A stretch of DNA of 39,403 bases from Cyanobacteriota bacterium. Lineage in GTDB: Bacteria > Cyanobacteriota > Cyanobacteriia > PCC-6307 > Cyanobiaceae. This document shows positions 1-39,403 of this stretch, piece by piece. Positions within the stretch are counted from its first letter, which is position 1. Each line of letters opens with the position of its first letter. The notes under the pieces are model-generated. The model was not told where the DNA came from. It made no database searches and saw nothing but the letters and a program-made list of their open reading frames with translations. Position numbers and translations under genes: made by a program. The stretch covers positions 1 through 39,403 of the forward strand of contig JAPLIE010000178.1 of NCBI GenBank assembly GCA_026389265.1. The letters are read 5' to 3'.

Positions 1-723
1 ACCCACACCCGAGTCGGAGAAGGCGGAATCGGAAAGTCCGGCATCCTCGAGCTCATGGAAGGCCTCCGAACCCCGACCGAGGCGGCGCCAGCGGGCCGTG
101 GCAGTTTGGTAGAGGCGCTCATGCAGGCCGGTGTCGGCGGACTCGATCGGCGTCGGCAGGGCCGAGGGGGCGGAGTCGAGGGAGAAGGGAATGAACTGAT
201 CGAGGATCTGCTCAGAGGGATGAAGGGCCGGCACCCGGGCCACCGAGGAGAAGGCCAGGGAGATCCAACTGCCGGCGAGGCCGGCGTTGCGGAAGCCGAG
301 CTCCACGCGGTAGTCGCGGTCGGAGAGGGGAACGGGGATGTACCACTCAGTGGCCTTGGCATCCACCGCCACCACCTGCAGGGTATGGGGGTGGGAGGAG
401 CCGCCGGCCAGGCCGGTCACATCGGCCACCCGCAGGCAGAGCTGGCTGGCTCCAGCGATGGCGGCGCTTTCGCGGTCGGCCTCGGCGATATCCCAGAACA
501 CATAGGCCCAGTGGGGATCGCGGGGCAGGAACACCACTCGCGTCTCGGCGGCCGGGCGGGGAGCGGGGGCCATCTCGGCCTCGATCGTGGCGAGGCTCAG
601 GCCAGTTTCTTCCTGGCGGCTGCTGATCGCTTCCACCAGCTGCTCCTTCGACTTACGGCTGTACAGGGAAACACCGAGGTCGCTGGCGATCTGACGCAGC
701 TGTCGCAACGTCATCATGGCCAT
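1..723 (-). CDS. DUF4912 protein with N-terminal Rho_N/SAP-like motif (3' end outside window)
   Basis: The gene runs leftward off the window, so its C-terminus is missing. The N-terminus (LRQLRQIASDLGVSLYSRKS, about residues 5-24) looks like a Rho_N/SAP-type helical motif. It is followed by a DUF4912 core with the signature PRDPHWAYVFWDI (about residues 67-80) and beta-rich stretches such as WYIPVPLSDRDYRVELGF. The family is common in cyanobacteria; its biochemical role is not established and the Rho_N-like part only hints at nucleic-acid binding. The start is taken at ATG 723; ATG 717 and ATG 714 follow in frame, so the exact start is uncertain by a few codons. No strong Shine-Dalgarno is visible. 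A terminator for the next gene upstream lies at 900-924, so this gene probably has its own promoter. Confidence 0.8.
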   Translation of the reverse strand, partial: MAMMTLRQLRQIASDLGVSLYSRKSKEQLVEAISSRQEETGLSLATIEAEMAPAPRPAAETRVVFLPRDPHWAYVFWDIAEADRESAAIAGASQLCLRVADVTGLAGGSSHPHTLQVVAVDAKATEWYIPVPLSDRDYRVELGFRNAGLAGSWISLAFSSVARVPALHPSEQILDQFIPFSLDSAPSALPTPIESADTGLHERLYQTATARWRRLGRGSEAFHELEDAGLSDSAFSDSGVG

Positions 724-899
724 GGATGTCAGTGTCTTCTGGCTCACAGCTGAAGATTTCGTTCGGGATCAGTCTGCTGACGTTTCCTCTCAGGGGGGCC
801 TGGGGCCGGCTGGGGGTCAGCATCCACTGACCCCCAATGAGGTGATCGGTTCGTGATCCCACCTCTCAGGCTGCCAGTCGCTGTCCCGCTCCGGTCCAT

Positions 900-924
900 A
901 AAAAAGGGAGTCCTCAGGACTCCC
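900..924 (-). terminator. Rho-independent terminator of cpcG
   Basis: A perfect inverted repeat, GGGAGTCCT-C-AGGACTCCC (906-924), is followed on the minus strand by a run of T (the A-run at 900-905 on the plus strand). It lies about 50 bp after the cpcG stop codon and matches a canonical intrinsic terminator for leftward transcription. Confidence 0.85.
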
Positions 925-976
925 AGGATGGGTCGTGACCCTTGTGCTGTTCGACCGGATGCCCGGTTCGCGACCC

Positions 977-1738
977 TCAGCGACCGATGCTTCGGTAGGG
1001 AACCTTCGAGAGGTAATCGAAGCTGGTGCTTCCTTGGGGAGCGCCAACTCCACGCAGGGCAGGAAGGCTGCGCACCCAGGGGAGGTAGTCCTCGGGGAAG
1101 CCACCGCGGCGTTGCTGGGCCCGGGCCGGGAAGGCCTTGGCAGTGCCGGTGTAAACGATCTGGGGGAAGCCCAGGATGCCGCGGTAGTACGCGTCGTAGC
1201 GGGGAGAGGTGAGGTTGAAGGGAGTTTCACCCACCTCACGGGAGCCCACCACCCGATTGCGGTGGTAGGGAACGGTGTCATAGCCGAAGTTCTCGAGGTA
1301 TTCCTCGGAATCCAGGATCTGATCCACGGCACCTTTGATGCCCTTGGTCATGATCACGGCCGACCAAGCGATCTCCTCGGATTTGCCGTGGGTGGGACGG
1401 CCCAGCAGCTTTTCTACCAAGTGGCGGGCCACCTTGTAGTTGCTGTTGAGGTTGTAGAAGCTGCGGGTGAAGGTGTCCGAGAGGCAGAGCGAGCGGATGA
1501 AATCCCGCACGGTGATCTGGCCGTTGCGCACCTGAGACTCCAGGGTGCGGTCGCGGTCGACCTTGAAGGCGTGGAAGAAAATTTGCCGATAGGCAGCCTC
1601 GATCACGAAGTTCTGGTCTTCGCGGTCCATGGCTTTATCCATGGATACGGCCTTGGGGTCCTCGTCGGAGCCCACCCGGAGGGGGGCCACCCGGGAGTTC
1701 TGGGTGGTGGGGGCGTACTTGAGGAGGGGTAGAGCCAC
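977..1738 (-). CDS. cpcG: Phycobilisome rod-core linker polypeptide CpcG
   Basis: Linker that attaches phycocyanin rods to the allophycocyanin core of the phycobilisome on the thylakoid surface. The N-terminus ALPLLKYAPTTQNSRV is the typical CpcG start. It is followed by a PBS_linker domain (about residues 25-190) with MDREDQNFVIEAAYRQIF, NGQITVRDFIRSL, SNYKVARHLVEKLLGR and the DSEEYLENFGYDTVPYHR block. I place the start at GTG 1738, giving 253 aa, close to the usual CpcG length, because the family sequence begins there. An in-frame ATG at 1807 would add 23 residues (MAEPAEARCGRTSTITTTDA...) that do not resemble the family. Neither start has a convincing Shine-Dalgarno. The gene ends before the terminator at 900-924. 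An 11-bp periodic repeat lies upstream at 1998-2095. Confidence 0.93.
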   Translation of the reverse strand: MALPLLKYAPTTQNSRVAPLRVGSDEDPKAVSMDKAMDREDQNFVIEAAYRQIFFHAFKVDRDRTLESQVRNGQITVRDFIRSLCLSDTFTRSFYNLNSNYKVARHLVEKLLGRPTHGKSEEIAWSAVIMTKGIKGAVDQILDSEEYLENFGYDTVPYHRNRVVGSREVGETPFNLTSPRYDAYYRGILGFPQIVYTGTAKAFPARAQQRRGGFPEDYLPWVRSLPALRGVGAPQGSTSFDYLSKVPYRSIGR

Positions 1739-1997
1739 GCGGGGTCCGGCATCCGTGGTGGTGATCGTAGAAGTGCGGCCGCACCTGGCTTCCGCAGGTT
1801 CCGCCATGACTAACAGTCCGTAACGTTGCGGCCGGGTCCAGCCGTTCAAGGAAGCGCCTGTTCCGCCAGGCCCCGCAGCATCCCGGCCGCCGCCGATCAC
1901 GCTCCCCTCGCTCCCCCGGAACCGTCGGCGGCGAGCCTCGTGGCGCTCAGCCACCCCCACAGGCGAGCGAGCGGGACCGGAGCCGGCTCGTAGGCCC

Positions 1998-2095
1998 CAT
2001 CAAGGGCCATCCCGGCGGCATCACCGGGCCATCTCCCGCCCATCACGGTGCCGTCACCGGTCCATCAGCGGGGTATTCCTGCGGCACCACGGTGG
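1998..2095. repeat. 11-bp periodic repeat, about 7-9 imperfect units
   Basis: Consecutive 10-11 bp units share the pattern CATCnCsGGgC. Units start at 1998 (CATCAAGGGC), 2008, 2019, 2030, 2041, 2052 (CGTC variant) and 2063. Two further degenerate units in phase start at 2074 and 2085. The repeat lies in the roughly 325-395 bp between the cpcS stop and the cpcG start, so it falls in the upstream region of cpcG. The unit length is not a multiple of three and no gene covers it. Otherwise the 1808-2132 gap shows nothing recognisable. Confidence 0.7.
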
Positions 2096-2132
2096 CGCTA
2101 ATGGCTGCTCAGCGGTGTGGCTCTGGCGAGGC

Positions 2133-2831
2133 TCACCAGCCCAGCAGGGACACACTCTCCCTAGGTTTCATGGCCCCGCTGGTAGCCGCTGTAGCGGCCC
2201 CTAGCTCCGGAGGTGCTGCGGATCCGCTGGCGGCAGCGCCCTCGATCCGCGTTTCGATGCAGAAGGAGGCGGTGTTGGAGAGCCCCTCCACCGTGCTGGT
2301 GCGCAGCCGCACGTTCGGCCCAGCGAAGCTGAACCGCTCGAGGCTGTTCATCGTTTCGTAGGCCGTGGTGAGCAGCAGGGCGTCCCGTTCGTCCATGGCA
2401 AAGCGGCCCGCCACGGGTGCCGTCTCGGCATAGCCGCGGTCGCGGAGCAGCAGGCCCTCGCGGCCGAGGGTGTCGGTGGGGATCAGGCCGAACACGCTCT
2501 CGCCCTCATGGGCTTCGCCGGCCTTGTCCCAGGCCATCGAACCGCTCCAGCGCACCCGGCAGCCCCCGACCAGGTTGGCGGGATCCTCGCCGTGGAGCTC
2601 GGCGATCGCCACCAGCTGGGGATCGCCGGCTTCGAGTTCCACCACCTCAATGAAGGAGCTGCCGGCCTCTGCCTGGCGATGCAGCAGGTGGTGGCTGCTG
2701 CGCTGGGAGCGCCAGCGGCCGCAGCTGAGCCGGAAGAAGCTGATCGCGTCAGAAATCGCCGCGGCCTCGGCGGCGGTGGCCGTGGGGTCGCTGGCGGGGG
2801 TGTGGCTGGGGCTGGAGGTGCTGCCGCTCAC
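2133..2831 (-). CDS. cpcS: Phycobiliprotein bilin lyase, CpcS/CpeS family
   Basis: CpcS/CpeS-type lyases attach phycobilins to conserved cysteines of phycobiliprotein subunits in the cytoplasm. After about 25 variable residues, the lipocalin-like core begins with AISFFRLSCGRWRSQRSSHH, the hallmark of the family. It continues through LVGGCRVRWSGSMAWD, the GYAETAPVAGRFAMDERDALLLTT segment and the NVRLRTSTV block. The C-terminal 25-30 residues are Ala/Ser-rich and not part of the fold. The start is GTG 2831. There is no clear Shine-Dalgarno, and an internal start nearer the conserved core cannot be excluded. The gene sits upstream of cpcG on the same strand, fitting a phycobilisome-assembly neighbourhood, and is divergent from the permease at 2900. 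The particular subunit it serves cannot be read from sequence. Confidence 0.87.
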   Translation of the reverse strand: MSGSTSSPSHTPASDPTATAAEAAAISDAISFFRLSCGRWRSQRSSHHLLHRQAEAGSSFIEVVELEAGDPQLVAIAELHGEDPANLVGGCRVRWSGSMAWDKAGEAHEGESVFGLIPTDTLGREGLLLRDRGYAETAPVAGRFAMDERDALLLTTAYETMNSLERFSFAGPNVRLRTSTVEGLSNTASFCIETRIEGAAASGSAAPPELGAATAATSGAMKPRESVSLLGW

Positions 2832-2899
2832 GCTGGCTGGCCGGGACTGGACACCCGGAGGGGGGAGACAAGATCGATAATCGCAAGATCGGGCCCCGG

Positions 2900-3877
2900 T
2901 TGTCGCCCCTTTCCCCCGTTCCCCTGCTCTTCATCCCCCTGCTGTCTTTCCCCCTGCCGGCCACGGCCGCCCTCCTGGCGGCCCTCTGCTGGACCCTCGC
3001 CAGCCTGCTGTGGCGCCGACTACCCACCTCCCTGTCGGCTGTGCAGCTCAACCTGCTCAAGAATCTGCTGGCGGTGGCGCTGCAGCTGCCCTTTGTCTTC
3101 AGCCAGGCCTGGCAGCTTCCGGCCCGGGGCCTGCTGCTGCTCGCTATCAGCGGTGTTGTGGGGATCGCCCTGGGGGACAGCCTCTTCTTCGCCGCCCTGC
3201 GCCGACTCGGCACCCGGCGGGCCCTCACCATCGATGCCGGCGGGCCGGCCTTCACCACCCTGGCCGGGGTGGTGCTGCTGCGGGAGTGGCCCGGTCCGGC
3301 CCAGATCGGCGGCATCGCCCTGATCAGCCTGGCGGTGGTGCTCGTGGCCCGGGGAGCGGCCCAGGCGCCGCCGGGCGATGGCTCCGGGGCCAGGGATGGC
3401 GATTCATCCAGCTCCGGCCAGGTGGCACGGCTGCCGATGGGCGGAGTGCTGCTGGCCCTAGGGGCGCTGGTGTGCGGCAGCCTCGGGGCCCTGCTCTCCC
3501 GGGCGGCCCTCTTGTCGGGGCCGATTTCGCCCCTGCAGGCGGCCACCCTGCGACTGGCCGCGGCCAGCCTGGCTCTGTTGCCCCTGGCCGGGCGAATCCC
3601 CCTGAGGGTGCCCAGGCCCAGGCCGGCACGGCGTCGCTGGCCCTTGCTGCTGCTCGCCACCCTGCTCGGAACCAGCGCCGGAATCGTGCTGCAGCAGGTG
3701 GCCCTTGCCGGCCTGAGCGGCGGATTAGCGGTGGCGCTGATGTCCACAGCGCCGGTGATGGCCCTGCCCCTGGCCTGGTGGTTGGAGGGGGATCGACCCG
3801 GCTGGCGGGGTCTGTTCGCCGCCATCGCCGCCTTGGCCGGGGTCAGCCTGGTGGTGGGGCTGCCGAGTCCGCTCTGA
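2900..3877 (+). CDS. DMT-superfamily permease (EamA family)
   Basis: Inner-membrane transporter of the drug/metabolite superfamily with two EamA repeats and about ten hydrophobic helices. The first helix is around TAALLAALCWTLASLLW. The first repeat ends near ISLAVVLVA. A polar linker (APPGDGSGARDGDSSSSG) follows, then the second repeat begins at LPMGGVLLALGALVCGSLGALLSR and ends at IAALAGVSLVVGL. The substrate is not predictable from sequence. The annotated start is TTG 2900; the true start could be a few codons downstream because the first residues are a proline-rich lead-in. The last 35 bp overlap the convergent hypothetical gene ending at 3843. It is divergent from cpcS with a gap of about 70 bp. 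Confidence 0.85.
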   Translation: MSPLSPVPLLFIPLLSFPLPATAALLAALCWTLASLLWRRLPTSLSAVQLNLLKNLLAVALQLPFVFSQAWQLPARGLLLLAISGVVGIALGDSLFFAALRRLGTRRALTIDAGGPAFTTLAGVVLLREWPGPAQIGGIALISLAVVLVARGAAQAPPGDGSGARDGDSSSSGQVARLPMGGVLLALGALVCGSLGALLSRAALLSGPISPLQAATLRLAAASLALLPLAGRIPLRVPRPRPARRRWPLLLLATLLGTSAGIVLQQVALAGLSGGLAVALMSTAPVMALPLAWWLEGDRPGWRGLFAAIAALAGVSLVVGLPSPL

Positions 3878-4226
3878 GGGGTGAGATCTCCAGCCGCTCC
3901 TGGGCCTCAAGCTCGGCCCAGCGGATCAGGTCGGCCAGTTCCAGGGCCAGGGGTTCTCGGCCCCGGCGGACCGCGATCGATTCCAATTGTTCCCCGAGTC
4001 CGGCCAGCTGGTCCAGGAAGGTGGCGGCGAACCCCGGATCCCCGGCTAGCTGGGGTTGGCTGGTGGCCCAGACCGCCAGGGCATCGCTGGCCGGCAGGGG
4101 CCCTTGGCTGCGGCCCGCCACGGCCTGGAAGGTGCGCAGGCCATGGGCCAGCAAGCGCAGGTGATGGCGCTCCAGGGCCGGCAGCAGGGTGGCCTCCAGT
4201 TCCGCCAGCTCGCTCGCTTCGATCAC
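3843..4226 (-). CDS. Conserved-looking hypothetical protein coupled to sufR
   Basis: A 127-aa protein rich in Leu, Ala and Glu, predicted largely helical (for example ELAELEATLLPALERHHLRL and FAATFLDQLAGLGEQLESI) with no Cys and no membrane segment. I do not recognise the family. Its GTG start at 4226 overlaps the sufR stop by 4 bp (GTGA), so the two are very likely translationally coupled and co-transcribed. The 3' end overlaps the convergent permease by 35 bp. The tight coupling suggests a role connected to SufR or Fe-S homeostasis, but that is inference from context only. Confidence 0.6.
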   Translation of the reverse strand: MIEASELAELEATLLPALERHHLRLLAHGLRTFQAVAGRSQGPLPASDALAVWATSQPQLAGDPGFAATFLDQLAGLGEQLESIAVRRGREPLALELADLIRWAELEAQERLEISPLRADSAAPPPG

Positions 4227-4996
4227 GGCGCGGCGCTGGCGGGGCTGAGGCGGAAGCCGCAGGAGTGACCTTCCTCAAGGCGCCAGTGCACCCGCTCGAT
4301 CCGGCAGTCGGGAAAGGTGTGGCTGATCAGGGCTAGTTCCTGGTCGCACACCATCGGGAACTGCTCGGCGATCCGAATCACGGAGCAGTGGAACTCGCTG
4401 ATCACCCAGGCTCCACCCTGTTCGGGGTCGGGCTGGCACTCCGCCACGAAGCCCTCCTGCCGCCTCAGCTCGACCAGGCGCTCCAGGCGCTCCGCCAAAG
4501 AGCCGCTGCCGATGCGGCAGCGATAGTCGCCCGCTTTCTCCAGCGCCTGCTGGTTCAGCAGCAAGCGGAGCGCATCCGGGGGCATGGCCTTGGCGAGGGA
4601 GTGGAGCAGGCCCAGGGCGAAGTGTTCGCTGCCGTTGGGAAACCGTTGGCGTCCGCCGGTGGTGAGGCGCCAGCGGTTGCTGGGGCGGCCCGGACCCTCC
4701 GGGGTGGGACTGGCTTCCACCAGGCCCATCTCCTCGAGTCCGCGGAGGTGGCGCCGCATCACCTGCACCGAAACCGAAAGCCTGCCGGCCAAATCGGCAG
4801 CCGTGGCCTCGCCTTGGCGCAGCAACAGAGCTAGTACGGCCTCGCGGGTGGGTGGGGCTTCGGCGGATTCAAGAGCTGTCGAAGTTCGGGACTTAGGATC
4901 ACTGCGACGAGTTACGCCAACAGCGGGATTCATCCGGCGGCGGCTGCCGTTGAGGGCTGGACTCGGTGGAGAGCCTGGGGGGGGGGAGGCGGTCAT
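4223..4996 (-). CDS. sufR: SufR, Fe-S-sensing repressor of the suf operon
   Basis: A DeoR/ArsR-like winged-helix repressor that uses a [4Fe-4S] cluster to sense Fe-S status and represses sufBCDS. A proline-rich N-terminal extension is followed by the helix-turn-helix TREAVLALLLRQGEATAADL...MRRHLRGLEEMGLV (about residues 50-95) and the wing GRPSNRW. The C-terminal half carries four cysteines spaced C-X12-C-X13-C-X14-C (about residues 204, 217, 231 and 246), the SufR cluster motif. With ATG 4996 the protein is 257 aa, longer than typical (about 215-230). ATG 4933 is a possible alternative that removes the extension. A ten-G tract at 4977-4986 lies just inside the 4996 start. Divergent from ftrC-sufBCDS, with an inverted repeat at 5125-5144 between them. 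Confidence 0.93.
   Translation of the reverse strand: MTASPPPGSPPSPALNGSRRRMNPAVGVTRRSDPKSRTSTALESAEAPPTREAVLALLLRQGEATAADLAGRLSVSVQVMRRHLRGLEEMGLVEASPTPEGPGRPSNRWRLTTGGRQRFPNGSEHFALGLLHSLAKAMPPDALRLLLNQQALEKAGDYRCRIGSGSLAERLERLVELRRQEGFVAECQPDPEQGGAWVISEFHCSVIRIAEQFPMVCDQELALISHTFPDCRIERVHWRLEEGHSCGFRLSPASAAP
4977..4986. repeat. Homopolymer tract G10 (C10 on sufR coding strand)
   Basis: Ten consecutive G on the plus strand, encoding Ser-Pro-Pro-Pro of SufR about four codons after ATG 4996. Such tracts are prone to slippage; a change of one base would shift sufR out of frame if translation begins at 4996. Confidence 0.85.
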
Positions 4997-5124
4997 GGTT
5001 CCACCGTTCCTGCTCACGATGCCACGGCCCGACAGCAGTTGGGGCCCTGTTGCCCACGTTCCCGCTGGCGTGGTCCCGGTTCGGGGTCCCAGGCCCAAGT
5101 GCAGTGCCCTAAGCTGAATAGATA

Positions 5125-5144
5125 ACGAAACCTCTCTGTTTCGT
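5125..5144. promoter_or_regulatory. Candidate SufR operator (perfect inverted repeat)
   Basis: ACGAAAC-N6-GTTTCGT is a perfect 7-bp inverted repeat with a 6-bp spacer in the sufR/ftrC divergent gap. As I recall, published cyanobacterial SufR sites have the form CAAC-N6-GTTG; this one keeps the N6 spacing and the AAC/GTT inner ends. A weak -10-like GATAAC (5121-5126) for rightward transcription overlaps the left arm, consistent with repression by occlusion. No convincing -35 was found. Confidence 0.6.
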
Positions 5145-5264
5145 AATTGGCGGTTGGTGGTACGCGCCCGGTCCGTGGCTTTGCGGCTGCTCCGGTTCTG
5201 TCGTTTCCTCCGGCCGGTGCGGGGCCATGCGTCTCGCCTTTTCTTCAGCACTGCCTTGTCTGCC

Positions 5265-5648
5265 GTGACCGTTCCCGACGCCGCCCCCAGTTCCGAGCCA
5301 GATGCCGCTGCACGGCCGGTTTCCGACAGCCTCGAGGTGATCCGCAAGTTCGCTGAGACCTACGCGCAGCGCACCGGCACCTATTTCTGCAGCGATCCGG
5401 GCGTGACCGCTGTGGTGCTTGAGGGCCTGGCCCGCCACAAGGATGAGCTCGGCGGTGCCCTCTGTCCTTGCCGCCACTACGAGGACAAGCAGGCCGAGGT
5501 GGCCCAGGCTTTCTGGAACTGCCCCTGCGTGCCGATGCGGGAGCGCAAGGAATGCCACTGCATGCTTTTTCTTACCGAGGACAATCCCTTCCGCGGCGAG
5601 CAACAGACCATCAGCTTGGAGGAGGTTCGGGCCCTCACCTCCGGTTGA
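5265..5648 (+). CDS. ftrC: Ferredoxin-thioredoxin reductase, catalytic (beta) subunit
   Basis: Catalytic subunit of FTR, which passes electrons from photosynthetic ferredoxin to thioredoxin through a [4Fe-4S] cluster next to a redox-active disulfide. All seven expected cysteines are present: Cys42 (YFC), Cys67 and Cys69 (CPC), Cys86 and Cys88 (NCPC), and Cys97 and Cys99 (CHC). The motifs [29 protein letters not shown] and ECHCMLFL are intact. GTG 5265 gives 127 aa, near the usual length; upstream in-frame residues are basic and unlike the family. It is the first gene after the candidate SufR operator and ends 25 bp before sufB, so it probably belongs to the suf transcript, as expected for an Fe-S enzyme. 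Its partner alpha subunit (ftrV) is not in the window. Confidence 0.95.
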
Positions 5649-5673
5649 CCTTTCCCTCCCTTCCCTTCCTGTC

Positions 5674-7113
<1,440 letters not shown>

Positions 7114-7423
7114 CAGGGTCTTCCTCAGCCCAGCCGAGTCTCCGTGGCGCTCGTGAGCGGCATGTCCGAGCAAAGCCATCGGGTTTGCCGTCCTGGCACA
7201 GCCCCCGCACCCGCCGCTGCTTCCCCCTGAGATTCGGGCCACCGGGGGAACCGCCCCTCCGCCCCGATCTTTCAGCCGCACTCCGCCGCACGCGTGCGCT
7301 TCAAGACCCGCTTCACGACACCGCCTCAGCAACGTTCCATTCCGGTTCCGGGCTTCGTTTCAGCCATCAGGCCGCTACGTTGGCCGCTTCCGTCCCGTCC
7401 AAGTCCGCCCCACCTGCTCCGCC
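7114..7423 (+). other. Intergenic gap between sufB and sufC with one hairpin
   Basis: No gene is supported in this 310-bp stretch; the open frames in it have no protein-like character. The only structure I see is TTCCCCC (7221-7227) pairing with GGGGGAA (7244-7250) around a 16-nt loop, with no T-run, so it is not a standard terminator. It could modulate the ratio of sufB to sufCDS expression. Confidence 0.4.
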
Positions 7424-8227
7424 GTGATCCGCCCCGAAGCTCCGGTTTTGCTTGAGATCCGTGATCTCCACGCCAGCGTGGCGGATCAGCCGATCCTGCA
7501 CGGGGTGAACCTCACCATCCGCGCCGGCGAGATCCATGCCGTGATGGGTCGCAACGGCAGCGGCAAGAGCACGCTTTCCAAGCTGCTGGCTGGTCATCCT
7601 GCTTATACCGTGACCGGCGGCAGCGTGTCCTATCGGGGCGATGATCTGCTCGCCCTCGCCCCCGAACTGCGGGCACGCCGCGGCGTGTTCCTCGGCTTCC
7701 AGTACCCGGTGGAGATTCCGGGGGTGAGCAATCTGGAGTTTCTGCGGGTGGCCACCAATGGCCGTCGCCTGGAGCAGGGCGCCGAGGAACTCGACACCTT
7801 CGCCTTCGAAGATTTGGTGCGCGAGCGTCTGGCGGTGGTGCAGATGGATCCGGCTTTCCTGGAGCGCTCGGTGAACGAGGGCTTCAGCGGTGGCGAGAAA
7901 AAGCGCAACGAGATCCTGCAGATGGCCCTGCTCGATCCGCTGGTGGCGATCCTTGATGAAACCGATTCAGGCCTTGATATTGATGCCCTGCGCATCGTGG
8001 CCGGCGGGGTGAATCAGCTCGCCACCCCCGACAACGCCACCCTGCTGATCACCCATTACCAGAGGCTGCTGGATGTGATCACCCCCGATTACGTCCATGT
8101 GATGGCGGCGGGCCGCATCCTCCGCACTGGCGGCAAGGAGCTGGCGCTGGAGCTGGAAGATCGCGGCTACGACTGGGTGGACGCCGAATTGGCGGCCCTG
8201 GCGCCGGCGCCCGTGGAGGTGGGGTGA
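7424..8227 (+). CDS. sufC: Fe-S assembly ABC-type ATPase SufC
   Basis: Cytoplasmic ATPase that drives conformational change in SufBCD. The Walker A motif GRNGSGKST is at residues 42-50, the Q-loop region is [13 protein letters not shown], the signature FSGGEKK is at 154-160 and Walker [10 protein letters not shown] at 173-181, followed by the SGLDID D-loop. The H-loop is LLITHY. GTG 7424 starts the protein (267 aa, usual size). The last base of its TGA stop is the first base of the sufD ATG (TGATG), indicating coupled translation. The C-terminal APAPVEVG tail is short and variable. Confidence 0.97.
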
Positions 8228-9558
8228 TGGCGGCCCTTTCCATGCCCATCGCCGTGGCTGCTGTCAGCAGCTGGGGCTCCGAGCTCCTGAAAACCTTAGA
8301 GGTCCGCGTGTCGCCGGAGCCTGCCCTGGCGGCGGCGCAGCAACGGGCGGCCCAGGCCCTTGCAGACCGCCCGCTGCCCTCCCGGCGTCAGGAGGCCTGG
8401 CGCTTCACGGATATCGCACCCCTTTTGGGGATCACCACGGCCCTGCTGCCCCCGGCAACCACCGGGCCAGCCACGCTGCCCCGGGCTACGGCTGGGGTGG
8501 TGCGGCTGGTGCTGGATGGCCATGGCGATCCGCTGGCGGGGGTGAGCCTGCCGACCGGCATTGAGCCGATCCCCGTTGCCGATCTGGAAGCCCTGCTGCA
8601 GGAGACAGCCACCGATCGGGGAGAAGATCGGGGAGCGACTGGAGCGTCCAACCACGCCGCGGCCAGGGCCGGCTCTGAACCGCCCTGGAGCGGCCTGCTG
8701 GCCGCCGCTTCCGCCGGCCAGATCCTGGCCCTGCGGGTACGGGGCTTTGTGGAGCCCACCCTTGAACTGGTGAGCGATGCCGCCAGCGCTGAGGGTGTGC
8801 TGCCCCTGCGGCTGCTGCTGATCCTGGAACCCGAGGCCCGCCTAGAGCTCCTGCAGGTGCATCGTGCCGCCGGCGCCAGCCTCACCACCGTGCTGCTGGA
8901 GGCCCGCCTCGGGGCCGGCGCCCAGCTCAGCCATGGCCTGATCGGCCAGGGGGTTGGGGCCGCGGTGCTGCTGGCCGACCTGGCGATCGATCAGCAGCCT
9001 GGCAGTCACTACGCCTTTACCAGCGCCGTGGCCGGTTGGGCCCTGTCGCGGCTGGAGCCCCGCGTGCTCCAGAGCGCCGGCGGCGCCACCACCCGCCTGC
9101 GCTCGCTGCAGCGGGTGTATGGGCGCGAGATCGCTGATCAGCACAGTCAGGTGCGCTTCGAGGGGCCCGAGGGCGAGCTCGACCAGCTCCACAAGGCGAT
9201 CGCCGACGGGGCCGGCCGCAGCGTGTTCAACGGCGCCGTGGCGGTGCCCCGGGCCGCCCAGCGCACCAATGCCGTGCAGCTCAGCCGCAGCCTGCTCCTC
9301 TCGGACCGGGCCCGGATCGACACCAAGCCCCAGCTGGAGATCGTGGCCGACGATGTGAAGTGCGCCCATGGCGCCACCGTGAGCCGCCTGCAGAGCGAGG
9401 AGCTCTTTTACCTCCAAAGTCGCGGCATCGCCGCTGCCAATGCCTCCCGCCTGTTGTTGCGCGGATTCTGCGGAGAGGTGCTGCGGGAGCTGCCGGCGGC
9501 TGCCGCGATCTGGCAGCCTCTAGCGATGGTGATGGCCGAGGAGGCCTCTCGGCCATGA
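8227..9558 (+). CDS. sufD: Fe-S assembly subunit SufD
   Basis: SufD pairs with SufB in the SufBC2D complex and is needed for iron entry and cluster formation. The protein is 443 aa. The N-terminal helical region contains LPSRRQEAWRFTDIAPLLG. The beta-helix core follows, then the conserved C-terminal block [27 protein letters not shown] and LLLRGFCGEVL. ATG 8227 overlaps the sufC stop by one base; a GTG immediately before it (8224) is also in frame. The stop overlaps the start of sufS by 4 bp (ATGA). Confidence 0.96.
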   Translation: MAALSMPIAVAAVSSWGSELLKTLEVRVSPEPALAAAQQRAAQALADRPLPSRRQEAWRFTDIAPLLGITTALLPPATTGPATLPRATAGVVRLVLDGHGDPLAGVSLPTGIEPIPVADLEALLQETATDRGEDRGATGASNHAAARAGSEPPWSGLLAAASAGQILALRVRGFVEPTLELVSDAASAEGVLPLRLLLILEPEARLELLQVHRAAGASLTTVLLEARLGAGAQLSHGLIGQGVGAAVLLADLAIDQQPGSHYAFTSAVAGWALSRLEPRVLQSAGGATTRLRSLQRVYGREIADQHSQVRFEGPEGELDQLHKAIADGAGRSVFNGAVAVPRAAQRTNAVQLSRSLLLSDRARIDTKPQLEIVADDVKCAHGATVSRLQSEELFYLQSRGIAAANASRLLLRGFCGEVLRELPAAAAIWQPLAMVMAEEASRP

Positions 9559-11015
9559 CCCTCACTCCCATGCCGATTGATGCGGCCCCAGGCGGCATCA
9601 ACAGTTCCCCTAAAGGCCCTTCTGGGCACCCTCCAGCCCCAGGCGCCGGCTCCAATCCCCCCATGACAGCGACCCTCCCCGGCCAACCGAATGTTTCTGC
9701 CGGTGTGACGGAGCCCTCCCAGGCGATCTTCTCCGCCGCGATCACCACCCCTGCTCCTCTTGATGCCCACGCCGAGGATCTCGCGGCCCTCACCCGCCCC
9801 GATTTCCCACTGCTGAGCCAGATTGCTTGCCTGGGCCAGCCGCTGATCTATCTCGATTACGCCGCCACCAGCCAGAAGCCCCGCCAGGTGCTGGAGGCGC
9901 TGCAGCATTATTACGGCCACGACAACGCCAACGTGCATCGCGGCGCGCACCAGCTCAGCGCCCGCGCCACCGAGGGCTTCGAGCATGCCCGCGAGAAGGT
10001 GGCGGCCTTTGTGGGGGCGGCCAGTGCCCGCGAGATTGTGTACACCCGCAACGCCAGCGAGGCGATCAACCTGGTGGCCCGTACCTGGGGTGAGGCCAAC
10101 CTGCGCCCCGGCGACGAGGTGCTGCTCTCGGTGATGGAGCATCACAGCAACCTGGTGCCCTGGCAGTTGCTGGCGGCCCGCACCGGCTGCGTCCTGCGCC
10201 ATGCCGGTCTCACCGAATCCGGCGAGCTGGACCTGGAGGATTTCCGCAGCAAGCTCACCGATCGCACCCGGCTGGTGAGCCTGGTGCAGGTGAGCAATAC
10301 CCTCGGCTGCCTCAATCCGATCGCCACGCTGGCGCCGCTCGTGCATGCCACCGGTGCCCTGCTGCTGGTGGATGCCTGCCAGAGCCTGCCCCACCAGAGC
10401 GTGAACGTGGTTGAACTGGGCTGCGATTTTCTCGTGGGCTCCTCCCACAAGTTCTGCGGACCCACCGGTATGGGCTTCCTCTGGGCGCACGAGGCGTTGC
10501 TCGAAGTGATGCCCCCCTTCCTGGGCGGTGGCGAGATGATCCAGGACGTGGAGCTCGACACCAGCACCTGGGCCGACCTGCCTCACAAGTTCGAGGCGGG
10601 CACCCCGGCGATCGGCGAGGCGATCGGCATGGGCGCCGCCATCGACTACCTGCAGGCGATCGGCATGCAGCGCATCCACGCCTGGGAGCAGCGGCTCACC
10701 CGCCGGCTGTTCGCACGGCTGCAGGCGATCGAAGGCCTGACGATTCTCGGCCCCACCCCCGAGCAGCAACCGGATCGCGCCGCCCTGGCAGCCTTCCACG
10801 TCGAGGGTCTGCACGCCAACGACATCGCCGCCCTGCTGGATTCCTCGGGCATCTGCATCCGCAGCGGCCACCACTGCACCCAGCCCCTGCACCGCCACTA
10901 CGGTCTCTCGGGCACTGCCCGCGCCAGCCTCGGCTTCACCACCACCGAAGCCGAGATCGACCGCTTTGGCGAGGAGCTTGAGGGCGCGATCGGGTTCCTG
11001 CGGGAGCACAGCTGA
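9555..11015 (+). CDS. sufS: Cysteine desulfurase SufS (group II), long N-terminal extension
   Basis: PLP enzyme that extracts sulfur from cysteine and delivers it as persulfide to the SufBCD scaffold. The PLP lysine is in SSHKFCGPTG (about Lys299) and the catalytic cysteine is in RSGHHCTQP (about Cys441). Other family blocks are YLDYAATSQKPR, NVHRGAHQLSARAT and VLLSVMEHHSNLVPW. From ATG 9555 (ATGA overlap with sufD) the protein is 486 aa, roughly 70-80 residues longer than typical; the extra part (residues 1-80) is Pro/Ala/Gly-rich. ATG 9663 would give 450 aa and also lies before the conserved core. The overlap with sufD favours 9555. No SufE gene is present in the window. A degraded partial copy of this gene lies at 22836-22994. 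Confidence 0.96.
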   Translation: MTLTPMPIDAAPGGINSSPKGPSGHPPAPGAGSNPPMTATLPGQPNVSAGVTEPSQAIFSAAITTPAPLDAHAEDLAALTRPDFPLLSQIACLGQPLIYLDYAATSQKPRQVLEALQHYYGHDNANVHRGAHQLSARATEGFEHAREKVAAFVGAASAREIVYTRNASEAINLVARTWGEANLRPGDEVLLSVMEHHSNLVPWQLLAARTGCVLRHAGLTESGELDLEDFRSKLTDRTRLVSLVQVSNTLGCLNPIATLAPLVHATGALLLVDACQSLPHQSVNVVELGCDFLVGSSHKFCGPTGMGFLWAHEALLEVMPPFLGGGEMIQDVELDTSTWADLPHKFEAGTPAIGEAIGMGAAIDYLQAIGMQRIHAWEQRLTRRLFARLQAIEGLTILGPTPEQQPDRAALAAFHVEGLHANDIAALLDSSGICIRSGHHCTQPLHRHYGLSGTARASLGFTTTEAEIDRFGEELEGAIGFLREHS

Positions 11016-11257
11016 GAGGCCAACAGCCGCAGGTCATCGGGATCCTGCAGGGCCTCCTCGCCCGTGGGTGCGTCCGGCTGCTGCCGCACCGCAGCACGCT
11101 CCCGAAACATCTCCTGATAGTCCTGCTGATCCAGGATCACGGTGCGGATTAAGTCGTCCACCAACCTTCGCTTCACCACCTCATGAAGCACGCCGTGGCA
11201 TATCAGCCACAGGCACGTCGTCCGGACGGACAGGCGGATACGGCGGGTCCGGCTCAC
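10898..11257 (-). pseudogene. Possible gene remnant convergent with sufS
   Basis: The minus-strand frame between 11016 and 11257 reads like real protein (for example LHEVVKRRLVDDLIRTVILD and QQDYQEMFRERAAVRQQPDA): charged, helical, and unlike the arginine/serine-rich shadow frames around it. I do not recognise the family. A GTG at 11257 could start it. The frame runs on into the 3' end of sufS (10898-11015), where it is only antisense shadow, suggesting that the original stop was lost and this is a truncated gene. It could also be a coincidental open frame. Confidence 0.33.
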
Positions 11258-11377
11258 TCGCAGGCTAGGGGGGGGCCTCCGGCGCCTCCATGATCCTGAT
11301 CCGCGCCTCAGTGGGCGAAGGCGTCGTGCCTTGCTGCCGCTGCTCCAGGACCACCGGAGGCGGTTTTGTTCGATCGG

Positions 11378-11408
11378 TTGACGCAAGTGTAGCCGGGCCG
11401 CTTACGAT
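11378..11408 (+). promoter_or_regulatory. Possible sigma-70 type promoter for the gene at 11437
   Basis: TTGACG (11378-11383) and TACGAT (11403-11408) resemble -35 and -10 boxes, but the 19-bp spacing is longer than ideal (18 bp if TTACGA is used). They lie 29 bp before ATG 11437. Confidence 0.35.
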
Positions 11409-11436
11409 CGGGAGGCTGTCCAATATCCACAATAAA

Positions 11437-12675
11437 ATGAGCATGCAAGTTAAATCCTCCTCTGGCGGATCGACACCTAACGGCTCTACCCCCAATGGAT
11501 CCATGCCATCGCCTTCGGATCTGCTGCAGTTTCCAGTGCTTCAGGAATTTGCTGAGCTTACGGATAAACTGGTTGAGGCTATTGAATCTTCCAAGCTAAT
11601 CCTGCAACGCAGCAACAACGAGATCGGGATGCTTTGCGAGAGCGTGCGCAACCTGGATCTCAGGCTTTCGGGTATCGTCCAACAGTTGGATGACTCAGCC
11701 AGGAAGACTCAGCAGGCGCCGAGCGAGGAGATTGCTGCTGAGTTGCAAGAGAGCGTGGCGAGCCTGAACGGCCGCCTGTCGGCCCTGGCCGAGCAGTCAG
11801 TCGAAGGGAAGACGGCCCGCATCGATGTTGAGGCCCGAACCGCTTCCACCGAACTTGATCTCGCGGACCTTCAGCAGGCTCTTGCCGCAACCCGCAGCCA
11901 ATGTCTGACATTGGAGACCCAGCAACAGGCCTTGGCCATCAAAGTGGAAGGGCTGATCAAACAGGCTGACCAGCAAGCTTCATCCGCCCCGTCTGCAAAC
12001 GTCGCCGAGTCCGTGGTCCAAGACAGCCATGGCACCGCACACCTGCCCCTGTCCCAAAGCCCCCACGATCAGAGCAACGACGTTCATAACAAGCGAGTCT
12101 CTCCCGACATAGCTCCAGTCTTCCCCCTCCACGGAGTTGCTGCACAGAACGAATCGCTCACTCCCTCACCAGAACCAGCCAAGCCCAGCCAGGGTGTTGC
12201 CACATCACAGAGGCATGGGTCCTCATTGACTTTGCCCCTGGTTGTTGGTGGCGTGGTCGCTAGCGCCTTGCTGGGAGTTGGCCTTGTTTTTGTTGGTCCA
12301 AACCTGTTCCGTCAGCCTGAACCTGGCACTTCTGTCAAGTCGGTTTCGCTACCGCAAAACCCCCTTCCTGCAAGCGCCGAAGCATCAAGCCCCCCCGGCC
12401 CAGTAGCAGCGGTCAGTAAGCCGGCTCCTCCCGCACAAGACAAGCTCAAGATCGACTGCCCAGACATCTGCTGGGTAGAGGTTAATAGAGTCGTGGATGG
12501 CAACACGATTTATGCCCGCATGCTCAAAGGCTCTGTTGAATTTCCGATCGGCAAGGGGCTGAATGTTTCTTCCGGCCGTTCCGATATCCTCAAGCTCACG
12601 ATCAATGACGGTGCTCCGTTTGTGCTCAACGCACGGGAGATGATTAGCTCAAGGTTGATCAAATCCCCTTCCTGA
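11437..12675 (+). CDS. Single-pass membrane protein: coiled coil, TM helix, RodZ-like C-terminal domain
   Basis: A 412-aa protein I cannot assign to a named family. Visible parts in order: a Gly/Ser/Thr/Pro/Asn-rich N-terminus with a repeated GSTPN (residues 1-28); a long, mainly helical, coiled-coil-like region (about 35-180, rich in Leu/Gln/Glu); a disordered Ser/Pro stretch (180-262); one transmembrane helix (about 264-290, LPLVVGGVVASALLGVGLVF); a Pro/Ala-rich linker; and a C-terminal beta domain (340-405) with CPDICWVEV, GNTIYARMLKGS and LKLTINDGAPFVLNAREM. The last domain resembles the extracytoplasmic domain of RodZ (DUF4115-like); the topology would put the coiled coil in the cytoplasm. 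Two cysteines (341 and 345) could pair in the periplasm. Base composition is visibly less GC-rich than its neighbours, which may indicate transfer. GGAGG (11411-11415) is too far upstream to be a good ribosome site. Confidence 0.7.
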   Translation: MSMQVKSSSGGSTPNGSTPNGSMPSPSDLLQFPVLQEFAELTDKLVEAIESSKLILQRSNNEIGMLCESVRNLDLRLSGIVQQLDDSARKTQQAPSEEIAAELQESVASLNGRLSALAEQSVEGKTARIDVEARTASTELDLADLQQALAATRSQCLTLETQQQALAIKVEGLIKQADQQASSAPSANVAESVVQDSHGTAHLPLSQSPHDQSNDVHNKRVSPDIAPVFPLHGVAAQNESLTPSPEPAKPSQGVATSQRHGSSLTLPLVVGGVVASALLGVGLVFVGPNLFRQPEPGTSVKSVSLPQNPLPASAEASSPPGPVAAVSKPAPPAQDKLKIDCPDICWVEVNRVVDGNTIYARMLKGSVEFPIGKGLNVSSGRSDILKLTINDGAPFVLNAREMISSRLIKSPS

Positions 12676-12754
12676 TCAGGCTCGGGTGAGTGTCGCCCTA
12701 CTCAGAGCCCCCACCAGCAGTGGGACCCAGCGCCAGCGATCACATGCCGCGGCC

Positions 12755-12925
12755 CTAGTAGACGCAGAGGGTCACGCTGGCGTTGCCGCGTTCGGCAGCC
12801 GGGCGAAGCGATCGTGGCCCGTGGATGGCCGTGATCCGGTTGTCCACCGCCGTGAAGCCGGCCTGCGCCAGCAAGGGTCCCAGCCGCGGGCTGGTGCCGT
12901 GGATGTAGGGGCGCTCGGTTATGGC
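12755..12925 (-). pseudogene. Possible 3' gene remnant downstream of rlmH
   Basis: The minus-strand frame ending at 12755 reads RPYIHGTSPRLGPLLAQAGF followed by TAVDNRITAIHGPRS and a hydrophobic end ASVTLCVY. This looks like the C-terminus of a Rossmann-type enzyme, possibly a methyltransferase, but I cannot name it. No start codon precedes it before the rlmH stop at 12927. It may be a 3' remnant or chance coding-like sequence. Nothing else is seen between 12676 and 12926. Confidence 0.3.
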
Positions 12926-12926
12926 T

Positions 12927-13364
12927 TCAGCTCCGGTGATAGGCCCCGCCTTGCTGAATCGACAGCGCCCGGTAGAGCTGCTCCAGCAGCAGCAGGCGGG
13001 CGAGTTCGTGGGGAAAGGTGAGCGGCGAGAGGCTGAGCCGCCAGCTGGCGCCGGCCTTAAGGGCCGGTTCGAGGCCATCGGCGCCGCCGATCACGAAGGC
13101 CAGCCGCTCCGATCCCGTGCCTTGCAGCCGCTCCGCTAGGGCCTGCGATCCCAGCAGCTCTCCCTCTTCGCAGAGCGCCACCAGCCGCTCCTCGGGCCGC
13201 AGCTCCGCCAGGATCGACTGCCCCTCCCGCGCCGGGTCGGCATCGCGGAGCTCGCTCACCACCAGCCCCGGCAGGCGCTTGAGGTACACCGCCAGGCCGT
13301 CCTGGATCCAGCGCTTGCGCACCTTGCCCACGGCGATCACCCGGATCCGACTGGGATTGAGCAC
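12927..13364 (-). CDS. rlmH: 23S rRNA pseudouridine1915 N3-methyltransferase RlmH
   Basis: SPOUT-fold enzyme that methylates pseudouridine 1915 in helix 69 of 23S rRNA using SAM. It begins with [25 protein letters not shown], has [17 protein letters not shown] and the SAM-knot segment [13 protein letters not shown], and ends with [18 protein letters not shown] and the conserved C-terminal YHR. GTG 13364 gives 145 aa, close to the family norm (about 155); the open frame extends far upstream without homology. It appears to stand alone, with remnant sequence downstream and a direct repeat upstream at 13517-13550. Confidence 0.93.
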
Positions 13365-13516
13365 GGGGACCTGGGGAGCAGGCCTCCATCGTGCTATGGC
13401 GGTGTGGGGGCGTTTCCTGGAAGGCGGGCCGTGCCGGGGGATCAGCCTGGCTGTGATTCCCCCCTTGGGCTCGCTCGGAGTGGTTGCTGCACTCCCGCTC
13501 CTTTCTGGGCGGCCCC

Positions 13517-13550
13517 GACCGCCGATCATGGACTCGGACCGCCGATCATG
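13517..13550. repeat. 14-bp direct repeat, 20-bp period
   Basis: GACCGCCGATCATG occurs at 13517-13530 and again at 13537-13550, separated by GACTCG. It lies in the 283-bp gap between the divergent rlmH and the DUF1543 gene. Nothing else is recognisable in that gap. Confidence 0.8.
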
Positions 13551-13647
13551 AACACCGCATCGATCGAGACGGGTACATGGCGGCACCTCACAGAAGCCTG
13601 CCGCAGCCAAAGCGGTTCCATCCGCTCCGACCAAGGGGGAGACGGTC

Positions 13648-14310
13648 GTGATCACACCGGCGCAGCCCACTCCCGATCCGGCGGCCACTCCCGAAGCGGG
13701 GCCAGCCCCGACCCTCTTCCTGGTGGTGCTGGGCGGCCGCATTGCCGGGGCCCACATCGAGCTGCACGATGTGCGCTTCGTGGCGGGCGCCAGCATCGAC
13801 GACACCCTGCCGGCATTGCGCCGCCAGTGGTTCGGAGCGCGCAAGGGATTGCACCTCGACAGCTGGATGGCGGTGCGTTTTGTGGATGGCTACCGGGTGG
13901 AGCTGCGGCCGGAGCCGTTTGCCGGGTCCGAGCGGCTGTGGTTCGTGAACATGGGTGGCTACGACCCGCAGCAGCTGGCGGAGCTGCATGCCTTCGGGGT
14001 GTTCGTGGCCACCAGCCCCCAGGCGGCCAAGGCTGCCGCCCGGCGGCGCTTGCTGCCGCAGGCGTTGGAGCGCCACAAGGACGACCTGCACGGCGTGGTG
14101 ACCGCCCTCACGGATGGGCTGGACGACTGCCTGGAAGTGCAGCTCAGCCTTGCCGCTGATCCCGCTGGTCCCGCTGATCTTGCCGAGTCAGCCGATTCAG
14201 CGGCGACGGCCGCGGCCGATAGGATTCAGGCCTGCTGGGCGGTGCATCTGATCCCCGATGGCCGCGAGCAGCCCCAGATCCCGGATTGGTTTGGCTACCG
14301 GTTGATCTGA
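13648..14310 (+). CDS. DUF1543 domain protein
   Basis: A 220-aa soluble protein with the DUF1543 block [20 protein letters not shown] then [21 protein letters not shown] and [20 protein letters not shown] second, less conserved half follows with [20 protein letters not shown], then a variable Ala/Asp-rich stretch (about 170-190) and [10 protein letters not shown] at the end. The family's function is unknown. GTG 13648 is preceded by a purine-rich GGGGGAG, which supports this start. Convergent with the chitinase gene, with only 30 bp between stops. Confidence 0.8.
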
Positions 14311-14340
14311 GCCCAGCCTTGGCCGCCTGTTCGCCCCGCC

Positions 14341-16251
14341 TCAGCCCTGCCAGGTCTGCACCACGGCGCTGGTGAGGGAGCCTGCGTCGACGCCGGGCAG
14401 CAGCACCTGCTGGGCGTTGAAATCCAACAGCACGCTGGCGCCGCCGGGGGTGGCCACCACGCGGGCCTGCTGGCCTTCGGCCCAGAAGCCCTTGAGGTCG
14501 AGCACGTCCTGACGGGGATCGAAGCCGTTGATGGTGAGCCGGCGACCCCAGGCGTAACTGAGCTGGAAGCGCTCGGCACTGGTGGCACTGGCGCTGAGGG
14601 TGGTGGTGGCGGCCGCCACGGCGATGGGGAGGGTGCCACCCACGGCCGGGGGGCTGGTGAGTGTGCCGCCCGGGGCGGGCGGAGTCAACGGGGTGGTGCC
14701 ACCGGAGATCACCGGATCGGTGCCGTAGTCGCCCCAGAGGGCGCTGAAGCTGCCATCGGCGGCGGCGGTGCCGCTGTGGGTGTTGGCCACCTGGCCCACG
14801 GGCCCCGCCTTGTCGCGGGCGATCGACCACATCGAGAGCATGCCCAGGCCCTTCTGGCGGGCGAAGTCCTCCAGCAGCTGGGCATCGGCGACGGTGAACA
14901 CCTCGCTGGTGATGTCGTTCACGCCGATCATCGGGGTGACACCCAGCTGGTTCCAGCCGAAACCCTGGTTGAAGCCCTGGAACAGGTCGCTCAGCTGGCG
15001 GAAGCTGGCGTTGGCGGCATCGATGGCGTACTGGCCCATGGTTTTAAGGGCCGGCGGCGCGGCGCCGTCGCCGTAGTCCATGGCCATGATGTTCACTCCA
15101 TCGAGCTTCACCCCCGCCGCCAGGGCCTGGCGCACCACCGCCAGGCCGTCGGCGGTGAGGCCCTGGGGCAGCACCGGCAGGGTGGTCCAGATCTCCAGGG
15201 CGGGATGGCTCTGCTGCAGCAGCTTCAGGGCATCGGCCAGCAGTTGGTTGGCGGCCCGGTTGGCCAGGGCGGCACCTTCGATGTCGAAGTCGATGCGGTT
15301 CAGGGCGAGGCTGTCCACCACCTGGCGGTAGCGGTTGGCCAGGTCGTTGGCGGTGGCGCCGCTGGCCGCCAGCTTCTCGGCCAGGCTCACGCCGGCGGCC
15401 CCCCCGAAGGACACCATCGCATCGCCGCCCACCGCCCGCAGCTGGGCAACTTCCTGCCGCAGGGCGATGGCCTGGCTGTTGCTGCTGTTGAGGCTGAGGG
15501 CCTCCAGGCCGGCCCAGGCGGCATTCCCGGCGGCCGTGGCCTGGATGAAGCCGAGGGTGAAGAGGCCCACTCCGTGCTGGCGGGCGAGGCCATCGAGGTC
15601 GGGCACCGGGTAAAGGCCCATGTCCACGTAGGGAGCGAAGAACTGCTCGCCCCAGAGGGCATCGGCGGCGTTGCCGGAGTTGGCGCCGCCGGGTGGCAGG
15701 GGGGTGGTTGTGGTGCCACCGCCGCCGCTTGGGGTGGTGCCGCCGCTGGTGCCGGGAGTCGTCGTCGGAGTGGGATTGGGCGTCGGGGTTGGAGTTGGTG
15801 TGGGTGTTGGAGTTGGTGTCGGCGAGGGCGTAGGGGTTGGAGTGGGCGTAGGAGTTGGTGTCGGCGTGGGGAGCGGCGCTGGCGTGGAGCTGCCCCCGCG
15901 GCTGACGGTGAGCAGCACCTCTTTGGCGCTGAGCATCGCCAGCCGGGTGCCGCTCGGCAGGGCTCCCTGCACGTAGGAGCTGCTGGCGCGGTTGGGCAGC
16001 AGGGTGGTGCCCCAACTGGGGGGACGCAGGGTGATCAGCCAGGTGCCATCGGCCTGCTTGCTTTGCTGGAGGGTGAAGTTGCTCACCTGGTTGAGCGCAT
16101 AACGGCTCACGAAGCTCACGCTCCACTGGCTCAGCGCGGTGGCGGAGGTGTTGGTGAGGCTGATTTCCCCGTCAAAGGCGCCGTTCCATTGGTTGCGGAT
16201 CGTGAGGTTCAGGCTGATGCCTGGGGTGCTGCCCGCGGTGGTGATGACCAT
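14341..16251 (-). CDS. GH18 chitinase with N-terminal carbohydrate-binding domain and Pro-Thr linker
   Basis: Predicted secreted chitinase of 636 aa. Domain order: a CBM2-like beta domain (residues about 10-115, with [20 protein letters not shown]); a long Pro-Thr linker (about 119-167); a GH18 barrel (about 190-495) with the SxGG motif in VSFGGAAG (about 280), the catalytic DxDxE motif in RIDFDIEG (proton donor about Glu325), [11 protein letters not shown] and LSMWSIARD; and a C-terminal beta domain (about 550-636) with [13 protein letters not shown] and [16 protein letters not shown]. There is no N-terminal signal peptide from ATG 16251; the C-terminal pattern resembles caps of type I secretion substrates. 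All catalytic residues look intact. The LuxR-type regulator gene lies 110 bp upstream on the same strand. Chitin use has been reported in marine picocyanobacteria. Confidence 0.85.
15750..15893. repeat. Repeat-encoded Pro-Thr linker
   Basis: Low-complexity DNA on the plus strand built of GTn-GGn units (GTTGGAGT, GTGGGCGT and similar), encoding alternating Thr-Pro, with one Ser-Pro and one Asn-Pro interruption, in the chitinase on the minus strand. The six-base periodicity makes it liable to length change. Confidence 0.85.
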
Positions 16252-16360
16252 GGAGGGAGGGATGGGGGAGGGCCCGATTCTTCGACGGCCCCTGCGCCGC
16301 CGCCATCCTGCAGATGAAGGATTCCGCCTTCGCGGCTCAGCACCGGGCCGGCCTGTGGAT

Positions 16361-17080
16361 TCAGGGGAGGTAGCCGAGCCGCAGGCCGGCCACGGCGGCG
16401 GCGGTGCGATCGGGCACCTGCAGCTTCGAGAGGATGCGCTGCACATGGTCGCGGGCGGTGACCTCGGCGATCTGCAGCCTCTCGGCGATGGCGCGGTTGG
16501 TGCAGCCCTCGGCCACCAGGGCGAGGATTTCCACTTCGCGGGCGGTGAGTTCGAGGCTGGCCGGACCCGTTTCGGCGAGCACGGCCTGGCAACGCGCATC
16601 GAGGAAGGCCTGCCCCCTACCGAGGCTGGTGACAGCCTGCAGCACCACGCCCCGACCCACGTTCTCCTGGCTGATCAGGCCCTGCACCCCGGCCGCCAGG
16701 GCGGCCCGGATCACCACCCGGTGCGGGTTGGCGAGGCTGAGCAGCACGGTGGGCGGCGAGGGGCGCTGCAACAGCTGGCCCAGCACCGGCAGGGCTGGCC
16801 CGTCCTGCAGAAATTCCTGGCTGAGCACCAGCACGTCGGTGGCGATCTCCGGCAGGAGCGCCGGCACGGAGGCGGCCCGATGGCAGAGGCCCAGCAGCTG
16901 CTGGGAAGGCTGCCCCGCGGGGGTGTCGAGCATGTGGGCCGCCATCAGCAGGCCGTAGGTCCGATCGGTGGTGCAGAGCAGCAGGCGCCATGGACGCAGT
17001 TCGTCACTCAGGCGGCGCTTCTGTTCCTGAAGCCAGAGCGGGTCGGGCTGGGTGGGGGCGTGGTCCTGGCCTTGCTCCAT
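16361..17080 (-). CDS. LuxR/NarL-type response regulator with degenerate receiver domain
   Basis: A 239-aa transcription factor. Residues about 35-160 have the shape of a receiver domain (RLLLCTTDRTYGLLMAAHML, ATDVLVLSQEFLQDG, PTVLLSLANPHRVVIRAALA, AGVQGLISQE). By alignment the phospho-acceptor Asp is replaced by Ser in DVLVLS and the conserved Lys by Gln in LISQE, so it probably does not respond to phosphorylation in the normal way. The C-terminal helix-turn-helix is intact: LTAREVEILALVAEGCTNRA, IAERLQIAEVTARDHVQRIL, SKLQVPDRTAAA. The start is ATG 17080. It lies just upstream of the chitinase gene on the same strand and is divergent from the amidase lipoprotein gene, so it may control one or both (inference). 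Confidence 0.82.
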   Translation of the reverse strand: MEQGQDHAPTQPDPLWLQEQKRRLSDELRPWRLLLCTTDRTYGLLMAAHMLDTPAGQPSQQLLGLCHRAASVPALLPEIATDVLVLSQEFLQDGPALPVLGQLLQRPSPPTVLLSLANPHRVVIRAALAAGVQGLISQENVGRGVVLQAVTSLGRGQAFLDARCQAVLAETGPASLELTAREVEILALVAEGCTNRAIAERLQIAEVTARDHVQRILSKLQVPDRTAAAVAGLRLGYLP

Positions 17081-17247
17081 GCCTTGGGAGGTCTGGCCCG
17101 TGGAATCATCCCGTCGTAGCGGAGCAGCGTGGCAAACGGCAGCGGTGTTGACGCCAGATCCACGCTGCTTCTGACTGGACGCACTTGCATGCGGTGGGTT
17201 GACAGGGAAAGGGCGCGACAGCGACGAGATCGAGATGGCTAACGACA

Positions 17248-17261
17248 GCGATCGCGATCGC
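17248..17261. repeat. Two overlapping HIP1 octamers
   Basis: GCGATCGCGATCGC contains two overlapping copies of GCGATCGC, the highly iterated palindrome of many cyanobacterial genomes. It lies in the divergent gap between the LuxR-type gene and the amidase gene. Confidence 0.85.
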
Positions 17262-17341
17262 AAATGGGACAGGGACAGCGGTATCCATTTTCCCAACGAC
17301 CAAGGTGCTGCGGGACAGCGTGGTGCTGGGGGGGCGGAGGG

Positions 17342-17346
17342 AGGAG
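17342..17346 (+). promoter_or_regulatory. Ribosome binding site choosing GTG 17355
   Basis: AGGAG ends 8 nt before GTG 17355 and only 2 nt before GTG 17349. It therefore favours GTG 17355, placing a basic n-region directly before the lipoprotein signal. Confidence 0.5.
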
Positions 17347-17354
17347 TTGTGGCT

Positions 17355-18173
17355 GTGGCCGCCGGGCATGGGGGTTGGCGTGCCCTCGGCTCAGGCCGGG
17401 CCGGTGCTTTTCGCTCCGCAAGATCCCTGCTTCCCCTGCTGCTCCTGGTGCCCCTGGCCGGCTGCGGCCCCCGCCCCCCGTTTGAGGTGCAGACCCTGGC
17501 CGATGCCGGCCTGAAGCCCCTGCCCGCCGAGCAGCTGGAGGCCTGCGCCGCGACATTGCGGCTGCCCCCCGAATTGCCCCGCCCCGCCGCTGCCACCAAC
17601 TTCGGCGAGCGCCAGCGGCGCGATGCCTTTGGCCGCGAGGTGCCGCACCAGCCCCAGCTGATCGTGCTGCATGAAACGGTGATCAGCGCTGCCGACACGG
17701 CCCGCCGTTTCGCCACCCCCCACCCCCGCGACGACGACCAGGCCAGCTACCACCTGCTGCTGGACCGCGCGGGCCAGCGGCTGCGGATCGTGCCCGATGC
17801 GGGCCGGGCCTTCGGGGCGGGTATGGCGGCCTTCGGCGATTTCACCGTGCGGATCCGGCCCGGCTCGGTGGGATCGCTCAACAACGTGGCCCTGCACCTG
17901 AGCCTCGAGAGCCCGCCCGATGGCCGCGGCGATGGCGATGCCCATTCCGGCTACACCGCCGAGCAATACCGAGTGGCGGCGGGCCAGGTGCTGCTGTGGC
18001 AGGCGGCCTTCGGCATCCCGATCAGCCGGGTAACCACCCACCAGGCCGTGGACCGCAGCCACAGCCGCCGCGATCCCCGCAGCTTCCGCTGGCAGGCGTT
18101 CGATGCCGCCTGGCGTGACGCGGCCCAGCGCTGTGGGCTCACGGCCTACGACCGGGGGCGGGCGACGCTCTGA
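17355..18173 (+). CDS. N-acetylmuramoyl-L-alanine amidase-type lipoprotein (Amidase_2 fold)
   Basis: Predicted envelope peptidoglycan amidase. The N-terminus has arginines (about residues 9-24), a hydrophobic segment SLLPLLLLVPL and the lipobox LAGC, indicating lipid attachment. The catalytic domain (about 95-265) has QLIVLHETVISA with the first zinc-ligand His, the SYHLLLDRAGQ strand, NNVALHLSLES and the C-terminal THQAVDRSHSRRDPRSFRW, which supplies further His/Asp ligands. The Amidase_2/PGRP fold normally cleaves the bond between MurNAc and L-Ala. The start is chosen by the AGGAG site; a longer frame from 17199 adds non-conserved residues. The gene is 272 aa, divergent from the LuxR-type regulator, and not in an obvious operon. 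Confidence 0.78.
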   Translation: MAAGHGGWRALGSGRAGAFRSARSLLPLLLLVPLAGCGPRPPFEVQTLADAGLKPLPAEQLEACAATLRLPPELPRPAAATNFGERQRRDAFGREVPHQPQLIVLHETVISAADTARRFATPHPRDDDQASYHLLLDRAGQRLRIVPDAGRAFGAGMAAFGDFTVRIRPGSVGSLNNVALHLSLESPPDGRGDGDAHSGYTAEQYRVAAGQVLLWQAAFGIPISRVTTHQAVDRSHSRRDPRSFRWQAFDAAWRDAAQRCGLTAYDRGRATL

Positions 18174-18366
18174 GCGCGCGAGCCGCACCGACTGGATCGG
18201 GCCGCAGGCACCCCTCAGGGCATCGCGCTTGAGGGCAATAGAGGGGAGAGCACGACATCAGTTGGGCGCGTCAGGGTGCTCGGTCTACAGGCCGTGACCC
18301 CGCTGTTGTTGTCGCTCTAACGCCTCCGTAACCGGCTTAGCCTGAAACCGAAGCTCCGCCGGTGCG

Positions 18367-19038
18367 ATGACCATCGCCCCACCCGCTGCCACGCCTGCCA
18401 CGGGCTCTGCCGACGAGGCTCCTTCTATGGCCTTGGCGCCCTTGCTGTTGCCACCGGAGTTGCGGCTGTCCGTGGAGCAGTTCGCCCTGGTGTGTGAGGC
18501 CAACCCGGAGGCGGTGCTGGAACTGATGGCCGATGGCCAGCTGATCACGATGACCCCCACCGGAGGCGAGGCAGGTCGCCGTAACACGCGCTTGCTAGCC
18601 CGTCTCCAGGTCTGGGCAGACAGCCAAAGGGGATGGGTGGTGTTCGACAGCTCCACTGGTTTCCGCCTCCCGGATGGCTCGGTGCTCAGCCCCGATGCGG
18701 CGGTGGTGCGACAGGAGCGTTGGCAGCCCCTCACGCCGGAGCACCGCCGCGGCTTCCCGCCCTTGTGCCCCGATCTGGTGATCGAACTGGCCAGCGCCAG
18801 CGATACAGGTCCCCGCGGCGCCGAAGCGTTGCGCCGCAAGATGGCCGCCTATCAAGCCAATGGCGCTCAGCTGGGCTGGCTGCTGTTCCCGGAGCAGCGG
18901 GCGGTGGAGATCTGGCGGGCGGGAGCTTACGCATCCGCGCTGGTTGCGATGCAGCGGATCGAGTCGGCTGCGGTGCTGGAAGGGGGCGAGCTGCTGCCGG
19001 GGCTGCGGCTGGAGCTGGCGGAGCTCTGGGAGGGTTAG
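18367..19038 (+). CDS. Uma2-family PD-(D/E)XK nuclease-like protein (DUF820)
   Basis: Uma2/DUF820 proteins are abundant, multi-copy restriction-endonuclease-fold proteins in cyanobacteria with uncertain role. After about 35 variable residues the family blocks appear: LMADGQLITMTPTGGEAGRRN, FDSSTGFRLPDGSVLSPDAA (catalytic Asp in SPDAAVV), PDLVIELASASD (catalytic Glu) and RKMAAYQANGAQLGWLLFPE. The active-site residues look intact. ATG 18367 gives 223 aa. Convergent with the PIN-domain gene, separated by a short GC-rich stretch that contains nine consecutive G followed by CCCC and GGGG. The gap 18174-18366 before it holds nothing I recognise. Confidence 0.87.
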   Translation: MTIAPPAATPATGSADEAPSMALAPLLLPPELRLSVEQFALVCEANPEAVLELMADGQLITMTPTGGEAGRRNTRLLARLQVWADSQRGWVVFDSSTGFRLPDGSVLSPDAAVVRQERWQPLTPEHRRGFPPLCPDLVIELASASDTGPRGAEALRRKMAAYQANGAQLGWLLFPEQRAVEIWRAGAYASALVAMQRIESAAVLEGGELLPGLRLELAELWEG

Positions 19039-19069
19039 CGGCGGGGGGGGGCCCCGGGGATGCTCAAGC

Positions 19070-19483
19070 TCATCGGGCCGAGCTGAGCGGCAACAGTTCG
19101 GCGGCAACTCCGCGGGTCTTCAGAAGAGCCACCGCCTGGCGGTCGAACGACACGAACCTCTCGCCGCCCAGCCATTGGCCCTCGTGGGCAATCAGGCCAT
19201 CGGCAAAATCACCGCCGGCCTCCAGCAGGGCCAGGCCTGCCTCCACGGCCGGGCGGTCCACTCGCACGCCCTCGGCATCGAGCAGCGAACGGATGGCGCC
19301 GCTGATTTCGGCCACACTGAAGCCGTAGACACGGCGCAGCACCCACACGAGCTCCCAGAGCACAGGCAGGAGCACGGCGATCGCCTCGGCCTGGCGGAGG
19401 GTTTCGATCGCGATGGCGGCCTGGGCGGGATCATCGGCCACCAAGGCGCGCACCAGCACGTTGGTGTCGGCGGTGAGGTTCAA
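19070..19483 (-). CDS. PIN-domain toxin (VapC-like ribonuclease)
   Basis: A 137-aa PIN-domain protein with all four acidic active-site positions: Asp in TADTNVLVRAL, Glu in VLWELVWVL, Asp in GGDFADGLIAHEG, and Asp in FVSFDRQAV. Such toxins cleave RNA when released from the antitoxin. ATG 19483 overlaps the stop of the AbrB-type gene by 4 bp (ATGA), the usual toxin-antitoxin order and coupling. No frameshift or missing catalytic residue is seen. Convergent with the Uma2-type gene. Confidence 0.88.
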   Translation of the reverse strand: MNLTADTNVLVRALVADDPAQAAIAIETLRQAEAIAVLLPVLWELVWVLRRVYGFSVAEISGAIRSLLDAEGVRVDRPAVEAGLALLEAGGDFADGLIAHEGQWLGGERFVSFDRQAVALLKTRGVAAELLPLSSAR

Positions 19484-19731
19484 GGCTGCTCGCTCCAGCC
19501 GGCGACGGCCGCCGCCTGGATCTCCTCAAGGGAAAGAGCCCGGCTGCTGCGTCCTGCCAGCCTGCCAAGAAAGGACTCGATCGAACCGCCGGGCTGGGCT
19601 GCCCGCACCTCGATGCGGCCACCGGGGAGTGGACTCAGCTCAATTTTGTCACCGGGGCCCACACCGAGAAGGCGCAACAGGTCGCGGCGGAGGGTCACTT
19701 GGCCCTTGGCGGTGATGGTGAGGGTGCCCAT
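19480..19731 (-). CDS. AbrB/MazE-type antitoxin
   Basis: An 83-aa protein with a SpoVT-AbrB swapped-hairpin DNA-binding fold: TLTITAKGQVTLRRDLLRLLG, then GPGDKIELSPLPGGRIEVRA. The C-terminal part (SIESFLGRLAGRSSRALSLE) would bind and neutralise the PIN toxin encoded immediately downstream. I choose ATG 19731 because the AbrB fold starts there; an upstream TTG adds only eight unconserved residues. The pair is probably autoregulated through a promoter in 19732-19800, where GTAA and TTAC arms flank a short spacer on the minus strand. Confidence 0.85.
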   Translation of the reverse strand: MGTLTITAKGQVTLRRDLLRLLGVGPGDKIELSPLPGGRIEVRAAQPGGSIESFLGRLAGRSSRALSLEEIQAAAVAGWSEQP

Positions 19732-19821
19732 GGGCGCAAGACAGCAACCTTGCATGGTAAAAGTGTTTCGCCTTACTCTGATCCGCCGATGTCTAGGCGC
19801 AGCGAGCTCGGGCCGCTCGAT

Positions 19822-20994
19822 CTACGTTTGGCCGCGATCCAGGGAGCCCCTGAACCCCTGCGCGCCAAGCGGTTTGAGCCCACCCCGAAACCACAGCCTC
19901 TGGCTGAAGGGATCCACCACCAGGGTGCCGTCGTTCACGAAGCTGGCGCCGAGCTGGGCGGCGGGTTCGCTCCAGGTGCCGATGCCGCCGCAGGCCTGGA
20001 TCGCAGCCGGGCTGTCCTTGAGGAACAGGGTCACGCCCGGTAGCCGGCGCACCGCGCCACCATCGCTGCCCACCAGCTCCACGGCCCTGCCGGCGGCCAG
20101 GCGGTAGGCCAGCACCCGCTCCACTGCACCGCGCACGCAGCTGCTCAGGGTGAGGTCGGCACCGGGCTCGCGGATCAGGGGCATGCCGGCCCTCTCGAGC
20201 CGCTGCAAAAGAGCCCGGTTGATGTTCATCGAGGGCGGCCTGAGGCCATCGGCATAGCCGGTGTCCACCTGGGCCACGGCGCCCACGGATCCGATCCGTA
20301 GCGGGATCGTGGGGATGTTGGGGCAGCCGCCCCGACGCGGCGACGCCGGGCACCGCAACGCGCTGCCGCTGGTGCCGTAGTAGTCGCGGCTGGAGAGCGG
20401 CAGGAAGCCGGCCCGGCGCAGTTCGCCATCGCTGCAGAAGCCCGCTGCTGGGGCGCGGCGCAGCAGGCCATTGGCGTAGTCGAGGGTGATCACGTGAGCG
20501 TTGAGCAGATCGGTGCCGATCAGCCCCGCCTGGGGCAGCGGGCCGCGGATGCCGCTGTGGTCCTGCACGCTCAGCCTCAGCGGCGCCCACGGGCCGAAGA
20601 AGTCCACCCCCGCGAAGCGGTCGGAGCTGCCCGGCAGCGGCACTGGTGTCGCTGCGCCCCCAGCACCACCCGCTGCGCCCCCAGCGCCCGCCGCGCTGTT
20701 CCCACCGCTGCTCCCCGCACCAACCGCCGCCTTTCCCGCCGCACCCCCCAAGAACGTGCCCGGCGAGATAGCGCTGCCATCAGCCCCCAGGTCCACCACG
20801 AAGAAGCCCGTGTGCCCCTGCACCCGCACCGGCGTGTAGGGCATGCCGCTCGACACGATCAGCGAGCGGGTCTCGCCCAGACAGGCCAGCGGCTCCTGCG
20901 GCAGCGGCCGCGCCTTCAGCCCCAGCTCGGCCCCGGGGGCCAGCACGAGCAGCAGCGCCCCGAGGGCGCCGAGGGTGAGGGGGATCCAGTGCAT
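19822..20994 (-). CDS. Secreted or membrane-anchored retropepsin-like aspartic protease
   Basis: A 390-aa protein with an N-terminal hydrophobic signal/anchor (IPLTLGALGALLLVLAPG). Two copies of an aspartyl-protease-like motif are visible: FFVVDLGADGSAIS (about residues 64-77, a DLG variant of DTG) and AQVDTGYADG (about 250), each after a beta strand, as in retropepsin-like folds with two lobes. GLIGTDLLNAHVITLDYANG is also typical of this fold. A Gly/Ala/Ser-rich insert (about 82-120) follows the first motif. Function and substrate are unknown. The start is ATG 20994. A 75-bp fragment about 86% identical to part of its 3' region lies at 21751-21825. Confidence 0.7.
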   Translation of the reverse strand: MHWIPLTLGALGALLLVLAPGAELGLKARPLPQEPLACLGETRSLIVSSGMPYTPVRVQGHTGFFVVDLGADGSAISPGTFLGGAAGKAAVGAGSSGGNSAAGAGGAAGGAGGAATPVPLPGSSDRFAGVDFFGPWAPLRLSVQDHSGIRGPLPQAGLIGTDLLNAHVITLDYANGLLRRAPAAGFCSDGELRRAGFLPLSSRDYYGTSGSALRCPASPRRGGCPNIPTIPLRIGSVGAVAQVDTGYADGLRPPSMNINRALLQRLERAGMPLIREPGADLTLSSCVRGAVERVLAYRLAAGRAVELVGSDGGAVRRLPGVTLFLKDSPAAIQACGGIGTWSEPAAQLGASFVNDGTLVVDPFSQRLWFRGGLKPLGAQGFRGSLDRGQT

Positions 20995-21231
20995 CGGCCC
21001 ATCCTCGGCGGGAACGGGCAGACCCTGACTCAGGCCCGGTGCAACTGCAGGTCGAATTCAGGTTCAGGCCAGTGGGCATTGGCGGAAACAGCCATCAGCC
21101 CTCCAGGCGGGCCAACCGACCGTTCAGCGCCCCTGCGGCCTCTTGCCCGCTGACCACAGCCAGGGCTTCCACCTCCCTTACGATCCGCCCGGCGATGGGC
21201 AGGCCCAGTCCGTTCGCCGATCCGACAGACG

Positions 21232-21732
21232 ATGCAACCTGCCCCGCCCACGCCTGCTCCGCCCACGCCTAGCCAGCCGCAGCAGCTCTCGCGATGGCTG
21301 CTGGCCGCTGCGGCGGCCGTGGTGCTGGCCCTGGCCTGGCTCACCACCACGCCGATCGGCACCCAGCTCACGGCCTGGCTGACGCCCGTCTCCGATGCGG
21401 GTGATCAGGCCATCGCCCGGGCCTTTCAGGCCCAGCGCAGTGGCGTTCAGGTGGCCAGCGATGGCGTGGTGGAACGGGTGCTCTCCGACGACAACGCGGG
21501 CAGCCGCCATCAGCGCTTCATCCTGCGGCTGGATTCCGGCCACAACGTGCTGGTGGCCCACAACATCGATCGCGCCCCGCGTCTGCGGGCCCTGAAGCCC
21601 GGTGATCGCGTCGCCTTCTTCGGGGAATACGCCTGGAATGGCAAGGGTGGGGTGATCCACTGGACCCACAACGATCCGAACGGCCGGCACATCGCCGGCT
21701 GGTTGAGCCATAACGATCAGCGGGTTCAGTGA
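21232..21732 (+). CDS. DUF3465 domain protein
   Basis: A 166-aa protein with an N-terminal Pro-rich stretch, one hydrophobic segment WLLAAAAAVVLALAWLTTTP (signal or anchor) and a DUF3465 domain: QRFILRLDSGHNVLVAHNID, PRLRALKPGDRVAFFGEYAW, and GGVIHWTHNDPNGRHIAGWL. DUF3465 looks like a small OB-type beta domain exposed outside the cytoplasm; its function is unknown. ATG 21232. It is divergent from the aspartic protease; a fragment of a second protease-like gene begins about 20 bp after its stop. Confidence 0.85.
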   Translation: MQPAPPTPAPPTPSQPQQLSRWLLAAAAAVVLALAWLTTTPIGTQLTAWLTPVSDAGDQAIARAFQAQRSGVQVASDGVVERVLSDDNAGSRHQRFILRLDSGHNVLVAHNIDRAPRLRALKPGDRVAFFGEYAWNGKGGVIHWTHNDPNGRHIAGWLSHNDQRVQ

Positions 21733-21750
21733 TGGTCGGATGGGGTGTGC

Positions 21751-21825
21751 AGCTGGGGCCGAGCTGGGCGGTCTGTTCGCTCCGGGCGCCGATGCCGCCG
21801 AAGGCTTGCATCGCCGCCGGGCCCC
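21751..21825 (-). pseudogene. Fragment of a retropepsin-like protease gene
   Basis: By hand alignment, 21751-21820 matches 19941-20010 with about 10 differences in 70 positions and no gaps, in the same orientation. The encoded peptide PAAMQAFGGIGARSEQTAQL parallels PAAIQACGGIGTWSEPAAQL of the intact protease. No upstream or downstream portion is present: the fragment sits between the DUF3465 stop (21732) and the aldo/keto reductase stop (21827). It is a relic of a duplicated or deleted paralogue. Confidence 0.75.
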
Positions 21826-21826
21826 T

Positions 21827-22792
21827 TCAGCCCCCGGGCACCAATTCCCCATCCCACAGGCTCGCCAGCGTGTAAGGGCCCCCCTCCAGGCACCAGATGC
21901 GGCCGTCGATCAGCCGCCGCCCCTCATCCAGCGCCGTCAGGCGGGCCATTAGCTCCCCATCGAGCGCCTCTCCCGCGGCGGCCAGGTTTTCGGCTAGCCG
22001 CGCCGGCTGCACGGATTTGGGGATCACGGCGGTGCCGCAGCCGATCCCCCAGGCCAGCAGCAGCTGGGCCGGGGTGAGCCCCCGCTGCGCCGCCAGCGCC
22101 ACCACCTGCGGGTGCTGCAGCACCAGCGGCGGCCGGTTGGCGCCACTGGAGCCCAGCGGCCCGTAGCCGGTCACCACCACCCCGTGCTCGCGGCACCAGG
22201 CGATCAGCTCGTTCTGCTGCAGCAGCGGATGGCGCTCGATCTGCAGCGCCTCCGGCCGGATCCGGGCCCCGGCGCTCAGGTCCTTCAGCTTGGCGCCACT
22301 GAAGTTCGACACGCCGATGTGGCGCGTCAGCCCCTGATCCACTAACGCCTCCATGGCGGTCCAAGTGGTGGCCAGAGGCACCTGCTCGAGGCTCAGCTGC
22401 TGCTCGGGGCTGCTCGCCATCGCCACGCCGCGCCGCTGGGCCAGCGGCCAATGCATTAAGTAGAGGTCGAGCTGTTCGAGGCCCAGGTCCGCCAGGGTGC
22501 GCTCCAGGGCCGGCCGCACCTCGTGGGGCTCGTGGCAGTCGTTCCAGAGCTTGCCGGTGATCCACAGCTGCTCGCGCTGCACGAGGCCGTCGGCGAAGGC
22601 CTGCCGCAAGGCCTCGCCGATCTGGGGCTCGTTGCCGTAGATCGCGGCCGCATCAAGGTGGCGGTAGCCCAGCTCCAGGGCGGTGCGCACCGTGGCGGCG
22701 GTGCGCTCGGGCGGCAGGCGCCAGCTGCCGAGGCCCAGGGCGGGCATGGCGTCGCCGTTGGCGAACGGCAGGGCGGGCATGGGGCGGGACAT
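21827..22792 (-). CDS. Aldo/keto reductase
   Basis: NADPH-dependent reductase of the AKR superfamily (TIM barrel), 321 aa. Motifs in order: MPALGLGSWRL; GYRHLDAAAIYGNEPQIGEA with the catalytic Asp and Tyr; LWITGKLWND with the catalytic Lys; LDLYLMHWPLA with the catalytic His; RHIGVSNFSGAKL; and AVIPKSVQPARLAENL for cofactor binding. The catalytic Asp-Tyr-Lys-His set appears complete. ATG 22792 is used; a TTG four codons upstream is also open. The substrate cannot be predicted. The gene is flanked on its 3' side by a protease-gene fragment and on its 5' side by a sufS fragment, suggesting it entered by recombination. Confidence 0.93.
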   Translation of the reverse strand: MSRPMPALPFANGDAMPALGLGSWRLPPERTAATVRTALELGYRHLDAAAIYGNEPQIGEALRQAFADGLVQREQLWITGKLWNDCHEPHEVRPALERTLADLGLEQLDLYLMHWPLAQRRGVAMASSPEQQLSLEQVPLATTWTAMEALVDQGLTRHIGVSNFSGAKLKDLSAGARIRPEALQIERHPLLQQNELIAWCREHGVVVTGYGPLGSSGANRPPLVLQHPQVVALAAQRGLTPAQLLLAWGIGCGTAVIPKSVQPARLAENLAAAGEALDGELMARLTALDEGRRLIDGRIWCLEGGPYTLASLWDGELVPGG

Positions 22793-22835
22793 AGGGGCGG
22801 CCAATAGGAGCGGTGATCGGCCGGCTGACCGCGGC

Positions 22836-22994
22836 GCCCTGACGGCCTACACGCTGGAGGGACTCCATGCCAACGATCTCGCCTCCCTGCTGGATTCCGC
22901 CGGCATCTGCATCCGCAGCGGCCGCCACAGCACCCAGCCCCTGCACCGCCGGTTTTCTCAGGAGGCATTCCTGAACGGCGCCTCAGGCCAGTGA
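22836..22994 (+). pseudogene. Fragment of sufS with catalytic Cys replaced by Ser
   Basis: The plus-strand frame reads LEGLHANDLASLLDSAGICI then RSGRHSTQPLHRR, matching [30 protein letters not shown] of the intact SufS at 10782-10901. At the DNA level I count about 18 differences over 114 bp with no gaps. The catalytic cysteine codon TGC is AGC. The match ends near 22955 and the frame stops at 22994. Only about 40 codons of the 3' region remain, so it is non-functional. Confidence 0.85.
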
Positions 22995-23351
22995 GTGGAG
23001 CCCGATCGCATTGCCTTCGGTGTCCACCAGGATCGAGATGAAACCAAACGGGCCGATCGACATCTTGGTCTGCTTCACACTGCCGCCAGCCGCCACGGCC
23101 CGCCCCTCCTCGCTGATGCAGTCCGCGCTGCTGAAGTAGGCCAGGGTGCCGCTGCCTCCTGAGGGCACACCTGGCATGTGCACCAGCGCGCCGCCGGCGC
23201 CCCATTGGCTGGAGTCGGAGGGGAAGGCCCACATGGGGATTTGGCTATCCAGCTTCTCGAGCTGGAAGCCAAACACCGCCTCGTAGAAGGCCTTGGCCCG
23301 CTCCAGATCCTGAACGTAGATCTCGACCCAGGCAAAGGCGTTGGCGGCCAT
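22983..23351 (-). CDS. VOC-family (glyoxalase-like) protein
   Basis: A 122-aa protein with the vicinal-oxygen-chelate fold of two beta-alpha-beta-beta-beta repeats: FAWVEIYVQDLERAKAFYEA then VFGFQLEKL, and later GTLAYFSSADCISEEGRAVA and FGFISILVDTEGNAIGLHS. Members include metal-dependent isomerases and dioxygenases and many of unknown role; the set of metal ligands here cannot be fixed confidently. ATG 23351. Its 3' end overlaps the end of the sufS fragment frame by 12 bp, and it is divergent from mtnA. Confidence 0.88.
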   Translation of the reverse strand: MAANAFAWVEIYVQDLERAKAFYEAVFGFQLEKLDSQIPMWAFPSDSSQWGAGGALVHMPGVPSGGSGTLAYFSSADCISEEGRAVAAGGSVKQTKMSIGPFGFISILVDTEGNAIGLHSLA

Positions 23352-23450
23352 GGCGATCGAAGGTACAGGAGTTCTTCAACGTAGGCATCCCATCCGGTGT
23401 CGTCCAGCACGTTGTCCCCGCTTCCTCCGATCCTTCAAGATTGCGTCGCT

Positions 23451-23458
23451 GGAGAGGG
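23451..23458 (+). promoter_or_regulatory. Ribosome binding site choosing GTG 23463
   Basis: GGAGAGGG lies 4 nt before GTG 23463 and supports this codon over the upstream in-frame GTG 23397 as the mtnA start. Confidence 0.5.
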
Positions 23459-23462
23459 ACCT

Positions 23463-24596
23463 GTGAACATTGAAGGCAAGGCCTGGCGCACCATCGGCCT
23501 GCAGGAGGGCGGCGAGGCGGTCTGGGTGATCGACCAGACCCTGTTGCCCCATCGCTTCGAAACCCGTTCCCTCCGCTCCCTGGAGGACGCCGCGGTGGCG
23601 ATCAGCACGATGGTGGTGCGGGGCGCCCCCCTGATCGGGGTGACCGGCGCCTACGGCCTCATGTTGGCCCTCCAGCGCGACCCCTCCGATGGCGCCCTGG
23701 CGGCGGCCTTCGAGCAGCTCAATGCCACCCGTCCCACCGCCGTGAACCTGCGCTGGGCCCTGGAGAGGGTGCGCGATCGGGTGGCGCCACTGCCGGAAGC
23801 GGAGCGGGCCGCGGCGGCCCAGGCCGAGGCGGGCGCCATCGCCGAGGAGGACGTGGCGATGTGCGCGGCGATCGGGGATCACGGCCTGGCGATCTTCCGC
23901 GAGCTGGCGGCGGCCCGGCCTCCCGAACGTCAGGGACAACCCTTCAACGTTCTCACCCACTGCAACGCCGGCTGGCTGGCCACGGTCGACTGGGGCACGG
24001 CTCTTGCGCCCATCTACAAGGCCCACCGATCCGGCCTGAAGGTCCATGTGTGGGTGGATGAAACCCGCCCCCGCAACCAGGGCGCCAGCCTCACCGCCTA
24101 CGAACTGGGCCAGGAGGGGGTGCCCCACACCGTGATCGTGGACAACGCCGGCGGGCACCTGATGCAGCACGGCCAGGTGGATGCGGTGATCGTGGGCACG
24201 GATCGCACCACCCGCCGCGGCGATGTGTGCAACAAGATCGGCACCTACCTCAAGGCCCTCGCCGCCTTCGACAACAAGGTGCCCTTCTACGTGGCCCTGC
24301 CCGCCTCCACGATCGACTGGAGCATCGACGACGGCGTGGCCGAGATCCCGATCGAGGCCCGTTCCGAGCGCGAGGTGACCCAGATCCAGGGGCAGCTCAC
24401 CCCGGCAGGGGGAACGTCCAGTGGCGGGAACGAGGCACCGGGCCACCTGGCCACGGTGCAGCTCACACCCACCGGCTCCCGTGGCTTCAACCCGGCCTTT
24501 GATGTCACCCCGGCCCGCCTGGTCAGCGCCCTGATCACCGAGCGAGGCGTGGCGCCGGCCAGCGAGGCGGGATTGCGGGAGCTGTACACCGGCTGA
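23463..24596 (+). CDS. mtnA: S-methyl-5-thioribose-1-phosphate isomerase MtnA
   Basis: Methionine-salvage enzyme that isomerises 5-methylthioribose 1-phosphate to methylthioribulose 1-phosphate. Motifs are present in order: [40 protein letters not shown], the catalytic-Cys block [38 protein letters not shown], and the catalytic-Asp block [20 protein letters not shown]. The C-terminus has [19 protein letters not shown]. With GTG 23463 the protein is 377 aa, slightly longer than average. No other methionine-salvage genes are nearby. A hairpin at 24701-24729 may end the transcript. Confidence 0.95.
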
Positions 24597-24700
24597 TCCT
24601 GCGTCTCCGGGGCTCAGGTCGGCCTGCTGCCTCGCCAGTGCACATCCTTCAATCATTAAGTTCCCCATTAGGGGGATCTCCAGTCCGATAAGAAAGCTGC

Positions 24701-24729
24701 AGGATGGCTCAGTTCATTCGCGCCATCCT
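24701..24729 (+). terminator. Hairpin between mtnA and the RHH gene
   Basis: AGGATGGC (24701-24708) pairs perfectly with GCCATCCT (24722-24729) around a 13-nt loop, followed by only a short T-containing run. It is the best candidate for an mtnA terminator but could also be an operator for the small RHH gene that starts 18 bp later. A second small stem, CCCC-ATTA-GGGG, lies at 24663-24674. Confidence 0.5.
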
Positions 24730-24747
24730 TTCAGGGTTTGTCATCCC

Positions 24748-24945
24748 ATGGTTGCCATCTCCTACATACAGGCTCCGGCGGTAAGTCGTACCAAGATCTC
24801 CCCGTTGCATCGTTCGCCGCGGCGGGTCACCATCACCGTTCCCTATGCCCTGTATGCCGAATTGCTGGCTCGTTCCGATCAGCAGGGAAGGAGCCTCAGC
24901 AATCTGGCGGCTTTCCTGCTTGAAGCGGCTATCTCCAGTCCTTGA
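24748..24945 (+). CDS. Small ribbon-helix-helix (CopG-like) DNA-binding protein
   Basis: A 65-aa protein with an N-terminal lead of about 25 residues and an RHH core: strand RRVTITVPYALYAEL then helices ARSDQQGRSLSNLAAFLLEA. Proteins of this kind are usually repressors or antitoxins. No toxin partner gene follows; downstream is a LuxR-type remnant on the other strand. ATG 24748. The hairpin at 24701-24729 lies just upstream and could be its operator. The surrounding 24.6-25.6 kb is less GC-rich than the rest of the window. Confidence 0.65.
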   Translation: MVAISYIQAPAVSRTKISPLHRSPRRVTITVPYALYAELLARSDQQGRSLSNLAAFLLEAAISSP

Positions 24946-25037
24946 GTTTTCTTACTGAGGCTTCCGTTCCCGTTTTCGATTTTGATCCCTTAATCCGGAA
25001 GACTCACGAGGCATGCCCGCAGGGCAATGACTACGGC

Positions 25038-25235
25038 CTAAGTACGATCCCGGGCCTTTAGTTTGCGCAGGATGTTCTTCACGTGGGTCTTCACGGTTTC
25101 CGGCGTGTTCTTCAGGCTTTCGGCGATCTCGGCGTTGCAGGCGCCATTCACAATCGCCTGCACCACCTCAATTTCACGAGCGGTGAGCAGGCTCTCCTGG
25201 CGCTGGGCTGGCTCCGAGGACGTCCATCCAGGCCG
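25038..25235 (-). pseudogene. Orphan LuxR-type helix-turn-helix remnant
   Basis: The minus-strand frame encodes a near-complete LuxR/NarL DNA-binding domain: LLTAREIEVVQAIVNGACNA, EIAESLKNTPETVKTHVKNI, LRKLKARDRT, then stop at 25038. There is no ATG in frame upstream; the frame opens at 25298 after a stop and reads low-complexity residues. No receiver or sensor domain is present. The C-terminus is also short for the family. Either the 5' part was deleted or a short HTH-only protein uses an unrecognised start. Confidence 0.7.
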
Positions 25236-25511
25236 GGGCTGTTGCAGGCCCTCCTGGTCGGGATTCGGTGTAGCTGTGGCGTGCCGGTGAGGCGGGTTTC
25301 ACTGGGGTTTTCTTCCAATTGCACTGCCTCCTGGCCGTGGCGGTATTTGCGGTTGGTCCTCGATTGGATTCTTCGTGTGTTGCTGTTCCTGTGGGCTGGT
25401 CCGCACCAGAGGGAACTGAGTGGCTTTGGGATGGCTATTCTGGCCCCTACTTGCAGCATATTGGCAAGATTCTGTTGCCGATCTTTGGTTCGGTTGTCCG
25501 CTCCTTCGCTG

Positions 25512-25590
25512 TTGGTGCTGAGTTGGTGCTGAGTTGTCGTTGTGCTGAAGTTGTCGTTGCGCTGAAAGTGTATCGATGTTGCATCGATGT
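25512..25590. repeat. Three adjacent tandem duplications
   Basis: TTGGTGCTGAG is repeated at 25512-25522 and 25523-25533. A 17-bp unit TTGTCGTTGTGCTGAAG at 25534-25550 is repeated with two differences at 25551-25567. An 11-bp unit TGTATCGATGT at 25569-25579 is repeated with one difference at 25580-25590. They follow one another almost without gaps in the 25299-25655 non-coding stretch, which otherwise shows no gene I can support. Confidence 0.85.
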
Positions 25591-25655
25591 TGTGGGGAGG
25601 AGGGGCGCCGCCGTGTGCTGGCTTAGAATGGGTTGGCTTCTCTATCCCGCGCCCG

Positions 25656-26843
25656 ATGACCCCGGCCCTGCCCGCCAGTTCCCCGCCGCCCAACTGGGTG
25701 GAAGCGAACCATCCCCTCGGCTGGCTGATCAACCGGGTGCTGGCGGTGGAGCCGCTGCGCCAGCTGTTGTTCTGGCAGGCCCGGCGGCTGATCATCCGCA
25801 CCGCCGAGGGCCGCGGCATCGCCTGGCGCCAGCGGCGCGAGCAGCTTCAACTAGCCGCCGAGCCCCTGCTGGCGGCCAGCACCAACCCCTCGCTGGCCGT
25901 TCCCGCCTACTATCGGGCCCGCTTCCACGCCTACAACCAGGGCAACCTCTGCTGGGCCGCCGCCTGCGAGGCCGAGCAGGCCACCGATTCGATGGCCCTG
26001 CGGGTGTGGCCCGAGGAGCCGGAGCTGGAGCCCGCTGTGGCCCAGCTGCGATTGCGTCGCGCCATCTTCAGCGCGATCGAGCCGAGCCTCACTGGCCCCG
26101 TGCAGCGGGTACTCGATCTGGGTTGCTCCGTGGGCGTGGGCACCTTCGCGTTGCGGGAGTGGCTGCTGGAGCGACAGGCGCTGGCAGGCGGCGGCGCCGG
26201 AGGAGAAGGCGGCGTGGCCTGCGCAACGGCCGAGGACTCCTCCGCCAAGGCGAGCGCCCAAGGTTCTCGGCAAGCCCCGACCGTTCTCCCGTTGGTGGAG
26301 GGGCTCGATCTCTCGGCCGAGATGCTCGCCGTGGCCCGGGTGCGGGAGGCCGAGGCCCTCGCCGCATCAAGCCTCGCTGCCCTCCCGACCGCAGCCGCGG
26401 GGCGTAGCCCCGGCTCAGCCGGCCCTGATGTTCCATCCCCGCGAGAACCATTTGCCCCAGCGGCCTCCGGCACCACCCTCCCCCCGATCACCTGGCACCA
26501 CGGCGCCGCTGAGGCCACGGGCCTACCCGCCGCCGCCTACGACCTGATCACCCTCCAGTTCGTCTGCCACGAGCTGCCCCAGAGCGCCACCCGCGCCGTG
26601 CTGGCCGAGGCCGCCCGCCTGCTGCGGCCGGGCGGGGTGATCGCCCTAGTGGATCAGGACCCCGATTCCGCCGTGATCCGTCGCCTGCCCGCCCCGATCG
26701 CCACCCTGCTCAAGAGCACCGAGCCCTACCTGGAGGATTACTTCCGGCTCGATCTGCCAGCCGCCCTGCAGGAGGCGGGCTTTCGCAACGTGCAGCGCAG
26801 CGCCGCCGATCCGCGGCACCGGGTGCTGGTGGCCAGCCGCTGA
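25656..26843 (+). CDS. Class I SAM-dependent methyltransferase with low-complexity insert
   Basis: A 395-aa methyltransferase. The SAM-binding motif I is VLDLGCSVGVGTFAL (about residues 151-165). Motif II-like GLDLSAEMLAVAR comes much later (about 210), because Gly/Ala/Ser-rich inserts lie between and after these motifs (about 170-205 and 225-275). Post-motif blocks are AYDLITLQFVCHELP and LRPGGVIALVDQDPDS, then the usual C-terminal strands. An N-terminal helical part (residues 20-100, HPLGWLINRVLAVEPLRQLL) precedes the fold. The substrate is unknown. ATG 25656 is used; the open frame upstream is non-coding. Divergent from the LuxR remnant and convergent with the MDR oxidoreductase. Confidence 0.85.
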   Translation: MTPALPASSPPPNWVEANHPLGWLINRVLAVEPLRQLLFWQARRLIIRTAEGRGIAWRQRREQLQLAAEPLLAASTNPSLAVPAYYRARFHAYNQGNLCWAAACEAEQATDSMALRVWPEEPELEPAVAQLRLRRAIFSAIEPSLTGPVQRVLDLGCSVGVGTFALREWLLERQALAGGGAGGEGGVACATAEDSSAKASAQGSRQAPTVLPLVEGLDLSAEMLAVARVREAEALAASSLAALPTAAAGRSPGSAGPDVPSPREPFAPAASGTTLPPITWHHGAAEATGLPAAAYDLITLQFVCHELPQSATRAVLAEAARLLRPGGVIALVDQDPDSAVIRRLPAPIATLLKSTEPYLEDYFRLDLPAALQEAGFRNVQRSAADPRHRVLVASR

Positions 26844-26892
26844 GCAGCGGAGCTGCCCGAAAACGACGAATCGCTGTGGCCAGGCCTGGTCG

Positions 26893-27969
26893 TTAGGTCG
26901 GGTTGGCCATCAGCTCTGCCGCATGGGCGGCTGCGGGGCCGCCGACGCCCTCCCACCCCGCCAGCACGATCTTCCCCAGGGTCCGGCCCCCCTCCAGCAG
27001 AGCGTGGGCCCGGGCCAGGTTCTCCGGGCTGATCGGCTCCAGGCGGGTCGCCGCGGTGCTTTGGATCTCCCCGGCCTCCACCAACTGCGCCAGCCGTTCC
27101 AGGATCTCCCCCTGCCGGCCCCGGTCCGGGGTGTGGAACTGGGGCCGGGTGAACATGAACTCCCAGTGGAAGCTCACGCTTTTGGCCTTGAGCAGGTTGA
27201 GATCCAGCGGCGCCCGGTTGCCCACGATCGCCACGATCGCCCCCTGGGGCCGGATCAGTTCGGCCATCACCGGCCAGTAGGCGTCGGTGTCGCTGAAGTT
27301 GGCGATTGTGTCCACCTCCGGCAGGCCTAGGGCCGCCAGCTGGGGGGCCAAGGGCTGGCTGTGGTCCACCACGTGGCTGGCGCCCAGCCGCTCGCACCAG
27401 GCCCGGCTTTCCGGCCTGGAGGCGGTGGCGATCACCACCAGGCCGGCCCGCCGCGCCAGCTGAATCGCCATCGAGCCCACCCCACCGGCGCCCCCGAGGA
27501 TCAGCAAGCTGCGGCCCGCATCGGCTCCCTCGGGATCCAGCCCCAGCCGCTCGAACAGCGCCTCCCAGGCCGTGAGCCCGGTGAGGGGCAGGGCCGCCGC
27601 TTCTGCGGCGCTCAGGTTGGCGGGGCGGTGGCCGCAGATCGCCTCCTCCACCAGCACCCGCTCGGCATTGCAACCCGGCCGGCTGATATCGCCGGCGAAC
27701 CAGACCCGATCGCCCGGGACGAAGCGCTCCACCGCATCCCCGGTGGCCTCCACCACCCCGGCGGCATCCCAGCCCAGCAGCCGCGGCGGGGCACCAGCCC
27801 CGGGGCCCGGCAGGCCGGAGCGCACCTTGGTGTCCACCGGATTCACCGCCACTGCCTCCACCCGCACCAGCAGGTCGTGGGGGCTGGGCACCGGATCGGG
27901 GAGGTCCACCACCGCGAAGGCCGCCGGATCCCTGCTGGGAAGGCCGCCGTAGGCCGCAATCGCTTTCAT
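26893..27969 (-). CDS. MDR-family NADPH oxidoreductase (quinone reductase / Zn-ADH-like)
   Basis: A 358-aa medium-chain dehydrogenase/reductase. The N-terminal catalytic domain contains VRVEAVAVNPVDTKVRSG and LGWDAAGVVEATG. The nucleotide-binding domain has LTAWEALFERLG and LLILGGAGGVGSMAIQLAR (a Rossmann glycine motif), followed by the NADPH-site segment VIATASRPES. The C-terminal part includes ALLEGGRTLGKIVLAG. I see no clear zinc-ligand Cys set, so it is likely a zinc-independent quinone-reductase-like member. ATG 27969 is chosen because the domain begins at MKAIAAYGG; nine residues upstream are not conserved. Confidence 0.9.
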   Translation of the reverse strand: MKAIAAYGGLPSRDPAAFAVVDLPDPVPSPHDLLVRVEAVAVNPVDTKVRSGLPGPGAGAPPRLLGWDAAGVVEATGDAVERFVPGDRVWFAGDISRPGCNAERVLVEEAICGHRPANLSAAEAAALPLTGLTAWEALFERLGLDPEGADAGRSLLILGGAGGVGSMAIQLARRAGLVVIATASRPESRAWCERLGASHVVDHSQPLAPQLAALGLPEVDTIANFSDTDAYWPVMAELIRPQGAIVAIVGNRAPLDLNLLKAKSVSFHWEFMFTRPQFHTPDRGRQGEILERLAQLVEAGEIQSTAATRLEPISPENLARAHALLEGGRTLGKIVLAGWEGVGGPAAAHAAELMANPT

Positions 27970-28053
27970 GGGTGGCCTGGGGTCGTTGCTCTCCATCGTC
28001 CCCGATGGATCGAGAACGCTATCTCCGGCTCGGGTGCGCTCGCCGCCCGCTTC

Positions 28054-28953
28054 TCACCAAGCCTTCGCCTGGCCGGAGGCCTGCTGCAGGGCCCGGATGC
28101 GGGTCTCGAGCGGCGGGTGGCTGGCGAACAGGCGCAGGAAGCCAGGCGGCTCGTTGATCTTGAGCGTCGCCAGGGTGGGTTCATCGCGGGGATCCTGCAG
28201 ATTCTCCACCCCCCCCAGGCTCTGCAGGGCCCCCACCATGGCTCCGGGGCTGGTGAGCCGGGCGGCGCCCGCATCGGCGCGGAATTCGCGGTGCCTGGAG
28301 AACCAGGCGGTGATCAGCGAGCCGAGGATCCCCAGCAGGATCTCCAGGGGCCAGATCAGCAGCATCGTGGGCGGTGGCGCCATGCCGCGGCCGTCCTCCC
28401 GGTCGCCGCGGGGCAGCAGGAACAGCACCGCCCGCGAGAGGAACATCACGAAGGCGTTGATCACCCCCTGCAGCAGGGTCATGGTCACCATGTCGCCGTT
28501 GGCGACGTGGCTCATCTCATGGGCGAGCACCGCCTCCAGCTCCGCGGGCGGCATCCCCTTGAGGATGCCCGTGGACACCGCCACCAGGGCCCGGTTGGGG
28601 GAGGGTCCGGTGGCGAAGGCGTTCCATTCCGGTGAGCCGTAGATGCCCACTTCGGGCATCGGCAGTCCGGCCTTCTGGGCCAGGCCCGCCACCGTGCCGT
28701 GAAGCCAGCTTTCGGCTGATCCGCCGCCCTGGCCCACCAGCTGGATGCCCATCATCCGCTTGGCTGATTCGGCCGAAAACTGCAGCGCGATCCAGGCCCC
28801 CAGCACGCCCCACACGAAGCTGCCCACCAGCAGGGGCAGCAGCGGCAGGTCGGGGGGCAGCAGCCCGATGGCGGTGAGCAGGTTGAGGATCAGGGAGATC
28901 GTGAGCACCACCGCCAGGTTGGTGATCAGGAAGAGAAGGGTGCGCAGGGCCAT
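28054..28953 (-). CDS. htpX: Membrane zinc metalloprotease HtpX
   Basis: Inner-membrane M48 protease that degrades misfolded membrane proteins under stress. Two hydrophobic N-terminal segments (about residues 5-30 and 38-58) are followed by the zinc-binding HEMSH at 145-149, two further hydrophobic stretches (about 158-178 and 195-215), and the third ligand Glu in SRHREFRADAGAA. NAFATGPSPNRALVAVSTGI and the C-terminal SHPPLETRIRAL are typical. The 299-aa length fits the family and ATG 28953 is conventional. All catalytic residues are present. Confidence 0.95.
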   Translation of the reverse strand: MALRTLLFLITNLAVVLTISLILNLLTAIGLLPPDLPLLPLLVGSFVWGVLGAWIALQFSAESAKRMMGIQLVGQGGGSAESWLHGTVAGLAQKAGLPMPEVGIYGSPEWNAFATGPSPNRALVAVSTGILKGMPPAELEAVLAHEMSHVANGDMVTMTLLQGVINAFVMFLSRAVLFLLPRGDREDGRGMAPPPTMLLIWPLEILLGILGSLITAWFSRHREFRADAGAARLTSPGAMVGALQSLGGVENLQDPRDEPTLATLKINEPPGFLRLFASHPPLETRIRALQQASGQAKAW

Positions 28954-29248
28954 CGCGGGTTAGGGGCTGGTTCGCAGGGGCAGCGGGGCGGCAATGCTCA
29001 GGGGAGCCCACCGGGTCCGCCAGGGGGGCCCGGTCGCCATACCGTCTGTGAGAAAGGTAGCGACTGTCACTGAGGTTGCCTCGTGTTATCAGCTGCTGCC
29101 ACCGCGGCCATGGCCCACCTCCAGGCGCCGCGGGCAGGAGGGCGCCGTTTCGGATCCGCCACCCCGGCCAGCTCGGGCACCGGTCCCATCCCTGGCGCGC
29201 CGGCAGCGGCTGCGACAGCATTCACTCAGGACATCGCACATCGACGGC

Positions 29249-29656
29249 ATGATCGGCGAGCCCGTGCTGCCCGTTCCGCTGCGCCGGTCGCTCGGCCCGG
29301 TTGTCTCGACGCCGCAGGCCATTGGTGCCACCCCGCCAGCACGGCCCCGGCTGGTGGCCCTCACCCCAGGCGTCCCTCCCGGCGGACTGGAAGCTGCTGT
29401 GATCGCACGGCTGCTGGAGGGAGATCCCCTGGGCGACTCCCTGCTCGACACGCTCGCCATCCTCACCGCTGAAGCCCTGCAAGCGGCGCCGAACGGTGCC
29501 GCAGGTTCCTCCGCCGCCGATGTGCGCGGCGTGGCCGCCCGCATCGCCACCGGCCTGGCCGTGACTTTGCTGGAATCCGACCTGGCCGAGCGCATCACGG
29601 CACGGCTGGCGGAGGAGGCACCCTTCGCCGAGGGCTGGCGCTCCTGCCCGGAGTAG
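29249..29656 (+). CDS. Hypothetical protein
   Basis: A 135-aa protein I do not recognise. The second half looks like real protein, mainly helical and Ala/Leu-rich (GLEAAVIARLLEGDPLGDSL, ARIATGLAVTLLESDLAERI, TARLAEEAPFAEGW). The first half is Pro/Ala-rich and variable. ATG 29249 is the most sensible start; the open frame extends upstream to 28994 with basic low-complexity sequence. No clear Shine-Dalgarno is visible. It is divergent from htpX and upstream of the aldolase/SDR gene on the same strand with a 160-bp gap that shows nothing else. Confidence 0.5.
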   Translation: MIGEPVLPVPLRRSLGPVVSTPQAIGATPPARPRLVALTPGVPPGGLEAAVIARLLEGDPLGDSLLDTLAILTAEALQAAPNGAAGSSAADVRGVAARIATGLAVTLLESDLAERITARLAEEAPFAEGWRSCPE

Positions 29657-29816
29657 GCCCCGGCACCCCAGCACTCGGCGGATCCAGTCCACTGGAGCAC
29701 CGTCTCTACCCGCCCCAAGGTGCGCTGATGGGCCGTTCAGTCGGTGCCTTGCCGGCCTCGCTTGAGGTGACTGGCCCCGGCACCCGTAGCCTCAGCGGCA
29801 TTGATTCCGGCCGCCC

Positions 29817-31628
29817 ATGTCCGTGCTCAACCGCTGGTCCGATGCCGAGGCTGCTGCCGCCGTGGCCCACTACGGCGCCCAGGGCGTGGCCGAACCCCTG
29901 GCTCTGCGCACCTACTCCGCCCGCCTGCTGGGCGCCGACCCGGATCTGGTGCTGCACGGCGGCGGCAACACCTCGGTGAAGACCAGCGTGACCGGCCTGC
30001 TGGGCGAAACGATTCCTGTGCTGTGCGTGAAGGGTTCCGGCTGGGACCTCGGCACGATCGAGCCCCCCGGCCACCCGGCGGTCCGCTTGGAGCCCCTGCG
30101 CGCCCTGCGGGCTCTGAATTCCCTCAGCGATGAGGCGATGGTGGCGGCCCAGCGCAACAACCTGATCGATCCGGCCGCCCCCAATCCTTCGGTGGAGGCG
30201 CTCCTGCACGCCTTCCTGCCCCACACCTTCGTGGATCACACCCATTCATCGGCACTGCTGGCCCTGGCCGACCAGCCCGATGCGGCCGCGGTCTGCCGCC
30301 AGGTGTTTGGCGAGCGGGTGGTGCTGGTGCCCTATGTGATGCCCGGCTTCGCCCTGGCCCAATCCTGCGCCAATCTCTACGAGGCGGCCGCCGAGCGGGC
30401 CGCCGCCAGCGGCGTGGAGCTCGAGGGCATGGTGCTGCTCAAGCACGGCCTCTTCTCCTTCGGATCCACGGCGAAGCAGAGCTACGAGCGAATGATCGAG
30501 CTGGTGCGGCTGGCCGAGCAGCACCTGGCCACGGGGAATCGCCTCAGCCAGCCGGCGGCGGTGCCGGAGCGCCCGGCCCCTGCGGCGGCGCTGCTGCCGC
30601 GCCTGCGCGGTGCCCTGGGCCGGGCCGCCACGGCCGCCGGCTGCCGCTCCCACTGGCTCCTGGATCTGCGGACCACCCCGTTAGCCCGCGCCGTGGTCGA
30701 CGACGCTCGCCTGGCCGACTGGGCCCGCCGCGGTGTGGCCACGCCAGATCACGTGATCCGCACCAAGGCCCATCCCCTGGTGCTCCCCGTCGCCCCCGCC
30801 GCGGGCGACGCGGCCGCCCTGGAGGCCTGGAGCGCCGCCCTGGCGCCGGCCCTGGAGTCTTACGCCGCCCACTATCAAGCCAGCTTCGAGCGCCAGAACG
30901 GCCGGGTGGGGGGCACGAAGAAGCCCCTCGATCCCCTGCCGCGGGTGGTGGCGATCCCTGGATTGGGCCTGGTGGGAATTGGCAAATCGGCCGCCGATGC
31001 GGCGGTCACCGCCGACATCGCCGAAACCTGGGCCACCACCTTGCTGGCCGCCGAGAGCATCGGCCGCTTTGAGCCCGTGGGGGAGAACGACACCTTCGAC
31101 ATGGAGTACTGGAGCCTGGAGCAGGCCAAGCTCGGCAAGGCCGCCGAGAAGCCCCTGGCCCGCACGGTGGTGGTGGTCACCGGCGGGGCCGGCGCGATCG
31201 GCGCGGCCACGGCGCGCGCCTTCGCCGCCCAGGGTGCCGATCTGGCCGTGCTCGACCTCGATGGCGAGGCGGCGGCGGCCGTGGCCCAGCACGTGGCCCA
31301 GGCCGCCCTGGCCCTGTTCCGCCTCCAGGACACCCTCCCCAGCCCCGCGGGTGCCGGCGAGGGAGTCAGCAGCCGTCTCGGCGGCCAGCTGCTCTTCAAT
31401 GTGAGCAAGCAGGCCCTCAACCCGGGCCCCGGCTTCGGCGCCTACGGCACCAGCAAGGCCGCCCTGCTGGCCTTGGTGCGTCAATACGCCCTGGAGGAGG
31501 GCGGCGCCGGCATCCGGGTGAATGCGATCAATGCCGATCGGATCCGCTCCGGCCTCCTCACCGACACCATGATCCGCGAGCGCTCCGCCGCCCGGGGCCT
31601 CTCCGAAGCCGACTCCGCGCCAGGGTGA
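29817..31628 (+). CDS. Bifunctional class II aldolase / short-chain dehydrogenase with damaged SDR half
   Basis: The N-terminal class II aldolase-like domain (about residues 10-400) is complete in appearance: LHGGGNTSVK, VKGSGWDLG, FVDHTHSSALLAL (metal His), LLKHGLFSFG. The C-terminal SDR domain has the cofactor motif VVVVTGGAGAIGAATARAFA and LAVLDLDGEAAAA. It then jumps directly to AALALFRLQD and GGQLLFNVSKQALNPGPGFG with YGTSK (active-site Tyr and Lys). About 70-90 residues of SDR core, including the usual NNAG region, are missing. The frame then ends at GLSEADSAPG, before the usual C-terminal 40-50 residues. The total is 603 aa; intact homologues are roughly 680-700. The related rhamnulose-1-phosphate aldolase/dehydrogenases act in sugar use. 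The aldolase half may still work; the dehydrogenase probably does not. Confidence 0.75.
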   Translation: MSVLNRWSDAEAAAAVAHYGAQGVAEPLALRTYSARLLGADPDLVLHGGGNTSVKTSVTGLLGETIPVLCVKGSGWDLGTIEPPGHPAVRLEPLRALRALNSLSDEAMVAAQRNNLIDPAAPNPSVEALLHAFLPHTFVDHTHSSALLALADQPDAAAVCRQVFGERVVLVPYVMPGFALAQSCANLYEAAAERAAASGVELEGMVLLKHGLFSFGSTAKQSYERMIELVRLAEQHLATGNRLSQPAAVPERPAPAAALLPRLRGALGRAATAAGCRSHWLLDLRTTPLARAVVDDARLADWARRGVATPDHVIRTKAHPLVLPVAPAAGDAAALEAWSAALAPALESYAAHYQASFERQNGRVGGTKKPLDPLPRVVAIPGLGLVGIGKSAADAAVTADIAETWATTLLAAESIGRFEPVGENDTFDMEYWSLEQAKLGKAAEKPLARTVVVVTGGAGAIGAATARAFAAQGADLAVLDLDGEAAAAVAQHVAQAALALFRLQDTLPSPAGAGEGVSSRLGGQLLFNVSKQALNPGPGFGAYGTSKAALLALVRQYALEEGGAGIRVNAINADRIRSGLLTDTMIRERSAARGLSEADSAPG

Positions 31629-33183
31629 GGGCCAAGCCGATCCAGAGCAGCACGAGCACCAGGCAGAGTCCGCTCCAGAGCGGCAAGCCCAGCCGGGTCA
31701 CCGCCAGGGGGGCCACCACGGTGATCACCCCCCCGGCGATCAGGGGCTGGAGCAGCAGCTGCTTGATCGAGAAGGCCGGCAGGGCATCGGCCTGGTCGCC
31801 GGGGTCGGCCATGCGCAGCAGTAGCAGTCCGCTGGCTGCCACGCCGGTGGCCTGGCCAAATTCCAGGATGGCTCGCTCAAACCAGGGGGTGGGCAGGATC
31901 CGCGGGCCCAGCAGCAGCACCACCGCCAGGTTCCACGCCAGGCCCGCCACGGCTAGGGCGGTGAGGGGAATCCAGTCCTGGGCGAGCAGCGAGAGGTCGA
32001 GGCAGGCGGTGGCGGCGGTGATCAGCAGATCGGCGGCGAGGGTTGCCACCAGCCCCTGGATCGCTCTTGAGGCCACCGAGGCGTTGCCGCTGCGCTCCAG
32101 CACCAGCCGCACCAGCAGCGAGCCGATGATCGCCAGGGGAAACACAGGTAAGGCCTCGATCACGGCGGCAAAGCCTCCGCCCAGTGCATGGGCCACCCAG
32201 CGCAACCCCTCCAGGGCCAGACAGCCGATCCCCACCGCGATCCCGGCCAGCGCCAGGTTCACGGCCCAGGCAGCGAGGCTGTGGCTCAGGATGCCGGTTC
32301 CGGTGCCTTTGATGTTTGGGGATTCAGGACGGTCGGAGGGGGCAGGCAAGGAGCCGGCCGGTTCCGCCGGCGATCCAGAGGGAGCGGTGATCCCGGCCGC
32401 GTTCAGGGCCGCCGCCGCCGTCGGGGCCTCCGTCGGGGCCGCTGGCGCCATCAAGGTTGCCTCCGGCAGTGGGGCCGCGAAGGCCGCGTCCATGGCGGCG
32501 GCGGGCCCGCCCTTGGTTGCCACCACCGGCGGTACGGGCGCCACCACCTGCAGCCAGCCGACACGACGGGCCACCACCACCACGATGCCGCCCACCAGCG
32601 TGGAGCTGAGCAGTCCCACCGTGGCCATGGCCAGGCCCAGCGCTTCGCCACCCGGAAAGCCGAGCCGTGCGTAGGTGGGTCCCATGGCGGCGGCGGACCC
32701 GTGGCCCCCTTCGTAGGAGACCTCGATCAGGCAGGCCATCAGCGGATGCACCCCCGCCAGGCGGCCCTGCAGGGTCATCACCACCAGGGCCGCCACGAGG
32801 TACTGGCCGAAGGCGAGGGTGAGGGCGAGCAGCACCTGGGCGGAGAGGGGTCGCCAGAGCCCCCCCGGCCGGGGCAGGGGTTTCCCCACCAGCAGGGTGC
32901 CGAACACCAGGGTGAGCAGGATCAGCGGCAGCTCCTGCCACACCGCCAGCACCCCCGGGGGAATCAGGGGCAGGGGCCCGAAGGGGGCCAGGAGCAGGCC
33001 GATCACCCCGGCCAGCAGGGCTTCCGGCACGCCCCACTTGCGGCTGCCCAGGATCCTCCCCAGGCCGGTGCCCAGGGCCAGCACCAGGGCCAGCACCGCC
33101 AGGGCCAGGCCCCAGCTGGCCGCCGGCGCCAGGGCTGCGGTGGCCGCAGGGCTGAGGGAAAGGAGCAAGGCTGGCGCGGTCAC
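31558..33183 (-). CDS. Sodium/glutamate symporter (GltS-like), with a long central loop
   Basis: A polytopic inner-membrane transporter, 541 aa. The first half has four to five membrane helices and the motif EVSYEGGHGSAAAMGPTYAR, with helices such as PLILLTLVFGTLLVG. A long Ala/Pro-rich loop (about residues 230-310) separates it from the second half, which has LPVFPLAIIGSLLVRLVLER, FGQATGVAASGLLLLRM and more helices. This matches GltS/ESS family symporters that import glutamate with sodium. GTG 33183 is the start. The last 15 or so residues (RRGPGRRSARGSWCR) read across the 3' end of the convergent aldolase/SDR gene and look like read-through, so the native C-terminus may have been lost. Confidence 0.83.
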   Translation of the reverse strand: MTAPALLLSLSPAATAALAPAASWGLALAVLALVLALGTGLGRILGSRKWGVPEALLAGVIGLLLAPFGPLPLIPPGVLAVWQELPLILLTLVFGTLLVGKPLPRPGGLWRPLSAQVLLALTLAFGQYLVAALVVMTLQGRLAGVHPLMACLIEVSYEGGHGSAAAMGPTYARLGFPGGEALGLAMATVGLLSSTLVGGIVVVVARRVGWLQVVAPVPPVVATKGGPAAAMDAAFAAPLPEATLMAPAAPTEAPTAAAALNAAGITAPSGSPAEPAGSLPAPSDRPESPNIKGTGTGILSHSLAAWAVNLALAGIAVGIGCLALEGLRWVAHALGGGFAAVIEALPVFPLAIIGSLLVRLVLERSGNASVASRAIQGLVATLAADLLITAATACLDLSLLAQDWIPLTALAVAGLAWNLAVVLLLGPRILPTPWFERAILEFGQATGVAASGLLLLRMADPGDQADALPAFSIKQLLLQPLIAGGVITVVAPLAVTRLGLPLWSGLCLVLVLLWIGLALTLARSRLRRGPGRRSARGSWCR

Positions 33184-33234
33184 ACCCTGAATCCTGCACC
33201 CCCGCGGGGGCCGGCCCCGTGCCCTTCGCTGCCG

Positions 33235-35478
33235 TCAGGGCAGATCGAGATGGCGGCGGAAGAAGGCCTCGGTGGCCTCCAGCACCCGTTGCTGCACGGC
33301 CCGGTCGCGGAAGCCATGGCCCTCGCCGGGGAAGAGATGCACCTCCACCGGGATCCCCCGTTCCCCCAGGGCCAGGGCCATGCGCTCCGTCTGATCCGGT
33401 GGCACCACCGCATCCTCCAGGCCCTGGAAGAAGATCACCGGCACCCTGATGCGGTCGGCGTGCAGCAGGGGGGAGCGCTCCCGGTAGGTGGCCGCCGCCT
33501 CCGGCCACGGACCCACCAGCCCATCAAGGTAGCGCGCCTCGAAGCGGTGGGTATGGCGCACCATTCCTTCCAGGTCGGCCACGGCGTAGCGGCAGGCGCC
33601 GGCCCGGAACACCGCACCGCCGCAGAGGGCCGCCAGCACGGTGAAACCGGCGGCGCTGCCCCCCTCGATCGCGATCCGCCGCGGATCGGCCCGCTCTGCC
33701 GCCACCAGTGCCGCCGCCGCCGCCGCGCAGTCGGCCCCATCCACCACACCCCACTGCCCATCGACCCGTTCGCGGTAGGCGCGGCCGAAGCCCGTGGAGC
33801 CGCCGTAGTTCACATCCACCACCCCCCAGCCGCGGCTGGTCCAGAACTGGATGGCCAGGTTCAGCCCCGTGCGGGCCATCCCGGTGGGTCCGCTGTGGCC
33901 CCTCACCAGCAGGGGGGCGCCGGGGTGGCTGCCGCCGCGGGGGGGGTAGTACCAGGCTTGAGTAGGCCGGCCGCCATGGCCCTCGAACCAGAGGGGCTCT
34001 GGGAGGCTGATGGCCGCCGCCGCCAGGGGGCTGGCGGCGGCGGGGGTATGGCGCCAGCGGCCGCTGGCGGTGTCGAGCTCCAGCAGGCCGGCTGGATCGG
34101 AGGGGGAAGCGGCGATGGCCACCAGGCGGCCCCGCTCGGCCACCACGGCGGCCAGATCATCGAAGCGCAGGTCGTAGGGATGCCAGCGGAAAGCCCCGCC
34201 CTCCGCCGCCACCAGCCGGCCCAGGCGCCAGCGGCCCTCGAAGCAGGCGGCCGCCACCAGCGCCTCGCCATCCCAGGCGGTGGTGGCCATGCCATACACC
34301 CACTGGGGCATGCCGAATTCGGCCTGCAGCGGCAGCAGAGGCCTCCAGGCGGGCTCCTCGCCGGCGCCCAGGGCCTCGGCGGCCTCAAGCCGCTCGAGGT
34401 TCCACCAGCCGCTGCGATCGCAACTCACCACCAGATCGGCCGGTTGGCCCTCCCGGGGAATCCAGAGGGGCTGGAACACCGAAACGGCCGGACCCTCCCC
34501 AGCCATGGTTCCGGCGATCGGCCGGCAGTCTGCGAGGGAGCCCTCCGGCGTCAGCCGCCCCAGCCAGAGCTGGCTTCGCTCCCAGGGCATCGAGGGCCGC
34601 TGCCACTCGATCCAGGCCAGATGGCTGCCGGAGGGGCTGAGCACGGCGTAGCCACAGAAATCGGCGGGCTGTCGCAGCAACTGCGGCTCGCCGCCCGCCA
34701 GGGGCACGCTCACCAGGGCCTCCTGTTCGCCGGTTTCGAGCACGCCGATCCAAAGGCCGCGGGCCGGGTCGATCAGGCCATCGGCGAAACGGCGCTCCGG
34801 ATCGGGCTCGGTGAGCCGACGGGGCTCAGCAGCGGCCATCGTCTGCGGGCTGGCCGTGGGGGCTGCGGCGACGCCGGCCTCCAGCGGCGGCAGATCCAGA
34901 CGCCAGAGGCAGCGGTCGCCGTCATCGACCCACACCACCACCGTGGCCCCGACATGGGCTCCTGAGGGGCCCGATGCCGCGGAGCCTGCCGTGACCTCCG
35001 ACGGACCAGCCACGGGACCAACCGCTTTGTTGCCACTGGAGAGATCCTCACCGCTTCCTGGCTGAGGGCCAGTCCATGGCAAGCCAACACCCGGCGCGCC
35101 ATTCCCCGGCGTGCCGACCGGTGCGGCATCGAGGGGCTCCCAGGCACCGGCTTCCGAGCGACCGGCTTCGATGGCTTCGAGTGGCGCTGCCGTTTCGGCT
35201 GGCCAGCCTCCCACCGCATAGGCGCCGCCGCCATAGGCATGGATGCGGCTGCGCACATCGGCGCCGGCGGGGGTGATCTCATGCCCGGGCGGCGCGCTGG
35301 CGGTGGGGCTGGCGGGGAGTTCCACCGGCCCGGCTGGTCGCATCAGCAGGCGGGTTCGGCCGCCATCCTCCGGCCGTCGCTCCAGCCAGAACAGCCTTCC
35401 CCCCTGCAGCCGCGGCTCGGACCAGAGCGGGAGGGCCCCCACCACCTGCGACGCCGCTAACGGGCCATGCCCCACCAC
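33235..35478 (-). CDS. S9-family prolyl oligopeptidase-like peptidase
   Basis: A serine peptidase with an N-terminal beta-propeller (about residues 30-480) and a C-terminal alpha/beta-hydrolase (about 490-747). The nucleophile Ser is in IEGGSAAGF (about 607), the Asp in GLEDAVVPP (about 688) and the His in GEGHGFRD (about 720). YYPPRGGSHPGAPLLVRGHS and VNYGGSTGFGRAYRERVDGQ are typical of S9C-like acylaminoacyl peptidases. A disordered insert (about 120-200, rich in Gly/Pro/Ser/Ala) interrupts the propeller. GTG 35478 is used, with GTG 35475 adjacent. It is divergent from def and 51 bp upstream of the GltS-like gene, possibly in one transcript. Confidence 0.92.
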   Translation of the reverse strand: MVGHGPLAASQVVGALPLWSEPRLQGGRLFWLERRPEDGGRTRLLMRPAGPVELPASPTASAPPGHEITPAGADVRSRIHAYGGGAYAVGGWPAETAAPLEAIEAGRSEAGAWEPLDAAPVGTPGNGAPGVGLPWTGPQPGSGEDLSSGNKAVGPVAGPSEVTAGSAASGPSGAHVGATVVVWVDDGDRCLWRLDLPPLEAGVAAAPTASPQTMAAAEPRRLTEPDPERRFADGLIDPARGLWIGVLETGEQEALVSVPLAGGEPQLLRQPADFCGYAVLSPSGSHLAWIEWQRPSMPWERSQLWLGRLTPEGSLADCRPIAGTMAGEGPAVSVFQPLWIPREGQPADLVVSCDRSGWWNLERLEAAEALGAGEEPAWRPLLPLQAEFGMPQWVYGMATTAWDGEALVAAACFEGRWRLGRLVAAEGGAFRWHPYDLRFDDLAAVVAERGRLVAIAASPSDPAGLLELDTASGRWRHTPAAASPLAAAAISLPEPLWFEGHGGRPTQAWYYPPRGGSHPGAPLLVRGHSGPTGMARTGLNLAIQFWTSRGWGVVDVNYGGSTGFGRAYRERVDGQWGVVDGADCAAAAAALVAAERADPRRIAIEGGSAAGFTVLAALCGGAVFRAGACRYAVADLEGMVRHTHRFEARYLDGLVGPWPEAAATYRERSPLLHADRIRVPVIFFQGLEDAVVPPDQTERMALALGERGIPVEVHLFPGEGHGFRDRAVQQRVLEATEAFFRRHLDLP

Positions 35479-35501
35479 CGAATGCTCCTGCCCATGGCTT
35501 C

Positions 35502-35507
35502 TACAAT
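35502..35507 (+). promoter_or_regulatory. -10 element of def promoter
   Basis: TACAAT matches the -10 consensus at five of six positions, about 28 bp before the def start. No good -35 is seen at normal spacing. AGGA at 35523-35526 then gives an 8-nt spacing to TTG 35535. Confidence 0.45.
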
Positions 35508-35534
35508 CTCTAGCAACGTTTCAGGAACCGCCCG

Positions 35535-36140
35535 TTGGCGCGCAGCTTCGCCCAGATGGCCCGGTCGGCCGAGCAGGGCAACCGCACGGTGCACGTGCCC
35601 AAGGAGCCCCTGGCCGAATCGCCCCTGCCGATTCACACCCTCGGCTCCCGCGAGCTGCGCACCCCCGCCAAGCGGATCAGCAAGGTGGATGAGCCGTTGC
35701 GCGATCTCGTCCGCGACATGCTGCGCAGCATGTACACCGCCCGGGGGATCGGTTTGGCCGCACCCCAGGTCGGCGTGCATAAGCAGTTGTTGGTGATCGA
35801 CCTCGATCTCGAAGAGGCGGCCACGCCGCCGCTGGTGCTGATCAATCCGGAGATCACCGCCGCCAGTGCCTCCTTGAACACCTACGAGGAGGGCTGCCTG
35901 AGCATTCCCAAGGTGTATCTGGAGGTGGTGCGTCCCTCCACGGTGGAGGTGAGCTTTCGCGACGACCAAGGCCGGCCGCGGCGGATCAAGGCTGATGGCC
36001 TGCTGGCCCGCTGCATCCAGCACGAACTGGATCATCTCAACGGCGTGCTGTTCGTCGATCGCGTCACCGACGAGCTGAGCCTCAATGAGGAGCTGCGGCA
36101 GCACGGCTTCGAGCGCCGCCACGTCGAGTCGATCCGCTGA
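35535..36140 (+). CDS. def: Peptide deformylase
   Basis: Metallo-enzyme that removes the formyl group from nascent N-terminal methionine. The three catalytic motifs are intact: GIGLAAPQVG, EEGCLSIP (metal Cys) and HELDH (metal His pair and catalytic Glu). The full 201-aa version begins MARSFAQMARSAEQ, which I recall as the conserved start in marine Synechococcus/Prochlorococcus deformylases; its codon here is TTG 35535, supported by AGGA 8 nt upstream. ATG 35556 is an alternative that would remove seven residues. The C-terminal tail (about 30 residues) continues past the core. The following small membrane-protein gene starts one base after its stop. Confidence 0.96.
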   Translation: MARSFAQMARSAEQGNRTVHVPKEPLAESPLPIHTLGSRELRTPAKRISKVDEPLRDLVRDMLRSMYTARGIGLAAPQVGVHKQLLVIDLDLEEAATPPLVLINPEITAASASLNTYEEGCLSIPKVYLEVVRPSTVEVSFRDDQGRPRRIKADGLLARCIQHELDHLNGVLFVDRVTDELSLNEELRQHGFERRHVESIR

Positions 36141-36141
36141 C

Positions 36142-36339
36142 ATGCCGATGAAACCCCTGGCGGGCCTCTTCCTTGCCCTGGCCTGCGTGCTCGGAATCGC
36201 GGCCACGGGCTCGGTGTTCGAGTTGGCCTATGGCGATCCCGATCTTGGTGTTACCACCACCCGCTTGATCCTGGGGGCTTGCCTGCCCGGCACCTTGGTG
36301 GCTCTGGTGCTGGCAATCCGCATCAACCGGCCGGCCTGA
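36142..36339 (+). CDS. Small two-helix membrane protein
   Basis: A 65-aa protein with two hydrophobic segments (LAGLFLALACVLGIAATGSV and RLILGACLPGTLVALVLAI) joined by a short acidic loop YGDPDLG. It starts at ATG 36142, a single base after the def stop, so it is almost certainly co-transcribed and may be translationally coupled. I do not recognise the family. The first segment is long enough to be a signal anchor. Confidence 0.7.
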   Translation: MPMKPLAGLFLALACVLGIAATGSVFELAYGDPDLGVTTTRLILGACLPGTLVALVLAIRINRPA

Positions 36340-36595
36340 GGGCCGCGAGGGCTGTCACTGCGCAGCGGTCGATGCCGTAGCAGCGCTGTGGTTGAAGCAG
36401 GACCCGAACAGGAGCCCGTTTCGATCACGATCCCGCGGCCGGACAGCGCTCGATCCGTTCCGATGGGCCCTGCTCCAGTTCGCGCAACTCCACAGGCGGA
36501 GCTTGTCGAGCCTCCCCGGCCGGCCGCAGGAGGGGCCACCCCAACGCTGGGGCTGCAGGGCCCCTGCATACGATTCGTCCCTGCCGCCATCCGCC

Positions 36596-37348
36596 GTGAG
36601 GTTCCCCGTGCGTCTTCCCTTCCCCCTCCGGATCGCTCCCCCTGCGCAACGGGCCGCGGCGGTTGCCGTGTTCAGCTGCCTGGTCGGTGGGGCGATTGGA
36701 CCCGCAACCCTGCCCGCGCGGGCCCAGTCCTCGGAGCCCTCCGCCTTCGCCACGCCGGCGCCTTCGCTGTTCGGCATGGCAGAACTCGATCCCCAGAAGT
36801 TTCTGGTGGTGGCGGCGCCGATCGGCAGCAGCAGCCGCTCCCAGCTGAATATCTATGAACAGGTGAATGGCCGGCGCCCCTGCTTCGCGGTGGCCACCGG
36901 CCGCCCGGCGGTGGTGAATCCCCTGCTCAGCAGCTTTGATTTCAGCGGCATCTGCGGCCGCTACATCGATGCCAACGGTTACTCGGTGCGGGTCGGCAAC
37001 ATCGATCTGGCCACGGTGTATCGCCTGAGCGTCGTGAATCAAGACAGCGACATTCTGCTGATGGCCCTGCCCACCCGTCCCGGGGCGGGTCCGGAGATGG
37101 TGGTGGGCCGCACCCTCGGCAGTGGCACCGGCTTCCTGAAGCTCGAGCTCGAACCCGGCTGGAGGTTGGCGCGCCGCACGTTCCGCGGCCGTTCCCTGGG
37201 CCATGTGTACCTCTACCGCGACAGCTGGCCGGCGCTCTCCGCCAGCAGTGCTCCTGGCCTGGGCTCCGAGGCGGCGCCCGCCGCTGTTCGCTCCAACCCC
37301 TCGCTGACCCCATCGGCTCCCCCCTCACCACCGCCAGGGGTGCGATGA
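36596..37348 (+). CDS. Secreted DUF3747 domain protein
   Basis: A 250-aa protein. GTG 36596 gives a signal peptide: basic start (RFPVRLPFPLRI), hydrophobic AAAVAVFSCLVGGAIG, and likely cleavage after PARA. The DUF3747 core has FLVVAAPIGSSSRSQLNIYE, SSFDFSGICGRYIDANGYSV and YRLSVVNQDSDILLMALPT, with Cys residues that could form a disulfide. The C-terminus (about 225-250) is Ser/Pro-rich. GTG 36608 is an alternative start. The family is cyanobacterial and its function unknown; a periplasmic or outer-envelope location is inferred from the signal peptide. Confidence 0.82.
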   Translation: MRFPVRLPFPLRIAPPAQRAAAVAVFSCLVGGAIGPATLPARAQSSEPSAFATPAPSLFGMAELDPQKFLVVAAPIGSSSRSQLNIYEQVNGRRPCFAVATGRPAVVNPLLSSFDFSGICGRYIDANGYSVRVGNIDLATVYRLSVVNQDSDILLMALPTRPGAGPEMVVGRTLGSGTGFLKLELEPGWRLARRTFRGRSLGHVYLYRDSWPALSASSAPGLGSEAAPAAVRSNPSLTPSAPPSPPPGVR

Positions 37349-37356
37349 GGGTCGGT

Positions 37357-37365
37357 TGCTAAGAT
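37357..37365 (+). promoter_or_regulatory. Extended -10 promoter of rpsU
   Basis: TGCTAAGAT combines a TGn extension with the -10-like TAAGAT, about 31 bp before the rpsU start. No clear -35 is present, as is usual with extended -10 promoters. Confidence 0.45.
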
Positions 37366-37395
37366 TGAAGGCTGTGTGCGTCTCCGCAGCATTTC

Positions 37396-37566
37396 ATGAC
37401 CCAGGTCACCGTCGGCGAAAACGAAGGGATCGAATCCGCCCTGCGTCGCTTCAAGCGACAGGTGTCCAAGGCCGGCATCTTTGCCGATCTGAAGCGGCTG
37501 CGGCACCACGAGACGCCCACCGAGAAGTACAAACGCAAGGCCCAGCAGCGCCGCCGCCGCCGCTGA
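37396..37566 (+). CDS. rpsU: 30S ribosomal protein S21
   Basis: A 56-aa basic protein: [20 protein letters not shown], then [20 protein letters not shown] and an Arg/Lys-rich tail ([14 protein letters not shown]). This matches bS21, a late-joining 30S protein near the anti-Shine-Dalgarno end of 16S rRNA, involved in translation initiation. ATG 37396 is preceded by an extended -10 promoter at 37357-37365 and followed at once by a strong hairpin (37563-37597), so it is probably a single-gene transcript. Confidence 0.95.
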
Positions 37567-37597
37567 GGGAGCGGCCCACTTCGGCTCCGTCCCTCAG
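37563..37597 (+). terminator. Hairpin at the rpsU 3' end
   Basis: CTGAGGGA-g-CGG (37563-37574) pairs with CCG-TCCCTCAG (37587-37597), an 11-bp stem with one bulged base that includes the rpsU stop codon. There is no T-run after it, so it may be a terminator-like or RNA-stabilising structure. Confidence 0.5.
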
Positions 37598-37990
37598 CCC
37601 TGGCTGGGGTGGCCTGTTCATCACGGATGGCTAAGGATTTATGGGCCATTCGTTGTTGTGACGTTTTTTTGTGCTCCCTGGTGAGCTCCGGAAGCGTTTT
37701 GCCCATCGGAATGCGCCCCACTCAGCCGGTCTGACCCAGGCGAGACTCTCCCAAGAGCTCCGAGAGCTTGACGGCACCCCCACTGTGCAGATCCGCGCCA
37801 GCGGTCGCTGCCGGTGGATAAGTCGCTGGGCTGCCACCCGCATGCGTGCTGCAGAACTGGTGGACCTACCGGTTCGCTGACGGATCCGCTGGATCCAGGC
37901 CTGAGAGCCTCGCCTGCTGCCCCTGGCTTCGCTCTCCTCCCCTTCCGGCCCCCCGACCCGGTTCGCCCTGTGGCTGGCCGTGGCGATGAA
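37598..37990. other. Gap after rpsU without a supported gene
   Basis: Several short open frames cross this stretch, for example a plus-strand frame from 37671 to 37880, but none has protein-like composition or a family signature I recognise. It lies between rpsU and the 3' end of the comM-like gene. Confidence 0.5.
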
Positions 37991-38088
37991 TCACGCCTTC
38001 GGCAATCCCCGCGAGGAAGCGGCCCATCTCCCCCCCCCTGGTGGATGTGCAGCCCTACCGCGACCGGCTGCGGCTCCGCTCCCGCTGA
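37930..38088 (+). pseudogene. Possible frameshifted small ORF at a C9 tract
   Basis: A plus-strand frame reads TRFALWLAVAMNHAFGNPRE then EAAHLPP up to nine consecutive C (38030-38038). Dropping one C joins it to LVDVQPYRDRLRLRSR and a stop at 38086-38088. The joined peptide looks more protein-like than neighbouring shadow frames, but no start codon is obvious and the family is unknown. It overlaps the antisense tail of the comM-like gene, so one of the two is probably not real. Confidence 0.25.
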
Positions 38089-39403
38089 CCTCGGAATCCG
38101 CACCCATCCCCAGGCCATCGAAGCTGCGGTAGGTGAGGGCCTCGGCCACCGCCGCCGGCCCCACCCGCTCCTGCTGCTCCAGATCGCTGATCGTGCGGGC
38201 CACCCGCAACAGCCGTGCGCCCGATCGCGCTGAAAGATGCCGTTGGCGGATGGCCTGCTCCCAGAGGGCCAGGGCCGCGGTATCGAGCCGAAGTGCCTGG
38301 GCCAGGGATGCCGCCGGCAGTTCCGCGTTGCCGCAGCCGCCGGGGTTGCGGGCCGCGGAGCGTTGCCTTGCCACCAGAACCCGCTCGGCCACTGTGCGGC
38401 TCCCCTCGGGAGCCCCAGGAGCCTTGCCCTCCATCTCCGTTGGTTCGCTGTCCTGCCGATAGGCCCCCGCCAGATCGTGGGGGTCGCAGCGGCGCATCAC
38501 CACCTGCAGATCGATGCGGTCGAGCAACGGCCCGGAGAGCCGGCCCCAGTAGCGCCGCCGTTCCGCTTCGCCGCAGCGGCAGGGGCGCTCCGGGTCGCCC
38601 CACCAGCCGCAGGGGCAGGGATTGGTGGCTCCCACCAAAGTGATGCGGCAGGGGAAGCGGCAGCGCTGACGGGTACGGCTGATCCACACCTCTCCCTCCT
38701 CAAGGGGCTGGCGCAGCTGATCGAGCACGGCGCGGCGGAACTCGGCCAGCTCATCGAGGAACAGCACGCCGTTATGGGCCAGGCTCAGCTCCCCCGGTCG
38801 CGGCAGCGTGCCGCCGCCAATCAGGGCCGCGGCCGAGCAGCTGTGGTGGGGGCTGCGGAAGGGACGCCTGCGGATCAGGCCAGCACCCTCCGGCAACAGC
38901 CCCGCCACGGAGTGCAGCTGGGTGAGTTCCAGGGCCTCCCGGTGCTCCAGGGGCGGCAGCAGGGACAGCAGCCGGCGGGCCAGCATCGTCTTGCCGGTGC
39001 CTGGGGGGCCGACCAGCAGCAGGTGATGGTCGCCGGCGGCGGCGATCTCCAAAGCCCGCCGGCCGTGCTGCTGCCCCCGCACCTCGGCGAGATCGAGGCT
39101 CTCGCAGCTCAAGCCAGCAGCCAGGGCCCTGCCGCAGGGCTGGGGCGGAGGTGGCGCGGCCAGCAGGGGGTCAGCCAGCACCGCCATGGCTTCCTTCAGG
39201 GTGCCAGCCGCCCACACCGCCAGGCCCTCCACCAGGCGGGCCTCGGCCGCATTGGCGCTGGACACCAACAGGGCCCGCACCCCCTGGCTCCGGGCCGCCA
39301 GGGCGAGCGCCAGCACCCCCCGCACCGGTCTGAGGCTGCCGTCGAGGCCCAGTTCAGCGGCGCTCCAGACGCCCTCCAGCTGCTCCAGGGGGAGCTGGCC
39401 GCT
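37991..39403 (-). CDS. ComM/YifB-type Mg-chelatase-like AAA+ ATPase (5' end outside window)
   Basis: An AAA+ ATPase of the ComM/YifB family, a helicase-like protein involved in branch migration during natural transformation in other bacteria. The gene enters from beyond the right edge; the visible part begins within the N-terminal ChlI-like domain (LEGVWSAAELGLDGSLRPVR). Walker A is LLLVGPPGTGKTMLARR, followed by FRSPHHSCSAAALIGGG and Walker B GVLFLDELAEFRR. The NPCPCGWWGD motif and a cysteine-rich RPCRCGEAERRR are characteristic of the family, as is SGPLLDRIDLQV. The C-terminal domain has ARQRSAARNPG and LSARSGARLLRVARTISDLE. After YRSFDGLG it continues for about 40 Gly/Ala/Arg-rich residues, not usual for the family, possibly because the original stop was lost. 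Confidence 0.9.
   Translation of the reverse strand, partial: SGQLPLEQLEGVWSAAELGLDGSLRPVRGVLALALAARSQGVRALLVSSANAAEARLVEGLAVWAAGTLKEAMAVLADPLLAAPPPPQPCGRALAAGLSCESLDLAEVRGQQHGRRALEIAAAGDHHLLLVGPPGTGKTMLARRLLSLLPPLEHREALELTQLHSVAGLLPEGAGLIRRRPFRSPHHSCSAAALIGGGTLPRPGELSLAHNGVLFLDELAEFRRAVLDQLRQPLEEGEVWISRTRQRCRFPCRITLVGATNPCPCGWWGDPERPCRCGEAERRRYWGRLSGPLLDRIDLQVVMRRCDPHDLAGAYRQDSEPTEMEGKAPGAPEGSRTVAERVLVARQRSAARNPGGCGNAELPAASLAQALRLDTAALALWEQAIRQRHLSARSGARLLRVARTISDLEQQERVGPAAVAEALTYRSFDGLGMGADSEVSGSGAAAGRGRAAHPPGGGRWAASSRGLPKA

Follow-up and report, generated by a model that had tools for sequence, protein, structure and literature searches.

A decayed sufS 3' end between an aldo/keto reductase gene and a VOC gene in a member of the Cyanobiaceae

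The joining of DNA through one homologous end and one illegitimate end is a described process (available text of PMC3240628), additive transfer can proceed via homologous recombination in flanking regions (available text of PMC11375855), and the exchange of genomic islands by homologous recombination has been proposed (available text of PMC4033161). In the excerpts of the literature on sufS, pseudogenes and cyanobacteria at hand, relics of the kind described below are not named. We analysed a window of 39,403 nucleotides from a Cyanobacteriota bacterium of the Cyanobiaceae (assembly GCA_026389265.1, contig JAPLIE010000178.1, positions 1 to 39,403), one contig of a draft genome (3.49 Mb in 214 contigs; 95% complete), which holds an intact sufS and, between genes for an aldo/keto reductase (AKR) and a VOC (glyoxalase/bleomycin-resistance-like) protein, an incomplete second piece of sufS, here called the relic. 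We give odds of about one in two to the view that an orthologous sufS formerly adjoined the VOC gene, and that its 3' end, now dead, arrived together with VOC as hitch-hiking DNA and persists as the relic, a recombination scar.

Extent and decay of the sufS relic

The suf genes of the window run up to the intact sufS, a plus-strand ORF recognised by sequence and profile match (9360–11015; true start inside the ORF) that has its catalytic TGC (Cys) codon at 10875–10877. The relic stands 11.8 kb downstream of it on the same contig and strand. Its main block (22827–22950, +), 41 codons round the active site with an Aminotran_5 match, paired with positions 10773–10896 of the local sufS at 107/125 bases with two 1-base gaps in blastn (E 3e-35) and at 104/124 bases (84%) when aligned ungapped; the best of 300 shuffled relic pieces reached 60/124 against the local sufS. 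By blastn and by the shuffles, the homology to a functional gene that is asked of a pseudogene is above chance. A search of the own genome with the sufS piece returned the intact gene and the relic, with no third match. The sequence-only reading had described a gap-free sufS match of about 114 bp at about 84% identity within 22836–22994, and the figures are exact, as the final 114 bases of the main block agree with the local sufS at 96/114 (84.2%) without gaps; the location also holds, but the homology to the local gene already begins at about 22827, and the proposed end overran by 12 bases because the VOC gene, read from the opposite strand, occupies the DNA from 22983.

On the left, the relic has an uncertain edge, which lies at about 22827 by the local sufS and at about 22815 by the matches to a few g60 sufS genes (G214, G240, G228). 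A possible left joint is the 14-mer GGCCGGCTGACCGC (22819–22832, +), which overlaps the start of the sufS homology by a few bases and is also present in the AKR-mtnA spacer of genome G037, although that match is weak (E 0.021), the spacer repetitive, and the g60 matches just mentioned run past the 14-mer. The spacer in question (L299:4568-5480) is full of short repeats such as GCTGACC and GGCCGGCTGACC. On the right, positions 22951–22974 (+) align with the sufS tail of two g81 genomes, G129 and G161 (GFLRRHS-stop in the relic, GFLREHS-stop in g81). Agreement was 16/24 with the 24-base tail of G129 (equalled by 55/100,000 shuffles of the 35 bases), 16/24 with that of G161 (56/100,000) and 15/24 with that of the local sufS (176/100,000). 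From alignment and shuffles, this stretch reads as the displaced final eight sufS codons, stop included, in another frame than the main block, and the relic as a whole looks like a sufS 3' end with an internal loss of about 95 bases.

At 22929–22931 (+) the relic has AGC (Ser) where the local sufS has the catalytic TGC, confirming an exchange that had been noticed from the letters alone; the catalytic position is Cys in 58/58 sufS genes compared, and base 22929 is private to the relic. A second change is found two residues ahead of the Cys, where the His codon has become CGC (Arg; 22923–22925). Five relic bases occur in none of the 58 sufS genes, all of them at first or second codon positions and all of them protein-changing (5/5), the mean differences among the 58 functional genes being 3.3, 1.5 and 11.8 by codon position (approximately 16.5 in total); constraint on the relic is relaxed. 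Since the Cys-to-Ser change is one of these five private mutations, it reads as decay rather than as new function. The private bases, the internal deletion and the lost Cys agree with the earlier description of the feature as a gene relic. It looks dead and is most likely functionless: with no start, about 95 bases deleted, the catalytic Cys turned into Ser and the nearby His into Arg, its predicted product cannot be an enzyme.

The best relic stretch spans positions 326–373 of the 403 in the SufS profile TIGR01979 and scored 44.1 bits; two CsdA models gave 28.8 and 25.8 bits, below TIGR01979, and a second SufS model, NF006791, gave 22.8 bits. A full-length class V aminotransferase domain is absent, the 41 codons and the eight tail codons being what remains. 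By these profile scores (NCBIfam), the relic is SufS-type and not CsdA-type.

Gene order at the relic in the window and in relatives

The relic occupies the sufS strand between two genes of the opposite strand. To its left is the AKR gene (21827–22804, −; PF00248), which has its 5' end toward the relic and 94% DNA identity to the nearest genome, G023. To its right, tail to tail with it, is the VOC gene (22983–23351, −; PF00903), with 8 bp between the end of the relic tail codons at 22974 and the VOC stop. There follows mtnA, encoding methylthioribose-1-phosphate isomerase (23463–24596, +; TIGR00512 equivalog, 413 bits against a cut-off of 279), which is 90% identical in DNA to that of G023 and, together with its leader, resembles it. 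In trees, the AKR of the window's subclade groups with the AKR of G005 (six rows, SH-aLRT 100), and the window VOC pairs only with the VOC of G005 (100/98), apart from the genus's other VOCs; the VOC tree had 32 rows and took in some of the 49 genomes in which VOC had a match. GC over the VOC gene (approximately 0.60–0.66) is somewhat below that of AKR and mtnA, a weak hint. Rfam at gathering scores returned nothing in the window and ARAGORN no tRNA, leaving an att site at a tRNA without support here; there was no phage match to the relic plus VOC and no plasmid match to the relic alone. Elsewhere in the window, a 752-aa ORF (14341–16599, −) with a marginal CBM_2 match and a sub-threshold GH18 match adjoins an ORF for a LuxR-type regulator (16361–17716, −), and related DNA lies next to the AKR of G034. 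A 42-aa ORF (25038–25166, −) resembles, by eye, the end of a LuxR-type DNA-binding domain and is perhaps another gene remnant.

Genomes G129 and G161 (genus g81) have the order sufS(+)-VOC(−)-mtnA(+), which matches the relic-VOC-mtnA order of the window, and their sufS/VOC joint is tail to tail, as is the relic/VOC joint. A head-to-head pair of VOC and mtnA is present in the g67, g78 and g81 loci examined and also, more widely spaced, in G029 and G035. Set beside these loci, relic-VOC-mtnA looks like an old gene order in which sufS has decayed. In G026, G037 and G032, the last with a truncated AKR, the AKR faces mtnA without a recognisable VOC or sufS piece between them. No VOC match and no second sufS match was obtained in G026, G032, G034 or G037, a weak VOC match in the short spacer of G032 (32% along 50 residues; E 0.016, from a very small database) not being counted. 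G032 and G015 have only fragments of AKR beside mtnA (L295:5931-6014 and L296:773-981). In G023 the AKR-mtnA spacer is broken by two contig ends, corresponding to 22767 and 23410 of the window, which places an assembly gap at the relic site. In G005, AKR and VOC are adjacent on the far side of mtnA with about 60 bp between the matches and without the relic, so that the AKR-VOC pair may predate the relic. Among 400 family genomes searched, only the window genome matched the relic together with its flanks, and tblastn with the local SufS found no intact second SufS in the fetched loci.

Source of the relic and competing explanations

We searched 400 genomes sampled from the family with the relic region. 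Beside the window, the closest matches were sufS genes of other genera (G149, 90%; G123, 89%; G196, 89%); within the own genus the top match was the sufS of G001 (86%, 144 bits), and the local sufS had 86% and 138 bits. In a comparison of 63 sufS genes, the local one ranked 24th by bit score, 23 others scoring higher. Fifteen of the 20 differences between the relic and the local sufS are present in other sufS genes, the other five in none of 56. At one site with a rare base common to the sufS genes of the window and G023, the relic has the usual base. These counts favour the suggestion of the sequence-only reading that the relic did not arise by recent copying of the local gene, which is probably right, even if the AU test allows a local source (p 0.447). 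A closer match outside the local gene, which the same reading had suggested seeking in another subfamily or strain, was found in the sufS of other strains (G149) and not in another subfamily. The T at 22884 (Ser codon) recurs in 4/56 other sufS genes, and these four are precisely the members of the G005 clade in the set; together with the VOC pairing with G005 it may be one of two hints at one donor clade. In the sufS tree the relic groups with G001, G005, G018 and G039 at 100/100, yet by DNA identity its nearest neighbour is in g60 (G149) and not in the G005 clade, and AU tests rejected neither a pair of relic and local sufS (p 0.447) nor pairs of the relic with g60 (0.546) or g81 (0.551). 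We claim no source for the relic, because the AU tests allow other placements and the trees constrained to relic+g60 and relic+g81 had higher likelihood than the free tree; judged by these trees, the relic is too short for its source to be named.

The explanation that we prefer, arrival together with VOC, would proceed as follows. An orthologous sufS would have stood tail to tail with VOC in the order sufS(+)-VOC(−)-mtnA(+), as still in g81, and its tail would have entered the window lineage together with VOC as hitch-hiking DNA, through a recombination that had its anchor in mtnA and ended in an illegitimate joint next to AKR. As the host retained its own intact sufS, the incoming tail would have been without function and would have decayed by internal deletion, change of frame and loss of the active-site Cys and nearby His. 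In this account the homology to sufS as far as its 3' end, the VOC-mtnA neighbourhood, the matching order in G129 and G161 and the relaxed constraint are observed, while we infer which way the DNA moved, where it came from and how it was joined. Arrival with VOC is supported by the gene order in G129 and G161, the pairing of VOC with G005, the T at 22884, the AKR and mtnA flanks, which are those of the window's subclade (94% and 90% to G023), the AKR-mtnA spacers of G026, G037 and G032 that are free of a recognisable VOC or sufS piece, the five private bases and, weakly, the GC content over VOC. We count against it the AU tests, the nearest identity in g60, the AKR-VOC pair of G005 without a relic, the assembly gap of G023, the weak VOC match of G032 and the weakness of the 14-mer; no recombination breakpoint was located in mtnA.

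The main rival, which we regard as possible though doubtful, is that the scar formed in place: in an ancestral sufS-VOC-mtnA arrangement, DNA carrying a sufS end and new genes (AKR, later others) would have been inserted between sufS and VOC. The sufS that came in or was rebuilt would have stayed intact while the old 3' end decayed beside VOC, and several members of the subclade would later have lost both. Other genomes of the genus do show an intact sufS, cargo, a sufS relic and then native downstream DNA, and the grouping of the window-subclade AKR with that of G005, with AKR and VOC adjacent in both, fits such a history; however, it needs repeated loss (G026, G032, G034, G037) where a single gain in the window lineage suffices, and the window relic lies 11.8 kb from sufS and not 2–4 kb. 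Under either of these two accounts the relic would be the dead scar of an orthologous sufS. A partial duplication of the host's own sufS followed by decay would account for a single locus that shares contig and strand with sufS, and the AU test keeps the grouping of the relic with the sufS of the window and G023 (p 0.447), but we consider it unlikely given that 15 of the 20 differences are bases of other sufS genes, that the relic has the common base where window and G023 share the rare one, and that the VOC joint fits another gene order.

Two further possibilities have little in their favour. That the relic stems from a true second desulfurase, a SufS/CsdA-type paralogue, had been suggested by the sequence-only reading, and it would suit a relic that probably did not arise by recent copying of the local gene; we nevertheless regard it as very improbable, since the SufS model scores best, the nearest sequences are ordinary orthologous sufS genes of related genomes, the VOC-mtnA neighbours fit an orthologous tail, and the tblastn of the fetched loci gave no intact second SufS. 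Least probable of all is a functional leader or antisense RNA, a putative VOC-AKR transcript carrying about 124 bases complementary to the sufS mRNA. The relic does lie between VOC and AKR, both on one strand, in a suitable orientation and with perfect complementary runs of 22 and 21 bases, but there is no promoter-like or terminator-like match in 22700–23500, the relic with its flanks is confined to this genome among the 400 of the family, and the relic bears no sign of constraint.

Second sufS pieces in the genus and comparison with known systems

A search of 42 genomes of the genus with sufS, scoring 9 candidates per genome, gave a second sufS piece of at least 78% identity in nine of them (the window genome, G003, G004, G008, G009, G011, G012, G029 and G040), a lower bound because sufS lies near a contig end in several others (e.g., G002, G013, G024, G035). 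Each of the nine pieces shares its contig and strand with the intact sufS and lies downstream, at a distance of 2.1–2.6 kb in seven, 4.3 kb in G029 and 11.8 kb in the window; no comparable piece was found elsewhere among the 9 scored candidates per genome in the 42 genomes. The decayed pieces of the eight other genomes are at loci L110, L111, L064, L067, L069, L072, L079 and L082. Second sufS matches of 65–74% (G009:C18, G013, G017, G022, G024) were set aside as presumed other class V aminotransferases because their identity was low and they lay on other contigs or at a great distance from sufS, the two sufS matches of G007 were taken as one gene split over two contigs, and G038 gave no sufS match at all. 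Across these 42 genomes, with 9 candidates each, mtnA as the one control gene, a small control, gave no second match of more than 60 bits, barring copies divided between contigs in G005, G007 and G016, and in 18 family loci there was no second sufS piece at E 1e-3. In G228, one of these 18, the intact mtnA is followed at about 1 kb by a 32-residue match to the mtnA 3' end (L250:6097-6192; E 1e-4), a similar scar of another gene.

The last sufS codons are kept in seven of the nine pieces (6/8 without the window) and lost in G003 and G040. The relics of G008, G011 and G012 continue into DNA that follows sufS in the relic-less G006, and that of G009 continues into DNA downstream of sufS in G013. 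The cargo of G003, G004, G008, G011 and G012 is one homologous stretch of about 2.1 kb, approximately 90% identical, whose ORF in G008, the only copy of the five that was scanned, encodes an autotransporter; G009 carries a P450 gene, G029 an ABC transporter and an arylsulfotransferase-like gene, and G040 an ORF with a PAP2 match under the Pfam cut-off. No integrase or transposase was found in the 7 cargo ORFs scanned. We tentatively propose that in this genus added genes have landed repeatedly at the sufS 3' end, where incoming DNA would bring or rebuild an intact sufS, add cargo and leave the old end as a scar; candidate cargo would be the autotransporter, the P450, the ABC transporter with the arylsulfotransferase-like protein, the PAP2-like protein and perhaps AKR, a list that is equally tentative.

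The relic itself is of an ordinary, known kind; the pattern round it, a clustering of such scars downstream of sufS, is mildly interesting and deserves to be followed. Because it marks an old gene border, such a relic records a recombination event that intact genes hide. Taken together, the window relic and the eight scars like it suggest repeated uptake of new genes in the region behind the conserved suf operon.

With SufS, a group II cysteine desulfurase (TIGR01979), the relic shares the 41 active-site codons and the last eight codons, and it differs from the enzyme in having neither a start nor the lost 95 or so bases, nor the catalytic Cys and nearby His. The sufS pieces of the eight other genomes are like it in gene, strand and downstream position; theirs, however, lie 2–4 kb from sufS, and four of them (G008, G009, G011, G012) could be traced into DNA that follows the sufS of a relic-less relative, whereas the window relic is 11.8 kb away beside VOC. 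Among described processes, the relic resembles the scars of additive transfer, including homology-facilitated illegitimate recombination, as given in the available text of PMC3240628 and PMC11375855: a probable truncated orthologue beside what may be an added gene, with possibly homologous flanks. In contrast to those scars, the mechanism is here read from gene order alone.
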